Below are positions 1 to 64,000 of a stretch of DNA of 64,000 bases, piece by piece. The stretch covers positions 806,001 through 870,000 of the forward strand of contig NZ_JAFEWD010000001.1 of assembly GCF_017355855.1 (NCBI RefSeq). Direction: 5' to 3'. The position numbers were made by a program, and so were the translations under genes. Each line of letters starts with the position of its first letter. The first letter of the stretch is position 1. The notes beneath the pieces were generated by a model. That model had not been told where the DNA came from, made no database searches, and saw only the letters and a program-made list of their open reading frames with translations. Source of the DNA: Pedobacter sp. SYSU D00535 (GTDB lineage Bacteria; Bacteroidota; Bacteroidia; Sphingobacteriales; Sphingobacteriaceae).

Positions 1-2
1 TT

Positions 3-3000
3 TTTAATAAGTTGCCGTTTCCGGTAAAGCTGTTTCTTATTGGACTTATTCCAACTGTCTTTCTTATTTACTTTGCTTTTGCGCTGGTGAAAGAAAAAAC
101 TGAAAGGCTGGCAGTGGTAGAAAGCGTACAAAAAACTATCCATACCAATTTGGCCATTTCTGCCCTGGGCAACGAGCTTATTCAGGAGCGACGCACAACT
201 TTCAGATATTATTTAGAAGAAGCGACGGAAGCCGAATTAGTGACACAACGAGCTAAGACCGATGCCCTGATTCAGGGTCTAAAAAAGGAATTAGGGCAAG
301 GGTTTGATTCTTTTGCCAACTATACCTTGTTAAACCAGCTTAGCATTAATCGTCCCTTATTTCTTCGAAAACAGTTGAGTGTACACCAGGTTATCAATTA
401 CTATACTAACCTGCTCGTTCGGTTTAACAACTCTACCAACGTATCCATTGAAAATATTCCCTATTTAGACCGCGTCAGCCATGAGCTAATAGGACAACGG
501 CTGATGTCGGAGCTCGTAAATCAGTTTGGAACGTTGAGAAATCAGATTTTCCTGTTTAGCTACACCAGACAAAGCAATCAGCTGGATATAGAAGCTATTC
601 AGAGAAACCATGCTTTGGTTCTCTCCTACTGGGCGGAATATCAACTGAAATCACCGGCATCCTCTACAATGGCCTTCCAGAGACTAGAGAATTCAGAGGA
701 GGCAAAATACCTTAATGGGGTGCTGGACGCAATCAGCCGCACCGGCAAGATTCCCGCCGAGGTTGACCCGAATGAATGGTGGCGCAAGTCGGGAATTGTG
801 CTTGATAAAATAGCTAATATTCAATCCAACTTGATGGGTGAAGTGCAAAGGATCACTGCTCAAGTAGCCGAGGAAGAAGAAGAGAGCCTGCATCGGTATC
901 TGTTTTTCCTTGCATTTATCCTGATAATTACCATAGTTCTTATCTTCTACACTACCAAAAACATATCAGATATCCTGCTGGGCTTAAAGGAGAATGCAGA
1001 GCGAATCGCTAGAGGAGCCACGGGCACAACTCACGAGGTTAAGACTGAGGACGCAATTGGTAGCCTTTCTAAATCAATCCGACTTATAGACGTTAACAAC
1101 TTGCACCTGGCGGAAGCAGCAGCGGCTATTGGTCAAGGCAACTTCAATGTTTCCCTAACTCCACGAAGCAACGATGACGTATTGGGCAACGCGCTTTTAA
1201 AGATGAAAGAGGATCTGATGGAGTTATCGCGGGAAAGTAATGAAAAGATTTGGATCCAGTCGGGGGTATCCTTACTAAACGAAAGCGTGATCGGAGAAAA
1301 GGCAGTAGAAACAATTGCTAAAGATGCGCTGAATGCGTTAGTCAACTTCCTTTCTGCCGAATTTGGTCTTTTCTATGTTTATCAGGAAGGCAATTTCCAA
1401 TACTCGGCAGGATATGCTGTTCCGGTAAACCACCGTGTTCCTACCATTATCGCACCTGGCGAAACTTTATTAGGACAAGCAGCTATTCACCAACAAATTA
1501 AATACTTTCAAAAAATTCCTGATGATTTTGTAAAGATTAGTTCAGGTTCGGGAGAAAGCAAACCACAACACCTGTATGTGGTACCATTACTTCTAAATCA
1601 ATCTGTTGAAGGTATTATTGAAATCGGATCCATCCAGCCATTCCCTCCTTCTACCCTCGATCTGTTGGAGGAAGTTTCCCGTACCTTGGCTATCACCTTA
1701 CATACAGCGAAGAACCGCGCCCGAGTGCAGGAACTGCTGGAAGAAACACAGGCGCAGGCGGAAGAACTGCAGGCCCAGCACTCGGAGTTGGAAAACATCA
1801 ACACCGAATTAGAGGTGCAATCAAGCAAGCTGCAGGCTTCAGAGGAAGAACTGAAAGTGCAACAGGAAGAACTATTGCAGGCAAACCAGGAGTTGGAAGA
1901 ACGCAGCAAGATGCTCGAAGAAAAAAACCAGCTTATCGTGGAAAGAAACCTCGACATCCAAAAAAAAGCGGAAGAGCTGGAACAGAGCACGCGCTACAAA
2001 TCAGAATTCCTGGCTAATATGTCTCATGAGCTTCGTACTCCTCTTAACTCAATACTTTTGCTTTCCCGGTTAATGGCAGAGAACGTGGAAGAGAATCTCA
2101 CGGACGACCAGATTGAGTATGCTAAGGTGATTCAGAGCTCCGGCAACGGACTGCTTACGCTCATTGACGAAATCTTGGACCTGTCAAAGATTGAGGCAGG
2201 TAAAATGGATCTTGAGTTTGCTGATACCTATATTAAGGATGTCACCGATGATCTTCGTGCGTTGTTCGCTCCTATCGCCAGGGAGAAAAATCTCGAATTT
2301 AAAATTAATGTAATAGCAGACGTCCCCGGGCGTATCGTCACTGATAAAATGCGGCTTGAGCAAATCCTCAAGAACCTCATCTCGAACGCGCTCAAATTTA
2401 CACCTAAGGGTTATGTAGAGCTGAGAATCAACCCGGCCCAACATCCGGACTATATACAACTCAGCGTTAAAGACACCGGAATTGGCATACCTGAAGAAAA
2501 ACAGGAACATATTTTTGAAGCCTTTCAGCAGGCTGACGGATCGACCAAAAGAAGGTTCGGCGGGACAGGCCTCGGCCTTTCCATCAGTCGCCAACTGGCC
2601 AAGTTGCTCGGTGGAGAAATCGTTTTAAAAAGCAAAGCAGGGGAAGGAAGTGAATTTATAGTGACAATTCCGGTTGCTCCCCTGGCCAAACCTTCCCAGG
2701 AATCTGTCACCACCCAAACGAACTGGCAGCAGGAGGTTGTTGAATACCCGGCTACTCCAGCGCCCGCACTACCGATAAGACATATAGTACCTACGGTTCC
2801 TCAACAAGTTCCTGATGACCGCGATCAAATTACGGAAACAGATAAAAGTATCCTCATCATTGAGGATGACACGAACTTCGTAAAAGCGCTGATGGAGTTT
2901 ACGCGCAAAAGTGGCTACAAGTGTTTGGTAGCTGTTAGAGGCGACGATGGGATAGAACTGGCGAAAACATTTAAGCCAAGGGCGATTCTTCTCGATATTC

Positions 3001-4025
3001 AACTACCTGTTAAAGACGGATGGGAAGTGATGGAAGAGCTCAAATCGAACACCGCTACCAGGCATATTCCTGTCCATATGATGTCATCACTGGAAATGAA
3101 GAAAGAAAGCTTGATTAAAGGGGCAGTTGACTTCATCAATAAGCCAATAGCGATTGAGCAAATGCAGGAAATGTTCAGGAAGTTGGAGGACGCCCTGAAC
3201 AGACATCCAAAAAAGGTACTGATTGTTGAGGAAAATCCTAAACACGCTCAGGCGCTTTCCTACTTCCTCAGCTCTTTCAACGTCATTTCAGAGATCAAAG
3301 GATCGGTAGATGAAGGCGTCGAAACGCTGATGAAAAAGGAGGTAGACTGTGTGATTTTGGATATGGGTATTCCAGATCATGCAGCTTACGAAACCCTTGA
3401 GGCTGTGAAGAAGAACAAAGGATTGGAAAACCTTCCGATCATCATCTTCACAGGGAAAAACCTTTCAAAAGCTGAAGAAGGCCGCCTAAAGCAATATGCC
3501 GATAGCATTGTAATGAAAACCGCTCACTCCTATCAGCGAATCCTCGACGAGGTGGCGTTGTTCTTACACCTTGTTGAGGAAAAGTCAGGGCCAGATACCC
3601 CAAATAGAGTAAAAAAGAACTTGCTGGCTTTGAGCGAAGTTTTGAAAAACAAAACGGTACTGGTAGCGGATGACGATGTTAGAAATATCTTTTCCCTCAC
3701 CAAAGCACTCGAGCAACATAAAATGAATGTTCTGTCTGCTACTGACGGGAAGGAGGCGCTGCGAATTTTGGACGAACATCCGGAGGTCGACATTGTATTA
3801 ATGGACATGATGATGCCGGAAATGGACGGCTACGAGACAACTTCAAAAATCAGACAGAATCCTAAATACAAAAATCTTCCGGTCCTTGCTGTTACTGCAA
3901 AGGCAATGATTGGAGACAGAGAAAAATGTATTAGGGCGGGAGCTTCAGACTACATTTCGAAACCGGTGGACGTAGATCAACTGATTTCATTACTAAGGGT
4001 TTGGTTGTACGATAAACATTTCTAG
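3..4025 (+). CDS. Hybrid sensor histidine kinase with three receiver domains (5' end cut by window)
   Basis: Membrane sensor kinase that autophosphorylates on His and passes phosphate through attached receivers. Counting from the TTG at base 12, the visible order is a membrane segment (about 5-25), an extracytoplasmic region with some likeness to NIT sensor domains (30-290), a second membrane segment (295-316), HAMP-like linker, GAF (about 425-575), long coiled coil (575-670), HisKA with the motif NMSHELRTPLN, HATPase_c with FGGTGLGLS, then three REC domains (about 960-1075, 1085-1200, 1215-1335). The middle REC has E-E instead of the usual acidic D-D and KT instead of KP, so it may be atypical. 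The frame stays open to the window edge, so the true start probably lies upstream and the TTG is not trusted. The response regulator, CheR and CheB genes follow within a few bases. Confidence 0.93.
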   Translation, partial: FNKLPFPVKLFLIGLIPTVFLIYFAFALVKEKTERLAVVESVQKTIHTNLAISALGNELIQERRTTFRYYLEEATEAELVTQRAKTDALIQGLKKELGQGFDSFANYTLLNQLSINRPLFLRKQLSVHQVINYYTNLLVRFNNSTNVSIENIPYLDRVSHELIGQRLMSELVNQFGTLRNQIFLFSYTRQSNQLDIEAIQRNHALVLSYWAEYQLKSPASSTMAFQRLENSEEAKYLNGVLDAISRTGKIPAEVDPNEWWRKSGIVLDKIANIQSNLMGEVQRITAQVAEEEEESLHRYLFFLAFILIITIVLIFYTTKNISDILLGLKENAERIARGATGTTHEVKTEDAIGSLSKSIRLIDVNNLHLAEAAAAIGQGNFNVSLTPRSNDDVLGNALLKMKEDLMELSRESNEKIWIQSGVSLLNESVIGEKAVETIAKDALNALVNFLSAEFGLFYVYQEGNFQYSAGYAVPVNHRVPTIIAPGETLLGQAAIHQQIKYFQKIPDDFVKISSGSGESKPQHLYVVPLLLNQSVEGIIEIGSIQPFPPSTLDLLEEVSRTLAITLHTAKNRARVQELLEETQAQAEELQAQHSELENINTELEVQSSKLQASEEELKVQQEELLQANQELEERSKMLEEKNQLIVERNLDIQKKAEELEQSTRYKSEFLANMSHELRTPLNSILLLSRLMAENVEENLTDDQIEYAKVIQSSGNGLLTLIDEILDLSKIEAGKMDLEFADTYIKDVTDDLRALFAPIAREKNLEFKINVIADVPGRIVTDKMRLEQILKNLISNALKFTPKGYVELRINPAQHPDYIQLSVKDTGIGIPEEKQEHIFEAFQQADGSTKRRFGGTGLGLSISRQLAKLLGGEIVLKSKAGEGSEFIVTIPVAPLAKPSQESVTTQTNWQQEVVEYPATPAPALPIRHIVPTVPQQVPDDRDQITETDKSILIIEDDTNFVKALMEFTRKSGYKCLVAVRGDDGIELAKTFKPRAILLDIQLPVKDGWEVMEELKSNTATRHIPVHMMSSLEMKKESLIKGAVDFINKPIAIEQMQEMFRKLEDALNRHPKKVLIVEENPKHAQALSYFLSSFNVISEIKGSVDEGVETLMKKEVDCVILDMGIPDHAAYETLEAVKKNKGLENLPIIIFTGKNLSKAEEGRLKQYADSIVMKTAHSYQRILDEVALFLHLVEEKSGPDTPNRVKKNLLALSEVLKNKTVLVADDDVRNIFSLTKALEQHKMNVLSATDGKEALRILDEHPEVDIVLMDMMMPEMDGYETTSKIRQNPKYKNLPVLAVTAKAMIGDREKCIRAGASDYISKPVDVDQLISLLRVWLYDKHF

Positions 4026-4030
4026 CAAAA

Positions 4031-4399
4031 ATGAAGCAAGTATTGATCATAGACGATGATCCGCGTAACATATTTGCGCTGAAAGCAGTATTGAAGTCGA
4101 AAGGCTACACCTGCGTTAGTGCCGGCTCTGCTCCGGCGGGGCTATCGATATTAGCGGCAGAATCAGATAAGATTGGCATTATTCTTATGGATATGATGAT
4201 GCCCGAAATGGATGGTTACGAAGCGCTGTCTCATATCAGGAATAACGGCAGTACCAGGGACGTCCCTGTTATAGCTGTTACAGCGCAGGCCATGGTGGGA
4301 GACAAAGAAAAATGTCTAAATGCCGGCGCTACTGATTATATGTCAAAGCCGATAAACCTGGATACTTTATTAGTAGTATTGGAAAAATATTTAAAATAA
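4031..4399 (+). CDS. Single-domain response regulator (CheY-like receiver)
   Basis: Stand-alone REC domain of 122 residues with the full active site: acidic pair in IIDDDPRN, phospho-acceptor Asp in ILMDMMMPEMDGYEA, conserved Thr/Ala in AVTAQA and Lys-Pro in MSKPINL. It has no output domain, so it must act by protein contact or as a phosphate shuttle. It begins 5 bases after the stop of the hybrid kinase and resembles that kinase's last REC domain, which suggests it arose by duplication and is its partner. The CheR gene follows after 3 bases, so all four genes are probably one transcript. The role is inferred from context. Confidence 0.93.
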   Translation: MKQVLIIDDDPRNIFALKAVLKSKGYTCVSAGSAPAGLSILAAESDKIGIILMDMMMPEMDGYEALSHIRNNGSTRDVPVIAVTAQAMVGDKEKCLNAGATDYMSKPINLDTLLVVLEKYLK

Positions 4400-4402
4400 A
4401 AA

Positions 4403-5227
4403 GTGGAATACACAGTTGTTCAAGACGAGGAAATTGATATCCTGTTACTAGATCTGTTGGAAAGGCATGGGTATGATTTTACTGATTATTCCAAGGCATC
4501 TTTAAAAAGGCGAATAAATCGGCTTTTTTCGCTTGATCGGTTTCCAAGCTTTGCGGAATTCAGATTCAGATTAAAAAACGACCCTACTTATATCCGGCGG
4601 TTCATTGAACAAATCACCGTTCCGGTTACGGAAATGTTTCGAGATCCCAACTTTTATAGGGCGTTACGAGAGGAAGTGCTGCCAACTCTGGGCACGTATC
4701 CCTTCATTCGCATTTGGCATGCCGGCTGTTCTACTGGAGAAGAGGTTTATTCGATGGCAATTCTCCTGAAGGAAGCAAACCTTTTTCATAAATCGCTGCT
4801 TTACGCTACCGACATCAATCCGGAAGTTTTGGAAAAAGCAAGAAAAGGTATATTCCCGCTGAGCCAAATGAAGCAATATTCTGAAAACTACATCCTTTCA
4901 GGGGGAAAAAACGATTTTTCATCTTATTACTCAGCGATTTATGACCATGCGAAGTTTGATGCCTCCCTTAATAGTAAGATGATTTTCTCCACGCACAACC
5001 TTGTATCAGACCGGTCTTTTAATGAGTTTCAGCTAATTCTCTGCCGAAATGTTCTTATTTATTTCGACCGGGACTTGCAGAGCCGTGTCTTCAAACTTTT
5101 TGACGATAGTCTCGATCATTTGGGCTTTTTAGCTCTTGGCTCCAAAGAAACTATCCGCTTTTCGGGCATAGCTTCTAAATACAAACAAGTTGGAGGAAAA
5201 GAAAAGATATGGCGGAAAACGGTGTAG
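4403..5227 (+). CDS. CheR-type protein-glutamate O-methyltransferase
   Basis: SAM-dependent methyltransferase of the CheR family, 274 residues, read from a GTG start 3 bases after the response regulator stop. An N-terminal helical CheR_N region (about 10-70) is followed by the catalytic domain. The SAM-binding segment reads WHAGCSTGEEVYS, the acidic turn is YATDINPEVLEKA, and the late motif is LCRNVLIYFD. In chemotaxis, CheR methylates receptor glutamates. No methyl-accepting chemoreceptor, CheA or CheW is present here, so the substrate is more likely the neighbouring hybrid kinase or an unlinked protein. The 3' end overlaps the CheB gene by 19 bases, implying translational coupling. Confidence 0.93.
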   Translation: MEYTVVQDEEIDILLLDLLERHGYDFTDYSKASLKRRINRLFSLDRFPSFAEFRFRLKNDPTYIRRFIEQITVPVTEMFRDPNFYRALREEVLPTLGTYPFIRIWHAGCSTGEEVYSMAILLKEANLFHKSLLYATDINPEVLEKARKGIFPLSQMKQYSENYILSGGKNDFSSYYSAIYDHAKFDASLNSKMIFSTHNLVSDRSFNEFQLILCRNVLIYFDRDLQSRVFKLFDDSLDHLGFLALGSKETIRFSGIASKYKQVGGKEKIWRKTV

Positions 5228-5820
5228 GATCTGGCATTGAGGCAGTAGTTATCGGCGGATCAGCCGGTAGCTTGAATGTAATATTGAATACCTTGCCCCT
5301 ATTAACAAGGCAACTAAAACTCAGCATCATTATTGTTCTGCATAGAAAAAGCTCGTACGACTCTTCCCTCGCTAACTTACTGGGAGGCAAAACAACACTT
5401 CCTGTTAAAGAAGCTGACGAAAAAGAACCAATCTTACCAGGGAAGATTTACCTCGCCCCTGCGGATTACCACTTGTTAATCGAGAAAGACAAAACCTTTT
5501 CCCTGGACTATTCGGAAAAAATCCACTACTCACGTCCGAGCCTTGATGCCACATTTCAAACAGCTGCTGAGGTATATAGAAGCGGCCTTGCCGGATTACT
5601 CCTTTCAGGAGCAAACTCTGACGGGGCTGAAGGTTTAAGATCGGTAAAAGCGAATGGAGGTTTAACAGCGATACAAGATCCGGAAGATGCGGAGGTTTCT
5701 TATATGCCAGATCAAGCTTTATCAAAAATGAAACCCGACTATCTTTTAAGTGCAAAAGAAATAGCCGGGTTTTTAAACGACTTATCCCAGGCCCGATCTA
5801 CTCGGAATAAAGGCTCTTAA
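5209..5820 (+). CDS. CheB-type methylesterase catalytic domain (no receiver)
   Basis: Stand-alone CheB C-terminal catalytic domain of 203 residues that would remove methyl esters (or deamidate Gln) on the CheR substrate. The Ser-His-Asp set is visible: Ser in IGGSAGS, His in IVLHRKSS and Asp in SGANSDGAEG. The N-terminal receiver domain of canonical CheB is absent, so control presumably comes from the adjacent response regulator or from expression. It overlaps the CheR gene by 19 bases. Its last 23 bases overlap the convergent lysA gene tail to tail, and there is no room for a separate terminator between them. Confidence 0.92.
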   Translation: MAENGVGSGIEAVVIGGSAGSLNVILNTLPLLTRQLKLSIIIVLHRKSSYDSSLANLLGGKTTLPVKEADEKEPILPGKIYLAPADYHLLIEKDKTFSLDYSEKIHYSRPSLDATFQTAAEVYRSGLAGLLLSGANSDGAEGLRSVKANGGLTAIQDPEDAEVSYMPDQALSKMKPDYLLSAKEIAGFLNDLSQARSTRNKGS

Positions 5821-6955
5821 TTTCTGCCCGAAGGTTATATTTTGAAGCCATCACTTCTCCATATGCACCGGCTGTTCTTATCGCAATAAGATCTCCACGT
5901 TTTGATTCAGGCAGCTCTACCTCCTTACCAAAACAATCCGTCGACTCACAAATTGGTCCTACAATGTCATATTTTACTGTATTCCCTTCCTGAGCTTGGC
6001 CCAGGGAAAGGCTTTCTATCTGGTGATAGGCCTGATATAAAGCTGGCCGCATCAATTCCGTCATCCCGGCGTCCAGTACCAAAAAGTGTTTTTTGATCCC
6101 ATTCTTTACATAGAGGACCTTGCTGATCAAGCTTCCACTATGCGCTACTAACGCTCGCCCCAGCTCAAAATGAACTTCTTGTCCATGTTTACGCTCTAAA
6201 AACTGGTCGAAAATCCGGAAGTATTCCTCAAAGTCTGCTATCGGCTTTTCATCTGGATTGTGATAGTCTACTCCTAAACCTCCTCCCACATTCAATACTT
6301 TCAGGTTAAACCCGCGCTCCTCAAACCAGGAGTGGATTTCATTCACTTTCACACAAAGACTCTTGAACACGGTAAGATTGGTAATTTGAGACCCAATATG
6401 AAAATGAATACCTACAAGTGCTACATGGGGTAATTTCTTTAGAGCATCAACACAATCATGCAGTTCCCAATGGTTAATACCAAACTTATTCTCTTCCAGA
6501 CCTGTAGTGATGTTATGGTGAGTATGAGCATCTACATTAGGATTAATTCTTAAAGCTACCTGAGCAATCTTTCCCTGTGCTTCAGCAAGTCCGTTAATAA
6601 CACCCAGCTCCTGAACAGATTCAACGTTAAAACAAAAAATATCATTTTGAAGGGCTTCTGTGATCTCCCTGTCCGACTTCCCGACTCCTGCAAATACAAC
6701 CTTTCGTGGGTCAAAACCTATTTCAATAGCCTTTTTAACCTCGTTACCGCTCACGCAATCAGCCCCGAATCCTACTTTCTGAATCCGCTCCAAAACCTTT
6801 TGGTTAAAATTCGCCTTCATGGCGTAATGCACATGGAAATTGTATTTATCCGCCGCATTTTTACAGACGTCAAGCGTTTGCTGCAGCAGCTGCAGGTCAT
6901 AGAAATAAAAGGGCGTTTCCTCAGCCTGGAAACGGTTTATTTGTTCTTTAAGCAT
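5798..6955 (-). CDS. lysA: Diaminopimelate decarboxylase
   Basis: PLP-dependent enzyme that decarboxylates meso-diaminopimelate to L-lysine, the last step of lysine synthesis. The 385 residues fit the family. The N-terminal barrel carries the PLP lysine in HYAMKANFNQKVL, then HFHIGSQI and the glycine-rich phosphate-binding loop NVGGGLGVDY. The C-terminal part has GPICESTDCF and GAYGEVMASKYN, which supply substrate-binding and subunit-shared residues. The usual EPGR motif reads ELGR. It lies 63 bases downstream of lysC on the same strand, with a terminator-like hairpin between them, so it may be transcribed partly from readthrough. Confidence 0.95.
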   Translation of the reverse strand: MLKEQINRFQAEETPFYFYDLQLLQQTLDVCKNAADKYNFHVHYAMKANFNQKVLERIQKVGFGADCVSGNEVKKAIEIGFDPRKVVFAGVGKSDREITEALQNDIFCFNVESVQELGVINGLAEAQGKIAQVALRINPNVDAHTHHNITTGLEENKFGINHWELHDCVDALKKLPHVALVGIHFHIGSQITNLTVFKSLCVKVNEIHSWFEERGFNLKVLNVGGGLGVDYHNPDEKPIADFEEYFRIFDQFLERKHGQEVHFELGRALVAHSGSLISKVLYVKNGIKKHFLVLDAGMTELMRPALYQAYHQIESLSLGQAQEGNTVKYDIVGPICESTDCFGKEVELPESKRGDLIAIRTAGAYGEVMASKYNLRAEIKSLYSE

Positions 6956-6973
6956 TACTCATTTAAATAAAAA

Positions 6974-6991
6974 TCCTCCCAAAGGGGAGGA
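6974..6991 (-). terminator. Hairpin with T-rich tail between lysC and lysA
   Basis: A 7-bp perfect stem (TCCTCCC / GGGAGGA) with a short loop. On the minus strand the sequence after the stem is T-rich (ATTTTTATTT), the form of an intrinsic terminator downstream of lysC and just before the lysA start. On the plus strand the tail is A-rich. It may separate the two lysine genes or reduce lysA transcription. Confidence 0.55.
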
Positions 6992-7018
6992 AAATGTACA
7001 ATCATACAACGTCGCCGG

Positions 7019-8329
7019 TTAAAACAGGCGGTTGTGCAGGCTTCTTAATGCCTCTGTTTTATCCGCTGTATTAACGAGCAGAGAGATATTGTAATTGCTT
7101 CCCCCGTATGAGATCATGCGGATTGAAATATGTTTCAATGCTTCAAAAACGCGGGAGGCAAAGCCATGAGTTCCGTAGGCAAAGTCACCAACCACACAAA
7201 CGATAGTTTGATCATGATCTACCTCTACCGATCCGAAGTCCTGCAACTCCTTTAAGATCTCATCGAGGTATTTCGTATCGTCAATTGTTACTGAAACAGC
7301 CACCTCCGACGTGGTGATCATATCTATTGGTGTTTTGTATCGTTCAAACACTTCAAACACTCTCCTTAGGAAACCGTAGGCAAGCAGCATTCTGCTCGAC
7401 TGGATTTTGATAGCCGTGATACCATCCTTCGCAGCAATGGATTTGATCCTTCCTTTTTCACTTTCGTGAGTAATTAAGGTTCCAGCAGCAGTCGGCTCCA
7501 TGGTATTCAACAAGCGAACTGGAATTTTATACTTCTGAGCTGGGAAAACACTTTGAGGATGAAGAATCTTCGCTCCAAAATACGCTAACTCTGCTGCCTC
7601 GTCAAAAGAAAGTTGGGCAATTGGACTTGTTCCTTTTACAATCCGGGGATCGTTATTATGCATTCCGTCAATATCGGTCCAGATCTGTACCTCATCTGCC
7701 CGAATTGCAGCACCAATCAGAGAAGCAGTGTAGTCGCTACCGCCACGGCGAAGGTTATCGATCTCGCCAAAAGAATTTCGGCAAATGTAGCCCTGCGTAA
7801 TGAATAAGGTGTTATCCGCTTTCTGATCTAACAACGGCTGCAGGTGCGACCCAATGTACTCAACCATTGGCTCATTGTCCTCATCAATCTTCATGAAGTC
7901 AAGTGCAGGCAATAAAGCAGAACGTACACCGATCTCGCTCAGGTAAAAATGATATAACGTGGTAGAAAGAAGCTCTCCCTGTGCCAGCACAACTTTCTCC
8001 TCTACAGGGGTGAAAAGCTCGGTACCCATTGAACCTATCAGGGTGAAATGATAAGAAATTAGTTCGCTCCCCTTAAGGCGTCCTTCTTCAGTTGAAAACA
8101 GCTCCTGAACGAAGGTTTTATACTTGTCATGCAGAGCATCAGTCAGCTGCTTGGCCTTTCGCTTATCGCCGTCTAAATAAGCCTGTGAGATTTCAACCAA
8201 GCTGTTAGTAGTACCGGCAACCGCCGATAACACCACAATTTGTTTTTCTTCAGGACGGATGATGTCTAATAATTTCTTCATCCGCTCCGGGCTACCTACT
8301 GATGTTCCTCCAAATTTTAAAATCTTCAT
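7019..8329 (-). CDS. lysC: Aspartate kinase
   Basis: Phosphorylates L-aspartate with ATP, the first step toward lysine, threonine, methionine and diaminopimelate. The start is taken at the ATG giving MKILKFGGTSVGSPERM, because that Lys-Phe-Gly-Gly nucleotide motif normally sits at the N terminus. A longer reading of 14 more residues from base 8371 is not supported. The kinase domain covers about 1-290 with RRGGSDYTASLIG and ILHPQSV. Two ACT regulatory domains follow, beginning near SIAAKDGITAIKI, which is the usual arrangement for feedback control by amino acids. At 436 residues it is a monofunctional aspartokinase without a homoserine dehydrogenase fusion. lysA lies downstream. Confidence 0.93.
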   Translation of the reverse strand: MKILKFGGTSVGSPERMKKLLDIIRPEEKQIVVLSAVAGTTNSLVEISQAYLDGDKRKAKQLTDALHDKYKTFVQELFSTEEGRLKGSELISYHFTLIGSMGTELFTPVEEKVVLAQGELLSTTLYHFYLSEIGVRSALLPALDFMKIDEDNEPMVEYIGSHLQPLLDQKADNTLFITQGYICRNSFGEIDNLRRGGSDYTASLIGAAIRADEVQIWTDIDGMHNNDPRIVKGTSPIAQLSFDEAAELAYFGAKILHPQSVFPAQKYKIPVRLLNTMEPTAAGTLITHESEKGRIKSIAAKDGITAIKIQSSRMLLAYGFLRRVFEVFERYKTPIDMITTSEVAVSVTIDDTKYLDEILKELQDFGSVEVDHDQTIVCVVGDFAYGTHGFASRVFEALKHISIRMISYGGSNYNISLLVNTADKTEALRSLHNRLF

Positions 8330-8616
8330 TCGAATAAGTTTATTTTTTCTGTAGCATAACTTTTTGGTCACATAACGAGACCCTCTGCCTTATCAGCTTA
8401 AGTTATATTAATACGGCGTTGATTGTTGTTTTTCAGGACGTCGCCTTGATTTTATTTGGGGGCTAAAAATAGTCAAAAGCTTTAGATTTTTATACTATAG
8501 AAAAATTAATTTGGGGGCAATTAAAGGGACTCAAAACAAAGCCTCGAGCCAGAATTTTATTTTTTTAAAAACAATTTTGTCTCTTTCTGATTATACTCTA
8601 AAATCCCCCTGGCATT

Positions 8617-8814
8617 ATGAACAACACAAAACTGATCGACAAATTCGACAAAGAGCTTATCAGCATGTTTGCAGAAGACGAAGTTAACTATTGGGCAACC
8701 AAATGGGGAGTAACTAAAGAAACTTTAAAAAGTGCTGTGAGGTTCTCAGGAAACAATTCTGTTTCAAGCGTTTATAATTACCTCATCGACAAAAACAAGC
8801 TCAGACTAACCTAA
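8617..8814 (+). CDS. DUF3606 small protein
   Basis: A 65-residue soluble protein matching the DUF3606 pattern: a charged start, EVNYWATKWGVTKETLKSAV, then a Gly/Ser-rich turn and SSVYNYLIDK at the end. The fold looks like a small helical bundle. The function of the family is not known. It is transcribed away from lysC and has its own strong terminator, so it is a single-gene unit. Confidence 0.85.
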   Translation: MNNTKLIDKFDKELISMFAEDEVNYWATKWGVTKETLKSAVRFSGNNSVSSVYNYLIDKNKLRLT

Positions 8815-8840
8815 AGGAGTAAAAACATTGATTTTTGCGT

Positions 8841-8868
8841 GGCCTTGTCTAAAAGACGGGCCTTTTTT
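8841..8868 (+). terminator. Intrinsic terminator after the DUF3606 gene
   Basis: A G/C-rich hairpin (GGCC..GTCT / AGAC..GGCC with one bulged base) followed by TTTTTT on the plus strand, 26 bases after the DUF3606 stop. Confidence 0.8.
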
Positions 8869-8887
8869 GTTCGCATTTAGCCCACCG

Positions 8888-9952
8888 CTATTCAGTTTCC
8901 TTTGCAATCTTCTCCTGTGCCACTTCCAGATCATCTATATCAGGCGAAGGCTCTTTCTGTTCCATTTTAGCGAGCTCTTCATACTGTAGCTGAACATACA
9001 TCGGAAAGTGATCAGAACCAGAAGAAGGCAATCTGCTTATCTCTACCAACTTGAAATGTACAGAACAAAAAACATGATCAAGCGGAAAGCGGAGAACCGG
9101 GTGCTGGGCATGAAAAGTATTGAAAAAACCTCTTCCCCGCCGAGGGTCTAAAAGTCCGCTAATCTTACAGAACAGTGAGGTGGTATAGCTCCAGGCGACA
9201 TCATTAAGATCGCCGAGTACAATTACAGGAATAGTACAACTCCTCGCGCGTTCCGCAACTATCAGCAACTCTTTGTCCCGCTCAGTAGATCGCGGATTTT
9301 CACCAGGAACGGGGGGCGTAGGGTGCAGACAAAACAGCTGTACTTTTTGTTTATTTGGCAGCCTGACAATTGCTTCAATGGAGGGGACGTCGTCCTGGAC
9401 CAGGTAATTAACGGAATGACTTACCAGTTCGAGCCGGGAATATAAAGCTATCCCGTAAGTATTCTCTAGCGGCACCTTTACGCAGTATTTATACTCTTGT
9501 TCAAACCAGGAGGCTTGATCCACCCACCAGGTGTCGGTTTCCAATAATAAGATGACATCCGGATTTGCAGCATTGATATTCTTAATAAACTCTTGACCTT
9601 TCCTGTTATACTGGTACACATTGGCCGTCACCAGGGTAATACAATTTTCTGGCTTTTTATTTCGCGCCTTCAACACCTGTTTACTACCTATCTGAGTAAA
9701 TGGCAAGATCTGGGAGGTGAGATAGCCAGTATTGATGAAAAGTAGCCCTAGCACCACTAAAACGTCCTTATCCTGATCATACTTGTAGGTGACGAGCAGA
9801 CCTGCAAAAAGAGCGATACTCAATAAGAACTTTTGAAACCGAGGATACTCAAAGACACGGAAGGCCCAGTAGTCGCTCCTGATGAAAGGAATAACAGAAA
9901 TAAGCACCACCAGGCAGCTCAGTATTTCAAGTATTAGCTTTACAGTATACAT
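8888..9952 (-). CDS. Membrane-anchored endonuclease/exonuclease/phosphatase family protein
   Basis: A 354-residue protein with three hydrophobic segments in the first 90 residues, followed by an EEP (Mg-dependent phosphodiesterase/DNase I-like) domain. Catalytic motifs are visible: NPDVILLLETD, the Asp-Leu-Asn set in VLGDLNDVAW and the C-terminal GSDHFPMYV. The charged tail after about residue 335 is low complexity. Family members cut DNA, RNA or phospholipids. The membrane anchor and lack of a secretion signal peptide fit a surface- or periplasm-facing phosphodiesterase, but the substrate cannot be told from sequence. It is divergent from the APC permease gene. Confidence 0.88.
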   Translation of the reverse strand: MYTVKLILEILSCLVVLISVIPFIRSDYWAFRVFEYPRFQKFLLSIALFAGLLVTYKYDQDKDVLVVLGLLFINTGYLTSQILPFTQIGSKQVLKARNKKPENCITLVTANVYQYNRKGQEFIKNINAANPDVILLLETDTWWVDQASWFEQEYKYCVKVPLENTYGIALYSRLELVSHSVNYLVQDDVPSIEAIVRLPNKQKVQLFCLHPTPPVPGENPRSTERDKELLIVAERARSCTIPVIVLGDLNDVAWSYTTSLFCKISGLLDPRRGRGFFNTFHAQHPVLRFPLDHVFCSVHFKLVEISRLPSSGSDHFPMYVQLQYEELAKMEQKEPSPDIDDLEVAQEKIAKETE

Positions 9953-10164
9953 GCGTGTGTTAAAGGAACAACGTATTTTTACCCGCTTGGTTTTGACTAC
10001 AACCCTCCTTATATCTAGAAACGAGTTGTACGGGGTACTTTTGATACTCTGTATGATGGTTTTTCGTCAGCGATGCTACTTAGTTATTAACCCTGGGAGA
10101 GCCGAGCAAAACACTCCGCCTTCGGTTAAAAACATAGATGCTCCGGCTATGTTGTACCAGAAGA

Positions 10165-11535
10165 ATGAGCAATACACACTTCTTCGAAGAAAAAACCGAA
10201 CTGGAGAGAAAGCTTGGGCTAACAGAAACTCTTTCGATTGTTGTCAACCGTATCATCGGCTCGGGAATTTTTCGAACTCCTGCTCCCATTATGCTCATCA
10301 CTGCTTCTGTAAGCATTTTTTATGGAGTATGGATTCTGGGGGGAATTGCCACTATCCTCGGCGCCCTTTGCTATGCAGAACTTGTCTCGATGATGCCGCG
10401 GGCCGGCGGCCCTTACGTATTTCTGAAAGCAGCCTATCCGCCGGTAGTTACTTTTTTGCGCGGATGGGCCATGTTTTTCGTATCAGAAACTGGCGCTATT
10501 GCTGCCGTCGCCTTGTTTTTTTCCGAGACGATGCTTTCCGCGATCGCACCTCAAACATCAAAATACCTGGTTGCACTGGCCGCCATCAGCCTGGTATTTC
10601 TACTGACCTGTGCGAACTCTTTCGGTATTAAATTGAGTGGCGTCCTTCAAAACCTATTCAGCTTTCTTAAAATTTCAGTTCTGGTAGCCATCGTAGCTAT
10701 CAGTTTTTCGTCTGGTTTACAGCAGGAAAACTTTACAGATCCCGTTGATAATCCCTGGACTTGGGGCGGGCTGATCTCGATCTTCACAGCCATGAGATAC
10801 GGATTCTTTGCATACAGTGGCTGGGAAGGCGCAACATATGTCGCTGAAGAAGTAAAAAATGCCAGGAAAAACCTACCTCTTTCACTATTTCTCGGGATTG
10901 GCTTTGTGATGTTACTCTACCTGCTGATCAACACGGCCTACGTAAATCTGCTGGGACCGATAGCCATGGCAAATTCAAAAGTGGTAGCGATAGATTCTAT
11001 GCAGGTCGCAATCGGATCGATTGGTGCTATACTGGTTTCAGCGGCAATAATGATCAGTACCTTTGGAAACGTAAATACGCAAATCCTGGTGAAAAGCCGT
11101 ACCTGGTACGCGATGGCCCGAGACGGCCTGTTTTTCAAATCGCTCGCAACGATCCATCCTACCTATAAAACCCCCAATTATTCGCTATTTGCACAAGCTA
11201 TCTGGGGAACGGTGCTTATTCTTTTTTCTACCACTGCAGAGAGCGCTTATGAAGCTGTCATCGACTTCTTTTCGTTCACCTCGTCAATTTTCAACGTGCT
11301 CACGTTTGCCTCTGTCTTTGTGCTGAGGCAAAAATATCCAGACGTGAGCCGGCCCTATAAAACCTGGGGCTATCCCGTTACACTTATCATCGTATTGCTC
11401 ATACAAATTGCCTTCATGCTCACCACCCTATACACCGCTTTTATTCCCTCACTCCTGGGCATCGGTCTCACCCTAACGGGGCTTATCTACTACAGATATT
11501 TCGTTTCGGCGGAAGCAAAAACAGATAAGCACTAA
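10165..11535 (+). CDS. APC-family amino acid permease
   Basis: Inner-membrane amino acid/polyamine/organocation transporter, 456 residues with about 12 hydrophobic segments. The start is the ATG giving MSNTHFFEEKTELERKLG, after an open but non-typical stretch. The first helix has the family signature IVVNRIIGSGIFRTP, and AYSGWEGATYVAEEVKNARKN matches the segment after helix 6. Similarity is to the LAT-like exchanger/permease branch. The substrate is not determinable. A DUF4268 gene follows after 21 bases but seems to have its own promoter. Confidence 0.92.
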   Translation: MSNTHFFEEKTELERKLGLTETLSIVVNRIIGSGIFRTPAPIMLITASVSIFYGVWILGGIATILGALCYAELVSMMPRAGGPYVFLKAAYPPVVTFLRGWAMFFVSETGAIAAVALFFSETMLSAIAPQTSKYLVALAAISLVFLLTCANSFGIKLSGVLQNLFSFLKISVLVAIVAISFSSGLQQENFTDPVDNPWTWGGLISIFTAMRYGFFAYSGWEGATYVAEEVKNARKNLPLSLFLGIGFVMLLYLLINTAYVNLLGPIAMANSKVVAIDSMQVAIGSIGAILVSAAIMISTFGNVNTQILVKSRTWYAMARDGLFFKSLATIHPTYKTPNYSLFAQAIWGTVLILFSTTAESAYEAVIDFFSFTSSIFNVLTFASVFVLRQKYPDVSRPYKTWGYPVTLIIVLLIQIAFMLTTLYTAFIPSLLGIGLTLTGLIYYRYFVSAEAKTDKH

Positions 11536-11544
11536 CAATTATTT

Positions 11545-11552
11545 TACTTTTG
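11545..11552 (+). promoter_or_regulatory. TAnnTTTG promoter box 4 bases before a start codon
   Basis: TACTTTTG matches the Bacteroidota -7 element and ends 4 bases before the ATG of the DUF4268 gene, so the transcript would begin at or next to the ATG. No clear -33 TTTG is seen at the expected spacing. Confidence 0.45.
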
Positions 11553-11556
11553 TCGG

Positions 11557-12018
11557 ATGTATACCCGGGAAGAAGCTTCACAGATACGTAGAGAATTTTG
11601 GACTACTTTGGGAAATTATCTGGCTCCTTATAAATCCGCTGAAGGCGCCAAAGTTAACTGGCTAAACTATAAAACCGGGCTAAAGAATGTATACTTTAGA
11701 ATGGATGCTGACAAACGAAGCGCTTCAATCTCAATCGAAATCACGCATCCAGACCTTGGGATACAGGAGCTATTCTTTGAGCAGTTCCTTGAGCTGAAGA
11801 ATATTTTGCAGGGATATATGGATGAGGAATGGGAATGGATTTTGCATACTTCAGATGAAAACGGCAAAACAATCAGCACCATTAGCAAAAAGATCTTCGA
11901 GGTTAATATCTTTAGAAAAGAAGATTGGCATAAGCTGATATCGTTTCTGAAACCGAGAATGCTGGCGCTGGACGAATTTTGGAGCGACGCAAAATACAGT
12001 TTCGAGAGTTTGAAATAG
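11557..12018 (+). CDS. DUF4268 domain protein
   Basis: A 153-residue soluble protein matching DUF4268: it opens with REEASQIRREFWTTLGNYL, then GLKNVYFRMDADKRSASISIEI and ends with a helix-rich WHKLISFLKPRMLALDEFW. In other genomes the domain occurs alone or at the C terminus of nuclease-like proteins. Alone, its role is not known. A further short gene begins about 30 bases downstream on the same strand. Confidence 0.88.
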   Translation: MYTREEASQIRREFWTTLGNYLAPYKSAEGAKVNWLNYKTGLKNVYFRMDADKRSASISIEITHPDLGIQELFFEQFLELKNILQGYMDEEWEWILHTSDENGKTISTISKKIFEVNIFRKEDWHKLISFLKPRMLALDEFWSDAKYSFESLK

Positions 12019-12049
12019 ATTGCCGGTACACTTATTAGCAAATACACCA

Positions 12050-12448
12050 ATGGATATTAAACGATTAAGACCTGGAAACCTCATAAAGATCAGTCCGAGG
12101 GAAAACGAAGAAGGCCTCTTGCTGATTCAGGAGATCCACAAAGAAAGTATTATTGGCGAGATGCTTGTCCCCCGACAGGGATATCATTTCCGAATCAAAT
12201 TTTATGAGATAATGCCTATCCCATTGAATGAAAAGTGGCTGGAAAAAGCTGGCTTCGTTCAGGATGAAAACAATGGAGAGCTTTGGCGGGATTCAAATAA
12301 ACGAATGGATTTCTATTTTTCGGGCTTGGGGCAAAAACAGTTCTATGACGAGGAGAAAATGATAGGCAAGTTTCCAGTTGAATTTTTGCACGACCTGCAA
12401 AATGGCTATCTTTTCCTAACAGGGAAAGAACTAAATATAAATCCTTAA
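12050..12448 (+). CDS. Hypothetical protein, Bacteroidota-specific
   Basis: A 132-residue protein starting at the ATG that gives MDIKRLRPGNLIKIS. An upstream TTG that would add ten residues is less likely. The N-terminal half looks like a small beta barrel (GNLIKISPRENEEGLLLIQEI), and the segment IMPIPLNEKWLEKAGF is a pattern I recognise in many short Bacteroidota proteins of chromosome and prophage origin. No function is known to me. Its last 4 bases overlap the convergent TspO-like gene. Confidence 0.75.
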   Translation: MDIKRLRPGNLIKISPRENEEGLLLIQEIHKESIIGEMLVPRQGYHFRIKFYEIMPIPLNEKWLEKAGFVQDENNGELWRDSNKRMDFYFSGLGQKQFYDEEKMIGKFPVEFLHDLQNGYLFLTGKELNINP

Positions 12449-13257
12449 AGTCTTGCAAGCTGTGCTTCGCGCTGTTTCCGGAAATTCCGCATCAACTGCA
12501 CGATGACTGAAACGCAGGTAATAACCATGCAGGCAAGCACAGTGTCTATGATGTGATTTGTGGTGGCGGAAGGGCTCTTGCTTAGGTTAGATGCAACGCC
12601 GTAAATTGCCCAGATGACTACTATTCCAAAAAACACATTTTTCCGCACGTGTACCATAAATAAGCTAAGTATTGCTGCGAAACAGATAAGGAGAATGGTC
12701 CAAGTGCCAGCTGATAGGATAAAGTTCTCAGTGGGCAGGGCACCGATAACGGAACTTAGATTTGCTATGGTAGCAATGCTGATCCAAGCCAGATAAATGG
12801 CAAAAGGAAATTGTGTAAAAACTTTTGCCGAAAGATTACGGGCCAAATCGTAAATACCCAGTTCGATATTAATAAAGATCAAACATATCAACTGGATGAT
12901 CATCAATACAGCCGACGCCAGCAGCAACTCTCTTGTCCAGGCCAGTACCCAAGCGGCAGAAGCAAAGTTGTTGATTAAAAACCACCATCCGATTTTCCGG
13001 AAGTCGCGGTTTGCCTCCGAATTTTCTTCTCCTTTAAAGGCTCTCCAGGTATGATAAATCATGAAAGCAGCTAAACTGGTATAAATTACTGCCCAAATAG
13101 AAAAGGTAAAATCTGCTGGAGTAAAAAGTGTCTCGTATTTATAAGAAACCTCCCCTATTGTTTGAGAGTTAAACCAGGTAGCGTTCGAACCATAGGAGAT
13201 CAGCAGGGAAAATAAGAAAATAGCAATATTTAAAAGAATGTAGGGACGTAAGCTCAT
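12445..13257 (-). CDS. TspO/MBR-like tryptophan-rich membrane protein
   Basis: Integral membrane protein of 270 residues with about seven hydrophobic segments. The segment YETLFTPADFTFSIWAVIYTSLA resembles the TspO signature region (TPxxxxFSIWxxIY), and later AYGVASNLSKSP-like loops follow the longer TspO-related branch rather than the 160-residue core family. TspO proteins bind porphyrins and lipids. A function in this longer form is not established. It is followed by a convergent short gene that it overlaps by 4 bases. Confidence 0.8.
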   Translation of the reverse strand: MSLRPYILLNIAIFLFSLLISYGSNATWFNSQTIGEVSYKYETLFTPADFTFSIWAVIYTSLAAFMIYHTWRAFKGEENSEANRDFRKIGWWFLINNFASAAWVLAWTRELLLASAVLMIIQLICLIFINIELGIYDLARNLSAKVFTQFPFAIYLAWISIATIANLSSVIGALPTENFILSAGTWTILLICFAAILSLFMVHVRKNVFFGIVVIWAIYGVASNLSKSPSATTNHIIDTVLACMVITCVSVIVQLMRNFRKQREAQLARL

Positions 13258-13317
13258 AGCAAGGTAATTTAATGGTTTGCGCCGGAACTCCAGCCCGGCG
13301 CAAAACCGCAGTCAGGG

Positions 13318-13758
13318 CTAGTCTACTTTACGTTCTAGAACTGTACCCTTTGCATCAAAAATAATTTCATAATCTGGCTTACCCTCTAGCTCTATCTCGT
13401 AAGTAGTAACGCCGTTTTTCACGATTTTTTCAGCTTCCTCAAAGGTATGGCTCGCATACTCTTTACTTATCAGCGAGGTAATAGTTGCAGGCAGGTCAGT
13501 TTGTTTAAGATCAACGCGATGCTCTACAAGTTTACCGTCTGCGCTGAACTCCACGTAGTTTCGGCTGTTGTTCTTTGTAAAAGTGGCGGAGTAATTTGAT
13601 CCTGTACTACTCCAGGACATGTCTTCCGCAGGACTAAACTCTTTAGTGAATGCTGCCCTGACGCTTGTCGGCAGGTTATCAATTGCTATTGCATTTTGCG
13701 CTTGTGCTGACACGGCAAACCCCATTGCCATTGTCAAAACTAACCATAACTTTTTCAT
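13318..13758 (-). CDS. Secreted PepSY-like (BLIP-fold) protein
   Basis: A 146-residue exported protein: a signal peptide (MKKLWLVLTMAMGFAVSAQA) and two repeats of a PepSY-like/DUF2874 fold. In each repeat an alpha helix near LPTSVRAAFTKEF or LPATITSLISKEY is followed by strands ending in YEIELEGKPDYEIIFDAKG. Such proteins are common in Bacteroidota periplasm, and some PepSY proteins inhibit proteases. Function here is unknown. It stands alone between the TspO-like gene and a divergent stretch without genes. Confidence 0.85.
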   Translation of the reverse strand: MKKLWLVLTMAMGFAVSAQAQNAIAIDNLPTSVRAAFTKEFSPAEDMSWSSTGSNYSATFTKNNSRNYVEFSADGKLVEHRVDLKQTDLPATITSLISKEYASHTFEEAEKIVKNGVTTYEIELEGKPDYEIIFDAKGTVLERKVD

Positions 13759-13986
13759 AGTAGATCAATTTGATTAAACATAGATGTATGCTTCTAACAA
13801 CCTCGGCAAATGAGGGTTTAGATTTTTTGATTTATTCAAGGAAATTGAGTTTACCCAATAAAAGAGGCACTGGAACAACTAATCAGCTCATACGCAGCTT
13901 TTTTGAAAACAAAAATCAGATGGCAGAGTATTTGATAAGCTATACTAAGAACCGAACATCTTAGTTTAAGAACAAACAGCTATTTT

Positions 13987-14424
13987 ATGAGAACATTTTT
14001 TTTAGCAACAGTTCTGTTGTTATTTACCGCCCTTGGCGTGGCTGCTCAAAGCGCAGACGCCGTACTTGGTAAATGGCAAAGTGGGCATGGCAGCGGACGG
14101 ATACAGATCTATAAAAAAGGTGACAAATATTTTGGGAAGCTAATCTGGCTCAAAGAACCGCGTGACGAGAACGGGCGGCCAAAGGTAGATATAAATAATC
14201 CCAATGAAAAACTTAGAGGTCAACCGATCGTGGGACTCGAGGTTCTAAGGAACTTCCAATACCGCGGAAACGGAGTATGGTCTGGAGGAAGTGTTTACGA
14301 CCCCAAATCAGGCAACACCTACAATTGTCAAATGGCTTTAGATGGACCCGACAAACTAGATATCCGAGCTTTTTTCGGGATCACCCTGCTGGGGAAAACT
14401 GAAACCTGGACCCGAGTTCAATAA
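13987..14424 (+). CDS. Secreted DUF2147 protein
   Basis: A 145-residue protein with a signal peptide ending in AAQS and one DUF2147 domain. The characteristic order is LGKWQSGHGSGRIQIYKKG, then LIWLKEP, the NP..KLRGQPIVGLEVL segment and YDPKSGNTYNCQM. The domain is predicted to be an all-beta, lipocalin-like periplasmic fold. Its role is unknown. No operon partner is evident. Confidence 0.88.
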   Translation: MRTFFLATVLLLFTALGVAAQSADAVLGKWQSGHGSGRIQIYKKGDKYFGKLIWLKEPRDENGRPKVDINNPNEKLRGQPIVGLEVLRNFQYRGNGVWSGGSVYDPKSGNTYNCQMALDGPDKLDIRAFFGITLLGKTETWTRVQ

Positions 14425-14512
14425 TTACAAAAAATCTTAAAAACTTAAACGTTGCTGACATAGGGCTGTCATAGATGCGTTGTTCCTTTGCTTAAACAAA
14501 TCACAACAAACG

Positions 14513-15046
14513 ATGGCAAGAATTCAATTATTACTGAAAGAGTTAGAGCAGGAAGCTCTGACCACGAGAAAAATGCTGGGCAGATTACCGGAAGACAAGT
14601 ACAATTGGCAACCTCATCCTAAGAGCATGAAACTCATTCAACTCGCTACACACGTAGCGGAGTTGCCTTCATGGGTGGGCATGGTACTTAATACTACTGA
14701 ACTTGATTTTGCTACAAGTCCTTACACTCCGGTTCCAATAGCTAATAATCAGGAATTGCTTTCTTACTTCGAGAAGTCATTGTCAGAAGGCATAGAGGAA
14801 CTTAAAAAAGCCTCCGAAGCCCCACTCGACGATGAATGGATCCTCAGAGAAGGTGACGTAGTTTACAGCAAAACGAGCAAATACGATATGATCAGGATGA
14901 CGCTTTCACAAATCATCCACCATAGAGCCCAACTGGGCGTCTACCTGAGATTGCTGAACGTACCTATTCCGGGAAGTTATGGTCCGAGTGCCGATGATGA
15001 ATCAGAGTTTCAGCCGGAGAGTTCGAGCCAAACAGCAGAAGCTTAA
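14513..15046 (+). CDS. DinB-family protein
   Basis: A 177-residue four-helix-bundle protein of the DinB/YfiT superfamily, starting at the ATG giving MARIQLLLKELEQEAL. An upstream frame extension is not typical. The metal-ligand histidines appear as THVAELPSW in helix 2 and IIHHRAQLG in helix 4. Members act as metal-dependent thiol transferases or hydrolases, but the substrate here is unknown. It ends with an intrinsic terminator and is a single-gene unit. Confidence 0.9.
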   Translation: MARIQLLLKELEQEALTTRKMLGRLPEDKYNWQPHPKSMKLIQLATHVAELPSWVGMVLNTTELDFATSPYTPVPIANNQELLSYFEKSLSEGIEELKKASEAPLDDEWILREGDVVYSKTSKYDMIRMTLSQIIHHRAQLGVYLRLLNVPIPGSYGPSADDESEFQPESSSQTAEA

Positions 15047-15059
15047 TCAAAGAAAAATT

Positions 15060-15090
15060 GACTCACCCTAAATGGTGAGTCCTTTTTCTT
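15060..15090 (+). terminator. Intrinsic terminator after the DinB-family gene
   Basis: Perfect 8-bp stem GACTCACC / GGTGAGTC with a 6-base loop, followed by CTTTTTCTT on the plus strand, directly after the DinB-family stop codon. Confidence 0.85.
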
Positions 15091-15118
15091 CTTGCGACTT
15101 GTTAACTATCTACTCCAA

Positions 15119-15226
15119 TTACCCCGCTAGTAATTTAAAGACCAGACCCAGAATTAACAAGATGGCTAATGCTTCGAGCAGAATTATAAATTTGGTGAGG
15201 CCAGTAACAATAGTATCTGTTTTCAT
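15119..15226 (-). CDS. Small single-pass membrane protein, 35 residues
   Basis: The minus strand encodes MKTDTIVTGLTKF followed by a strongly hydrophobic stretch (IILLEALAILLILGLVF) and a KLLAG end, with clean start and stop codons. A 35-residue frame of this composition is unlikely to arise by chance in a gap without other genes, and the plus-strand frame there is not protein-like. The one predicted membrane helix contains a Glu. No function is known. Codon content looks native. Confidence 0.55.
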   Translation of the reverse strand: MKTDTIVTGLTKFIILLEALAILLILGLVFKLLAG

Positions 15227-15519
15227 AGTATTAGAGATTTATAAGTGGCAGAAGGAGTATAGCGTTTATAAAGTACTATAAATCAATAAATAGCAGTTAG
15301 CAGTATTTTGTTTTTCTACTTATCTTTATAAACAAACCTAACCAGCCGTGCATTCAAAGGAATCATCAAGTCTGAGACAAAAGACTCCGAACCGGTTCGG
15401 AAGCTTCATTTTCAACTTTACCGATTTATCCGAGATACTCACCGAACTTTTCTGAATGTCTACCTAATTCCTGTATATGCGCCTCTAGTCTCTCACTAAC
15501 TTTGGAAAAAAAGTTAATT
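15227..15519. other. Intergenic stretch without a recognised gene
   Basis: About 290 bases between the small membrane protein and the DUF5668-like gene. A TAACTTTG box at 15497-15504 lies 15 bases before the next ATG and may be its -7 element. Nothing else is recognised. Confidence 0.4.
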
Positions 15520-15876
15520 ATGACACCAGAAAACACCAGTGAACTGAGCGAAAAAAAATTAACAGGATTATTGTTAATTACGGCAGGATCACTCCTGCTC
15601 ATGCAGAACGCAGGCATCTACATACCCAACTGGATTCTAAGTTGGCCAATGCTAATTACTTTATTGGGGGTAGTAAGCGGAATAAGGCATAGGTTCAGTA
15701 GATTGAATTCTTATCTGTTTATTTCTGTGGGATTAGCATTGCTAACGGATCGAATTTCCAACTCAGTAGAGTTTCATCAAGTTGTGGTTCCATTGATCTT
15801 CACCGCCATTGGTTTTTACCTTATTATTAAACGGAATCAAGGCTGCAACAAATTAGGTCAAGAACCGCAATATTAA
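15520..15876 (+). CDS. LiaF-type transmembrane domain (DUF5668-like) membrane protein
   Basis: A 118-residue membrane protein with four hydrophobic segments (about 15-32, 38-55, 62-80, 86-105). It is read from the ATG giving MTPENTSELSEKKLTG. The order of segments and the WPMLITLLGVVSGI motif resemble the N-terminal membrane part of LiaF/DUF5668 proteins, which influence envelope-stress signalling. The C-terminal LiaF domain is missing, so this is a short stand-alone form. The cysteine in the tail (RNQGCNK) is single. Role unknown. Confidence 0.72.
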   Translation: MTPENTSELSEKKLTGLLLITAGSLLLMQNAGIYIPNWILSWPMLITLLGVVSGIRHRFSRLNSYLFISVGLALLTDRISNSVEFHQVVVPLIFTAIGFYLIIKRNQGCNKLGQEPQY

Positions 15877-15975
15877 GTTTTGCAATACTTAAAACTAAAT
15901 GATTATAAGCAAGTTATTCCAACATAATAAACCCTATTATAATTAAACATCAGTCACAATTTAATATACTTCAAC

Positions 15976-16452
15976 ATGTTTTTCTACCTTGTTTACTTCA
16001 GCAAGTCCGTCAAGCTTTTTGATGAACAAGAGATTTTGATTTTGCTAGAGCAATCTCGCAAAAATAATCGGCTATACAGCATAACTGGAATGTTGCTATA
16101 CGTTCAGGGGGTATTTGTGAACGAGAAAGAAGGTCGGTTTATTCAGGTGTTGGAAGGCATGGAAGAAGATGTAAGATATATCTATGAGAAAATTGAACAT
16201 GACGACCGCCATCGCAATCTCATTGTTCTGGAAGAAAATTTTTTAGAGAAAAGAAACTTTGAGACCTGGACGATGGGGTTCAAAAGTTTGGAGCTGGAGG
16301 ACCTAAACGGTGTGCCCCAACTGTTTAAATTAGATGATAGTTTTCTGGAGTTCAAACCTGACGAGTCCAAAAACAAGCCCCTGGAACTGCTCAAGGGCTT
16401 TTATAGCTTACATATTGACTACAGGGATCCTGACGACCCTTCTTCCTCCTAA
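15976..16452 (+). CDS. BLUF-domain blue-light sensor
   Basis: A 158-residue protein that is almost only a BLUF domain, which binds FAD and senses blue light. Key residues are visible: Tyr7 in FYLVYFSK, Asn31 in KNNRLYSITGMLLY, Gln57 in RFIQVLEG and the Trp/Met pair in ETWTMGFKSL. About six extra residues (VNEKEG) sit between the second and third strands compared with short canonical BLUF domains. No output domain is fused, so signalling would be through a partner, not identifiable here. It ends 2 bases from the convergent cytochrome c gene. Confidence 0.9.
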   Translation: MFFYLVYFSKSVKLFDEQEILILLEQSRKNNRLYSITGMLLYVQGVFVNEKEGRFIQVLEGMEEDVRYIYEKIEHDDRHRNLIVLEENFLEKRNFETWTMGFKSLELEDLNGVPQLFKLDDSFLEFKPDESKNKPLELLKGFYSLHIDYRDPDDPSSS

Positions 16453-16454
16453 TT

Positions 16455-16919
16455 CTATCGCTGCGAATCATTTTGACGAAGATACTCAAGCAACTGCCGA
16501 ACTTCTTCGTCTGTCAGGTTCTGGTCAGGCATCGGAACAGCATATTCAGCCAATAACTTTTTAGCTATAGGGTCCTTTTCCCCCATCTCCTGCGAATTCA
16601 CCATCATATTCATAATCCATACCGGATCCCTCCTCTCTGTAACACCAGCTAAGCCAGGCCCAATAAGTCGCTCGGTTTTAACGGTATGACAAACCACACA
16701 TCTGGAAGTAAATAAAGCTTTCCCCTTTTCTGCCATCTCAGGCTGGATTTCACCAAGTTCCACAGTAGTAAAACGGCCTATTCCCTTGCCGGAATCCTCT
16801 ATTGAAGCACTTGCATTGCTTGATGTCTGGTCACGCTCATTCTGATTTTGATTCTGACAAGAAAGCATCGTTATTACTAAGCCATTTAGGAAAAACAGAG
16901 GAATAAAAAGTTTTTTCAT
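16455..16919 (-). CDS. Cytochrome c lipoprotein
   Basis: A 154-residue class I cytochrome c read from the ATG giving MKKLFIPLFFLNGLV. The signal peptide ends in a lipobox (TMLSC), so the mature protein should be lipid-anchored. The heme motif CVVCH follows at about residue 75, with a likely axial Met in VPMPDQNLTDEEV, the normal spacing. The 26-base gap to the upstream alanine dehydrogenase gene on the same strand suggests co-transcription. Electron partners are unknown. It is convergent with the BLUF gene. Confidence 0.88.
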   Translation of the reverse strand: MKKLFIPLFFLNGLVITMLSCQNQNQNERDQTSSNASASIEDSGKGIGRFTTVELGEIQPEMAEKGKALFTSRCVVCHTVKTERLIGPGLAGVTERRDPVWIMNMMVNSQEMGEKDPIAKKLLAEYAVPMPDQNLTDEEVRQLLEYLRQNDSQR

Positions 16920-16945
16920 TGCAATTAAATCCATAGAAACAGCTA

Positions 16946-18058
16946 TTAAAGAAGTTCAGCTATATCGGCGTAGGCAAACCCATTTGCTTCCGCTACCGCC
17001 CGATAAGTTACATAGCCCTCGAGGGTGTTTATCCCCTTATACAAAGCTCCATTCTCTGAGCAGGCCCTACGATACCCTTTATTTGCAATTTGGAGGGCAT
17101 AGGGTACTGTGACATTAGTAAGTGCGATCGTAGAAGTACGGGGAACGGCTCCGGGCATATTTGCAACAGCGTAATGCACAACTCCATGCTTTACATAAGT
17201 GGGCTTATCATGGGTGGTAATCCTATCAGTTGTTTCAAAAATCCCTCCCTGGTCAATAGCTACATCCACTAACACAGAACCTGGTTCCATTGTCCTCACC
17301 ATTTCTTCGGTAACCAGCTTAGGCGCCCTGGCTCCCGGAATAAGTACTGCACCGATAATAAGATCAGATTCCCGGACCGCTTCAGCAATATTAAGTGGAT
17401 TAGACATCAGGGTTGATATTTGATAACTGAAGATATCATCCAGTTGTCGTAATCTATCGGGGTTTGAATCTATAATTGTCACTTCCGCCCCCAGTCCTAC
17501 GGCTATCCTAGCCGCATTGGTACCGGCAACTCCTCCGCCAATTATGGTCACCTTCGCTCTTTTTACACCAGGTACCCCGGCCAGCAGAACGCCTTTTCCT
17601 CCTTCAGGCTTTTCCAAAAAGTGTGCTCCGATCTGGGCGGCCATTCGTCCTGCAACCTCGCTCATCGGAGTAAGCAACGGCAAGGAACCATTTGGAAGCT
17701 GCACCGTTTCATATGCAATGCCTACTACCCGTTTATTGATCAGGGCTTTCGTTAGTTCAGGCTCAGGAGCAAGGTGCAGATAGGTAAAAAGAATCAGGCC
17801 GGGTCGAAAATATTTATATTCGACGGGCAAAGGCTCTTTCACTTTCATCACCATGTCCATTTCCCACACTTCATCTGCAGCTTCCAAAATTACTGCGCCC
17901 GCCAGGGTAAAGGATTCATCAGAAAATCCCGATCCTAAGCCCGCCCCCTCCTGAACAAAAACCTGATGGCCATTTTTTATAAATTGCAACACGCCGGCCG
18001 GTGTTATCGCAACTCTGTTTTCGTTGTTCTTGATTTCCGAGGGGACGCCGATTCGCAT
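16946..18058 (-). CDS. ald: Alanine dehydrogenase
   Basis: NAD-dependent interconversion of L-alanine and pyruvate plus ammonia. The 370 residues fit the family exactly. Landmarks are [22 protein letters not shown] at the start, the substrate lysine in [12 protein letters not shown], the nucleotide-binding loop [15 protein letters not shown] with IDSNPDRL, and the [21 protein letters not shown] segment. A TAGTTTTG box about 60 bases upstream (18122-18129, minus strand) is a possible -7 element. The cytochrome c lipoprotein gene follows on the same strand. Confidence 0.95.
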
Positions 18059-18305
18059 ACTTTAAGTGATGTGTGTTGATATTACAAGTTCAGATAGCTA
18101 ATGTTTTTCTTTAAACATTTGCAAAACTATTTTTCTACCTCCGCCTAATTATAGACAGTCCGGACGGACGTTTTTAAGCAGAAACTCCAAGACCCAGAAA
18201 GTCGGCAGTTACGAGTGCGACTCAGTAGGGGAACGATCAAAATTAGAAAAAGAAATATATGTTCCAACCCTTTATCTAACTTTCTGCACGCTAACGCAAT
18301 GCCTG
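18059..18305. other. Upstream region of ald without a gene
   Basis: Contains the likely ald promoter near 18122-18129. I see no further gene or structure before the strong hairpin at 18306-18348. Confidence 0.4.
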
Positions 18306-18348
18306 TAAACAACAACAGGCGGGACTAATTCCCGCCTGTTGTTGTTTA
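18306..18348. terminator. 19-bp perfect inverted repeat, two-way terminator
   Basis: Two perfect 19-base arms (18306-18324 and 18330-18348) around a 5-base loop. The inner part is G/C-rich (GGCGGGA / TCCCGCC) and the ends are A/T-rich (TTGTTGTTTA). It lies 18 bases past the end of the minus-strand gene at 18366, and by symmetry could act on both strands. Confidence 0.75.
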
Positions 18349-18365
18349 ACTACAAGTTGATGGAC

Positions 18366-18713
18366 CTATCGCCCAATTTCAAGGCCGATCGCCTTAGCAA
18401 TCATAGCCATTTTGCTAAGCCAGGTTTTCAATAACTGTTCTTTTCCTTTGGGATACTTCACGGTAAACAAGTACTCACTTTTATCTTGTGTAGAAGAAGT
18501 ATTCAAAAAATCGAAAGGAAGTGTATTATCCAAATACTTACCAAAATTATGTTCTAGTGCAACAGAAGCAGCCTTGATATCGCTCGATTTCCAATCTTCT
18601 TGCTCGTACAGCTCGAGAACTTCTCGTTCAGTGCGGCCAAATAATGCAGAAAACTCGTTAGCTGATAAACCCTGAGCGTGTGCTACTCCTTTTACAATCT
18701 TTCCAAAATGCAT
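18366..18713 (-). CDS. Hypothetical protein with HTH-like N terminus
   Basis: A 115-residue protein with no clear family name. The first 45 residues (GKIVKGVAHAQGLSANEFSALFGRTEREVLELYEQ) read like a Cro/XRE-type helix-turn-helix, with a Gly at the turn. The rest has TWLSKMAMIAKAIGLEI at the C terminus. Similar pieces occur at the start of Sphingobacteriaceae regulators. DNA binding is inferred only from this pattern. It has its own strong terminator and no operon partner. Confidence 0.7.
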   Translation of the reverse strand: MHFGKIVKGVAHAQGLSANEFSALFGRTEREVLELYEQEDWKSSDIKAASVALEHNFGKYLDNTLPFDFLNTSSTQDKSEYLFTVKYPKGKEQLLKTWLSKMAMIAKAIGLEIGR

Positions 18714-18958
18714 GTTCTTATAAACTAATTCTCACCTAAACATTCACCTCACCACCTATCCTAACAATTTTGAGAGCGGCAATACTACTTCTACGTATTT
18801 ATTAATACGATGTTACGTCGATGAGGATTTTGTTAATCCATAAATGGTAGCAAGAATGTCATTAAATCATGTTAATTTTTTTACACTCGACTTCCTGAGT
18901 TAGTGCGAGTTCTATTTGGTTTAAATATTTTCAAACAGCGGTTAGGATAAACCATCGA
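18714..18958. other. A/T-rich intergenic stretch
   Basis: No gene recognised. It separates the HTH-like gene from the small membrane ORF and probably holds promoters for both directions, but no clean TAnnTTTG box with a spaced -33 element is visible. Confidence 0.3.
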
Positions 18959-19075
18959 ATGAGCGGTGCAGCAACAAAACGAGTTTTCATTTTACTGTTT
19001 TTGTTTTCGATACTGCAAAGTACCGGACTGTTCCTTATTGGTCTTGCCAACTCTAGACGGGACGACGGGACTTGA
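18959..19075 (+). CDS. Possible small membrane protein, 38 residues
   Basis: The plus strand reads MSGAATKRVFILLFLF followed by more hydrophobic residues (SILQSTGLFLIGLA) and a charged tail (NSRRDDGT). The hairpin at 19098-19123 lies 22 bases after the stop and could terminate it. The frame is short and I know no homologue, so it remains tentative. Confidence 0.33.
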   Translation: MSGAATKRVFILLFLFSILQSTGLFLIGLANSRRDDGT

Positions 19076-19097
19076 TAGAAATGCTTACTGAAAACGA

Positions 19098-19123
19098 AAA
19101 AAGGCGGGGATACCCGCCTTTTT
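19098..19123. terminator. 11-bp perfect hairpin terminator
   Basis: AAAAAGGCGGG / CCCGCCTTTTT around a GATA loop. The T-run is present on both strands, so it can end the minus-strand START-domain gene and any plus-strand transcript from 18959. Confidence 0.85.
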
Positions 19124-19149
19124 ATAAACATCTCTTTTGGTTACTCGAT

Positions 19150-19530
19150 TTATTCCCCGTAAAACTCCTCCAATGAGCCAAAGTAAGTATCATTCCAACC
19201 TTCTACAATGTCGTCATAATCCTGGTCCGGAATGTTTGTATGCCTTAGTTCTACCGAGGTTCCGTCCTTATGTGGGTGAAGCTTGATAGTTACAACCGAA
19301 GGTTCAGACTGATCGCCAAAATACCACTCCTGCACGATCTTTTTACCTTCTTCAAATTCCAAATTCCTGCCGACAATGCTTCCATCCCATAAAGAGAATT
19401 CTGAACCGGGGACAGTTGACATTTCCGCCTCCTCCCCTGTCCATAATTGCAAAGTGGCGGGATTAGTGAGAGCAAGGTAAACTTCCTCCGGACTAGCAGG
19501 AAGCATGTAATATTTCTTAAAGTCTTTCAT
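19150..19530 (-). CDS. SRPBCC/AHSA1-like START-domain protein
   Basis: A 126-residue protein of the activator-of-Hsp90-ATPase-1-like (SRPBCC) group. It has the family pattern PASPEEVYLALTNPATLQLWTGEEA, then GSEFSLWDGSIVGRNLEFEEGKKIVQEW and a C-terminal IVEGWNDTYFGSLEEFY helix that closes a hydrophobic cavity. Such domains bind small hydrophobic ligands. The ligand is unknown. The YdeI-like gene lies 54 bases upstream on the same strand and may be co-transcribed. Confidence 0.88.
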   Translation of the reverse strand: MKDFKKYYMLPASPEEVYLALTNPATLQLWTGEEAEMSTVPGSEFSLWDGSIVGRNLEFEEGKKIVQEWYFGDQSEPSVVTIKLHPHKDGTSVELRHTNIPDQDYDDIVEGWNDTYFGSLEEFYGE

Positions 19531-19584
19531 CTATCAAAATCTTAACAAGGATACTACATTCTACTGAAAAAGCTGTTTTATATT

Positions 19585-20097
19585 CTAAGTTCTGCTTCCG
19601 CGCAACGACCGGATCATTTGCCCATAGTCTTGCTTCTGCACCATCGCATTCACTGTATTGACGATTCGCCTTACTCTCGTCTCGTAAGTTTTTGCACTAT
19701 CAATCCACTTGATGAAGTAGTCACGATGAGATTTCCTGAGACTATTAAAATAGGCAAGCGCCTCCGCATCTTCCTCCAGGCACTCCGTCAGCTCATCAGG
19801 TACTTTGATCTCAAAATCGGTATCAACTTCCATCCGAACTTGCAGGATAGCCCCTTCTTCTTTCTTTATTCCTCGTCTGATCCGGGCATTTAAAGGAAGG
19901 ATAAAACCTCCACCTCCCGTTGGCAACAGAGCGAGTCCAGAAAACTCAAACGAATCTAGCTTACCTTTCACCCGATAGGTCTTTTTAACCCCCGGGTTTA
20001 ATGACTCTGCCACATCCGCAGGAACTTCAATATAGCTCCAGCCGGTTTTGTCGCCATGTTCAGCGAACTTCTGAATGATAGTGGAAAAATCGACCAT
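19585..20097 (-). CDS. YdeI/OmpD-associated protein with DUF1905 domain
   Basis: A 170-residue cytoplasmic protein. The N-terminal half is DUF1905-like (a small beta barrel: GWSYIEVPADVAESL, FILPLNARIRRGIKKEEG). The C-terminal half is the YdeI/OmpD-associated region: ALAYFNSLRKSHRDYFIKWIDSAKTYETRVRRI. Proteins of this pair are linked in the literature to resistance against peptides or to stress. The role here is not known. Confidence 0.87.
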   Translation of the reverse strand: MVDFSTIIQKFAEHGDKTGWSYIEVPADVAESLNPGVKKTYRVKGKLDSFEFSGLALLPTGGGGFILPLNARIRRGIKKEEGAILQVRMEVDTDFEIKVPDELTECLEEDAEALAYFNSLRKSHRDYFIKWIDSAKTYETRVRRIVNTVNAMVQKQDYGQMIRSLRGSRT

Positions 20098-20264
20098 AGT
20101 TGAAGTAATAGAAGCTTGCAGTACCCCTTCTGAAATCTCTCAACAAGAGGACAAATACGCCTCCAAATTTAGGAAGCAGATCAAGATTTACCGCAGGAAC
20201 CAAACAGAAATATTGATCTGCGAGTTATAAGAAGACCTGTTTTATAACCAGGAGACAAAACTAT

Positions 20265-21008
20265 ATGATAGAAACTGAAGAACAAAAAAGAGAAGCTGCA
20301 GCATTTTACAAAGAAGCTCTTGAATTGCTGCATGAAAGTGGATCAAGTTTTATGCTGGGTGGAGGATTTGCATTATATAAATATACTGGGTTGTATCGGG
20401 ACACTAAGGATCTGGACATATTCTGTAAACCTAGCGAGTATCCGAAAATAATGAAGCATTTTGCTGAAAGGGGTTATAAAACAGAACTGACAGATGCAAG
20501 ATGGCTGGCCAAAGTTTTCAAAGGAGAATACTTTATTGATATCATTTTTGATACGGTCAATAACATTTGCCGGGTGGACGATAGCTGGTACGAGCATGCT
20601 ACAGAGGGCGAATTTGCCGGAGAAAAAGTTAAATTTTTACCTGCCGAAGAACTACTATGGTGCAAAATCTACGTACAAAACCGCGAACGCTTTGATGGAG
20701 CAGATGTAAATCACCTTATCCTGCGATACGGAAAACAGCTGGACTGGAAACGAATTTTGTTCAGATTGGATCAACACTGGCACCTGCTGCTATCGCAAAT
20801 TTTGATCTTCCAATTTGTTTACCCGTCGGAATATCACGAGATAATCCCTCAATGGCTTTTTGATGAATTGATGGACCGGGCGAAAGATCAATACGCCATT
20901 CCGCCTGCAGTTGAAAAGGTTTGTAGAGGACCGGTAATTGATCAAACCCAGTACGAAGTAGATATCAAAGAGTGGAACTATAAGGTAAGTACAATAAAAA
21001 CCACCTAA
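20265..21008 (+). CDS. Nucleotidyltransferase-fold protein (AbiEii/DUF6036-like)
   Basis: A 247-residue protein with a minimal nucleotidyltransferase core: GGGFALYKYTGLYRDTKDLDIFCK holds the Gly-Gly and the Asp-x-Asp metal pair, and YFIDIIFD supplies the third acidic residue. The C-terminal half is helical (LLWCKIYVQNRERFDGADVNHLI). Related domains include AbiEii-type toxins, but no cognate antitoxin gene is adjacent. The metallophosphoesterase gene follows after 3 bases, so the two products probably work together, for example in adding and removing a nucleotide or phosphate. Confidence 0.82.
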   Translation: MIETEEQKREAAAFYKEALELLHESGSSFMLGGGFALYKYTGLYRDTKDLDIFCKPSEYPKIMKHFAERGYKTELTDARWLAKVFKGEYFIDIIFDTVNNICRVDDSWYEHATEGEFAGEKVKFLPAEELLWCKIYVQNRERFDGADVNHLILRYGKQLDWKRILFRLDQHWHLLLSQILIFQFVYPSEYHEIIPQWLFDELMDRAKDQYAIPPAVEKVCRGPVIDQTQYEVDIKEWNYKVSTIKTT

Positions 21009-21011
21009 GGT

Positions 21012-21755
21012 ATGACCGACGAAACGAACAGAAAAACCAGAATAGCGGCCGTAGGCGATATCCACGTTAGAGATACTGACAAAGGAAAATGGACTGAATA
21101 TTTTAAGAAAATCTCGGCTGAGGCAGACGTGCTGGTTATTGCGGGGGATTTAACAGACACGGGAGACGAGGTGGAAGCGCAGGTGCTTGCAGACGAGTTA
21201 AAGGCCTGTACTATCCCGGTAATAACCGTGCTGGGAAATCATGATTTTGAGAAAGGCCGGCACAAGCTGATCCGTCAGATCATCCAGAACGACCACGTTC
21301 ATGTACTTGACGGAGAGGCGGTTGTTGTGGCTGGCGTTGGCTTTGCAGGAGTAAAAGGATTTGGTGGAGGCTTTGACGCACAAATGCTTTCCATGTTCGG
21401 CGAAGGTGCGATGAAAGCTTTCGTTCAAGAGGCGGTAGATGAAGCGCTGCATCTTGACCGGGCTTTAGCCCGACTGGACCAGGACTACGAGGACATAAAA
21501 AAAGTAGCCGTACTTCATTACTCTCCTATCAAAGCCACGGTGGTGGGAGAGCCGGAAGCTATCTTTCCTTTCCTTGGTTCATCTCGCCTGGCCGAACCGT
21601 TAAGCCGCAGAAATGTGGTGGCCGCATTCCATGGACATGCCCACATTGGAACTTTGGAGGGATCAACTACCAATGGAGTAAAAGTTTTCAATGTTGCAAA
21701 GCCGATCCTTACTCGAGCAGGGTATCAGGATGGGTTCTTTTTGTTTGAGATTTGA
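21012..21755 (+). CDS. Calcineurin-like metallophosphoesterase
   Basis: A 247-residue cytoplasmic protein with the complete dimetal phosphoesterase set: GDIHVRD, AGDLTDTGD, LGNHDFEKG, a His in VLHYSPIKA and FHGHAHIG. It starts 3 bases after the nucleotidyltransferase-fold gene, so the pair forms an operon. No signal peptide is present. The substrate may be a nucleotide, a phosphoester or a protein; the neighbour hints at reversing a nucleotidyl transfer, which is inference only. Confidence 0.9.
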   Translation: MTDETNRKTRIAAVGDIHVRDTDKGKWTEYFKKISAEADVLVIAGDLTDTGDEVEAQVLADELKACTIPVITVLGNHDFEKGRHKLIRQIIQNDHVHVLDGEAVVVAGVGFAGVKGFGGGFDAQMLSMFGEGAMKAFVQEAVDEALHLDRALARLDQDYEDIKKVAVLHYSPIKATVVGEPEAIFPFLGSSRLAEPLSRRNVVAAFHGHAHIGTLEGSTTNGVKVFNVAKPILTRAGYQDGFFLFEI

Positions 21756-21890
21756 TCAGTCGTAGTGTATCATAAAGGGAGAAGATTTTCGCAATGGAAG
21801 ACTTCTCTCTTCCTCGTTAATCAAGTAAATTATTCATTTCTAAAACCTAAAATTCCTTAGCTTGTAATATCTTCGAATAGGCGCTTTCTC

Positions 21891-22127
21891 ATGACTACCG
21901 ACCATTTCGTAAAATTCGTCCATCCCCTTGACGGAACTGGAGTATATAACCAGTTCTTCGAGTACATGAGAGATAAGGCAAATAGCTTTGGCTGTTCGAG
22001 CTACAGAGAACAAGAGGAGGAAAATGAAGCGCTCATAAGCGTCACTTTTTACTTCCAGAACGAAGCAAAAAAAGAGCATTTTAAGGACGCACTTTTAAGT
22101 AGCGACAAGCAGTATTTAGAGGAATAA
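21891..22127 (+). CDS. Hypothetical protein, 78 residues
   Basis: A charged soluble protein (MTTDHFVKFVHPLDGTGVYN at the start) with a helix-strand pattern and an acidic tail. I do not recognise the family. The composition is protein-like and the opposite-strand frame is not, so I accept it with moderate confidence. It is convergent with the hybrid kinase gene, and the hairpin at 22126-22148 overlaps its stop. Confidence 0.6.
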   Translation: MTTDHFVKFVHPLDGTGVYNQFFEYMRDKANSFGCSSYREQEEENEALISVTFYFQNEAKKEHFKDALLSSDKQYLEE

Positions 22128-22148
22128 AAAAGGCTGCCAGAGGCAGCC
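22126..22148 (-). terminator. Terminator of the second hybrid kinase gene
   Basis: Stem GGCTGCC / GGCAGCC with a 3-base loop. On the minus strand it is followed by TTTTTTATTCC, 9 bases past the kinase stop codon. Confidence 0.85.
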
Positions 22149-22157
22149 CTACAAATA

Positions 22158-25100
22158 CTAATTCAGGAACGACTGCATCATCCCCAGCAATTGATCTGTT
22201 TGGATGGGTTTTGAAATATAGTCACTAGCCCCCGCATCCATACACTTTTCTTTATCATCCTTCATCGCTTTTGCCGTTACGGCGATAATAGGCAGCTCCC
22301 TAAACCGCTCGTTCTTTCTGATCTCCTGCATGGCTTCGTAACCATTCATCTCAGGCATCATGATGTCCATTAACACAAGATCAAAGTCGGGCTTATCGGC
22401 CAGCTTCGACAGGGCTTCACGGCCGTTATAAGCAACATCAAAATTGATGTTGTACTCCTGAAGAGCACTGGTTAAGGCAAAAATGTTCCGCATGTCGTCG
22501 TCTACTATTAAAATTGACTTCTGACTAAGTCCAAAACCATCATTAATCTCGGAAGCAGGACTTGACACTTCCGGCTTCGTGGTGACAGAAATCTTCCCTG
22601 ATTTAACCTTATCGATGAACAAATTCACCTCCTGCAGCAACCTGTTATTTGACTTGTTTGTCTTAAACACCATGGAGTTGGTATGCTTCATGATCCTGGC
22701 CATTCTTGACTGGTCCAGTTCCATAGCAGTATTGACAACAACCGGGGTTTGGGCGAATTCCTCTATCAACTTTATCTGATCCAGCAAATCAAAGCCCGAG
22801 ATATCCGGAAGATTTAGATCAAGTATGATGCAATCGAAATTCCGGCCCTGACTCAGTATATCTAAGGCTTCCTCCCCTGTAAAAGCCTGCTCCACATCTA
22901 CATTCCCTTCCAAAAACTGGCCTCGCAAATCGTTGCTTTGAATCTCATGATCCTCTATCACCAGCACTCTTTTTGCAGGGCTATCACCAGCGGTTAAGAA
23001 ACTAAGGGCTTCCTCTATCCTGTCAATTTCTCCCGATTTGTTCAAAAAGCCTTTCGCACCCGCCTCTACTGCCTTAACAGAACTTCCCGGCGCTGCCGAC
23101 ATAAGGTGAACCGGAATTGCGTTGGTAGCAGGATGTGCCTTGAGTTCTTTCAACACCTCCCAGCCATCCTTTCCGGGAAGCATAATGTCCAATAGAATTG
23201 CATCGGGGATTTCGGTAAGCGCCATATCCATTCCCTTAGCTCCGTCGGGGGCATGCAAGGCAAGCATCCCTCTTTCCAGTAACAAATTTTCCAGCACGGC
23301 AGCAAAATGCACATCATCTTCAATAACGAGTACCGTCCGCTTTTTCTCTACCTGAGGAGCAGCCTCGTTTGGGCTGACAGACGGAGCGGAAGACTCAGTC
23401 TGCGGTAAAAAGAGGGTAAATTCACTTCCTTCACCGGGCTTACTTTGCAGTTGCAACTTACCGCCCAATAAGGCCGTTAATTCCCTGCAAATCGAAAGGC
23501 CGAGCCCTGTCCCTCCAAATGTCCGGCTGGTTGAGCCATCAGCCTGCTTAAAGGCCTCGAAGATCAGCTCCTGTTTATCATCCGGAATTCCAATTCCTGT
23601 ATCCTTTACGGAGATGGCAACTCCTTTCTCCAACTCTATGGAGCCCGCAGATGAAAAGCGATTCATCACAGGCCTAACATTTACGCTTACCTTTCCCCCC
23701 TTAGGTGTGAATTTAAACGCGTTAGACAACAGGTTTTTCAAGATCTGCTCCACGCGTGACTTGTCCGTCACAAGACTTGATGGTGTTTCTTCGGCTATTT
23801 GATAGGAAAACTCTATTTCTTTGCTCTTGGCGAGCTGCGAAAACAAGGCTTCGAGATGATGTTTCACATCCCGCATCGATACCTCCTCGAGGGATAGGTC
23901 AATCTGACCAGCCTCCACTTTCGAAAGATCCAAAATATCGTTAATAAGATTTAGTAAATCCGATCCCGCAGTATGAATGACCGAGGCATATTTTACTTCG
24001 TCTGTGCCCAGTCGCCCATGTTTATTGTCCGATAAGATCTTAGCCAAAATGAGGATGCTGTTCAGCGGAGTGCGCAGTTCGTGACTCATGTTCGCCAGGA
24101 ATTCTGATTTATATTTGCTGGCGAGTTCCAGCTCTTCCGCCTTGCGCGCAATTGCTAGCCGCGCTTCATTTATCGCCTGATTTTTCTCCACCAGCAGCGT
24201 GGCTTGCTCCTTCAAATCACTGTTCATCTGGTAGAGCTCTTCCTGCTGAACCCGCAGCTCCTCCTCTGATGCCTGCAATTGATCGGTTCTCTTACTCAAC
24301 TCCTCGTTAGTGAGGCGAAGCTCTTCATGCCTGCTTTCCAACTCCAGCGCCTGTTCTCGCGCATGATCAAATAGCCTTTGCATTTTTACCCGTGCTTGAG
24401 AAGTATGCACCGCAATCCCGATGCTGTCGCTAACCCTACTAATAAATTGTTGCTGCACCTCTTTCACCGGACTAGCGAAACAAAGCTCAATTACCCCTTT
24501 AAGATTTCCCGCAAAGGAGAACGGTTGGATGACAATGGAAGAAGGCAGAATATCAGAACTACCGGAGCTTATCAGTATATGACCAGCCGGAATATCAGAA
24601 ACTACTATTCCTTTCTGATCAGCTGCTGCCTGCCCCACTAACCCGTCAAGCAGTTGAATCTCCTTCTTGTAAAGAATGTGTGAAGCATAACTAGCTGCCA
24701 ACACCAGGCGTTCATTTTCTTCCTCATAAATATAACAGGCTCCAGAATGAGCAGTAGTAAAACTGCAGATTTTACGGATCACTGTTGCAGTTAATTCCTC
24801 CAGCGAATGATCTCCCCGCATTACGTCATCTAATTCCGAGTTTCCTCTTAACATCCAATTCTGAGATTCATTTTCCTGAGACACTTTCTCAAGCTGCTCG
24901 TTGGTGCTAAGCAGCCGTTCCTCTATCTGTTTCTGCTTTTTAAAGCTTTTCCTGATGTAACGGAAAAGCAGAAAAACCAATAATAAAATGAGTCCGCTTC
25001 CTACATAGAAAATGAAAATAGTCTTCTCGGCATTCTCCTCGCTGCTTCTACGTCTTTCTGCCAGGAGGTGACTCTCCTTAACCTTGATTGAGTCAATAAC

Positions 25101-25559
25101 GTTTTGAACCCGTTTCAAGGTAACGTCTTCCTGGAGTTCTACTTGCGCTGCTGAAATTCCATCGCTGTTGGCTGTCCACAATACTTTACTCAATGCAAAT
25201 AGCTTCTGAGAGACATTCGCACTTAGGGTGTCCGCTAGATTCAACTGGCCCGGCTCATTTTGAACGAGGAAGGTGAGGCGGTCCAGGGAAGGGTTGATTT
25301 TACTTAGAGATTCGTTGTAGTTATCCAGGTAGGACGATTTACCCGTAGCCAGGTATCCCCTGACACTGCTTTCTGCCTCCGTCACATTGATTAAAACCTG
25401 GTTGGTAAACTTAATTACCTCCTGGGTTTTGTCAACGGAGCTGTTTCCGTTCTGTAATTCAGTAATTCGCTGATAGGCGGCAAAAACGCCAGAAAACACG
25501 ATTAACAGGGTAAGCACGAAGCCGGCAAGTACCTGCTGCTGAAATGAAAATTTTGACAC
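22158..25559 (-). CDS. Hybrid histidine kinase with CHASE3-like sensor and three receivers
   Basis: A 1133-residue membrane sensor kinase. Order: membrane segment (about 10-30), CHASE3-like extracytoplasmic helical domain (35-180) with ESSVRGYLATGKSSYLDNY, second membrane segment (178-202), GAF (about 240-395), coiled coil, HisKA with NMSHELRTPLN, HATPase_c with FGGTGLGLSICREL, then three REC domains (about 745-860, 870-985, 1015-1130). The last REC has the full DDD/D/K set. The middle one has FKTNKS where KP is usual. The layout from GAF to REC3 matches the kinase at the window start, so the two are paralogues with different sensors. No CheR/CheB genes are next to this one. Confidence 0.94.
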   Translation of the reverse strand: MSKFSFQQQVLAGFVLTLLIVFSGVFAAYQRITELQNGNSSVDKTQEVIKFTNQVLINVTEAESSVRGYLATGKSSYLDNYNESLSKINPSLDRLTFLVQNEPGQLNLADTLSANVSQKLFALSKVLWTANSDGISAAQVELQEDVTLKRVQNVIDSIKVKESHLLAERRRSSEENAEKTIFIFYVGSGLILLLVFLLFRYIRKSFKKQKQIEERLLSTNEQLEKVSQENESQNWMLRGNSELDDVMRGDHSLEELTATVIRKICSFTTAHSGACYIYEEENERLVLAASYASHILYKKEIQLLDGLVGQAAADQKGIVVSDIPAGHILISSGSSDILPSSIVIQPFSFAGNLKGVIELCFASPVKEVQQQFISRVSDSIGIAVHTSQARVKMQRLFDHAREQALELESRHEELRLTNEELSKRTDQLQASEEELRVQQEELYQMNSDLKEQATLLVEKNQAINEARLAIARKAEELELASKYKSEFLANMSHELRTPLNSILILAKILSDNKHGRLGTDEVKYASVIHTAGSDLLNLINDILDLSKVEAGQIDLSLEEVSMRDVKHHLEALFSQLAKSKEIEFSYQIAEETPSSLVTDKSRVEQILKNLLSNAFKFTPKGGKVSVNVRPVMNRFSSAGSIELEKGVAISVKDTGIGIPDDKQELIFEAFKQADGSTSRTFGGTGLGLSICRELTALLGGKLQLQSKPGEGSEFTLFLPQTESSAPSVSPNEAAPQVEKKRTVLVIEDDVHFAAVLENLLLERGMLALHAPDGAKGMDMALTEIPDAILLDIMLPGKDGWEVLKELKAHPATNAIPVHLMSAAPGSSVKAVEAGAKGFLNKSGEIDRIEEALSFLTAGDSPAKRVLVIEDHEIQSNDLRGQFLEGNVDVEQAFTGEEALDILSQGRNFDCIILDLNLPDISGFDLLDQIKLIEEFAQTPVVVNTAMELDQSRMARIMKHTNSMVFKTNKSNNRLLQEVNLFIDKVKSGKISVTTKPEVSSPASEINDGFGLSQKSILIVDDDMRNIFALTSALQEYNINFDVAYNGREALSKLADKPDFDLVLMDIMMPEMNGYEAMQEIRKNERFRELPIIAVTAKAMKDDKEKCMDAGASDYISKPIQTDQLLGMMQSFLN

Positions 25560-25676
25560 GTAATTAAATTTTAACTCATCACCTTGAGCAGGTGTATTTC
25601 AGCAGCGAAAGTACTTCGGAGAGGTTATCTCAATGTTAAGATAGATTTAATATTAACAAGAGATATCGAGCCGCCC

Positions 25677-25976
25677 TCAGGCGTACTTCAACTCATTTTT
25701 CTCGATCAGTTGAAGGCATTGCTGTTTCAAATCTTCTGACGGCTGCCCATAATCAAGAATGAGAGTAGCAGCCCAAAGCTGCGACAAATACGGTCCCTCC
25801 TCCAGGTATTCAGCAAATTCATTCAACAAACCAGCATCAAAAAAAGACCTGGCCAGCTGCACGATCGCTTTGTAACCATCTGTTTCCCTTGAGGTTTCAC
25901 AGTTTGGATAAATACCGAAGCAGAAATTTTCTTTACAAAGAAAAAGGAAGGATGAATTCTTAAAAGTGTGTTCCAT
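25677..25976 (-). CDS. Hypothetical protein, 99 residues
   Basis: A soluble protein with a Cys-rich start (FLFLCKENFCFGIYPNCETS) and a helical remainder (IVQLARSFFDAGLLNEFAEYLEEG, LIEKNELKYA). I recognise no family. A TAATTTTG box on the minus strand (25996-26003) lies 19 bases before the ATG and could be the -7 element. It lies alone between the kinase gene and the Rieske oxidoreductase gene. Confidence 0.65.
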   Translation of the reverse strand: MEHTFKNSSFLFLCKENFCFGIYPNCETSRETDGYKAIVQLARSFFDAGLLNEFAEYLEEGPYLSQLWAATLILDYGQPSEDLKQQCLQLIEKNELKYA

Positions 25977-26160
25977 TATTCACAAATCAACGGACCAAAA
26001 TTATCGCAAGAAATGTTATCTGAATGTTAAGTTTAAATAAATCCAGTATAAGGCTAAGATGGGAGGCAAGTTAGGATAGCGCTTCCAGAGGTTTAGGAGG
26101 GATAGGAAAAGTAACCGAGGGAGAGCCGAGCACTTTACGCCTCTTCCCCGGCTTTTTATA

Positions 26161-27660
26161 TTATTTACTTAAATCAACTCGGTGTAGCGGATTTATGGCC
26201 GGCCCCTCCAACACTTCTCCATTTTTGTCGAAGCGGCTACCGTGGCATGGGCAATCCCAGGATTGTTCTGCCGTGTTCCAATGTACCAGACAGCCCATAT
26301 GTGGACAAACGGCGGAAACGACATGCAGTTGATTGTTCCCATCGCGGTGAACGGCACATTTGGAGCCTTCAATTTCCATCACCTTGCCCTCATAGGTCTT
26401 TACATCCTGCAAACTTTCCTCGTTTGTAGTGAGATAGTCCTTCACTAATTCGAAGGCCACGTTTGCATTCTCTTTGATAAACTTTGGAGCAGAAGCAAGA
26501 GGTGTAATCCGTGACGCTTCGTAGGTCTTACTCCATTTGTTTGGGATACCAAGTATGTGATCGCTGATAATCATCGCAGCCAGGGTACCGTATGTAAGCC
26601 CGTCGGCTGAGAAACCCGTAGCAATGTAAGTTTTAGAATCTCCGGTACTGATGCCGATGTAGGGGATTACATCGGAAGGTTTATATTGCTGCGCTGACCA
26701 TTTATAAACAATGGAAGCAACGTCAAATCGCTTTCTTAAGAAGGCTTCCAATCGTTCAAAACACTCCAGGTTCTCTTCCTTTTGTCCCACTTTATGCATT
26801 TCGCCCAACACCATGACGATACGGCCTTCCGGCGAATCGTAAGTTCTGAGAGAATAATGCTCTGACGTTTGCATCTCCCAGTAGATCCCCGCCTCCGGAT
26901 ACTTCCCGTTAAGGATTGCTCCGACAGCGTACTCCCGGTAAGGCCCCATGTTGGCGTGTACGGCGTACAAGCCCTTTGGAGTATGTGTGGCCATGATCAC
27001 ATGGGTGGCTGAGACTGTCCCGCCGGTTGTCTGGACGCGGCAGACCGGTCCCTCTTCAACTTCCGTTACACGTGTATTTTCATAAATACGGCAATTCGCC
27101 TGGTCAATTTTGGATGCCAGGGAAACGGTATATTTCAGAGGGTTAAACTGAGCTTGATTCGGAACAGTAAATCCGTCGTTAACGGAGATATGGTAGGGAA
27201 CATTTGATAACACCGTCAGGCCTGCCTTTTCAGCGGCTTCCCTTTCGTCTTCTATGTAAGATTCATTCTGGCCTTCTACGTTGAACAAGGACCAGGGCAC
27301 GCGCTTAAAGTCGCAATCGATTTGGTTCGTTTGTACCAATTCTTCAATAAGATTTACCGCAGCAGCTCTCGATTCCACTACTTCCCTGAGCTTTTCCTCG
27401 CTGAACTTGGACGCAATGGAATGCATGCCGTCCCCTCCTATTGTTGCATAAAGATTTCCGGTGGAGTAGCCGGTAGAGCCCTCCGCTATCTTCCGCGCTT
27501 CCAACACTACTACAGATTTACCTGCCTTTGCCAGAAGATAGGCTGCTGTGATACCTGTGATTCCTCCGCCGATGACAGCAACGTCTGCCTGCACATCGCC
27601 CGTTAACTGAGGATAGGAAGTTGGATCAACTTCGTGTCGCCAAACTGAAAGATTGCCCAT
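26161..27660 (-). CDS. FAD-dependent oxidoreductase with C-terminal Rieske [2Fe-2S] domain
   Basis: A 499-residue fusion. The N-terminal part (to about residue 390) is a DAO-type flavoprotein with the dinucleotide motif ADVAVIGGGITGITAAYLLAKAG and the closing segment TYIATGFSADGLTYGTLAA. The last 90 residues form a Rieske domain with the cluster ligands in CPHMGCLVHWN and CPCHGSRFD. There is no signal peptide. Such proteins are common beside catalases in Bacteroidota and Proteobacteria. The substrate is unknown, probably an amine or amino acid. The catalase gene lies divergently upstream, which fits the H2O2 made by DAO enzymes. Confidence 0.92.
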   Translation of the reverse strand: MGNLSVWRHEVDPTSYPQLTGDVQADVAVIGGGITGITAAYLLAKAGKSVVVLEARKIAEGSTGYSTGNLYATIGGDGMHSIASKFSEEKLREVVESRAAAVNLIEELVQTNQIDCDFKRVPWSLFNVEGQNESYIEDEREAAEKAGLTVLSNVPYHISVNDGFTVPNQAQFNPLKYTVSLASKIDQANCRIYENTRVTEVEEGPVCRVQTTGGTVSATHVIMATHTPKGLYAVHANMGPYREYAVGAILNGKYPEAGIYWEMQTSEHYSLRTYDSPEGRIVMVLGEMHKVGQKEENLECFERLEAFLRKRFDVASIVYKWSAQQYKPSDVIPYIGISTGDSKTYIATGFSADGLTYGTLAAMIISDHILGIPNKWSKTYEASRITPLASAPKFIKENANVAFELVKDYLTTNEESLQDVKTYEGKVMEIEGSKCAVHRDGNNQLHVVSAVCPHMGCLVHWNTAEQSWDCPCHGSRFDKNGEVLEGPAINPLHRVDLSK

Positions 27661-27912
27661 AGTTTTAAAGCTTTAAGTGTAAAATGAAAGAGCAGGTTAA
27701 AAGTTTTTAATTTCATCAATTTCCCATAACCGCAGACGTCGAATGCCCCCAGCGCAAGTCAGAAGAATATGATCACTTCCCGTAGGCCGCACCCTTATAT
27801 AGAAACACTCTATCCTTAATAGTTTTTTTCTATCTAAGATTTGGATAATTAAGAAAACTTCAGGGTTTAAGGCTTGTTGATTGATTAGCTACCAAGCCGC
27901 TAACTGAGGTCT
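27661..27912. other. Upstream region of the oxidoreductase, no gene recognised
   Basis: About 250 bases between the divergent Rieske oxidoreductase and the small membrane ORF. It must hold their promoters. No clear hairpin or TAnnTTTG box with a correctly spaced -33 element is seen. Confidence 0.3.
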
Positions 27913-28047
27913 ATGAAATACAAAACGCTCCTATCTAAAAAATCTCCCATTTCCGGGTGGTTCAAAAATGCAGCTGTAATTAGTATTCTATTTTTCCTGG
28001 TAAAGGGACTTGCCTGGCTTTTTGTTGGCTATTTCATCTTAAAGTAG
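27913..28047 (+). CDS. Small single-pass membrane protein, 44 residues
   Basis: Reads [20 protein letters not shown], then a hydrophobic helix ([20 protein letters not shown]) and FILK, with clean start and stop codons. Positive residues before the helix fit an inside N terminus. It ends 52 bases before the catalase ATG on the same strand and could be co-transcribed with it. The function is unknown. Confidence 0.6.
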
Positions 28048-28099
28048 TTCATGCTGTAGAAAAAACATCCATCTGTTCAATCATCAAACTCCAAAAATT

Positions 28100-29716
28100 A
28101 TGAATCAGGAAAATTCAAATCAAAACCAGACTAACAGCAACGGTTCCAGCACTGTACACGCTGCTTCAAACATTCTTACCACCAGACAGGGGCACCCTGT
28201 TACTGACAATCAAAATGTTCGAACTGTGGGAAATCGCGGACCAGTCACGATGGAGAACTACCATTTCCTGGAGAAGATGACTCATTTCGACCGCGAAAGA
28301 GTTCCCGAACGAGTAGTACATGCCCGCGGAGCCGGAGCTCACGGCTATTTCGAAGCATACGGAACTGTTGGAGATGAACCTGTTTCTAAATATACCCGTG
28401 CTAAATTATTTCAGGAAAAGGGCAAAAGAACGCCTGTATTTGTTCGCTTTTCCACGGTAACTCACGGTATGCATTCCCCGGAAACGCTCAGAGACCCGCG
28501 TGGATTCGCAGTTAAATTTTATACCGAAGATGGTAACTGGGATTTGGTAGGAAATAACTTAAAAATCTTCTTCATTCGTGATGCGATGAAGTTCCCTGAC
28601 CTGATCCACGCGTTTAAGCCTGACCCTGTAACCAACATTCAGGATGGCCGCAGAATATTTGATTTCATCAGCAGTACTCCCGAGGCAATGCATATGATCA
28701 CCTTCCTGTTTTCTCCCTGGGGAATTCCGGCGAACTACCGCCAAATGCAGGGCTCGGGCGTGAACACCTATAAATGGGTGAACCAGGAGGGCCAGGCAGT
28801 ACTGATAAAATACCATTGGGAGCCATTGCAGGGAATCAAGAATCTTACCCAGGCAGAGGCTGAGTCTATCCAGGCAAAGAACTTTAACCACGCTACACAG
28901 GATTTGTACGAAGCCATTGAGCGCGGAGAATATCCAGAGTGGGAACTTTGTATTCAGATGATGAGCGACGACGATCATCCAGAGCTTGACTTTGATCCGC
29001 TGGACGATACCAAAATATGGCCGCAGGATCAATTCCCATGGTTGCCGGTTGGAAAGATGGTGCTCGACAGAAATCCGGAAGATTATTTCAACGAGGTAGA
29101 ACAATCAGCCTTTGGTACCGGCGTTTTAGTTGACGGCCTGGACTTCTCGGACGATAAGATGTTGCAGGGAAGAACTTTCGCCTATTCTGATACCCAACGC
29201 TACCGGGTGGGCACCAATTACCTCCAACTACCTATTAACGCAGCTAAAACGCATGTTGCAAATAATTATCATGGAGGCCAGATGTCATACAGAAGAGAAA
29301 TTGGGGCAGGTCAAAATCCTCATATCAACTACGAACCTTCAACTACAGGAGGCTTACAGGAGGCGCCTAAGTCAGGCACAGAATACACTCCTCATTATAA
29401 CGCAAAACTTGTTCGCCAAAAGATTGACCGAACCAACGATTTTAAGCAGGCGGGTGAACGTTACCGGAGCTTTGAAGACTGGGAACGGGAAGAGTTGATC
29501 AACAACCTTGTTCAAACTTTGAAGCCATGCGACAAACGGATTCAGGATAAGATGGTTGAAATGCTAACGCAATGCGATGAAGACTACGGGAGAAGAGTTG
29601 CCGAAGGTTTGGAAATGGCGCCGGACTCTATCCAGGCAGGACCGATAGGTACCACACAATCTCAGGAAGCGGTTAAGCAAGCGGAAGAGAAATCGCACGA
29701 AGCGAAACCCTATTAA
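28100..29716 (+). CDS. Heme catalase (monofunctional)
   Basis: Breaks down H2O2 to water and oxygen. The 538 residues match clade 3 small-subunit catalases with a longer N-terminal tail. Active-site His is in [15 protein letters not shown], the Asn in [11 protein letters not shown], and the proximal heme Tyr in [17 protein letters not shown]. The C-terminal tail (SHEAKPY) is short, so the flavodoxin-like domain of large catalases is absent. The first 25 residues are Asn/Gln-rich. It is followed by a strong terminator. Confidence 0.96.
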
Positions 29717-29723
29717 AAACAGA

Positions 29724-29754
29724 TAGAGCCTCTTACACAGAGGCTCTATTTCTT
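29724..29754 (+). terminator. Intrinsic terminator of the catalase gene
   Basis: Perfect 10-bp stem TAGAGCCTCT / AGAGGCTCTA with a 5-base loop, followed by TTTCTT on the plus strand. Confidence 0.88.
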
Positions 29755-29770
29755 GTAAAGAGTCCGGGAA

Positions 29771-30832
29771 CTAAATAATCTGTTTCTCATACAACAGTTT
29801 CCCCTTTAAAAGACGCCTGCTGGTATCCATCGCCCAGGCAGATAAAAAAACAGAACCGTCATTTTCAAAACGCAACTTCACAAAACCCTTTGCCTTTTCC
29901 CCAAACTGAAGGTATTTACCATCGCGAACTACATATTTTACTTTTGAACCTGAACCGCTTACTATAAAATGGTTCCGATCCTTAAAGATATATTGCAAAT
30001 TGTGTTCGTGGCCGGCAGCATAAATCAGATTGGGATAGCCCGACAGTATTTCCTTCAGCTTCTTACGCAGCCGCCGGTAGCGTGGATGCGCCATATCCTC
30101 ACGTGCTCCTAAAAACTTTCTGTATAACGGTAATAGAGAACCTAGGCCGGGTAAAGGCAGGTAAGCATAGGGGTCGTAGATGGTGAGGGGAAAAATGTGA
30201 TGCTTCAGTTTAAACCTGCCACCATGAATAGCATAGCTATACACGGGGTGGTGCCCGGCTACCAATAAATGCTTGTGCTTGTTTTTATCAAGGATAGCGA
30301 TCAGCCTTTCAAAGAATTCCTCTTCCGTTGATACTGAGCATCTATATTGCTTACCGATAGGCCTCAATCCAGTCTGCAGCCACCACTGGGTATCAATAGC
30401 AACGATAGTAAGATGAGGATTTATGTCCACCTCCACGGGCCCCGGACAACCATTGGATGGTAGGAATACATTTTTCCCCTCAAACAATTGCTGGATGTAT
30501 TTCTCCTGTCTTAATATATACTCATAACCGTCTTTCCTCCCCTTATTCCAGTCGTGATTGCCTGCTATAAAAACCACCTGTCCCTCGTAATCCTTAAGCG
30601 CCTCGTAATGTCTTTTGAGCGTATTTTCTGCATTCTTTCTTAAAATATTCCCTTTTGCAGGCATTCCACGTGGATAAATATTATCTCCCAAAAAGATAAC
30701 CGCAGATTCTTGACTGGGTTGCAGGTGAGCCTTTAATGTTTCAAGTACCGGATCCGGACGGGTGGGTGAAATGTCTCCGGTGTCGCCAATTAGAAATAGT
30801 TCGAAAGGTTCTTGCAAAGGTTGATTAAGCAT
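29771..30832 (-). CDS. Calcineurin-like metallophosphoesterase
   Basis: A 353-residue protein read from the ATG giving MLNQPLQEPFELFLIGDTGD. A TTG 39 bases upstream also opens the frame but is less likely. The dimetal site is complete: GDTGD, FLGDNIYPRG, AGNHDWNKG, VAGHHPVYS and GHEHNLQYI. It resembles the secreted acid-phosphatase-like branch seen in Bacteroidota, although there is no signal peptide from this start. The substrate is not known. It is convergent with the catalase and shares the intergenic space with its terminator. Confidence 0.88.
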   Translation of the reverse strand: MLNQPLQEPFELFLIGDTGDISPTRPDPVLETLKAHLQPSQESAVIFLGDNIYPRGMPAKGNILRKNAENTLKRHYEALKDYEGQVVFIAGNHDWNKGRKDGYEYILRQEKYIQQLFEGKNVFLPSNGCPGPVEVDINPHLTIVAIDTQWWLQTGLRPIGKQYRCSVSTEEEFFERLIAILDKNKHKHLLVAGHHPVYSYAIHGGRFKLKHHIFPLTIYDPYAYLPLPGLGSLLPLYRKFLGAREDMAHPRYRRLRKKLKEILSGYPNLIYAAGHEHNLQYIFKDRNHFIVSGSGSKVKYVVRDGKYLQFGEKAKGFVKLRFENDGSVFLSAWAMDTSRRLLKGKLLYEKQII

Positions 30833-30906
30833 ATCTAGCTTAAACAGCGCTTTTGATGACTTTGTTGGCAAGATCTACCCTCCTCCTGTTTCCAGAGAAA
30901 GAGGTT

Positions 30907-32298
30907 TTACGCAGAATCTGCGATTGAAGAATTAAGAACAGTCACCTTATGTGGATATCGGGATGCATGGCTAAGAATGATATTGCGAATGTAATCGTTG
31001 GACGGATACGGGCGCAGGTAATTTTTCAACTCCGTAATATTATGCAGCGAAAAATCGATGGGTACACAGCCCATACCAGTCAACTTCCCTTCCTCCATCA
31101 ACACCACACTTTGCTCGCCGGGATGCTGACCGTCATCCTGAATCAGGAGAGAAGGAAGACTCGACTTTAAATATTGGAGGGCTGCAGCTGTCCGGAGGTT
31201 GTAAGTTGCCGGATCCTCCCGTCCTTCACAGGCCCCGAAACAATGTGCCTCGGCTAGACCGATGCAGGCATCATTATTTTTTTGAACAAAACACAACTTG
31301 GGACACAGCTGGTGGGTTTTCATGAGCTGAACGATAAGGTTATGGCCTTCCAAAATACTATTGAAGCTATAAACGGGGGCAGAATACTTCCTTCTTTTAT
31401 CAAGTACAAGTCGTTGATATCCCTTTTGATCTTCATAGAGATAAATGCCATAAGCTTGATCAAAACGCTTCAATGCCCGGTTATTTTGTGGCCACAATCG
31501 TTTTATCTCTACAGCTTCCAAAATAAACGACATCAGTTCGGTAGCGCAGGCTTCGAATCTAATCCCATGAATATGCTTCAAAAAGTCCTGCCGCTGCTTG
31601 CCGGCATTATTGCCGCTGAAATGAGAGGCAACCCGCTTCCGCAAATTTTTTGCCTTGCCCACATAAATGACTTTGCCTTTTTGATCGAGGAAATAATATA
31701 CACCAGCACATTTTGGAAGTGAGTCAAAGTCCTTACGATCCAGATTAGGTGGCAGCACCTGTTCTTTGGAGCTATATTTCAAGGACGCAGCAATGTGCCC
31801 CTCCATATCATTCTGCAACATCATTGCAAAAAGTGTAGAGGTGGCGAGCGCATCTCCCCCAGCCCGATGGCGATTCTCAATTTTTATATTCATCTGGCTA
31901 CAGAACTTACCGAGACTGTAAGAAAGCAAGCCCGGAAATATCTTGCGCCCAAGACGAACGGTACACAACTTTTTACACTGCAAATCGTAACCCGCCAAAC
32001 CCAGGTGGTATTTAAGAAATGAGTAATCGAAGTTAACGTTATGAGCAACAAAAATTTTATCGTGCAGTAGCAGGAATACCTCCTGAGCAACGTCGTTGAA
32101 AGTGGGTGCGCTTTGCACCATCTCGTTGCTAATCCCTGTAAGGGCACTGATATAGATCGGAATAGGTACGCCTGGGTTGATCAGCGTTTGGTACTGGTGA
32201 ATAACCTGCTCTCCATCATAAACAACAATCGCAATCTCCGTAATTCCGTTCGCTGATGGGTGCCCTCCCGTTGTCTCAATATCCACTACTGCGTACAT
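30907..32298 (-). CDS. DnaQ-like 3'-5' exonuclease fused to a GIY-YIG (UvrC/Cho-type) nuclease
   Basis: A 463-residue fusion. Residues 1-165 are a DEDDh exonuclease with DIETTG, HNVNFDYSFLK and HRAGGDALAT. From about 195 a GIY-YIG domain follows with AGVYYFLDQKGKVIYVGKAKNLRKRVASHF. The last 170 residues hold conserved Cys such as CFGACEGRE, as in Cho-like proteins. Such fusions cut DNA near damage and trim the strand, by analogy with UvrC and Cho. Roles in this family are inferred. A TAAGTTTG box lies 4 bases before the ATG. Confidence 0.92.
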   Translation of the reverse strand: MYAVVDIETTGGHPSANGITEIAIVVYDGEQVIHQYQTLINPGVPIPIYISALTGISNEMVQSAPTFNDVAQEVFLLLHDKIFVAHNVNFDYSFLKYHLGLAGYDLQCKKLCTVRLGRKIFPGLLSYSLGKFCSQMNIKIENRHRAGGDALATSTLFAMMLQNDMEGHIAASLKYSSKEQVLPPNLDRKDFDSLPKCAGVYYFLDQKGKVIYVGKAKNLRKRVASHFSGNNAGKQRQDFLKHIHGIRFEACATELMSFILEAVEIKRLWPQNNRALKRFDQAYGIYLYEDQKGYQRLVLDKRRKYSAPVYSFNSILEGHNLIVQLMKTHQLCPKLCFVQKNNDACIGLAEAHCFGACEGREDPATYNLRTAAALQYLKSSLPSLLIQDDGQHPGEQSVVLMEEGKLTGMGCVPIDFSLHNITELKNYLRPYPSNDYIRNIILSHASRYPHKVTVLNSSIADSA

Positions 32299-32302
32299 AG
32301 TA

Positions 32303-32310
32303 CAAACTTA
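32303..32310 (-). promoter_or_regulatory. TAnnTTTG box 4 bases before the exonuclease start
   Basis: TAAGTTTG on the minus strand, then TACT and the ATG at 32298. This places the transcription start at or very near the start codon. No clear -33 TTTG is seen. Confidence 0.45.
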
Positions 32311-32428
32311 ACGATTGCTAAGAAAATTAGTCATCTCTTTTTTCATTTAATCCTGAATAAAATCGCCGGGCTAAACTTTCATTGCTATTAAATCACAACT
32401 CTGCTGATAGAAAATTCCATTTCCTACT

Positions 32429-32436
32429 TATCTTTG
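32429..32436 (+). promoter_or_regulatory. TAnnTTTG box 3 bases before the MerR-type start
   Basis: TATCTTTG on the plus strand, then TTC and the ATG at 32440. It suggests a leaderless transcript. The -33 region shows no TTTG. Confidence 0.45.
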
Positions 32437-32439
32437 TTC

Positions 32440-32775
32440 ATGCCTTATAAAGAACGCGAAATCACCAAGCTTTACTACACCATGGGTGAGGTAACTGAGA
32501 TGTTTGATGTTAATGCCTCGCAGATCCGTTTTTATGAAAAAGAGTTTGAGATTCTTCAGCCGAAGAAGAACAAGAAAGGCAACAGGCTCTTCTCACCCGA
32601 GGATGTGGAAAACTTAAAGATCATCTTTCACTTAGTTAAAGAGAAAGGATTCACCTTGCAAGGCGCAAAAGAACACTTGAAAGCCAATAAATCAGAGGTG
32701 AAGGAAAACCAAAAGGTGATAGATTCGTTGGAACGTCTAAAGCAATTTTTGCTGGAGGTGAGAGAACACCTCTAA
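32440..32775 (+). CDS. MerR-family transcriptional regulator
   Basis: A 111-residue DNA-binding protein. The winged helix is clear: KLYYTMGEVTEMFDVNASQIRFYEKEFEILQPKKNKKGNRLFSPEDVENLKIIFHLV. A short dimerisation helix closes the protein. There is no effector domain or metal-binding Cys. Proteins of this short type are common in Bacteroidota, where targets are unknown. It overlaps nothing, and the lipid kinase gene starts 16 bases downstream on the same strand. Confidence 0.92.
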   Translation: MPYKEREITKLYYTMGEVTEMFDVNASQIRFYEKEFEILQPKKNKKGNRLFSPEDVENLKIIFHLVKEKGFTLQGAKEHLKANKSEVKENQKVIDSLERLKQFLLEVREHL

Positions 32776-32791
32776 AATTAATAGACGACCT

Positions 32792-33670
32792 GTGAAAGTA
32801 CTCTTTATTGTTAATCCTAAATCTGGAAGAGGCGAAGGATCTACCGTAGAAATGCTGATTTCTGAAGAGTCGAGAAGACAAGGCTTCGACTTTTTGATCT
32901 ATCGTCTGAATAAGGAGGAAAACGAGAAGCACATCTGGAACGAAATTAATGCCTATTCACCCGATATTATTGCTGGTGCCGGTGGCGATGGCACCATTAA
33001 TTTTCTAGCCAAGCTATTACAGGGCAGCGACATCCCGCTACTGATCATTCCCCTGGGCTCAGCTAACGGCATGGCGAAAGAATTAAATATCGGCGGTCGT
33101 CTTGATTATGCCTTCAGCCTGATCACCAAAGGAGTAAAACGCCCGATCGACCTTCTCAAAATAAATGGGCATACCTGTATTCACCTGGCGGACGTTGGGC
33201 TGAACGCCCGCATCGTGAAACGATTTGAGCAAGACCCTAAACGGGGACTATGGACCTATGCCCGTCACCTGTTCCGAGAAATATTTCTGATTAAAAATTA
33301 CCGGTTTTATATAGAACAAGAGGGGCGGCCGTTCATCCGGAAAGCTGTGTCGCTCACTTTCGCTAACGCTTCTAAATACGGTACCGGTGCAGTAATCAAC
33401 CCGGTAGGAAAGTTGGACGACGGTAAGTTCGAACTGGTAATCATCAAACCTTTTCCCCGCATAAAGCTCTTATCCATTGGCTGGAAAATGTTCAGAGGCA
33501 CCTTGGAAAGTTCTGAATATGTCGATGTGATCAGCTGCAGTAATGCGCTGATTCGTACATCAAAAAGGACAACTTTGCAAGTTGACGGTGAAATTATCGG
33601 AAAGGTAAAAGAAATAAAAGTTGAAATTCTTCACAAAGCGTTAACGCTCATCGTTCCTGAAGAAGATTAG
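32792..33670 (+). CDS. Diacylglycerol/lipid kinase (YegS-like)
   Basis: A 292-residue kinase of the diacylglycerol/sphingosine kinase fold, read from a GTG start. Motifs: IVNPKSGRGEG, the nucleotide loop AGAGGDGTINFLAKLL, PLGSANGMAKELNIG, and the C-terminal strand region TTLQVDGEIIGKVKEI. It phosphorylates a membrane lipid with ATP, exact substrate unknown. The MerR-type regulator lies 16 bases upstream in the same direction, so they probably share a transcript. Confidence 0.92.
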   Translation: MKVLFIVNPKSGRGEGSTVEMLISEESRRQGFDFLIYRLNKEENEKHIWNEINAYSPDIIAGAGGDGTINFLAKLLQGSDIPLLIIPLGSANGMAKELNIGGRLDYAFSLITKGVKRPIDLLKINGHTCIHLADVGLNARIVKRFEQDPKRGLWTYARHLFREIFLIKNYRFYIEQEGRPFIRKAVSLTFANASKYGTGAVINPVGKLDDGKFELVIIKPFPRIKLLSIGWKMFRGTLESSEYVDVISCSNALIRTSKRTTLQVDGEIIGKVKEIKVEILHKALTLIVPEED

Positions 33671-33803
33671 CGGGAAAAGCCGCAAAATTCGCCATTTATT
33701 CCTCTCCAATTTTTAAAAACTCTTTCAATTGAATAGAGTTATAAAAATAGATCTACCAGCCAAAAAAACCATATGAAGTAAAGTCTACCCTTAATTTAAT
33801 TCT

Positions 33804-34592
33804 ATGGAAACAGTAAGTAAAACAGCACTGATTACCGGTGCATCAAGCGGAATTGGTTACGAGCTAACGAAGCTTTTTGCCGGTGACGGATACAACCTGG
33901 TACTGGTTGCCAGAAACGAAGATCAGCTTAATAAAGTTGCTGATGAACTGAGAAGTGAATTCAAAACGAAGCGTGTAGACGTAATAGCAAAAGACCTTTC
34001 GAATATTAATGCTGCTGCAGAAGTCTACGAGGAAACCAAGCGTTTGGGACTGGAAATTAATGTCTTAGTAAACGATGCCGGCGTAGGACAACGTGGAAAT
34101 TTCTGGGAGATAGACTTTAGCAAAGATCTGGAAATTATCAATCTAAATATTATCTCGCTTGTTCATCTCACCAAATTATATTTGAAGGATATGCTGGCCA
34201 GAAATGAAGGACGCATCCTTCAGCTTGCTTCTATTGCTGCCTACCAGCCCACGCCGATGTTAGCAGTTTATGCTGCTTCCAAAGCCTTCGTTCTTTCTTT
34301 CGGCGATGCGCTTAGCAATGAATTGAAAGATACTAACATCACTGTGACTTCCCTCATTCCGGGGCCTACAGATACCGACTTCTTCAACAAAGCGGGTGCT
34401 GAAAACACAGTGGCTGCGAGCAAGGCTGATGAACCTGCAAAAGTAGCTAAAGAAGGTTACGAAGCGCTGATGAAAGGAGAACATCACGCTGTTGCCACCG
34501 CACTAGTTGGCGCACAAGTTGCTATGAGTACCGTGTTACCAAACGAGGCCGTGACGAAAATGGCCCGTAAGTACATGGAAGAAGACAAATAG
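33804..34592 (+). CDS. Short-chain dehydrogenase/reductase (SDR)
   Basis: A 262-residue classical SDR. The NAD(P) loop is TGASSGIGYELTK, NDAGVG follows and the active site shows Ser in LQLASIAAY and Tyr-x3-Lys in YAASKAF. The loop LVARNEDQL favours NADP. It resembles the DltE/YqjQ branch. The substrate is unknown. A 73-residue acidic protein and a baeRF-type protein follow on the same strand within 270 bases. Confidence 0.93.
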   Translation: METVSKTALITGASSGIGYELTKLFAGDGYNLVLVARNEDQLNKVADELRSEFKTKRVDVIAKDLSNINAAAEVYEETKRLGLEINVLVNDAGVGQRGNFWEIDFSKDLEIINLNIISLVHLTKLYLKDMLARNEGRILQLASIAAYQPTPMLAVYAASKAFVLSFGDALSNELKDTNITVTSLIPGPTDTDFFNKAGAENTVAASKADEPAKVAKEGYEALMKGEHHAVATALVGAQVAMSTVLPNEAVTKMARKYMEEDK

Positions 34593-34616
34593 ACATCAAC
34601 AGAAAATCATTGAATT

Positions 34617-34838
34617 ATGGGAAAAGACAAAAACGGAACTTACCTTCCTCCGAAAGGAAGGCCATCAGGTTCGCCAAAGGAAACACACGGATTAAAAGAC
34701 GCATTCGCAGTAAATGATCTTGAAACAGATAAAGAGTTAGCTGAGAAATACACGGATGGCCCCGACCAACCCTCAGCAAACGTTCCTATGCGACACAAGA
34801 ATCGCAATGTTAATAAAGGTGAAGATAACGATGAGTAA
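34617..34838 (+). CDS. Hypothetical hydrophilic protein, 73 residues
   Basis: A charged, low-hydrophobicity protein (MGKDKNGTYLPPKGRPSGSP at the start, then many Asp/Glu/Lys/Asn) with no predicted fold. It begins 24 bases after the SDR gene and ends 14 bases before the baeRF-type gene, so it is part of the same transcript. It may be intrinsically disordered. The family is not known to me. Stress-inducible small proteins of Bacteroidota often look like this, but that is only an impression. Confidence 0.78.
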   Translation: MGKDKNGTYLPPKGRPSGSPKETHGLKDAFAVNDLETDKELAEKYTDGPDQPSANVPMRHKNRNVNKGEDNDE

Positions 34839-34852
34839 ACAGATTCAGATTT

Positions 34853-36028
34853 ATGGAGATCATTTCAAAAGAAGAATTCACAGAACTTGCGAACTACCAA
34901 TCGGATGTTTGCATTAGCATATATATTCCTACTCATGCCGCGGGGATAGCGGTAAATGAACGCTACGACACCATTGTCTTCAAAAACAACGTCCAGCGAG
35001 CTAAAGTTGAGCTAAACGGAAAAGGAATTGACCCACGGGAAGTAGATACACTACTTGCGCCAGCCTTTGAACTGGTTCGAGACGAGGAGTTTTGGAATCA
35101 ACAGTTACAGGGATTAGCAGTATTTATTTCCAAAGGGTTTTTCAAAATCTTCAAACTACCACTAACGGTTAAAGAAGAACTGCTTGTTAACAGTTCCTTC
35201 CTTTTAACGCCACTATTACCGGTGATGGAAAGGCGGCATAAGTTCTACTTACTTGTCTTGAGCAAAAAAGACTGTAAGTTTTACGAATGCGACCAGTTTG
35301 AAATGAAAAAACTGGAAGTAGAGGGTCTGCCTTACAATATTGATGATGTAGTGCCTTTTGAACAAAAGGAACGTCGGCAAACTCATAGAAGAGCTGGTGC
35401 CGGAGCCGGCGGCGCAGCGATTGTAGGTGCAAACTTCCACGGGCATGGTACCGGGCTATCCGATGAAGAAGAATACCTGGAACAGTACTTTAAAGAAGTG
35501 GACCAAACGCTGTGGACTGAAGTACTGCATAATCAACATGTCCCGCTGGTTATTGCGGCAGTAGAATATGAAGCGGCCCTTTACCGCCAGATTTCGAATT
35601 ATAAGCATATCTCGGACGTAACGCTGACTGGAAACTACGAACACGAAGACAGACAGTCTATTTACCTGAAAGTTAAAGAACGCATGGCGCCGTACTTTAA
35701 GGAGTATGTAAATGACGCCCTGAAGAACTTTTATAACAACTCCACTACTCAATTGAGTTCTTCTGTTCCTTCAGAAGTAGTTCCGGCAGCTTATTATGCT
35801 CAGGTTTCTGACCTATTCGTCGAGAAAAACCAGCATCTCTGGGGAACGTTTAACGAAAAAGACAATGTGATTGAAATCCACGATGAGAAGCGGGAAGGCG
35901 ACGACTGCCTGATCAACAAAGCAATCATCAAAACGATTATGAATGGAGGAGAAGTTCACATGCTGGACAAAGAAAAAATGCCGGTAGACCAGTCTCCTAT
36001 AGCCGCCTTTTTAAGGTTTGCTATGTAG
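34853..36028 (+). CDS. baeRF-type protein (archaeo-eukaryotic release-factor fold)
   Basis: A 391-residue soluble protein of the bacterial archaeo-eukaryotic release factor families, probably family 7. The start has VCISIYIPTH, typical of the N-terminal domain. The middle carries YLLVLSKKDCKFYECDQFEM as in the eRF1-like domain 2, followed by a Gly-Ala-rich loop (AGAGAGGAAIVGANFHGHG). The C terminus has DCLINKAIIKTIMNGGEVHML. Proposed roles include ribosome rescue or stress-linked peptidyl-tRNA hydrolysis. No GGQ motif is seen. It is the last gene before a strong terminator. Confidence 0.8.
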   Translation: MEIISKEEFTELANYQSDVCISIYIPTHAAGIAVNERYDTIVFKNNVQRAKVELNGKGIDPREVDTLLAPAFELVRDEEFWNQQLQGLAVFISKGFFKIFKLPLTVKEELLVNSSFLLTPLLPVMERRHKFYLLVLSKKDCKFYECDQFEMKKLEVEGLPYNIDDVVPFEQKERRQTHRRAGAGAGGAAIVGANFHGHGTGLSDEEEYLEQYFKEVDQTLWTEVLHNQHVPLVIAAVEYEAALYRQISNYKHISDVTLTGNYEHEDRQSIYLKVKERMAPYFKEYVNDALKNFYNNSTTQLSSSVPSEVVPAAYYAQVSDLFVEKNQHLWGTFNEKDNVIEIHDEKREGDDCLINKAIIKTIMNGGEVHMLDKEKMPVDQSPIAAFLRFAM

Positions 36029-36052
36029 AAAGATCGTTCATGGCGAAAGCAG

Positions 36053-36086
36053 CCGCCCTTAAGGAGTTTCCTAAGGGCGGTTTTTT
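36053..36086 (+). terminator. Intrinsic terminator of the SDR-baeRF operon
   Basis: Stem CCGCCCTTA..GG / CC..TAAGGGCGG (one bulged A) with a 5-base loop, followed by TTTTTT on the plus strand. The tail touches the end of the convergent MFS gene. Confidence 0.85.
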
Positions 36087-37344
36087 ATTCCGCTACTTTT
36101 TGAGCTCTGGCAACGGTTACATTGCGCACATATTTATGAATCTGGTAAAGTGTAAAGATGCATACGGCCATGGTAAGCACCACAATGTAACCGACTGTAT
36201 CGTAGTATTGTAAAGGAGCGCCAGCGCGGGGTTGAAAAACGATTAAACCGGAAAGAACCGAAGCCACTCCTCCTGAAATTTGCTGCAGGGATGAATTTAT
36301 CCCCATAAAGGCTCCCCTGTCCTGAGGTTCCGGGACTGCCGAGGTTAACGCGGAAGATGAAATCATTCGGGAAGAAATACCTGCAAACATGAACGAATTA
36401 ATAACTATTACGACCCAAATGGGCGACACCGAGAGATTCGTGTAGAGTACCACGGTAATAGCTGCCAGCACAGAGCCGATCACAAACATTCTGAACTTTC
36501 CTATTTTATCACTCCACTTGCCGATAAAAGGGCCGGTAGTAATGGAGCAGATGCCGGTAACCAAGAATATCAGTGAGAGATTGGTTTCGGGAATGTGAAC
36601 GTTATGGACCAAAAAGGCGCTGCTAAAAGGCATCAACATAAAGCCTCCAATGGAGAGCAGACCGGTGGTAAGAAAGGCGATCGCATATGTTTTGTTGGTA
36701 AGGGTGTGTCCCATATGAAGAAAAGGACTCTTAGTAGTCCTGATTTTCAGATGGTCGTTCACGGGTTTCATCACCCTCCAGATCACTAATCCAACAATAA
36801 TGGAAACACCAACAATCAAGATAAACGGGGCATGCCAGTCAAATTTATCGGCAAGGTATAAACCTAAGGGAATTCCCAGCACCTGACTCGCCGCAAAAGC
36901 CATTTGAACCACTCCCATCACCCTTCCCCGAACTTGCAGTGCAAATAAGTCAGTGATGATGGCGAAAGAAATTGAAGAGATCACGCCTCCGAATAAACCA
37001 GTAATGATCCGGGCTATCAAGAGAAAATGATACGATGGAGCCAAGCCGCAAAGTACGGTGCCGATAATAAATCCGGTGTAAAAAAATAAGAGCAGCTTTT
37101 TCCGATCAAACCGGTCAGCAAAACCTGCAGCAAGTAGGCCCGATGCACCGGCACTGAAGGCATAAGCGGATACTACGAGTCCAAACTGAGAGGGTGTGAT
37201 GCTCATTTCGGTTAACAGATAAGCTCCCAAGGGGGAAAGTACCATAAAATCCAATACTATGGTAAACTGTAAAATTGCCAGTACCGCGACGATGAACTTC
37301 TGATAGGAGCTGAAATTTTCTTCCTTCTTTTGATTATTTTCCAT
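36085..37344 (-). CDS. MFS transporter
   Basis: A 419-residue inner-membrane transporter with 12 hydrophobic segments. The motif-A-like loop between helices 2 and 3 reads GFADRFDRKKLL, and the second half has GKWSDKIGKFRM. The start (NFSSYQKFIVAVLAILQFTIVLDFMVLSPLG) is typical of drug/sugar efflux members of the DHA1 group. Substrate unknown. The TetR gene lies 20 bases upstream on the same strand, so the pump and its regulator are one operon. Confidence 0.93.
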   Translation of the reverse strand: MENNQKKEENFSSYQKFIVAVLAILQFTIVLDFMVLSPLGAYLLTEMSITPSQFGLVVSAYAFSAGASGLLAAGFADRFDRKKLLLFFYTGFIIGTVLCGLAPSYHFLLIARIITGLFGGVISSISFAIITDLFALQVRGRVMGVVQMAFAASQVLGIPLGLYLADKFDWHAPFILIVGVSIIVGLVIWRVMKPVNDHLKIRTTKSPFLHMGHTLTNKTYAIAFLTTGLLSIGGFMLMPFSSAFLVHNVHIPETNLSLIFLVTGICSITTGPFIGKWSDKIGKFRMFVIGSVLAAITVVLYTNLSVSPIWVVIVINSFMFAGISSRMISSSALTSAVPEPQDRGAFMGINSSLQQISGGVASVLSGLIVFQPRAGAPLQYYDTVGYIVVLTMAVCIFTLYQIHKYVRNVTVARAQKVAE

Positions 37345-37364
37345 TAGATTTTTGTTAGAAACCT

Positions 37365-37958
37365 TTACGGTTTTAATGCTTTCAATACAAGTTCCAAAGC
37401 TTGCTGGAGCTTTTCCTCATCTAAAACAAATGTGGATGAAGGTGGCAGACCTCGCCCGCTAATGTGGTATTTAATTAGTTGATATAGTGGCGCGAAGGCA
37501 ATCGACCAGTAGACTTCAGGACTAACCCGCACCAATTCCTGCCGCTCTATATTTTTAGATAGAAACTCCCCCATTACTTTAGGGAAAAGATTGCCGGTTT
37601 GCTGCATTGCCTTCTCGAAATAGGGCGAATGCTTGATATGTTCCATAAAGCTTAAGCCGACAGGATGCTTCAAATAGTAGGCAACCCGGTTGTTCCACTG
37701 TACCTTTAAGCCCTCGGCGAAGTGCATGTCCGGATCAAAGTCTTTCAATGTCTCACGCGACATCTTCGTATGTTCTTCGATCACCAACTGGATAATCAGA
37801 TCATCGCGGTCTTTAAAATATATATAAAGAGTTGCTGGTGAAACGCCGGCGGCTTTTGCTAGTTTTTGCATGCTCAAACCTTCCAAACCTTCCCGCACAA
37901 TCATCTCCACTGCTTCCTGTCGGATCAATCCTTCTTTATGTTCATCTCTTGGTCGCAT
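37365..37958 (-). CDS. TetR-family transcriptional repressor
   Basis: A 197-residue TetR regulator. The HTH is LSMQKLAKAAGVSPATLYIYFKDRDDLI, followed by a helical ligand-binding domain. It very likely represses its own operon with the MFS gene, since a 15-bp inverted repeat with a TATATTTG promoter box inside lies 3 bases before its ATG. The inducing ligand is unknown, likely a toxic compound exported by the pump. Confidence 0.94.
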   Translation of the reverse strand: MRPRDEHKEGLIRQEAVEMIVREGLEGLSMQKLAKAAGVSPATLYIYFKDRDDLIIQLVIEEHTKMSRETLKDFDPDMHFAEGLKVQWNNRVAYYLKHPVGLSFMEHIKHSPYFEKAMQQTGNLFPKVMGEFLSKNIERQELVRVSPEVYWSIAFAPLYQLIKYHISGRGLPPSSTFVLDEEKLQQALELVLKALKP

Positions 37959-37961
37959 TTA

Positions 37962-37995
37962 CAAATATAAGTGAACGAACGTTCATTTATATTTG
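37962..37995. promoter_or_regulatory. TetR operator overlapping the tetR-MFS promoter
   Basis: Two 15-base arms (37962-37976 and 37981-37995) with one mismatch around a 4-base spacer; the core GTGAACGAACGTTCAT is typical of TetR operators. On the minus strand the left arm contains TATATTTG, a Bacteroidota -7 box, ending 3 bases before the tetR ATG, so bound repressor would cover the promoter. Confidence 0.85.
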
Positions 37996-38412
37996 TTTAT
38001 AAAATTTTGGGGATAGATAAAAGACAAAACAGAAATTCTCCGGCTGGAACTTCTACCTGAAAGGGGCGGAGGTTTCACACGTTCTGTCTACAGCTGGAAT
38101 TCAAAAGATTTCGTGAATCATGCAAGACCTTTGCAACAGCAAATTGAGCACGCCGTAACATTGTAAATATCTTCTGCATGCTTTAGTACGGCTCTTGAGT
38201 TTTCTGAGATCAATCCACTGATTCAATCAATATCTTAATCGACCAAGGGAATTTTGAAATTAAAACAGCAAAATAACGTCGGAGCTTATAAGTTTTAAAT
38301 TAAGGACAGGTCTCTTCTAGCGACGGCTGCGGGTTCAGGGAATACCCGCAACCGTCATGATGAGTATTTTCTATTATATCTTAGCGAACTCTAGTTTCTA
38401 GTGCAGCCAAAG
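37996..38412. other. Intergenic stretch with one imperfect hairpin
   Basis: About 420 bases without a recognised gene between the tetR operator and the end of the GH2 gene. The only structure is a 13-bp stem with one mismatch (38322-38334 / 38344-38356) near the GH2 3' end. Confidence 0.4.
38322..38356. terminator. Imperfect hairpin past the GH2 gene
   Basis: 13-bp stem with one mismatch (core TGCGGGT / ACCCGCA) and a 9-base loop, about 60 bases beyond the GH2 stop codon. No clear T-run follows on the minus strand, so it may be a stability hairpin rather than a true terminator. Confidence 0.4.
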
Positions 38413-40836
38413 TTATTTTGACGTAAGCTTTATTTCTCCGCTCCTGAGCCCTTTTCCTTCGACAGTAAGCCGAATATCACCAGGATTAGTATTTGACTGT
38501 ACGAGTACCACCAGCTTACCATTGAATAGTTTCATGGTAGGCAAATGAAATGGTTCGAGGGAGGTAGCATCGCCATTGCATGCCGCCCGGAACTTTCCGT
38601 TTCCGTTCACTTTAAACTTGAGCTGCTCATTTACGGTAGGACAAGGGTTTCCTTTTTCATCTACTACAGAGACAGTAACGAACGAGATGTCCTTACCGTC
38701 AGCATCGATGGTCGTCCGATCGGCCTCAAGTACCAGGCGGGACGGTTTTTCCGCGGTGACAATAGTCTTTTCGGCCGCTGGTTTTCCGTTTTTATCAAAG
38801 GCAACCACCTTAACCGTCCCCGGCTCATATTTCACATCCATCCACATCAAGCGATAGCGACTCTGAGGGGAGGAATCGTTCTTTTTCTGCACTCCCATGC
38901 TCTTTCCATTTATAAAGAGCTCTGCACTGTCAAAATTAGTGTAGACAAACACAGGCGTGGTCTGACCTTCCCTTCCCGCCCAGTTCCAGTGCGGCAGAAT
39001 ATGCAATGTATTGTCGGAGGTATTCCACCTGCTGCGATAGAGATAGTAGCGATCTTTAGGTAAGCCTGCAAGGTCGTTGATACCAAAATAAGAGCTACGC
39101 GAAGGCCAGAATTCATCGTAAGGGGTCGGTTCTCCTAAATAATCGAACCCCGTCCAAACGAACTCTCCTATTACCCACGGTTTAGTATCCTGAAGTATAA
39201 AATCATCTTCTGGTAAGTTTGACCAGCTGCAGTATTCCAGGTCGTAAGATGAGCACTGGTGATCGTCGTATGTCTTCGAGATTGCCTTTACCACCGGGAA
39301 TTTATATACTCCTCTTGAGCTAACGGTTGACGCTGTTTCAGATCCTAAGATAAACCCCTGAGGAAACTGTTTGAAGGCTTCCTCATACAAATGAGTACGA
39401 TAATTTAGTCCGGGAACATCGAGTATCGCTCCAAAACCTGATGCCATAGTAGCTTTCACCTGATCCATACCCACGGTAACCGGCCGGGTAGGATCTTCCC
39501 GATGAAAAATATCCTGCAGCCATTTTGCTCTTTTTACACCTTCTGAGCCATGCTGATCAGGAACCTCATTCCCAGAACTCCACATTACAATAGAGGGATG
39601 GTTGCGGGTAGCATGGATCAGATTGACCACATCCTTTTCAGCATCTGTATTGAAGAAACGGTTGTACCCGTTTTTAACTTTAGGCCGTGCCCACTCATCA
39701 AAGGTTTCTGCCAGAAACATAAAGCCCATCTCATCGGCCAGTTCCAGTTGTTCAAGCGAAGGCATATTGTGAGAACTGCGGATGGCGTCACAACCCATGT
39801 CTTTTAAAATTCGCAGCTGTCGCCTGAGTGCAGCTACATTGATAGCCGAACCAAGCGGCCCCAGATCGTGGTGCAGACATACTCCTTTGAACTTTCGTAC
39901 TTTTCCATTGAGGCTAAAACCAGTACCCGGCTTATAACTAATCTCTCTTATTCCGAAGCGGGTGGTCGTCTCGTCCTTTAATACACTACCCTGATACAAA
40001 CGGGTTATTGCTTTGTAGAGATAGGGCGTTTCAGGGCTCCATAATTGTGGATTGGAAACTGGGATGTTCTGTTCAAATTCTTTTCCGAAGCGGGTTTGGC
40101 TTTCATTCCGGGCTACCGTGTCACCTTCCGCATTGACAATAAGCGTTTGCAACCTCAGGTTATCTCCCGTCACCTTCGTTTTAACATTCACCTTCGCCAG
40201 ATCAGCGGAGATGTAAGGAGTTGTGATATACGTCCCCCACTGGTCTATGCTCTCCGCGTTTTTCACGATCAGGCTTACCTTTCTGTAAAGTCCCGCCCCG
40301 GGATACCAGCGTGACGACTGCCCCTGGTTGGATAGTTGCACCGCAAGTGTGTTCTTTTTACCCGACTGAATCGCATTGGTGATGTCGAAATAAAAGTAAT
40401 TGTATCCGTAGTTCCACTCTCCTACCTTCTGCCCATTAACATACACCCTGGGCTCGCTCATTGCGCCTTCAAAAAGGATCAATACTTTTTGTCCAGCCTT
40501 ATAATCAGGCACCTCGAAATGATTTCTGTACCAGCCCTCCCCAATGTAAGGCAGCGCTCCTGTTCTTCCCGTTTTTTCACTTGCCACCTTTTCACCGTTC
40601 TGAACAATGGCTACTACCTGCTTATCAATCTCCTTATCAAAAGGTCCGTAAATGGCCCAATCGTGGGGCACTGTTACATTCTGCCAGCCCTTGTCGTTGA
40701 ATTGTACTTGATGGGCACCATCTGCCTTTCCCTTGTAGAACTTCCAGCCCTTTGAGAGCTCTATTGTCGAGCGGGTTTGGGCGAAACTAATACTGGCTAA
40801 AAGGATTGAAATAGATAATAAAATTAATTTTCTCAT
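38413..40836 (-). CDS. Glycoside hydrolase family 2 (beta-galactosidase-like), secreted
   Basis: A secreted enzyme of 807 residues read from the ATG giving MRKLILLSISILLASISFAQ. The frame runs 61 codons further upstream, but that part is not signal-peptide-like. The GH2 sugar-binding domain follows (WKFYKGKADGAHQVQFND, VTVPHDWA), then the immunoglobulin-like domain and the catalytic barrel with the acid/base Glu in NHPSIVMWSSGNEVPDQ. The likely nucleophile Glu is in ILGSETAST. A DUF4982-type and a further Ig-like domain end the protein. It should remove terminal beta-galactose. The divergent GH53 galactanase gene supports a galactan role. Confidence 0.9.
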   Translation of the reverse strand: MRKLILLSISILLASISFAQTRSTIELSKGWKFYKGKADGAHQVQFNDKGWQNVTVPHDWAIYGPFDKEIDKQVVAIVQNGEKVASEKTGRTGALPYIGEGWYRNHFEVPDYKAGQKVLILFEGAMSEPRVYVNGQKVGEWNYGYNYFYFDITNAIQSGKKNTLAVQLSNQGQSSRWYPGAGLYRKVSLIVKNAESIDQWGTYITTPYISADLAKVNVKTKVTGDNLRLQTLIVNAEGDTVARNESQTRFGKEFEQNIPVSNPQLWSPETPYLYKAITRLYQGSVLKDETTTRFGIREISYKPGTGFSLNGKVRKFKGVCLHHDLGPLGSAINVAALRRQLRILKDMGCDAIRSSHNMPSLEQLELADEMGFMFLAETFDEWARPKVKNGYNRFFNTDAEKDVVNLIHATRNHPSIVMWSSGNEVPDQHGSEGVKRAKWLQDIFHREDPTRPVTVGMDQVKATMASGFGAILDVPGLNYRTHLYEEAFKQFPQGFILGSETASTVSSRGVYKFPVVKAISKTYDDHQCSSYDLEYCSWSNLPEDDFILQDTKPWVIGEFVWTGFDYLGEPTPYDEFWPSRSSYFGINDLAGLPKDRYYLYRSRWNTSDNTLHILPHWNWAGREGQTTPVFVYTNFDSAELFINGKSMGVQKKNDSSPQSRYRLMWMDVKYEPGTVKVVAFDKNGKPAAEKTIVTAEKPSRLVLEADRTTIDADGKDISFVTVSVVDEKGNPCPTVNEQLKFKVNGNGKFRAACNGDATSLEPFHLPTMKLFNGKLVVLVQSNTNPGDIRLTVEGKGLRSGEIKLTSK

Positions 40837-41313
40837 CTGGAGTCTGAGTGCGCTTCTTTCGAGCGTGTCTAAATTATTCATTAAAGTAATACCTTTCATT
40901 TTTAAACCGAATTTCTCCTGCATAAATCCGACGTTTAAGAGCCACCGTTTGATCCGCAGTAAAATCCTTTTCGTTCCATAGACCTTTACCCGAGGCCATC
41001 TCTTTAGCACTTTCTTCACTAATCCTTAAATTGAAGTATTCGTGTAGTGGTTTACTAATTAGTCTTGGTTGCGGAAGTCAGTAATAGATAAGCTTACCTT
41101 TTCCTACACCAAAAGAACGCATCATAGCTTACACATATTTGTCCTATTTATTATATTTTTTATCCTATTGTTCTTTTATACGAAGAGACAGGGATTACAT
41201 GAAAGATGGTGAGAAAAAACCTCTTATGTTTGTTAGACTAAAGACCCTTTTGGGAAAAGATGCAAAGAGGGAGTCCGCTTAAATAATCATATAAACCAAA
41301 ATTATAATCGCCA
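40837..41313. other. Divergent control region between the GH2 and GH53 genes
   Basis: About 480 bases between two galactan-type hydrolase genes facing apart. It should hold both promoters. The strand of the GH2 gene is open through the first 180 bases (to 41019) but does not look like coding sequence. No clear operator or regulator site is recognised. Confidence 0.4.
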
Positions 41314-42693
41314 ATGCACCATGTATTTAAATTGCTGATAGGCTCCTCAATGGCGCTTATCTTCACGTTGCCAGAACTAAAAGCTCAAAGCACAAAGCCG
41401 GTTGAAGTACAGGTAACGCCGTACAAAACCACCATGCTGGCAAACGGTAAGGATGAACTACTATTGACAGCCAAGATGATAGACGCCAAAGGGAATGTGG
41501 TTGAAGGGATATCCAGGTCTGTTACTTACAAATTGATTGGTGGAGCCAATATCGTAAGTATCAATGGTGCAAATCCTCAAAATTACCGCAAAACGGATAG
41601 TACCTGGCAAACCGACTTGAGCGGAATCAGTCGCATTATTATAAGAGCCGGGGCAGTACGGGAGAATATTAAATTTGAGGCGAAGGTCGATAGCCTTACC
41701 TTAGGAGCCACTGAAATTCATACGATTCAACCAGGCAAACCCCATAAGGTGACTAATGCCAAATACAAAGCCAAAACGATCAAGGACAAGATTTTAGGGG
41801 CGGACATTTCCTTTCTGCCGCAGCTGGAAGCACGGGGCATGAAATTTACAGATCAGGGTGCGGAAAAAGATGCTATTCAGCTATTAAAAGAACATGGTTT
41901 TAATTACATCCGTCTTCGGATATTTAACAATCCGGCCCAACCAAAAGGCTACTCTCCCAACCGTGGATTTTGCGACTTAGAGCATACCAAACAGATGGCC
42001 AAGCGAGTGAAGGCAGCCGGAATGAAATTTCTGCTTGACTTTCATTACAGCGATTACTGGGCTGACCCGCAACAGCAGAATAAGCCGGCTGCCTGGGTGG
42101 GCAAAGACTTTAGCTCGCTCAAAGACTCTGTTGAAACCTACACCCGGTACGTAATGCAGCAACTGAAGGATCAGGGAACGGAACCTGACATGGTTCAGAT
42201 CGGAAATGAAATTAACCACGGCATGATCTGGCCGGATGGACATGTGAACAACCTGGATAGCCTGGCCCAGCTATTTTATGCAGGATTCAAAGGAGTAAAA
42301 GCCGTAAGTCCAAAAGCAGCCATCATGCTTCATGTCGCACTAGGTGGGCAAATCGAGGAGTCAGAGTTTTTTTACGACGCTATGCACAAGCGCAACGTTC
42401 CCTATGACATTATTGGTCTTTCCTATTACCCCAAATGGCATGGAACCCTGGAAGACCTTACGACTAATATTGCGGGGCTGTCAAAGAAATACAACAAGCA
42501 GATCATGGTGGCTGAATACACCCACCTGAAAAAGGAGGTGAACGATATTGCATTTAATGTCCCCGGTGGCAAAGGCGTGGGTACTTTTATCTGGGAACCC
42601 TTGAATACCTGGGAAGCCGTTTTCGACCGCTCTGGCAAGTCGAATGAGCTGCTGGATGTCTACCCGGAAATTGCTGAAAAATATCTGAAGTAA
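41314..42693 (+). CDS. Arabinogalactan endo-beta-1,4-galactanase (GH53)
   Basis: A secreted 459-residue enzyme. Signal peptide residues are about 1-24. An Ig-like domain (25-125) with AKMIDAKGNVVEGISRSVTY precedes the GH53 barrel from about 150 (LGADISFLPQLEARG). Catalytic Glu residues appear in QIGNEINHGMIWP (acid/base) and MVAEYTHLKK (nucleophile), and LRIFNNP and HYSDYWADPQQQNKP match the family. It cuts inside beta-1,4-galactan chains. It ends near a bidirectional hairpin shared with the convergent GH43-like gene. Confidence 0.94.
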   Translation: MHHVFKLLIGSSMALIFTLPELKAQSTKPVEVQVTPYKTTMLANGKDELLLTAKMIDAKGNVVEGISRSVTYKLIGGANIVSINGANPQNYRKTDSTWQTDLSGISRIIIRAGAVRENIKFEAKVDSLTLGATEIHTIQPGKPHKVTNAKYKAKTIKDKILGADISFLPQLEARGMKFTDQGAEKDAIQLLKEHGFNYIRLRIFNNPAQPKGYSPNRGFCDLEHTKQMAKRVKAAGMKFLLDFHYSDYWADPQQQNKPAAWVGKDFSSLKDSVETYTRYVMQQLKDQGTEPDMVQIGNEINHGMIWPDGHVNNLDSLAQLFYAGFKGVKAVSPKAAIMLHVALGGQIEESEFFYDAMHKRNVPYDIIGLSYYPKWHGTLEDLTTNIAGLSKKYNKQIMVAEYTHLKKEVNDIAFNVPGGKGVGTFIWEPLNTWEAVFDRSGKSNELLDVYPEIAEKYLK

Positions 42694-42822
42694 GCGAACA
42701 TCGCCCCGCCCGCGTAGACGAATCTGGGACATAGGACCGTCGGCAGACGATGGACAACCAGCAGGAAAACAAACGAGTCTGACAGGGGCAACAGTATTCC
42801 TCCGAGCTTGGAAAAGTATGAC
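42694..42822. other. Short gap after the GH53 gene, no gene seen
   Basis: About 130 bases before the terminator hairpin. Nothing recognised. Confidence 0.3.
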
Positions 42823-42865
42823 AAAATCCGAAAGCGCTGACCGGCTATCAGCGCTTTCGGATTTT
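42823..42865. terminator. 18-bp perfect hairpin between convergent genes
   Basis: Perfect 18-base arms (42823-42840 and 42848-42865) with a 7-base loop. The arms end in TTTT on each strand, so it can end both the GH53 and the GH43-like transcripts. Confidence 0.8.
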
Positions 42866-42974
42866 AATAAGGTCTTGAAGTCTCCCAAGCCCCCGCGTCT
42901 GCTTCAGCTATCGCGCAAGCAAAGCGTTTATCGGGAAAAGCATTTCGTCCTATTGTTCTAAAACGAATGCTACC

Positions 42975-44582
42975 TCATCTACCTGGCACGCAGCCCCCTG
43001 CTTTACCATCTGCCCGGAAGCCTATTTCTACTTTCCCATTTTTCACCGGAATCTTTTTTAGCTCAACCGTTTTCCACTTCGGATTTTCTCCTTTTACTTT
43101 ATGTGCCAGCCGTTTTCCCGCGCTTACGGCGTACATTTCCAACTTGGAGAAGTTACCAGTGTTTCGGATAGATGCTTTTAACGTGTAGAAGCCGTCCTTC
43201 AACTGCACGTACGGAGATGAACTGATCACCTGCGAAACATTTCGTTCAAACGGAACTTTGTCGCTGATATTCAAACTTCGCTCACCGATGACTATTTTCC
43301 TGTCCTCCTCAGAGTTTTCATAGTTAAGTGTAGGGGAGCTTAGCGAGTCGAGGGAAATCGTGTTTCCCTTAAGTACGGCGGTTTCCCACCCGATCATGTA
43401 TGTTTGCACCGGTTTAACCGGACTAGGCATTCTTTTACGGTCTGCTTCAAAGCTCCCGTTCTTTACCCAATTATTGTCGGCAGCAACGTCCCACTCCCCT
43501 GTTTTAGCATCGAGATTCCATGATCCTAACGAATTGAAATAAGGCTTTATTCCGTTAAAAGACAACGGAACCCACTGATTGTATCCCAAGCCGTTCCCAG
43601 CAAAGTCAGACCATCTATCTCCGCAGTAAACTACGGTCTCCTGCTTAGTACCTCGTAGCGTGACAAAAAAACCAGTCTGAGTAACATGAGCATAATCATC
43701 AGAAGCACCGTCCATCACCAGCATATTATTACGTGGCTCATAGGGTCCACGAATATCGTCTGCTACCAGGTAATATGCTAACGAGGCATCCCACCCATAA
43801 AGATTGGAGGCGGCCATGTAATACCTCCCCTTATATTTAAACATGCAGTTCCCTTCGCGGCCTGCACCTTCATAGATTTTGACACAGTCGAGCAAATCCA
43901 CCTTACCGTCCTTAACGCCGATCTCCGATACATAGATCTTGTTCCTTCCCCGACCGTACGAATAGATTAGGTACGACTTCCCGCTGTCTTCGTCTGTAAA
44001 AACAGTTTGATCACCGGTATTCGGCGTCCCAATCCGATCCTGCATACTTATTTTCTGATGCCACTTGAAAGGACCGGCAGGATGATCAGAAACAGCTATA
44101 AGTACTTGATTACCTTGCTGGTTACCGTGCTGTACAAACATGGCGTACTGGTTGATCTCTTTTATATAGGCCACGCCCAAGCGTCCTACCCAAAAAGCTC
44201 TGCCCTGCTCGTCAGCGACAGCCTTCGTCAGGGCGTCAGATTCAAAAGTCCAGTTCACCAAATCTGTAGAGGTATAACAAGTAACTGACTCGAAACCGGT
44301 TCCCGGGTAGGTTTTGTTTGGGGAAGCACGGTATACTTCAGCTCCCCGATAATGCGCTCCGTACCAGTAATATTTCTTCTGACCTGTTTTCGGATCTTTA
44401 AATGTAAAGATCCCTCCTCCCTGACTGTAGATGGGGCTTCCGTCCTTGGTATTCCAAAATACATCGTTCTTGATGTTCAGCTTTTGAGCCTTGCTTTTGT
44501 CAGCAAAAGTGATAGTCAACAGAAAGGTGACCAGAAAAAATAGACTTCGTTTGATAAGTAAACGTTTCGGATATAAATGCAT
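42975..44582 (-). pseudogene. GH43-like exo-galactanase with a C-terminal frameshift
   Basis: A secreted glycoside hydrolase similar to GH43 subfamily-24-type exo-beta-1,3-galactanases: signal peptide, FWNTKDGSPIYSQGGGIF, RGAEVYRASPN, TSTDLVNWTFE and YKGRYYMAASNLYGWDAS, then a beta-sandwich module. The reading ends at base 42975 with GKAGGCVPGR. If one G is removed from the GGGGG run (bases 42994-42998), the frame continues as GKAGAACQVDEVAFVLEQ to a stop at 42950. That is the kind of end expected for the family. So the C terminus is lost by a 1-base shift in a homopolymer, real or a sequencing error. All catalytic parts lie upstream of it, so the enzyme may still work. Confidence 0.82.
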
Positions 44583-44701
44583 GTGTAGAAATTGAATAGT
44601 TATATATCTAAGGAGTGTTAGTTACTCGACGATCAGCTACTAAGTTGAGGGAAAAAAGGAGTAACGTTGATCTTATAGATTGCGTTATTGCTCCTGTTTC
44701 T

Positions 44702-45616
44702 CTAAGGCATATTCTTCTTCTCAAATCTCCAGTTTGTGTTTTCGGAAAGACCAGCAGGTTCATCGGTAAACATTTTAGCCGCCTCCGTATCGCCTTTCAG
44801 TTGCCATTTATACCAGGAAGTGGCAACTTTAGCAAATTCGCCGCCATGGGGCTGAGCATAAGTTCCTCCATGGCCTACATCCATATTCGCCACAAAAACC
44901 GGCACGTGATTAATTTGCTGGTAGTCATCCATCCCATTGGCATAAGCGATATCCTTCTCACCTCCCAGTAAATAAAGTGTGGGTGAATGAATCTTTTTGA
45001 GATTTTCCTTCGAGAGGTTCGGCATTGCACTTCTGCCATTACCCGGTGTCTTGAAAATACCGCTATTGCAGACTACAATAGTACTGATCCGCGGATCGGA
45101 GGAAACTTCAAGTGTTTGTAAACCACCACACGACATACCGCTCACCGAGACTTTCTTCACATCGATCTTATTGTAGTAAGGACTCTTTTTATCCTTGTTT
45201 TCGGCTATTGCCCAATCCACTGCATCAATAAGCTGTGAGGAGGTCGATTTGCCGGTTCCCTTCTCCCCATCCTGAGGCATCGGTCCTATTGCTACTACCA
45301 GAAATCCATGAGAGGCGACTTCCGACAGGAAATTAACATGCTCCCAAGGAGAATTTGCACAAGCTCCGTTTCCCCATGCTATGATGGGCAACAGGTTCTT
45401 TTTGCCGAAGGCACTAAGGTCTTTAGGGCGAAAGACGGTATGGGTCGGTAGCGAAGGTTCCATTAGCATGACAGCGCTGAACGGCCCCGTTCCACCATCT
45501 TCAACTATGCGAGAAGCTGGCTGACTCGACACAACGTGGTGCTGGGCGAGAGCAGTTGCAGGTCGGCCTAAAAGAATAAACGTAATAAAGGTTAAGAGTG
45601 AAACTGCCCTGGTCAT
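44702..45616 (-). CDS. Secreted alpha/beta hydrolase
   Basis: A 304-residue enzyme with a signal peptide ending in ALAQH and an alpha/beta-hydrolase domain. The nucleophile elbow is GMSCGG, the acid is in LGGEKDIAYAN and the His in MDVGHGGTY. It resembles the dienelactone-hydrolase/polyester-hydrolase-like branch. An ester substrate, for example acetyl or feruloyl groups on the polysaccharide, would fit its place beside galactan enzymes, but this is inference. It is on the same strand as the GH43-like gene, 119 bases upstream. Confidence 0.88.
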   Translation of the reverse strand: MTRAVSLLTFITFILLGRPATALAQHHVVSSQPASRIVEDGGTGPFSAVMLMEPSLPTHTVFRPKDLSAFGKKNLLPIIAWGNGACANSPWEHVNFLSEVASHGFLVVAIGPMPQDGEKGTGKSTSSQLIDAVDWAIAENKDKKSPYYNKIDVKKVSVSGMSCGGLQTLEVSSDPRISTIVVCNSGIFKTPGNGRSAMPNLSKENLKKIHSPTLYLLGGEKDIAYANGMDDYQQINHVPVFVANMDVGHGGTYAQPHGGEFAKVATSWYKWQLKGDTEAAKMFTDEPAGLSENTNWRFEKKNMP

Positions 45617-46097
45617 ATAAATTGTTAGTTTAATATTTAAGCAAGCATAATTTTCTTATAGTCTCCAAGCAACGATTTAGCTTCCAGCAACTCTTCAGTT
45701 AAAATAAGGGTTTTAAATTAGCATTTATCCCCCTGCTTAATTTTTTTCCAAAGCATTCTTTTTTTAGCATCGGATGGACAAAAATTCCGGGAACGATTGC
45801 GTAGTTTGTTCTTGGTTTTTGCTTGCATCTTAACTCTTGAAGATGTAGAATTGCGTGCAGAAGGGTGTATTACTATCCTTTCTTACTAAACCCCAGCACA
45901 TGCTGTGCCTTATAACCGTAAACTTTTAACTAACAAATTATAAAGGAAAATTTTTCATCGAGATATGCAAAACAAATAGGTATTAACTATAGGCGGAAAC
46001 AGATTCTTTTCAAGGATTAGATTCTGTAATTGTACGTTACTTAATAACAAACCAAGGTATCACCAATACCCCAATTTTAAACTTAGCCAATTAAAAT
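45617..46097. other. Long leader region upstream of susC, no gene recognised
   Basis: 481 bases between the divergent hydrolase gene and susC. It should hold the susC promoter and, perhaps, a long 5' leader. No clear TAnnTTTG/-33 pair, hairpin or regulator site is recognised. Confidence 0.35.
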
Positions 46098-49000
46098 ATG
46101 AAATGTTTTTATCCGATAGTACCCAAACACACTATCAAAAAACTAATTCAAACCAGTAAAAAAACCTTAATGGTATCATGCCTGCTTACGGGTGCCATTC
46201 CCGCATTGGCAATTAGTTCGCCTTTAGGTGTTAAACCGGTTGAAGCCATTAGAACTGCGGACATCGTTGTGACAGGAAAGGTGGTTGATGATCAGGGAGA
46301 AGCACTGATTGGAGTTTCAGTTAAAGTAAAAGGAACAAACCAGGGCGTCTCGACCGACATTGATGGAAATTTCAAGATGACGGTAAGTGAGAATGCCACT
46401 TTAGTTTTCAGCTATCTCGGTTACGAAACCCGGGAAATAGCTGTTAACGGTCAAAAAGTTCTGCGTGTCGTTTTGAAGTCTGCTGCAAACGACCTGGAAG
46501 AGGTAGTCGTAGTGGGTTATGGAACCGCGAAGAAGAGAGACCTTACCGGCTCTGTTGGATCCATTGACTCAGAAGCGATTGCGGCAAGAGGTACTACTTC
46601 TGTAATGGGCGCATTACAGGGCGCAGTAGCAGGTGTTAATATCAATACAGCCTCTGCCAAGCCTGGAGCTTCATTTAATATTCAAATCCGCGGTCAAAAT
46701 TCTCTGAATGCCAATGGAGCGAGACCCTTGTTTGTAGTTGACGGCATCGTTATGGACAATATTGACTGGCTTAATCCGGCGGATATCAGCAAAATTGACG
46801 TGTTGAAGGATGCATCATCGACAGCTATCTACGGATCTCGTGGCTCCAGCGGCGTTGTGCTCGTATCTACTAAAGGATCAAATGTTGCAAACATTGATCG
46901 AACCAGTGTTACCTACGACGGATTCTACGGCGTTCGGGAACTTACCCGCATCCCTGAATTTTTAGACGGAAGAGATTGGGTGGATTTCAGAACATCGAAT
47001 TTTTATACATATAATGCCGGACAACAGAAATACGAATTAACCGGTCCGAACCAAACTACTGTGCTACAAAACAGCCGGCTTTTACAGCAGCGTTTATACG
47101 ATCAATCGTACACAGACTGGCTCGATTTGGGAACTAAGCAGGGAGCACAACAAAACCATTTCGTTAATGTGAATGGAGTTAGTGGTACCACTACTTACAA
47201 CTTGGGTATCGGCTACCAGGGGGAAAAAGGAAACTTCCAAGGTGAAGATTTGGACAAGTACAATTTGAAACTTGCTATTAATAGTAAGCCGAGCAAAATT
47301 GTGACTGTAGGCGGTTCTGTTAATCTGGGTCAAAATATCCTTAACAATGGTAGTCAGAACGGATACCAAGACTTGTTTAGGATGGCTCCGATTCTTGCAG
47401 CATATGACAGTCAGGGTAATTTAATCAGACAACCAGGTGTAGCGGCAGCAATTGAGGGAGCGGCCAACTTTACCAGCTCCGGAAATCCCTTAATTGAGAT
47501 CCAGAGCGGAAACCGCGAAATTCGTCGTTTTGATATTCTCGGTAATGCCTTTGCTGCCATTACTCCGTTTCCTGGGCTTGAAATCAGATCTACTTTCATG
47601 CCTCGCTTAAACCGTACCCGAGACGGTTATTATTACGGTGTAACTCCTGATCGTACCCAAAGTACAGCATTCCAGGAAAATGAAGAATCATTTGAATGGA
47701 CACTCGATAACTTAATTACTTACCGAAAAACGCTGGGAAGAGATCATAACATCAATGCCACGTTGATTAATAGCTTTTACAGAACCCGTTATGAAAGAGC
47801 TAGAATCACCTCAAATAACCTTCCTTACAACTCCGAATGGTACAACCTGGGAATGGGAACAATCGTTCAATCTGGAACAGGCTCTTATTATGATGAGACG
47901 GGACTTATCTCTTACGCTGGGCGTGTCAACTACGATTACAAAAACAAATACTTAGTTACAGGTACAGTGCGCTTTGACGGAAGTTCCAAACTGCGCGATA
48001 AGTGGACAGCCTTCCCTTCTGTTGCGTTGGCATGGAGAGCTAACGAGGAAGAATTCCTAAAAACTGATTGGTTATCTGATTTGAAAGCGCGGGTTAGTTT
48101 TGGTTATTCAGGAAGTAATAGTGGTATAGCGCCTTTTGGATCCATGCAAACCCCGAACTTAACCAGCCAGAATTTTTATGATTATGGTAGCGGTGTAGTT
48201 ACCGGAGCTGTAACCGGGCGTCCTGTGAATCCCTTCATTACATGGGAAAAGACTCGCGAGTTAAACTACGGCCTTGATTTCGGATTTTTCAACCAACGAA
48301 TCTCTGGTACCGTAGATCTGTATGATAAATTATCTGAAGGATTGCTGATGTCGAGGAACCTCGCGGTAGAATCAGGTGTGGCGAATATGACAGACAACAT
48401 CGGTTCAGTATCCAATAAAGGAGTGGAAGTTGCTCTAAGCACAGTAAACATCCGTTCAAAAAATATAAACTGGACGACTTCTGTTAACTTTGCATATAAC
48501 AAAAACCGCATCGAAAAGCTGACCGGAGGATCAATGGCCGATGTCAGCAATGCATGGTTTGTAGGTCAGCCTATTAACGTGATTTATGATTACAAAATTG
48601 CAGGTATCTGGAGAACAGATCAAGCGGCAGAGGCTGCAGCAAGGGGACAACAGCCGGGCCAAGCTATCCCTTACGATGTAAATGCAGATGGAAAATATAA
48701 TGCGGATGACCGTACAATATTAGGCCAGGTTGACCCTAAATGGACGGGGAACTTTACATCCTCACTAAATATTAAAAACTGGGATTTTGGTTTTAACCTT
48801 TATGGCAGGTGGGGAACTTTTGTAAGCGACAATTTCTTGGGTGAATACAGTACTGCGGCCAATAACGACCGTGGACGTCCAAAAATTGCTATCGATTACT
48901 TTGTTCCGGCTAATGTGCCAATCATCAATTGGGACAGTTGGGATACCTCCAGCGGTTCTCCACAAGTAGTATGGGGTAACACCGGCGCTGGTAATGAAGA

Positions 49001-49289
49001 TGCTGCTTATCCGGTGTTCCGTAATGCAGGAGCTTTCTGGGGAAATAATGGCCGTTATACGAAAGCCGATTTTGTTAAAGTACGTAACATCACCTTAGGG
49101 TACACCTTTGGAAACGCTGTACTTGCTAGAACAAAACTGAGCAACCTCCGCATTTATGCAAATGTGTTAAACCCGTTCACGTTTACAGACTATAAAGGAT
49201 GGGATCCTGAATATGCTACCACTTCCCTGGTAAATGGTAATGGACCTAGCACAGTGATCTATCAGTTGGGAATGAACGTTAAATTTTAA
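46098..49289 (+). CDS. SusC/RagA-type TonB-linked outer-membrane transporter
   Basis: A 1063-residue outer-membrane importer. A long signal segment (about 1-38) is followed by a carboxypeptidase-D-like domain (about 55-140) with VTGKVVDDQGEALIGVSVKVK, the TonB-box area EEVVVVGYGTAKKRDLTGSV, the plug domain (to about 280) with QIRGQNSLNANGARPLFVVDG, and a 22-strand barrel ending in QLGMNVKF. It would import oligosaccharides with the SusD gene 5 bases downstream. No STN domain or anti-sigma partner is present. The substrate is inferred from nearby galactan enzymes. Confidence 0.96.
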   Translation: MKCFYPIVPKHTIKKLIQTSKKTLMVSCLLTGAIPALAISSPLGVKPVEAIRTADIVVTGKVVDDQGEALIGVSVKVKGTNQGVSTDIDGNFKMTVSENATLVFSYLGYETREIAVNGQKVLRVVLKSAANDLEEVVVVGYGTAKKRDLTGSVGSIDSEAIAARGTTSVMGALQGAVAGVNINTASAKPGASFNIQIRGQNSLNANGARPLFVVDGIVMDNIDWLNPADISKIDVLKDASSTAIYGSRGSSGVVLVSTKGSNVANIDRTSVTYDGFYGVRELTRIPEFLDGRDWVDFRTSNFYTYNAGQQKYELTGPNQTTVLQNSRLLQQRLYDQSYTDWLDLGTKQGAQQNHFVNVNGVSGTTTYNLGIGYQGEKGNFQGEDLDKYNLKLAINSKPSKIVTVGGSVNLGQNILNNGSQNGYQDLFRMAPILAAYDSQGNLIRQPGVAAAIEGAANFTSSGNPLIEIQSGNREIRRFDILGNAFAAITPFPGLEIRSTFMPRLNRTRDGYYYGVTPDRTQSTAFQENEESFEWTLDNLITYRKTLGRDHNINATLINSFYRTRYERARITSNNLPYNSEWYNLGMGTIVQSGTGSYYDETGLISYAGRVNYDYKNKYLVTGTVRFDGSSKLRDKWTAFPSVALAWRANEEEFLKTDWLSDLKARVSFGYSGSNSGIAPFGSMQTPNLTSQNFYDYGSGVVTGAVTGRPVNPFITWEKTRELNYGLDFGFFNQRISGTVDLYDKLSEGLLMSRNLAVESGVANMTDNIGSVSNKGVEVALSTVNIRSKNINWTTSVNFAYNKNRIEKLTGGSMADVSNAWFVGQPINVIYDYKIAGIWRTDQAAEAAARGQQPGQAIPYDVNADGKYNADDRTILGQVDPKWTGNFTSSLNIKNWDFGFNLYGRWGTFVSDNFLGEYSTAANNDRGRPKIAIDYFVPANVPIINWDSWDTSSGSPQVVWGNTGAGNEDAAYPVFRNAGAFWGNNGRYTKADFVKVRNITLGYTFGNAVLARTKLSNLRIYANVLNPFTFTDYKGWDPEYATTSLVNGNGPSTVIYQLGMNVKF

Positions 49290-49294
49290 TTACG

Positions 49295-51010
49295 ATGAAA
49301 AAGCTATTAAGTATACTCATATTAAGTTGCGTCTTCTTTGCGGGATGTTCCGATTTTCTTGAAGAAGATAATAAATCGGGCATAACGAACGACGAGTTTT
49401 ATAAAACAGCCTCCGGCTTTGAGTCGTTGATGACGGCTTCTTATAGCGGACTCCGCAACATTTTTGGTCGCGATGGAGACAATGCACCTTACGTGTATTT
49501 TGCGGGGACAGACATGTATGAATCCACAAGGAATACCAATGCCGACCGCGGAATCTTAACCTACAACGGCTTGTTCCCTTCGGATGCCCGGGTGACAAGC
49601 TTTTATACTGCCGTGTATGCAAATATCCAAAACGTGAATTTAGGCTTGGCCTACGTTGACGCAGCAGAGATCAGCGATGCACTAAAAAAGCAATACAAAG
49701 CAGAGCTAACCTGTCTTCGTGCTATTCTTCATTTTTGGTTGATCGAGCAGTTCGGCGGAGTTGTCCTCCATACCCAGGCAACGCAGTCAGCAATAACTTC
49801 TATTCCACGCAGCTCACTCGCCGACTCCTATAATTTCGTTATTTCTGAGATGGAGTCGCAAGTAGCAAATTTAAGCGATAATAACAAGCGCCTGGGTAAA
49901 GAGGCAGGTTATCACTATCTGGCCAAAATGTACCTTACCAGAGGTTGGGATTTGAACGATCAGGCTTCATTTACAAAAGCAAAAGAAAATGCAACGAAAG
50001 CGATCAACGGAAAAGGAATTACCATTCCGTTTGAAACTCTTTGGAGTCCGACCAACGAGAATAATGCGGAATTTCTATTCTCTGTGCAGTACGATGTCGC
50101 ATCATTGCCTTCTGTAACTGAAGGAAACTCTCAGCAAAGTCTTTTCGGATCTTACCTCGGCGGTACAGAGACGGGATTAGGAAAGTATCAGGCAACGACT
50201 GTTTACCCATCCTGGAGTCTGCAGAGCTTTTATCCTTTTAATGATAAGCGTTATGAGGGTACCTTCATGACCATTATCTACAATAACTACTACGACTATT
50301 ACAATCCTGCAGATACAGCAACCAAAGCGATCTACGCCTTCTACCCAAGAGGTAACGGCGCAGACTTCTCTTCTGCCGATTCAATTGCATGGGTAACCAA
50401 AAATGCAAGCCGTTTGAAAAGAAATCCCAACGGAAGCTTAGCATTCAGAATGCGTCCATTCAAATCCAACGAGAGAGCTTATCGCTGGGCCTGGTCTCAG
50501 GACTTCTATGGTCCCGTAATTAAAAAGTTCGACAGTCCTGCTACTAAGGCAACCTTCTCAATCCGCGCAAGCGCACGTGATATCGTCCTTGCCCGCCGAG
50601 CAGAAACTTACTTCTTATATGCAGAAGCTTGTATCGGTTTGAACCAATTCGGGGAGGCACAAACGTATCTGGAAACAGTTACACGCCGTCCCGGAAATTC
50701 GAAGAATGGAACGCCACTTGTTCCGGTAACCAACATCGCGAACCTCACTAGTCAGAGTGCAGCGCTGGACAGCTACCTCATTGAGAGTGCGAAAGAGTTT
50801 GCAGGAGAATTTTTACGCTGGCCAGAACTTCGCAGGACTAAGAAACTAAAAGAGTTTGTTGGAAGATATAATTGGGATATCAGGGTAGATAACGGTGGTG
50901 CTGAAGCTGTTCTTCCTGGAGATGTGGCAAAACGCTACCGTCCAATCCCGCAGGCAGCGATCGATAGAAACGATGCCTTGACGGAAGCAGATCAGAATCC
51001 GGGCTACTAA
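49295..51010 (+). CDS. SusD/RagB-type surface glycan-binding lipoprotein
   Basis: A 571-residue lipoprotein with a lipobox (VFFAGC). The N-terminal SusD-like domain has SGITNDEFYKTASGFESLMTASYSGLR and the helical TPR-like core follows. The C-terminal RagB domain reads EFAGEFLRWPELRRTKKLKEFV and RPIPQAAIDRNDALTEADQNPGY, a classic end of the family. It captures glycans at the cell surface and passes them to the SusC pore. It is 5 bases after susC and the last gene before a long terminator. Confidence 0.96.
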   Translation: MKKLLSILILSCVFFAGCSDFLEEDNKSGITNDEFYKTASGFESLMTASYSGLRNIFGRDGDNAPYVYFAGTDMYESTRNTNADRGILTYNGLFPSDARVTSFYTAVYANIQNVNLGLAYVDAAEISDALKKQYKAELTCLRAILHFWLIEQFGGVVLHTQATQSAITSIPRSSLADSYNFVISEMESQVANLSDNNKRLGKEAGYHYLAKMYLTRGWDLNDQASFTKAKENATKAINGKGITIPFETLWSPTNENNAEFLFSVQYDVASLPSVTEGNSQQSLFGSYLGGTETGLGKYQATTVYPSWSLQSFYPFNDKRYEGTFMTIIYNNYYDYYNPADTATKAIYAFYPRGNGADFSSADSIAWVTKNASRLKRNPNGSLAFRMRPFKSNERAYRWAWSQDFYGPVIKKFDSPATKATFSIRASARDIVLARRAETYFLYAEACIGLNQFGEAQTYLETVTRRPGNSKNGTPLVPVTNIANLTSQSAALDSYLIESAKEFAGEFLRWPELRRTKKLKEFVGRYNWDIRVDNGGAEAVLPGDVAKRYRPIPQAAIDRNDALTEADQNPGY

Positions 51011-51075
51011 AAGAGGCAGCGAACTTCCAGTTCGTTCGTCTATCCGGAGTTTCCCGGGAAATAGACTGACAAATT

Positions 51076-51135
51076 AAAATTACTACTAATAGGAAAGCCG
51101 GGCAAATGCCCGGCTTTCCTATTAGTAGTAATTTT
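51076..51135. terminator. 29-bp perfect inverted repeat after susD
   Basis: Two perfect 29-base arms (51076-51104 and 51107-51135) with a loop of 2 bases, the G/C-rich part in the middle (AAGCCGGGCA / TGCCCGGCTT). It lies 65 bases past the susD stop and ends in AATTTT on the plus strand. Almost no loop and this length go beyond a usual terminator. Confidence 0.7.
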
Positions 51136-51544
51136 GAACACTTACACTTGACCTTCTCGTTCTCCTTCCTCTTTCAGCTTCCGCTTAAGCCACTGTACCT
51201 TATGTGATCAATACACTAATGTTCTCACTCTTCGAACAATCAGGCGATGTTTTATTTCTCAGAATCAGCGAGCTTTGAAAGTTTTACATTATCCCCAACG
51301 AGGGCCAAAGAACTATTCTTGGTTATCTTAAAGCACGAGAATACATCAATTAATCGCCCCCTCAATATCTCTTGTTAGCTACCGCAGATGACTGCCTCCA
51401 TTGTCCTTTTGCTCGTAGTTCCCAGGAATCTGATAGCTCTTCCTTTGATCCAGTGGTGACAATCTCTTCCTTCCATTCCTTTTTATGATATAAACTTCAC
51501 ATAGGGGAAATGTAGAGGCTTTAAGTTTGAGAAAAAGAAAGCGA
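51136..51544. other. Upstream region of phoD, no gene recognised
   Basis: About 410 bases. It should hold the phoD promoter; neither a phosphate-box-like repeat nor a TAnnTTTG/-33 pair is clear. Confidence 0.35.
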
Positions 51545-53281
51545 ATGAGCAACGAAAAAATACTCAGTAAATTAAGCCGGAGAACTTTTATCCGCAATAC
51601 CGTTATCGCCGCGGCAGGCACTATTCTTTTGCCTTCTGCCTTGACAAGCTGCAAGAAAAACAAGAATGGCGATGACATTGACTACGAGGGCCAGGGATTT
51701 CACCACGGAGTAGCGAGCTTCGATCCTACCACAGACAAAGTGATATTATGGACACGCTATACTCCTGCAATGCAGGAAAGCAACCAGCCGGAGATTCTGC
51801 TTGACGTATCGAAGGACGCTGGCTTCAGCACCGTGGTTGTCAGCCGGAAAGTAAAGGTCGATACCGGCAGCGATTATACTATCCACGTGGACGTAAGTGG
51901 ACTTAGTTCAAACACCAAATACTACTACCGTTTTAGAAGTGAAACGACCGATGCCGTTTCTGTAATTGGTGAGACGAAAACATTACCGGCGGCAGGACAG
52001 GCCAGTGAAGTCAAGCTGGCGGTGGTATCCTGTGCAAACTTTCAAGCGGGGCTTTTTAATGTATATGGCGCTGTTGCTAATTCGGATGCCGATGTCGTAG
52101 TGCACCTGGGCGATTATATCTACGAATATGGAGCGGGTGGCTATGGCACCAATGACAATACAGCAAGTTTGAACCGACTCCATCAGCCAGCAGGGGAAAT
52201 CGTGACCCTCGAAAATTACCGTGAAAGATACCGCCAATACCGGAGTGATGAGCAACTTCAAAAAGCTCATCAGTTGAAGCCGTTTATTTGTGTATGGGAT
52301 GACCACGAAATAACTAACGATGCCTGGAAAGACGGTGCAGAAAACCATCAGCCGAACGAAGGCAATTTTGAAACCCGGAAGCTGAGTGCTATCCAGGTTT
52401 GGCACGAGTATCTGCCGGCAAGAGTAACTGACAATGCAAAGATTTACCGCAACTTTGAAATTGCCGGTATGGTGAACCTCATTATGCTTGACACTCGAAT
52501 TGTGGGTCGTGATAAGCAGATCTCTTATGCTGATTATTTTACCCAGGCAGGTTTAAATGCGCAGGGGTTTCTTACGGCATGGACTAGTCCGCAACGGACG
52601 ATTCTTGGCCAGGAACAAAGGAACTGGTTGACGGGGATGATTAGCAACAGTAATCTAAAATGGCAAGTTTTGGGCAGTCAGGTGTTGATGGGAAAAATGT
52701 ACATGCCGGCTGAACTACTACTAATTACCGCCCGGATAGCTGCCGGAGTCAACGACCCTTCCCTTTTAGCCGAATACCAGGCATCTGTTACCCAGTTGGT
52801 TGCCATAAAAAGCAGAATTCTACAGAACGACCCTACATTAACGGCTGCAGAAAAAGCACGAGTACAGAATGTGCTTCCTTACAACCTGGATTCCTGGGAT
52901 GGCTACCCGGCGGAGCGAGAGAGGATCTACGCCTCTGCTGCAGGAAAAAAACTGGTGTCCCTTGCCGGAGATACTCACAATGCATGGCATTCTGATTTAA
53001 AAGATGCTAACGGAAATAAGGTAGGGACCGAATTTGCAACTGCTTCTGTGTCCTCTCCAGGCTTCGAAGCCATTTTCGGCGCAAATCCGGCAACCATAGC
53101 AGCCTTCGAACAAGCTAACCAACTTCTAATTGACGACCTAAACTATCTCAACGCATCTCAAAGAGGTTATGTGCTGGTCTCCTTTACAAACAATGAAGCA
53201 AAAGCTGAATGGCGATATGTCAGCACAATTAGTACTCCCAATACAAGCACAACTACCGGAAAAAGAGTTACAGAAAGTTAA
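51545..53281 (+). CDS. phoD: PhoD-type alkaline phosphatase/phosphodiesterase, Tat lipoprotein
   Basis: A 578-residue exported enzyme read from the ATG giving MSNEKILSKLSRRTFIRN. The SRRTFIRN start is a Tat signal, and LPSALTSC is a lipobox, so it is probably a Tat-exported lipoprotein. An N-terminal PhoD Ig-like domain precedes the metal-dependent core: VVSCANFQ, VVHLGDYIYEYG, WDDHEITNDAWKDGA and SLAGDTHNAWHS. It removes phosphate from phosphomonoesters or diesters. It follows the SusC/SusD pair with 530 bases between, so a linked role is possible but not shown. Confidence 0.92.
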   Translation: MSNEKILSKLSRRTFIRNTVIAAAGTILLPSALTSCKKNKNGDDIDYEGQGFHHGVASFDPTTDKVILWTRYTPAMQESNQPEILLDVSKDAGFSTVVVSRKVKVDTGSDYTIHVDVSGLSSNTKYYYRFRSETTDAVSVIGETKTLPAAGQASEVKLAVVSCANFQAGLFNVYGAVANSDADVVVHLGDYIYEYGAGGYGTNDNTASLNRLHQPAGEIVTLENYRERYRQYRSDEQLQKAHQLKPFICVWDDHEITNDAWKDGAENHQPNEGNFETRKLSAIQVWHEYLPARVTDNAKIYRNFEIAGMVNLIMLDTRIVGRDKQISYADYFTQAGLNAQGFLTAWTSPQRTILGQEQRNWLTGMISNSNLKWQVLGSQVLMGKMYMPAELLLITARIAAGVNDPSLLAEYQASVTQLVAIKSRILQNDPTLTAAEKARVQNVLPYNLDSWDGYPAERERIYASAAGKKLVSLAGDTHNAWHSDLKDANGNKVGTEFATASVSSPGFEAIFGANPATIAAFEQANQLLIDDLNYLNASQRGYVLVSFTNNEAKAEWRYVSTISTPNTSTTTGKRVTES

Positions 53282-53343
53282 GCTGTACTTTTGCTCCTAA
53301 ACTCCGCTTCGGAAGGCGAGTCGAAGAGAATCCGCTACACGTT

Positions 53344-53394
53344 AAGATTAATGGTCGCTGCGATAACCCTGGGCTGGGCGACCATTAATCTTTT
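53344..53394. terminator. 15-bp hairpin overlapping the DUF5519 gene end
   Basis: Arms AAGATTAATGGTCGC (53344-53358) and GCGACCATTAATCTT (53378-53392) with a 19-base loop, then TTTGTAAAT. It should end the phoD transcript on the plus strand. On the minus strand it covers the last 14 codons of the DUF5519 gene. Confidence 0.75.
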
Positions 53395-53797
53395 GTAAAT
53401 AGCTCCGCTTCAACAGACATAACGCATAAGGGATATCTTGCTTTGATCGAATGCCAAACGTTATCCAACCGGTGTTCACAAATACATGATGATCCTGGAT
53501 CCGTCCTTCTTCGCGCAATTGTTCCTTAATTTTGAAGCTGAAAAGAATATCCAATAGGCCGTTACTGTGAAGATGCCCTATTTCTTTATCAAGGTAATCA
53601 AACTGCAGTCCCCCGTATTTATGCGTCCTTGCGCTTATTCCCTCCCAACTCGTAACCTCCAACTCTATCTCATCCAGCATCGATAGCAGTTGGGGCCTAA
53701 GCAAAAAAAGCTGCAATTTTAATAATGCATCAAAGAATAAGGCTAATCCGGGAATTCCCTTGAGAAAGCCAAGCCACTTTACGGTAAAAGCAAACAC
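53348..53797 (-). CDS. DUF5519 (luciferase-like) family protein
   Basis: A 149-residue protein ending the GbsR-linked operon. It has a hydrophobic start (LPGLALFFDALLKLQLFLL) and a DUF5519 core: MLDEIELEVTSWEGISARTHKYGGLQF, then DYLDKEIGHLHSNGLLDILFSF and HHVFVNTGWITFGIRS with several His. The name 'luciferase' in this family is from weak similarity only. Its 1-base overlap with the upstream gene points to coupling. The last residues (KINGRPAQGYRSDH) lie within the terminator hairpin, so the natural end may once have been earlier. Confidence 0.8.
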   Translation of the reverse strand: MFAFTVKWLGFLKGIPGLALFFDALLKLQLFLLRPQLLSMLDEIELEVTSWEGISARTHKYGGLQFDYLDKEIGHLHSNGLLDILFSFKIKEQLREEGRIQDHHVFVNTGWITFGIRSKQDIPYALCLLKRSYLQKINGRPAQGYRSDH

Positions 53798-54708
53798 TAT
53801 TTTTTCTCGCTTAGGGACTTGATGTGGTCCATCACTCGTAAATGGACATTCCTGGTAATACTTTCCGCCCAGATATCATAGTACCAGAGCGGGAAGACGT
53901 ATAGTCGATACCAACTGTTTCCGGTCAGCGTAGTGGTTCCATCACCATTGTCCTTTAAAAGAAATTGTCCACGGAGAATGTCAATATGCCCCATAATCTC
54001 CGGATCCTTCGGCTGGCTGACAATGTCGAATGTTAAATCCCGCTCCCGGTTATATACCGCGATTCGTTCATCGAAAACATAACCATTACTAAAGATACAC
54101 TTCCTACCTGCTCCTTCTCGGTGACCCTCGACCGTGGCAGCTACAGGGCTCGGCATTCCGATCTGAAATAGCCAATACTTGTTTTCTTCATCGATCCGCT
54201 CGAACGCGACTACATGTTTCCAGACCTCTTTTGTAGGAGCATCGATGACGACGATGTCGGAAACCATGCGCTCATGCTGATGATCAGAGACCGAATCTGC
54301 AACAAAAAGAACCAAAAGCAGGGAAAGAACGCTCATATTTAGATTCTTGTTATCCCTTTTAAACATCGCTTTCCCGATAACAGTGCCGGTGATTACAAAA
54401 CCCAGAATCAGGGGCGAAACGATTAGGAGACAGATCATTCCTTCGCCTAAAAAAACTGAACTAAGGACAATGGCTAAGAGGCCGTTAACGCAAGACAAGC
54501 CCGTCAAGCTTCTACTTTTCAACTGCAGATCTCTCCAGCACCAGGTACTTATTATTCCCATCACCAGTGGAATAATAACAAACTCAGCATACACAAACAC
54601 CCCCGGATGCAATTCGAGATAGCGGGTAATTCCAATCAATACAAAAGCGAAAAGATTGGAAAGGAGAATCCCTTTAAGTACTTTAAAATTATAAATCTTG
54701 TTATTCAT
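53797..54708 (-). CDS. Membrane protein with C-terminal START/SRPBCC-like domain
   Basis: A 303-residue protein with about four N-terminal hydrophobic segments (to about residue 140), then a polyketide-cyclase-like SRPBCC domain with MVSDIVVIDAPTKEVWKHVVAFERID, IVSQPKDPEIMGHIDILRGQFLL and the closing helix ITRNVHLRVMDHIKSL. The domain should face the cytoplasm or periplasm and bind a hydrophobic ligand. It overlaps the upstream small membrane gene by 8 bases and the downstream DUF5519 gene by 1 base. I do not know a named family for this fusion. Confidence 0.85.
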   Translation of the reverse strand: MNNKIYNFKVLKGILLSNLFAFVLIGITRYLELHPGVFVYAEFVIIPLVMGIISTWCWRDLQLKSRSLTGLSCVNGLLAIVLSSVFLGEGMICLLIVSPLILGFVITGTVIGKAMFKRDNKNLNMSVLSLLLVLFVADSVSDHQHERMVSDIVVIDAPTKEVWKHVVAFERIDEENKYWLFQIGMPSPVAATVEGHREGAGRKCIFSNGYVFDERIAVYNRERDLTFDIVSQPKDPEIMGHIDILRGQFLLKDNGDGTTTLTGNSWYRLYVFPLWYYDIWAESITRNVHLRVMDHIKSLSEKK

Positions 54709-55165
54709 ATTTTTTTGATAAGGTATTAAAGTGGATGACTTCTAACTTCTTGATATGGCTGTGGCAGATATAAAGCGGGATCATCCCAAACAAGCCGAAT
54801 GAGCAGTCAATTAGCTGCCAGAAAAATGGGATTTCTCTAATCCTTCCAGCGATAAAGGCAAGGGGGATAACCATCGCACAGGCAATCATCCCAAATTGAA
54901 CGACCCAGATATTCCGAACAGGATCACGAAGGGGACCAATAAAGGCCGTAGCGATGACGATATGAGCAAAGGCCAGCCAGTCTGTTCCGTAAGCGAGGTA
55001 AGGAAACCGATCGTTGGTAGTTTTGACGGCCGTGTAAATGGTATCGAACCAATTGGCCAGGGATAAAGGAAAGAAATCTTTTAACTGCACAGCTATGGCC
55101 AGCTGGCTCTCAATTGGGAAGGCAGTAATTCCACTCAGGATAAGGGCTGTAATAAAGAAGATCAT
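54701..55165 (-). CDS. Small integral membrane protein of the GbsR-linked operon
   Basis: A 154-residue membrane protein with about four hydrophobic segments and the motif SGITAFPIESQLA after the first. The ATG used (base 55165) follows directly on an in-frame TAG (55166-55168). Upstream of that TAG, 14 codons beginning MKTEEAQLKSKIRR are in the same frame and start 12 bases after the previous gene. The longer form looks like a natural N terminus cut by an amber codon. With the ATG after the TAG, translation may still work, helped by AGGAG just upstream. Function unknown. Confidence 0.75.
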   Translation of the reverse strand: MIFFITALILSGITAFPIESQLAIAVQLKDFFPLSLANWFDTIYTAVKTTNDRFPYLAYGTDWLAFAHIVIATAFIGPLRDPVRNIWVVQFGMIACAMVIPLAFIAGRIREIPFFWQLIDCSFGLFGMIPLYICHSHIKKLEVIHFNTLSKKYE

Positions 55166-55222
55166 CTATCTCCTGATTTTACTTTTTAGTTGTGCTTCTT
55201 CGGTTTTCATTGTTGAGTTTTT

Positions 55223-55678
55223 TTAGGTTGGCAATTCTGCTTTTTGTTTAATTACTGCGTTTCTGTGTAGGATGAGCTTTCGCATATACTTTTCCAGAAA
55301 GACCAGGTCGGCCAAACAGCCAAGTATCCCAAGAGGCGACTCATACGCAAACTCATCTATCATCAACGTAAATGCACCCCTTTCCGCGAAGAAATGCCGG
55401 TGGATCAGGCTTTTAAAGGGCCCTTCCAGCATTTCATCACAAAAAAGTACAGGAAACTCGCAGATAGTAATTTTGCTGATCAACTTCATTTTGATTCCGA
55501 AATGCCTTGCTTCCCAGGTCACCGTTTCTCCCAGTCCAATCAGTCCGCTGGTGACGCCGGCAATAGCCTTCTCTTCGCTATGCTGCATGGTCTCCAGGTG
55601 AAGGTCGATGCTTCTGGCAAGATCAAAGCAGTGTGCAGCAGGGGCTTTAATTCGGGTAGTTAAGATAAATCGGGGCAT
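55223..55678 (-). CDS. SRPBCC/START-like protein
   Basis: A 151-residue soluble protein of the SRPBCC superfamily: start RFILTTRIKAPAAHCFDLARSIDLHL, then GLIGLGETVTWEARHFGIKMKLISKI and EGAFT-like strands before a final RKLILHRNAVIK helix. Members in Bacteroidota are often called 'cell division inhibitor' without evidence. It begins 1 base after the stop of the TIGR01777 epimerase, so the two are co-translated. It should bind a hydrophobic ligand, unknown. Confidence 0.88.
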   Translation of the reverse strand: MPRFILTTRIKAPAAHCFDLARSIDLHLETMQHSEEKAIAGVTSGLIGLGETVTWEARHFGIKMKLISKITICEFPVLFCDEMLEGPFKSLIHRHFFAERGAFTLMIDEFAYESPLGILGCLADLVFLEKYMRKLILHRNAVIKQKAELPT

Positions 55679-55679
55679 A

Positions 55680-56606
55680 TCAAATTCGGGTACTTAGAAT
55701 GTCTTTAATAGCAAAACCTGCTGTAGGGAAAGAGAAAGTAAAACCATCGTCGATCAGTCGCTTGGGTAAAACCCACCTGCTCTTAAGGATCAGTTCCGTC
55801 TCCGTCCCGATAAGCCTTGCTCCAATTTCTAATAGCCAGGCAGGAGCAGGTAAGCCAAAGGGGATCCCGTAGGCGCTGCGAAGGGGATCCATCAATTCGT
55901 CGTTTTTCAGAGGTTCCGGAGCAGTACAGTTGATCACCCCCTCTAATTCCCGTTGACCGATCAGCCACTCCGTACACCTGGCAACATCTTGCTCATGAAT
56001 CCAGGAAACATATTGTTTGCCGTCTCCCTGCTTTCCCCCCAGACCCAGCTTAACGAGGTTCAATAGGCGCGGAAACACCCCATCTTTTTGTCCCAATACA
56101 ATTCCCATACGCAATGCAATTTTCCTGGTTTGAGGAGTATGGCTGTTGAAGAACGTTTCTTCCCATTGGCGACAAACATCTACGGAAAATCCATAGCCTG
56201 CTTCACCGCTTTCCTCGTCCTGCGGCCAGTCTTCAGCATGCCGGTAAATGGTGGCGGAAGTCACGTTGATCCAGAGTTGCGGAGGCTGTTTCATCTTTCC
56301 GATGACCCTGCCCAACAGCTGAGTCGGATCTACCCGGGATTGAATAATAGCTGCCCTGTTACGGCTGTTATAGCGGCAGTTGACGTTCTTTCCGCAAAGG
56401 TTCACAAGAAGCTCCGCGTCATCCAGGCTTTCGCACCATTTTCCTTCTGTTCTAGCATCCCATACTAGCGTCCGTATGTTATGATCTGCAGGTGCTGGTT
56501 TACGACTCAAAATAATCACCTCCTTTGCCAAAGGCTTGAAATGGTTAGCTAACACGCCACCCGGGTAGCCGCTACCTCCGGCAAGTATGATCTTTTCGTA
56601 TTTCAT
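55680..56606 (-). CDS. TIGR01777-family (SDR39U1-like) epimerase
   Basis: A 308-residue extended SDR with an N-terminal NAD(P) loop (IILAGGSGYPGGVLANHF), LVNLCGKNVNCRYNSRNR, INVTSATIYRH and DEESGEAGYGFSVDVCRQWEE. The last 60 residues form the usual DUF1731 C-terminal domain. The reaction is unknown, but relatives are proposed to act on nucleotide sugars or cyclic lipids. It is a middle gene of the GbsR-linked operon. Confidence 0.92.
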   Translation of the reverse strand: MKYEKIILAGGSGYPGGVLANHFKPLAKEVIILSRKPAPADHNIRTLVWDARTEGKWCESLDDAELLVNLCGKNVNCRYNSRNRAAIIQSRVDPTQLLGRVIGKMKQPPQLWINVTSATIYRHAEDWPQDEESGEAGYGFSVDVCRQWEETFFNSHTPQTRKIALRMGIVLGQKDGVFPRLLNLVKLGLGGKQGDGKQYVSWIHEQDVARCTEWLIGQRELEGVINCTAPEPLKNDELMDPLRSAYGIPFGLPAPAWLLEIGARLIGTETELILKSRWVLPKRLIDDGFTFSFPTAGFAIKDILSTRI

Positions 56607-56615
56607 AACAGGTAA

Positions 56616-57431
56616 CTAAAGGATAAATAAAAGCACAAGAATTCGATATAAGACCCAGCTGGCACTAAGTGTCCAGCCAAGCTGCAGCAGCCTCGTCCTT
56701 CGGATATGCTCCAGCAGCATAGCTCCGGCTATCGCCAAAAACCATGCGGCGTAGAACCCGGCGGGAAGATGAAGCCAATTGGCCTTAAACACCGCCGGCA
56801 ATAACAGGAGCGCCCCTGCCAGCGAGATGGACATCATATTTCCGAGGTAATCCCAGCGTTTACTCCTGTCAATAAGTCCAATGATTGCTCCCTGAAAAAA
56901 TACCTGGCCTCCGCATATCAGGTATTCCATCACCGCACTTCCTGCTGGGGCCAGTCCCTTTAACAATGGCGAGTAAGCAGAATGAATACTGGCAGTAATA
57001 AACCAGCTAAAAATCAGGTAAGCTATCCGATACTCTAATCTCAAGGAGGGCTGGATTTGAAAGGTCCCGGTGGCGAGAGGTGCTGGAATGATCACCCGTC
57101 TGTTGAAAGATATAAAAGCGTAGAGCTTCGTCATCCCCCAAACGAAAGGCTTAAAGAGAAATAAGGGCTTTAACACAGGAAAAGATGAAGCAAAAACTTT
57201 GAAAAGGCTTTGTATGCCATAACTTACCTCTCCGCTTTCCAAGCTTACAAGCGCTATCTCGTTTGCTGCCCGCTGCCTGTCAACCATAGGACAAGCTTGT
57301 TCTGTAAGGTCCTGGTAAGGCGCTCTCCCGTCTGGGTCTAGCATGCCTCCTTTTACCATTGCCTCCGTGTACAACCGGCACATCGGGCAATCCGCATCGA
57401 AAAGGATAAGGTGATTTTTTAACCTGCTCAT
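56616..57431 (-). CDS. DCC/DUF393-type thiol protein with membrane segments
   Basis: A 271-residue protein. The first 110 residues form a DUF393/DCC thiol-oxidoreductase-like domain with the signature FDADCPMCRLYTEAM. About four hydrophobic segments follow (from 130). The Cys-x-x-Cys could take part in thiol-disulfide exchange at the membrane. It is the first gene of the operon and its promoter region carries a TTTCA-N8-TGAAA inverted repeat. The fused membrane domain has no name I recognise. Confidence 0.87.
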   Translation of the reverse strand: MSRLKNHLILFDADCPMCRLYTEAMVKGGMLDPDGRAPYQDLTEQACPMVDRQRAANEIALVSLESGEVSYGIQSLFKVFASSFPVLKPLFLFKPFVWGMTKLYAFISFNRRVIIPAPLATGTFQIQPSLRLEYRIAYLIFSWFITASIHSAYSPLLKGLAPAGSAVMEYLICGGQVFFQGAIIGLIDRSKRWDYLGNMMSISLAGALLLLPAVFKANWLHLPAGFYAAWFLAIAGAMLLEHIRRTRLLQLGWTLSASWVLYRILVLLFIL

Positions 57432-57461
57432 AGCTTGTTGTTCTTCTTTTATTATTCCTGA

Positions 57462-57483
57462 ATTTTCAGAAAATATTGAAAAT
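57462..57483. promoter_or_regulatory. Operator-like inverted repeat before the six-gene operon
   Basis: ATTTTCA (57462-57468) and TGAAAAT (57477-57483), spaced by 8 A/T bases. The core TTTCA-N8-TGAAA is the same as in the gbsR promoter repeat, spacing included. It lies about 30 bases before the DCC gene start. Confidence 0.65.
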
Positions 57484-57501
57484 ACTACTCAAAAAAATAT
57501 T

Positions 57502-58008
57502 CTATTTGAATATTTTAAATAAGGAGCCCCAGAACCAGTTCTCTTCGGCTTTCAGCATGGTATCTAAGGTCTTGTCGACATTCTTTGCCAGCATATTGAT
57601 ATCCGTTACTGATTTGTTAAAAGTTTTGTATTCCGGGTCATTTACATCTCCATCTACCTTCGATAGCTCGTCCAGCACCTTCAATACTGGATCTAGTTCT
57701 CTCTTCCTACGCTCTTTCGCCACTTGCCGGGCAATGTTCCATGTATCCTTGTCCGCGTAGAAATATTCCTTCCGTTCACCTGCTTTATGTTGCTTCTCTA
57801 CCAGTCCCCAGCCAATAAGATCTCTTAAAGTCATGTTGGCATTTCCTCTGGAGATGCTCAGCGCTTCCATAATCTCTTCTGTGGTAAGAGCCTCGGGTGA
57901 TATCAATAGCAGTGCATGCACCTGTGCCATAGTGCGGTTTATCCCCCACTCTGATCCTAACTTACCCCAAGCCTCTATGAATTTTTGTTTTGCTTCTGCT
58001 AACTCCAT
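57502..58008 (-). CDS. GbsR/MarR-type transcriptional regulator
   Basis: A 168-residue regulator with a winged helix: FIEAWGKLGSEWGINRTMAQVHALLLISPEALTTEEIMEALSISRGNANMTLRDLIGWGLVEKQHKAGERKEYFYADK. The last 70 residues form a helical dimerisation part. The DNA-reading helix sits in SISRGNANMTLRDLI. Its promoter overlaps a 16-bp inverted repeat, so autoregulation is likely, and a matching repeat before the downstream operon suggests the same control there. GbsR proteins elsewhere sense choline or osmolytes. The ligand here is unknown. Confidence 0.9.
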   Translation of the reverse strand: MELAEAKQKFIEAWGKLGSEWGINRTMAQVHALLLISPEALTTEEIMEALSISRGNANMTLRDLIGWGLVEKQHKAGERKEYFYADKDTWNIARQVAKERRKRELDPVLKVLDELSKVDGDVNDPEYKTFNKSVTDINMLAKNVDKTLDTMLKAEENWFWGSLFKIFK

Positions 58009-58012
58009 GCAA

Positions 58013-58064
58013 CAAACCTATGAAAAGTTATTAAACTTTCAAAATATATTGAAAGTTTAATAAC
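58013..58064 (-). promoter_or_regulatory. gbsR promoter with overlapping 16-bp operator
   Basis: On the minus strand a -33 TTTG (58040-58043) is 19 bases from TAGGTTTG (58013-58020), the expected Bacteroidota spacing, and the ATG follows after 4 bases. A perfect 16-base inverted repeat (58027-58042 and 58049-58064, 6-base spacer) lies over the -33 element. Its inner half-sites give TTTCA-N8-TGAAA. Confidence 0.85.
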
Positions 58065-58175
58065 GAAAACGTTTATACTAATGGAAAGGTCTGAAACGCA
58101 TAGGTAAAAAGGAAGCAAAAGCCTACCTGACGACGAAACTTGATCAGAAAAACGGTCTTTATACTCCCACCTTCA

Positions 58176-58577
58176 TCACTTCCCCGTCGCTGTCCAGTTC
58201 AGTAGGTAGGTATCGCAGCTCAGTCCCGCTATGCTCATCCTGAAGGTCCCACTAGCTGTGTTGCCTTTCACCGTTCCCTGAATATCAAATCTGAATGCGG
58301 AAGCTCCTCCGTTTTCGGGATCAGTAATTACTGATTTTATCACTCCATTCGCTACGGATATTGGTTTTTCCGGACCAGCAGTTATCTGTTCTGTACTTGA
58401 ACCACATCGCCAGTAACCATTAAAGGTGAGATTTTTAATCGTTTTTCCATCTTTAGAAAGCTCAAAAGAGATTTTGGCTCCTTTATATCCATTAGAGAAA
58501 GTTCCGTTAAATTTTTTCTGAGCGAAAGAGATCATCGAAAACGATAATAGAAAGGCAAAGAGTATAGATTTTTTCAT
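58176..58577 (-). CDS. Secreted hypothetical protein, 133 residues
   Basis: A signal peptide (MKKSILFAFLLSFSMISFAQ) and a mature part with many beta-strand-like repeats (FNGTFSNGYKGAKISFEL) and two Cys (WRCGSS and LSCDTYLL), which could form a disulfide. I recognise no family. It is divergent from the outer-membrane protein at 58714 and has no operon partner. Confidence 0.82.
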   Translation of the reverse strand: MKKSILFAFLLSFSMISFAQKKFNGTFSNGYKGAKISFELSKDGKTIKNLTFNGYWRCGSSTEQITAGPEKPISVANGVIKSVITDPENGGASAFRFDIQGTVKGNTASGTFRMSIAGLSCDTYLLNWTATGK

Positions 58578-58713
58578 CGAGTTTATTTTACGTGTGAATA
58601 TACTCTTTTTAGCTCTTTTGCAGCGTCGCCCGCGGAAGTCGTCTTAACAGAAAATCAATAATTTAACAAACCCGGTCTTGTTATGTCAGGTCCTATTTTG
58701 TAAAATAGCCGGT

Positions 58714-59394
58714 ATGAAAATCTATGCCTTACTTGCTTTTACCTGTATTGCTGCATCAACTGCATGCGCTCAACACACAGAACTATCGTTACAAGCAAAC
58801 ACTGGCCTGTTTTCCTTTGGTGGTGAATCAGCCGAAAGAGTCAGTTTTATATACAATACACGTACAAATAATCCCTACGGCAAAGGAAGCGGACTCTCTT
58901 ATGGCCTGGCTGCTGAGCTAAAAAAGGCTACCAGGAGAAACCAAATTTTGGGAATTCAGCTGGGCTACGAGTCGCTGGCAAGTAATATAAAGATCAACGA
59001 AATCATAATTGATGACATGATTATTGAGGAACAAGGGAATACGGTCTTACGCAACCAATTCATCAATGTACATCCCTTTTTTGGCAAGAGATTCAATGCA
59101 AAATATCTTCCTTTCGATGTCACTATAGGAGCAGAATTCGGCTTTGGCCTAAAAAGCGAAGAAAAACTGTCTGTAGAAAGCTTTGATCTGGAAACCTCCC
59201 ACGATCATCCCATCCCGGATCTAGACTTTCGGCTAAGAATAGGATTAGCTACTCGTATTAAACAACTAGGATTTCAGGCCGGCTATTCACATGGCCTGAC
59301 CAACTATACCGCTGAAATGGAGGGTGCAGATCGGGAGAATTATTCAAGGATGATTCGCCTGGGGATCAGCTACACATTAAAAAGGAGTAAATAA
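58714..59394 (+). CDS. Outer-membrane beta-barrel protein
   Basis: A 226-residue protein read from the ATG giving MKIYALLAFTCIAASTACAQ (signal peptide). The mature part has alternating patterns typical of an eight-stranded barrel, ending in the C-terminal strand RMIRLGISYTLKRSK. Similar to the PorT/OmpA-like opportunistic barrels of Bacteroidota. Function unknown. The longer frame upstream is not signal-like, so the later start is used. Confidence 0.84.
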   Translation: MKIYALLAFTCIAASTACAQHTELSLQANTGLFSFGGESAERVSFIYNTRTNNPYGKGSGLSYGLAAELKKATRRNQILGIQLGYESLASNIKINEIIIDDMIIEEQGNTVLRNQFINVHPFFGKRFNAKYLPFDVTIGAEFGFGLKSEEKLSVESFDLETSHDHPIPDLDFRLRIGLATRIKQLGFQAGYSHGLTNYTAEMEGADRENYSRMIRLGISYTLKRSK

Positions 59395-59592
59395 AGCTCT
59401 ATTCATTCCGTCCCCATAGAAACTGCCTATCTCAACGACTGCTGGTTGACAGACTTGAGTTGGAATAATCAGGACTTCCGCTTGTGGAGCTATCTCTCCG
59501 GTACCTGGAAGGTTTAACCGCGGACAGTAACCCTCAATTGTCCTACAATCGTCATAGACGAGTCTTCGTTTAGAGTTCAGCAGTATTATTCT
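59395..59592. other. Gap before metA, no riboswitch recognised
   Basis: About 200 bases. I looked for a SAM riboswitch, which would be expected for metA control in some bacteria, and saw none of its conserved blocks. Confidence 0.35.
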
Positions 59593-59600
59593 TATTTTTG
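59593..59600 (+). promoter_or_regulatory. Likely metA promoter -7 box
   Basis: TATTTTTG matches TAnnTTTG, 29 bases before the metA ATG. A TTTA about 20 bases upstream could be a weak -33 element. Confidence 0.45.
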
Positions 59601-59629
59601 CGTTTTAAGAAGAACAAGGGGAGTTATAA

Positions 59630-60574
59630 ATGCCAGTTAAGATTCCGAATAATCTGCCAGCGATAGAGCTTTTAAAGAAGGAAAATATCTTTGTGATGAG
59701 TGAACTGAGGGCGGACACTCAGGACATTCGCCCAATGCGGGTACTTATCCTCAATTTGATGCCTCTTAAAATAACTGCGGAAACGGATTTTGTTCGCTTA
59801 CTATCCAACAATCCGCTACAGGTGGAAGTGCAATTTTTAAGACTCGATTCCCACACTTCAAAAAATATTTCTGAAGAACACCTGGAAATGTTCTATAAAG
59901 GCTTCGGCGAAATTAAAGACAACTTCTACGACGGCTTGATCATCACGGGCGCACCAGTAGAAATGCTGAAGTTCGAGGAGGTGACTTATTGGAATGAGAT
60001 CACGCAGATTTTCGATTGGGCAAGAAACCACGTTACCTCCACACTCTATATTTGCTGGGCCTCGCAGGCTGCGCTCTATCACTTCTATGGAGTAGAAAAA
60101 AAGCCTTTGAAAGAGAAATTATCCGGAGTTTTCAAGCATACCGCATCCGAAAAGGGCCACTCCTTACTTAGAGGATTTGACGACGAATTCTTCATTCCTC
60201 ATAGCAGGCATACCACTATAGAGAAATCGGATTTAGCCGACAAGGAAGAGTTGCGCATCCTGGCAGAATCTCCTGATGCCGGAATAGCCATCATATCATC
60301 TAGGGGCGGACGTGAATTTTATCTCACTGGTCACTCGGAATATTCTCCGCTAACCCTTCATGAGGAGTATGTGAGAGACGTGAAGAAAGGTCTGGATGTA
60401 CCGGTACCAAAAAACTATTACCGCGATGATAATCCGGAGAACGCACCCTTGGTATGCTGGACAAGTCACGCCAATTTACTCTTCAATAACTGGCTCAACT
60501 ACTTCGTTTACCAGGAAACGCCTTATGATTTGCATGATGTGGCGAAGTTAGGTGAGATTGTTCAGAACGGCTGA
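59630..60574 (+). CDS. metA: Homoserine O-acyltransferase (MetA type), probably acetyl-specific
   Basis: Transfers an acyl group to L-homoserine, the first committed step of methionine synthesis. The 314 residues and the start MPVKIPNNLPAIELL fit MetA. The catalytic Cys is in TLYICWASQAALYHFYG, with His/Glu in LTGHSEYSPLT. At the acyl-CoA-selecting position, the sequence TGAPVEMLKFEEV has Glu where succinyl-specific enzymes have Gly, so acetyl-CoA is the likely donor; this is an inference from the known specificity residue. A TAnnTTTG promoter box lies 29 bases before the ATG. Confidence 0.95.
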   Translation: MPVKIPNNLPAIELLKKENIFVMSELRADTQDIRPMRVLILNLMPLKITAETDFVRLLSNNPLQVEVQFLRLDSHTSKNISEEHLEMFYKGFGEIKDNFYDGLIITGAPVEMLKFEEVTYWNEITQIFDWARNHVTSTLYICWASQAALYHFYGVEKKPLKEKLSGVFKHTASEKGHSLLRGFDDEFFIPHSRHTTIEKSDLADKEELRILAESPDAGIAIISSRGGREFYLTGHSEYSPLTLHEEYVRDVKKGLDVPVPKNYYRDDNPENAPLVCWTSHANLLFNNWLNYFVYQETPYDLHDVAKLGEIVQNG

Positions 60575-60844
60575 TTTTAGAAGCTCAAAGTTCATTCTTC
60601 GACTCCGAAGCAACCTAAACCGAAAACTCTAAAGGAAAGCCCAGTAAGTGTAGTGATATGCTTCCCCCGGAGATCTGCGAACAGGAAAAGAACAGATAGA
60701 AGCTACATTTTTCGCTTCCGGCTTTAGTAAATTGTGGTTTGGAAGAGAACAAAGTAAAAGGCTAACGCCCCTGCTGATTTTTTTGTTGTTGGATAAATAT
60801 AACAGCAAAATTATCCCTTAATTTGCCGACTAAACTTCATCACA

Positions 60845-61483
60845 ATGAATAAGAAATTAAGACTATTAACGGTGTCGGCAGCTTGTGCCCTCATGTGTAG
60901 CTGTGCAGCAAGTTACAAAAGTGTGTACCCGGAATCAATCGCCTATGTTAGAGACAATAGTAGCCCCAAGGGAGTTGATGTCGGATACCACCACAATGTT
61001 TTGGCCGAAAAGGGCAATAAAAAAAACCACCGTAAGGAGCTAAAAACAGGAACTCAGCTTGTTGCAGTAAAGATCACGAACAATACAGATACAGTGTTGG
61101 AGCTTTACAAGAACTTTAATTTGTACAGCGGTGAAAGCCCGTTAAATGTTGTTCCCCTCGATAGAACTTTTATTCAATTGAAACAACAGCCAGCCTGGTA
61201 TTTGTTTTACTGTCTGCTTACGTTATCAACAACCACTTCAACTTCTACAAGTGGCCCTTATACCACTTATGATTCAAAGGTTAACGTTTATCCGATCGGC
61301 ATTCCAATTGCTCTTCTTAATATAATAATCGCTTCTTCAGCAAATAAGAAATTTAAGGAAGAGATGGTAAAATACTCTCCTAATAACAAGACGATTAAAA
61401 AGGGAGAAACAGCTTATTTTCTTTTAGGAATCACCTCCACTACTTTTCAGCCTATTAGTTTGAGGATGATGAATCATCAGTAA
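60845..61483 (+). CDS. Hypothetical lipoprotein, 212 residues
   Basis: A lipoprotein with lipobox ALMCSC at about residue 20, then a soluble part with GTQLVAVKITNNTDTVLELYKNF (an immunoglobulin-like strand pattern), a hydrophobic stretch (WYLFYCLLTLSTTTSTSTS) rich in Thr/Ser, and a second hydrophobic stretch (IPIALLNIIIASS). I recognise no family. The gap before it (60575-60844) holds no gene. A weak terminator follows. Confidence 0.82.
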   Translation: MNKKLRLLTVSAACALMCSCAASYKSVYPESIAYVRDNSSPKGVDVGYHHNVLAEKGNKKNHRKELKTGTQLVAVKITNNTDTVLELYKNFNLYSGESPLNVVPLDRTFIQLKQQPAWYLFYCLLTLSTTTSTSTSGPYTTYDSKVNVYPIGIPIALLNIIIASSANKKFKEEMVKYSPNNKTIKKGETAYFLLGITSTTFQPISLRMMNHQ

Positions 61484-61801
61484 ATTTAATACCTTGATCC
61501 CCAGGCGGCTTTCCTAATGTTGCCTGGGTTTAAGAACGATACCGCAAAAGGTCACCATACCATTGTTGATTAGAAGTCTAGGTATTGAAGATCGAGACAT
61601 GTTTGTAGCCCTCACCCCACTGCTGAAAGAGATATATTGCAACTCCACAAACTCTCCTGTAATAATTAAAGTATCCAGCTCCCTTCCAAGATTTGATTCC
61701 AGCTTCTGTAAACAATTTCTGGTTGATCCCCTCGAGAGGGCCATCGAGAGGATTTTCTGACAATTGGCAAAAGATCTTACAACCAAATCGGCGCCGATTA
61801 A
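61484..61801. other. Gap between the lipoprotein gene and tRNA-Leu
   Basis: About 320 bases. Apart from the hairpin at 61500-61532 nothing is recognised; short frames on both strands are not protein-like. No integrase or attachment site is seen beside the tRNA. Confidence 0.4.
61500..61532 (+). terminator. Likely terminator of the lipoprotein gene
   Basis: 7-bp stem CCCAGGC / GCCTGGG with a 15-base loop, then TTTAA. It lies 17 bases past the lipoprotein stop. Confidence 0.5.
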
Positions 61802-61833
61802 ACAAAAAAACCTGATACTTTCGTATCAGGTTT
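61802..61833 (-). terminator. Terminator of tRNA-Leu
   Basis: 11-bp stem (AAACCTGATAC / GTATCAGGTTT) with a 4-base loop. On the minus strand a T-run follows, just past the 3' end of the tRNA. Confidence 0.85.
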
Positions 61834-61839
61834 CTACTG

Positions 61840-61921
61840 TACCCAGAGCCGGAGTCGAACCGGCACGGATTGCTCCACAGGTGTTTGAGACCAGCGCGTC
61901 TACCAATTCCGCCATCTGGGC
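61840..61921 (-). tRNA. tRNA-Leu (anticodon CAA)
   Basis: An 82-base class II tRNA with a complete cloverleaf: acceptor GCCCAGA / TCTGGGT, D-arm with GCGG..TTGGTAGA, anticodon loop CTCAAAC (CAA, reads UUG), a long variable arm and the T-loop TTCGACT. The 3' CCA is not encoded. The anticodon stem (CTGGT / ACCTG) has one T-T pair, and the acceptor starts with a G-T pair. It is downstream of hscB on the same strand and has its own terminator. Confidence 0.95.
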
Positions 61922-61934
61922 ATTGCTGTTTTGT

Positions 61935-62468
61935 TTAGCGGTGTGCAAAAGTATTTAATCTCTCTCGTATTCGCAACAAATATTTTTGCCGATAATATAG
62001 ATCTTTGATTTTCAGCAACAATACTTCTTTCTCCTCGTTATTTCCCGCAATATCATACCCCTCAGTATAGCCTTTTAAGGTCGTCGACAGCTCTTCTTCT
62101 ATCGCAGCTATTTGTTGCTCACACTTAGCTAAGGCTGCCGGATCAGGATCAAACTCAAGCTCCATCAAGGTCTCATTCACATCCATTACCTCAATTAGGA
62201 AGGACTGTGGAAGCTGGTACTTCTCACCTTCTGTCACCAAGCCGTGGCTTTGCAGGATGTACTCCAAACGTCTTGCAGGCTTGGAAAGCACTTGAAAGGC
62301 CTTATTGTTGAGAGTTGAGAGTTCCAGTATCTCCTGCTGTTTCTCCTCACGCTCGTTGATGTAAAAGTCTGGGTGAAATTCCTTACTTAAAGCGTAAAAC
62401 TTCCGCTTTATCACTGCTTCATCCAAATGGAAAGCTTCGGGAACTCCGTAAAATTCAAAGTAGTTCAT
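61935..62468 (-). CDS. hscB: Iron-sulfur co-chaperone HscB
   Basis: A 177-residue J-protein that brings the IscU scaffold to its Hsp70 (HscA or DnaK) for Fe-S cluster transfer. The J-domain has the HPD motif in FHPDFYINE at about residue 32, and the C-terminal three-helix part (about 90-175) binds the scaffold. Genes for the rest of the isc set are not in view. It starts 4 bases after rseP, so they are one transcript. Confidence 0.93.
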   Translation of the reverse strand: MNYFEFYGVPEAFHLDEAVIKRKFYALSKEFHPDFYINEREEKQQEILELSTLNNKAFQVLSKPARRLEYILQSHGLVTEGEKYQLPQSFLIEVMDVNETLMELEFDPDPAALAKCEQQIAAIEEELSTTLKGYTEGYDIAGNNEEKEVLLLKIKDLYYRQKYLLRIRERLNTFAHR

Positions 62469-62471
62469 CCG

Positions 62472-63794
62472 CTACTTAATCACGTATTTAAAGATATCAT
62501 TGCCCAGTACGAATACCATCAGGGCAACGATGATCACGAAGCCAACAATCTGAGCCTTTTCCATGAACTTGTCACTTAAAGGCTTTCCCTTAATCATCTC
62601 AATAAGTAAAAACAAAGCATGCCCCCCATCAAGTGCCGGAATAGGCAGCAGGTTCATCAACGCCAGCGCCATCGACAGAAGCCCTACGAGTGTCCAGAAC
62701 TTCAACCAGTTTACTTCCGCCCCGAACATATTTGCGATCCCTACGGGGCCTGTAAACGCTTTCTGCGCTTTAACTTGTCCGGTTACTACCTTACCTAATC
62801 CCTTCGCATTGTCAGTAAAAGATCCCCACGCTTTGGAAGCACCAACAGGCAGCGACTCCAGGAATCCGTATTTCTGCGATTCTTCCGGAATTTCGGAAAT
62901 GTCAGGACCAAAGCCAATCGTCCCCTCCTTATCCACCAGGGGCGTTAGTGCTACCGTATCCTGCGCACGCCGTACCGAAAGCTGTACCTGTTTATTTTTC
63001 TGCGATTGTAGTTCCTGTTTCAACTGGTCAAGGAACTGTACAGGTTTACCATTGATCGCCACAATGCGATCTCCGGGCTGCAATCCGGCTTTGCTTGCAT
63101 TGCTATTGGGAACCACCTGTCCCACTTTTGTGGTTACCCGTGGACTCACCACTTCTGCGATACCATGATCAGCTACTTTCTCCAAAATGTCACCAGGCAC
63201 TTGGACAGTCTTAATCGCACCATTTCTCTCAACAGTCAATTGACCGTTACCCAAAAGCACTTTAGAACTTGCTATTTCCTCAAAGCGTTTGATCGGCTGA
63301 CCATTTACTTCCAGGATTCTGTCACCTGGCTGCAACCCTATTTCCTTGCCAACGATACCAGGCACTACTCCGTTTGCCAATTTATCGTTCGGAATGTAGC
63401 TCTCGCCCACTTTGAAGGTAAGCATCCAGAAAATAAGAATACCTAATACGATGTTGACAGCAATACCTCCCAGCATCACAATCAGACGCTGCCAAGCCGG
63501 TTTAGACCTAAACTCCCAGGGTTGTGGAGGGCCGGCCAGTTGGTCGGTGTCCATTGACTCATCGATCATACCTGCAATTTTTACGTAGCCACCCAGAGGA
63601 AGCCAGCCAATGCCGTACTCACAATCTTTATATTTAAAGCTGAAAAGCTTGAAACCCCAGGCATCAAAGAAGAGATAAAACTTCTCTACTTTAATGCCGA
63701 ATGCACGCGCGGCCCAGAAATGCCCGAGTTCGTGCAGAATAATTAATATTGATAAACCCAGCAAAAGCTGGCCTGCCATAACCAATCCGTCCAT
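62472..63794 (-). CDS. rseP: Site-2 intramembrane metalloprotease RseP
   Basis: A 440-residue zinc protease with HELGHFWAAR in the first membrane helix and the second metal site in LMNLLPIPALDGGHALF. About two PDZ domains (roughly 130-280) lie between the helices, with LQPGDRILEVNGQ and LQPGDRIVAINGK. In other bacteria it cuts anti-sigma factors. The dxr gene lies 32 bases upstream, an order known from many bacteria. hscB follows 3 bases downstream. Confidence 0.95.
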   Translation of the reverse strand: MDGLVMAGQLLLGLSILIILHELGHFWAARAFGIKVEKFYLFFDAWGFKLFSFKYKDCEYGIGWLPLGGYVKIAGMIDESMDTDQLAGPPQPWEFRSKPAWQRLIVMLGGIAVNIVLGILIFWMLTFKVGESYIPNDKLANGVVPGIVGKEIGLQPGDRILEVNGQPIKRFEEIASSKVLLGNGQLTVERNGAIKTVQVPGDILEKVADHGIAEVVSPRVTTKVGQVVPNSNASKAGLQPGDRIVAINGKPVQFLDQLKQELQSQKNKQVQLSVRRAQDTVALTPLVDKEGTIGFGPDISEIPEESQKYGFLESLPVGASKAWGSFTDNAKGLGKVVTGQVKAQKAFTGPVGIANMFGAEVNWLKFWTLVGLLSMALALMNLLPIPALDGGHALFLLIEMIKGKPLSDKFMEKAQIVGFVIIVALMVFVLGNDIFKYVIK

Positions 63795-63826
63795 GTATAT
63801 TGTTTATTTGTTATTGGATATACTCT

Positions 63827-64000
63827 CTAACTATTTGTTACCAACTCTTGCGCATAAATCCGGGTTTCCCGGTCTGTCTCCAGGTAATCCTCTAAGCTAG
63901 GCTGGCGAATATAAGTGATTTTATTCATACAGGTTTCTATCACATCACTCATGTGAAGAAAGCCGATGCCGTCTTTCAAAAACTCAGCCACTACCACTTC
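63827..64000 (-). CDS. dxr: 1-deoxy-D-xylulose 5-phosphate reductoisomerase, C-terminal part
   Basis: The minus strand carries 57 codons and a TAG stop at 63827, cut by the window edge. The peptide reads EVVVAEFLKDGIGFLHMSDV and IETCMNKITY, then SLEDYLETDRETR, which match the C-terminal domain of Dxr. The enzyme makes MEP in the non-mevalonate isoprenoid pathway. It is upstream of rseP on the same strand with 32 bases between. The catalytic N-terminal part lies outside the window. Confidence 0.88.
   Translation of the reverse strand, partial: EVVVAEFLKDGIGFLHMSDVIETCMNKITYIRQPSLEDYLETDRETRIYAQELVTNS

Follow-up and report, generated by a model that had tools for sequence, protein, structure and literature searches.

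A conserved candidate operator of a GbsR/CydE-type regulator at a DCC-TIGR01777 gene cluster in Bacteroidia

Which genes does a GbsR-type regulator of Bacteroidia control, and through which DNA site? The question is raised by a locus of Pedobacter sp. SYSU D00535, which we analysed within a 64-kb stretch of DNA (the window).

A gene run with two palindromes

The list of open reading frames and their translations places seven genes head to tail on the minus strand (Table 1), in the order from gbsR to DUF5519 that a preliminary description of the locus had given. The intergenic gaps measure 70 nt between gbsR and the DCC gene, 9 nt between the DCC and TIGR01777 genes, 1 nt between the TIGR01777 and SRPBCC genes and 57 nt ahead of the small membrane protein gene. 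That gene overlaps the membrane-SRPBCC gene by 8 nt, which in turn overlaps the luciferase-domain gene by 1 nt. At the end of the run, a hairpin probably terminates transcription between the operon and phoD, which converges on it.

Table 1. Features of the gbsR locus, in window positions
Feature	Position	Strand	Remarks
gbsR	57502-58008	-	Predicted GbsR/CydE-type MarR-fold autorepressor; 168 aa, no cysteine; C-terminal tail ENWFWGSLFKIFK
DCC (DUF393-like) protein	56616-57431	-	Thioredoxin/GST-N-like domain at the N-terminus, CPxC invariant; several long helices follow, mostly of membrane type
TIGR01777 family SDR oxidoreductase (SDR39U1/SulA-like)	55680-56606	-	C-terminal DUF1731
Soluble protein	55223-55678	-	151 aa; SRPBCC in the preliminary description; adjoins TIGR01777 in relatives too (conserved)
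Small membrane protein	54701-55165	-	154 aa; family without Pfam or NCBIfam model
Membrane-SRPBCC (START-like) protein	53797-54708	-	303 aa
PF17648 luciferase-domain (DUF5519) protein	53348-53797	-	Predicted YjbR-like fold
Hairpin	53344-53392	.	15-bp stem; overlaps last codons of luciferase-domain gene; z -3.3
Operator 1, extended palindrome	58027-58064	.	gbsR promoter; core TTTCA-N8-TGAAA at 58037-58054
-7 box TAGGTTTG (Bacteroidota, TAnnTTTG)	58013-58020	-	33-34 nt from operator 1 start; spacing kept in relatives
Operator 2, TTTCA-N8-TGAAA	57464-57481	.	gbsR-DCC gap, 33-50 nt upstream of DCC start codon

The coordinates bear out the perfect 16-base repeat that had been described at the gbsR promoter and the second repeat ahead of the DCC gene, which have TTTCA-N8-TGAAA in common. 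The arms of operator 1 (GTTATTAAACTTTCAA / TTGAAAGTTTAATAAC) match perfectly over 16 nt, and a repeat search extends them to 19 nt at 95%. On the minus strand, the TTG of its right arm (58040-58042) occupies the position expected for the -33 box of the gbsR promoter. The motif occurs exactly twice in the window, against an average of 0.26 in shuffled sequences; because 3/100 shuffles also reach two, the window alone is only suggestive, and it is the comparative data that decide. Genome-wide, the AT-rich form of the motif is found at the two local sites and nowhere else (2 versus 0 for a reversed control), while the exact TTTCA-N8-TGAAA without the AT-rich core, with 12 places versus 11 in the reversed control, is uninformative.

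The palindrome and its genes across relatives

Among 80 named relatives, the operator lies upstream of gbsR at 57/58 loci, the single miss falling at a contig end, and in the gbsR-DCC gap at 51/58. It also precedes the DCC gene at all 22 loci that have no adjacent gbsR. Over the 1.25 Mb of these named loci, 139 of 145 motif matches sit at gbsR or DCC promoters. Where gbsR is not adjacent, it was found elsewhere in the genome in 17 of 18 loci tested, and 13 of those 17 separated genes carry a site at about -44 (10 found by script, plus 3 sites inside reading frames drawn from an earlier ATG).

This arrangement extends through the class Bacteroidia, in which the site stands about 46 bp upstream of gbsR, overlying the -33 box, even at 45-60% protein identity. 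It is present at 50/60 class-wide gbsR loci, and its co-occurrence with the module genes (43/7/2/8; n=60) is significant by Fisher's test (p 9e-5); seven of these loci have the site and no recognised module genes. Across 81 genomes of the family, gbsR and the motif co-occur with counts of 19/3/6/53 (p 1e-10). Of the gbsR promoters, 55/57 and 35/47 have a TAnnTTTG box at a distance of 33-35 nt from the start of the site; at operator 2, the -7 box spacing differs from this pattern in most relatives. Several Pedobacter gbsR genes (L311-L314) have lost the exact site at their own promoter.

The gene content under the operator is a conserved core with variable additions. The core comprises gbsR, the DCC-membrane protein and the TIGR01777 reductase, in conserved order among the named relatives. 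The DCC-TIGR01777 pair is present in 79/80 named loci and each other window gene in 13-23/80, so that of the six-gene operon proposed earlier the core stands as a unit and the fixed set does not, its other four genes being optional. The complete set was seen at four loci only, the window and L040, L042 and L052. Variable members include genes for SRPBCC, membrane-SRPBCC plus luciferase-domain, DUF2071, desaturase, MBOAT and methyltransferase proteins. Sites also precede unlinked targets: a membrane-SRPBCC and luciferase operon (L227/L252), lone DCC genes, lone TIGR01777 genes and desaturases. In 14 genomes of one Bacteroidia family, a type II NADH dehydrogenase gene lies under the operator. 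Some motif matches away from gbsR in single genomes (e.g. L233, L238, L239, L245) may be due to chance and were excluded from the core evidence.

The preliminary description had tied the regulator to the operon through a common operator, a claim that scattered genes in relatives, or repeats missing upstream of homologues, would have undone. The order gbsR-DCC-TIGR01777 is kept, homologous gbsR and DCC genes are preceded by the repeats in nearly every case, and loci whose operon has parted from its regulator still have the operator. This central claim is therefore supported.

The regulator and the products of the operon

The regulator has a winged-helix DNA-binding domain and an MJ223-like overall sequence, placing it in the GbsR group. 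It scores 32.3 bits with MarR_2 (cut-off 27), TrmB also lies above its cut-off, and the nearest solved structure is MJ223 (PDB 1ku9; E 7.8e-18, residues 3-151). A close parallel is CydE, which represses cytochrome bd in Alishewanella sp. WH16-1, is of the GbsR type and had its binding site mapped by DNase footprinting (PMC6096048). The footprint, TATTTCAGAAATTTCTGAAAGTTCA, includes TTTCA-N8-TGAAA. Like the window GbsR, CydE is a GbsR-type protein with an autoregulatory gene position and a motif-bearing site, and an operator of the CydE-footprint type is found at the promoters of the window gbsR and its relatives. The targets differ: CydE controls cydAB (PMC6096048), whereas those in the window are DCC, TIGR01777, SRPBCC and luciferase-domain genes, without cydAB. 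The locus had been put forward as the best candidate for an undescribed system. Literature on TIGR01777 operons, DCC proteins and GbsR in Flavobacterium yielded nothing on the gene set; the operator sequence itself is already known from the CydE footprint (PMC6096048).

The enzymes of the core are assigned with differing firmness. The TIGR01777 protein scores 249.8 bits (NCBIfam cut-off 207), with DUF1731 at 42.9 (cut-off 27), and is thus a member of its family. TIGR01777/SDR39U1/SulA-like oxidoreductases (PDB 4b4o, 3oh8) are its clear sequence relatives. To our knowledge, no function has been established for these relatives either. The DCC protein matches DCC1-like (PF04134, DUF393) at 23.0 bits (E 2e-4), which is significant yet under the gathering cut-off of 27.8; by this score it is a divergent relative of the family and not a formal member. 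Its C15-P16-x-C18 motif is invariant in 38 homologues, and residues 5-121 of its model align with GST/MglA-type N-terminal domains at Z about 4.5-4.8, a weak match, giving an N-terminal thioredoxin-like fold with CxxC. For the membrane part of the model, the structure search gave nothing beyond generic helical bundles (best Z 6.8).

For the remaining products, a Polyketide_cyc2 match of 21.5 bits is significant but under its gathering cut-off of 27.4, and a Pfam profile search returned no match of their own for the 151-aa protein or the small membrane protein. The luciferase-domain protein belongs to PF17648 (62.1 bits, cut-off 23.7) and has five invariant histidines (H59, H75, H77, H103 and H104). 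Its predicted fold resembles YjbR/DUF419 proteins (PDB 2a1v, 2fki; Z 10.3 over 105 residues, 3.2 A), a likeness of fold only at 14% identity. "Luciferase" is here a family name and does not imply light emission; the fungal luciferase literature turned up no bacterial homologue with an assigned function. Profiles of the DCC, membrane-SRPBCC and luciferase-domain proteins found no relative among PDB sequences, apart from two weak bS6 matches (E 0.03).

A proposed mechanism and its alternatives

On balance, we favor the view that the locus is an autoregulated GbsR/CydE-type repressor regulon governing a derepressible membrane redox/lipid module. We read the regulator in this way because the same sequence was footprinted for CydE and a conserved site lies over the -33 box. 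To judge from the sequence comparisons, the palindrome is almost certainly the operator of GbsR, and GbsR very probably represses rather than activates. It would occupy operator 1, which covers the -33 region of the gbsR promoter, and operator 2 ahead of the operon, holding both down until released by a signal, probably one linked to membrane or respiratory redox stress. The DCC protein, a thioredoxin-fold domain anchored by membrane helices, could then handle thiols, disulfides or electrons, and the TIGR01777 protein would act as the NAD(P)-dependent reductase of a membrane-associated module. The START-like proteins may bind or carry a hydrophobic substrate, with the luciferase-domain protein joining the module, and the products together might alter or protect a lipid, isoprenoid or quinone embedded in the membrane. 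The assignment to membrane redox/lipid functions is tentative; the hydrophobic or thiol-bearing substrate near the membrane suggested earlier is compatible with the family set.

Could the palindrome instead serve another transcription factor, or be a mere promoter element? Its overlap with the -33 box would fit, but it tracks gbsR across genomes, is palindromic, is present where no -7 box follows and has the sequence bound by a GbsR-type protein, making this very improbable. Osmostress control by choline or glycine betaine, as for Bacillus GbsR and OpuAR, is scarcely credible. Bacillus GbsR, OpuAR and OpcR share the protein family and AT-rich palindromic operators with the window GbsR, which also matches the CudC model weakly (45 bits, cut-off 218), but they differ in their choline/betaine signal and osmoprotectant targets (PMC7396694, PMC6207618). 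The Bacillus GbsR half-sites are 4 bp apart (PMC7396694) as against N8 here, and according to Ronzheimer et al. (PMC6207618) only the osmostress group has the aromatic cage. In about 140 loci we recognised no gene for making or importing betaine, and we rejected this reading for want of any osmoprotectant gene. A light or photo-oxidative stress operon is improbable as well: several Mucilaginibacter loci have a photolyase-related (DPRP) gene immediately upstream of gbsR, and in L032 a photolyase-like ORF of 503 aa takes this place, but the photolyase genes have no preceding operator and are missing from most loci, including the window.

Two further alternatives are possible, if unlikely, and concern signal and product. 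The signal might be inhibited respiration or metal/sulfur stress (sulfate, sulfide, cyanide, zinc or iron), with the module keeping the respiratory membrane working. The operator is identical to the CydE footprint motif, and CioR of Chromobacterium violaceum is a GbsR-type direct repressor of the cytochrome bd operon that includes its own gene; Zn or Fe abolishes its DNA binding, and the operon responds to cyanide (PMC11837568). The CioR operator sequence was not found in the text searched. Unlike CydE and CioR regulons, the window operon has no linked cytochrome bd genes, and none was recognised under the operator among the recurrent gene families of relatives. Type II NADH dehydrogenase as a conserved target fits this reading, but it is a target in the one family only and not in the window's genome, which has the two local sites only. 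Alternatively, the genes might be a small cluster that makes a specialised membrane lipid or isoprenoid, with GbsR sensing the product or precursor. Variable genes under the operator encode desaturases, an MBOAT_2 acyltransferase, a phospholipid-methyltransferase-DCC fusion, a SAM methyltransferase, a polyprenyl synthase and a MenA-like UbiA. Against this, the core enzymes DCC and TIGR01777 point to no product, there is no polyketide or fatty-acid synthase core, and the polyprenyl synthase and UbiA cases, found in one genome only, might be chance matches to the motif.

Returning to the GbsR/CydE-type repressor regulon, we regard as doubtful the wider proposal that it makes or repairs a membrane lipid or quinone-like molecule throughout Bacteroidia, with DCC and TIGR01777 as core enzymes, START-like proteins as carriers, and lineage-specific desaturases, acyltransferases, methyltransferases and NADH dehydrogenases added via the same operator. 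A 2018 survey of GbsR proteins described a Bacteroidetes group without consistent gene context (PMC6207618), and the operator gives that group the consistent target set missing there. It joins the uncharacterised DCC-membrane, TIGR01777, DUF2071, SRPBCC and luciferase-domain families into one candidate regulon and connects this Bacteroidia regulon with the CydE regulators of Proteobacteria. Through gbsR, what these families do can now be tested directly.

A gbsR-led gene row and its two palindromes

Seven consecutive genes lie on the minus strand of the window, encoding in order GbsR, a DCC-membrane protein, a TIGR01777 oxidoreductase, a small protein read as SRPBCC, a small membrane protein, a membrane-SRPBCC protein, and a luciferase-domain (DUF5519) protein. 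The intergenic spacings are 70, 9, 1, and 57 nt, followed by 8- and 1-nt overlaps; the next gene, for a PhoD-like phosphatase, is convergent. The family names in the preliminary description agree with ours, although the DCC and membrane-SRPBCC assignments, while significant, fall under the Pfam gathering score, and neither the 151-aa SRPBCC-read protein nor the 154-aa small membrane protein itself matched a Pfam model.

The gbsR promoter carries a perfect 16-nt inverted repeat with arms 6 nt apart, and a second TTTCA-N8-TGAAA operator is located in the gbsR-DCC gap. Two exact matches occur in the 64 kb (0.26 expected), a number reached in 3 of 100 shuffles, and the window taken alone therefore proves little. 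Genome-wide, the AT-rich form of the motif is found at these two places only, and the reversed control motif has no match.

Operator and regulator among relatives

A DCC-protein profile retrieved 80 named loci, for the most part from Pedobacter and Mucilaginibacter. TIGR01777 adjoins DCC in 79 of them, gbsR in 58, and SRPBCC in 23; membrane-SRPBCC (20), luciferase-domain (16), and small membrane protein (13) genes are optional partners, the luciferase-domain gene invariably behind membrane-SRPBCC. Thus, the proposed six-gene set holds in its DCC-TIGR01777 core, but the complete row recurs only in three of these loci (L040, L042, and L052) besides the window. Protein identity is 79-95% for GbsR where it is 53-70% for DCC.

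Absence of the repeats from homologous gbsR and DCC genes would have refuted the preliminary description, but they recur there. An operator lies 44-47 bp 5′ of gbsR in 57 of the 58 loci with an adjacent gbsR (the single miss is a contig end), within the gbsR-DCC gap in 51 of 58, and ahead of DCC in all 22 loci lacking an adjacent gbsR. Across 1.25 Mb of named relatives' loci, 139 of 145 motif matches fall at gbsR or DCC promoters.

Regulator and targets can also lie apart. The genomes behind 18 loci with no gbsR alongside were searched; in 17, a single gbsR lies elsewhere, and the exception is a 3.5-Mb metagenome bin. The operator sits at about -44 of this distant gbsR in 13 of 17 cases (10 counted by script, plus 3 whose sites fall barely within ORFs called from an earlier ATG). 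In one relative (G015), gbsR and DCC are on separate contigs with an operator at both; in another (G365), a membrane-SRPBCC and luciferase-domain pair has relocated away from gbsR and retains its operator (L227, L252). Among 81 family genomes, 19 have both gbsR and motif, 3 gbsR only, 6 motif only, and 53 neither (p 1e-10), although such p-values overstate independence because the genomes share descent. Conservation across the class is the stronger argument.

The regulon across Bacteroidia

A sample of 295 Bacteroidia genomes contains 99 with a gbsR orthologue. At 60 of these loci (44-63% protein identity), the operator precedes gbsR in 50, most often at -46, and one or more module genes lie downstream in 45; the two features are associated (p 9e-5). 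Recurrent downstream families are DCC, TIGR01777, SRPBCC, the small-membrane-protein pair, DUF2071, a second SDR, SAM methyltransferase, desaturase, MBOAT_2, membrane-SRPBCC, and luciferase-domain. A motif search of another Bacteroidia family finds it in 64 of 99 genomes, far above the reversed control. A type II NADH dehydrogenase is immediately 3′ of the operator in 14 of these genomes (G259, G308, G378, G379, G387, G413, G417, G420, G421, G422, G425, G432, G445, and G453), with Pyr_redox_2 and NDH2_C domains in the two checked; desaturases hold this position in two genomes. The polyprenyl synthase and UbiA pair behind operators in G184 are single-genome cases that may be chance matches.

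A photolyase-related (DPRP) gene is immediately upstream of gbsR in several loci (L069, L078, L086, and L095 of Mucilaginibacter); no operator precedes the photolyase genes. An HbpS-like gene often adjoins gbsR or follows the luciferase-domain gene.

Coordinates of features in the window and in relatives' genomes (G) and loci (L)
Feature	Location	Coordinates	Remark
Strong 15-bp hairpin	window	53344-53392	spans stop codon and last codons of luciferase-domain gene
GbsR C-terminal tail	window	57502-57545	ADENWFxxxxxKLxK, conserved across class
Second gbsR fragment	G001:C19	394068-394316	degraded, three stop codons, ~91 kb from intact copy
PEMT-DCC fusion	L183	6935-8227	phospholipid-methyltransferase and DCC domains in one protein, inside gbsR operon
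~120-aa membrane-protein pairs (L150 type)	e.g. L243; L247	3227-4038; 5521-6248	no Pfam model; among commonest gbsR partners outside Sphingobacteriaceae
MenA-like UbiA pair	L238 (G184)	2234-3990	behind perfect operator palindrome
Polyprenyl synthase	L206 (G184)	5582-6538	behind perfect operator palindrome
Photolyase-like ORF, 503 aa	L032	3845-5356	similar to DPRP gene; upstream of gbsR

A putative repressor and its targets

TAnnTTTG, the Bacteroidota -7 element, starts 33-35 nt past the operator start at 55 of the 57 gbsR promoters from Sphingobacteriaceae and at 35 of the 47 from across the class. This spacing puts the right-arm TTG in the expected place of the -33 box, and the predicted operator at the gbsR promoter lies where a repressor would bind. 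Around the second operator, this spacing is mostly missing.

Thiol sensing by GbsR is unlikely because the protein has no cysteine, as is true of 61 of 67 aligned sequences. Its aromatic tail may form an amphipathic helix that senses the membrane or a ligand. In DCC, the CPxC motif is invariant, and long helices come after a thioredoxin/GST-N-like domain at the N terminus (model pLDDT 82.6). The luciferase-domain protein has a predicted YjbR-like fold (Z 10.3, 105 residues, 3.2 Å) and five invariant histidines; the window's version has a C-terminal extension relative to those of relatives. None of these features names a reaction.

Overall, the comparisons strongly support the proposal that GbsR, operator, and operon form a regulatory unit. 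Given the families under the operator, we infer that the operon would be a derepressible membrane redox/lipid module. CydE of Alishewanella, a repressor of cytochrome bd that is of the GbsR type, has a footprint of TATTTCAGAAATTTCTGAAAGTTCA (PMC6096048). This footprint includes TTTCA-GAAATTTC-TGAAA, the same motif as the Bacteroidia gbsR operator, so that biochemical work in a different phylum arrived at the motif independently. This kind of regulon is already known from GbsR/CydE; the target set is new. A GbsR-family study published in 2018 drew no consistent picture from gene neighborhoods in the Bacteroidetes group (PMC6207618), for which the regulon described here supplies a consistent gene context.
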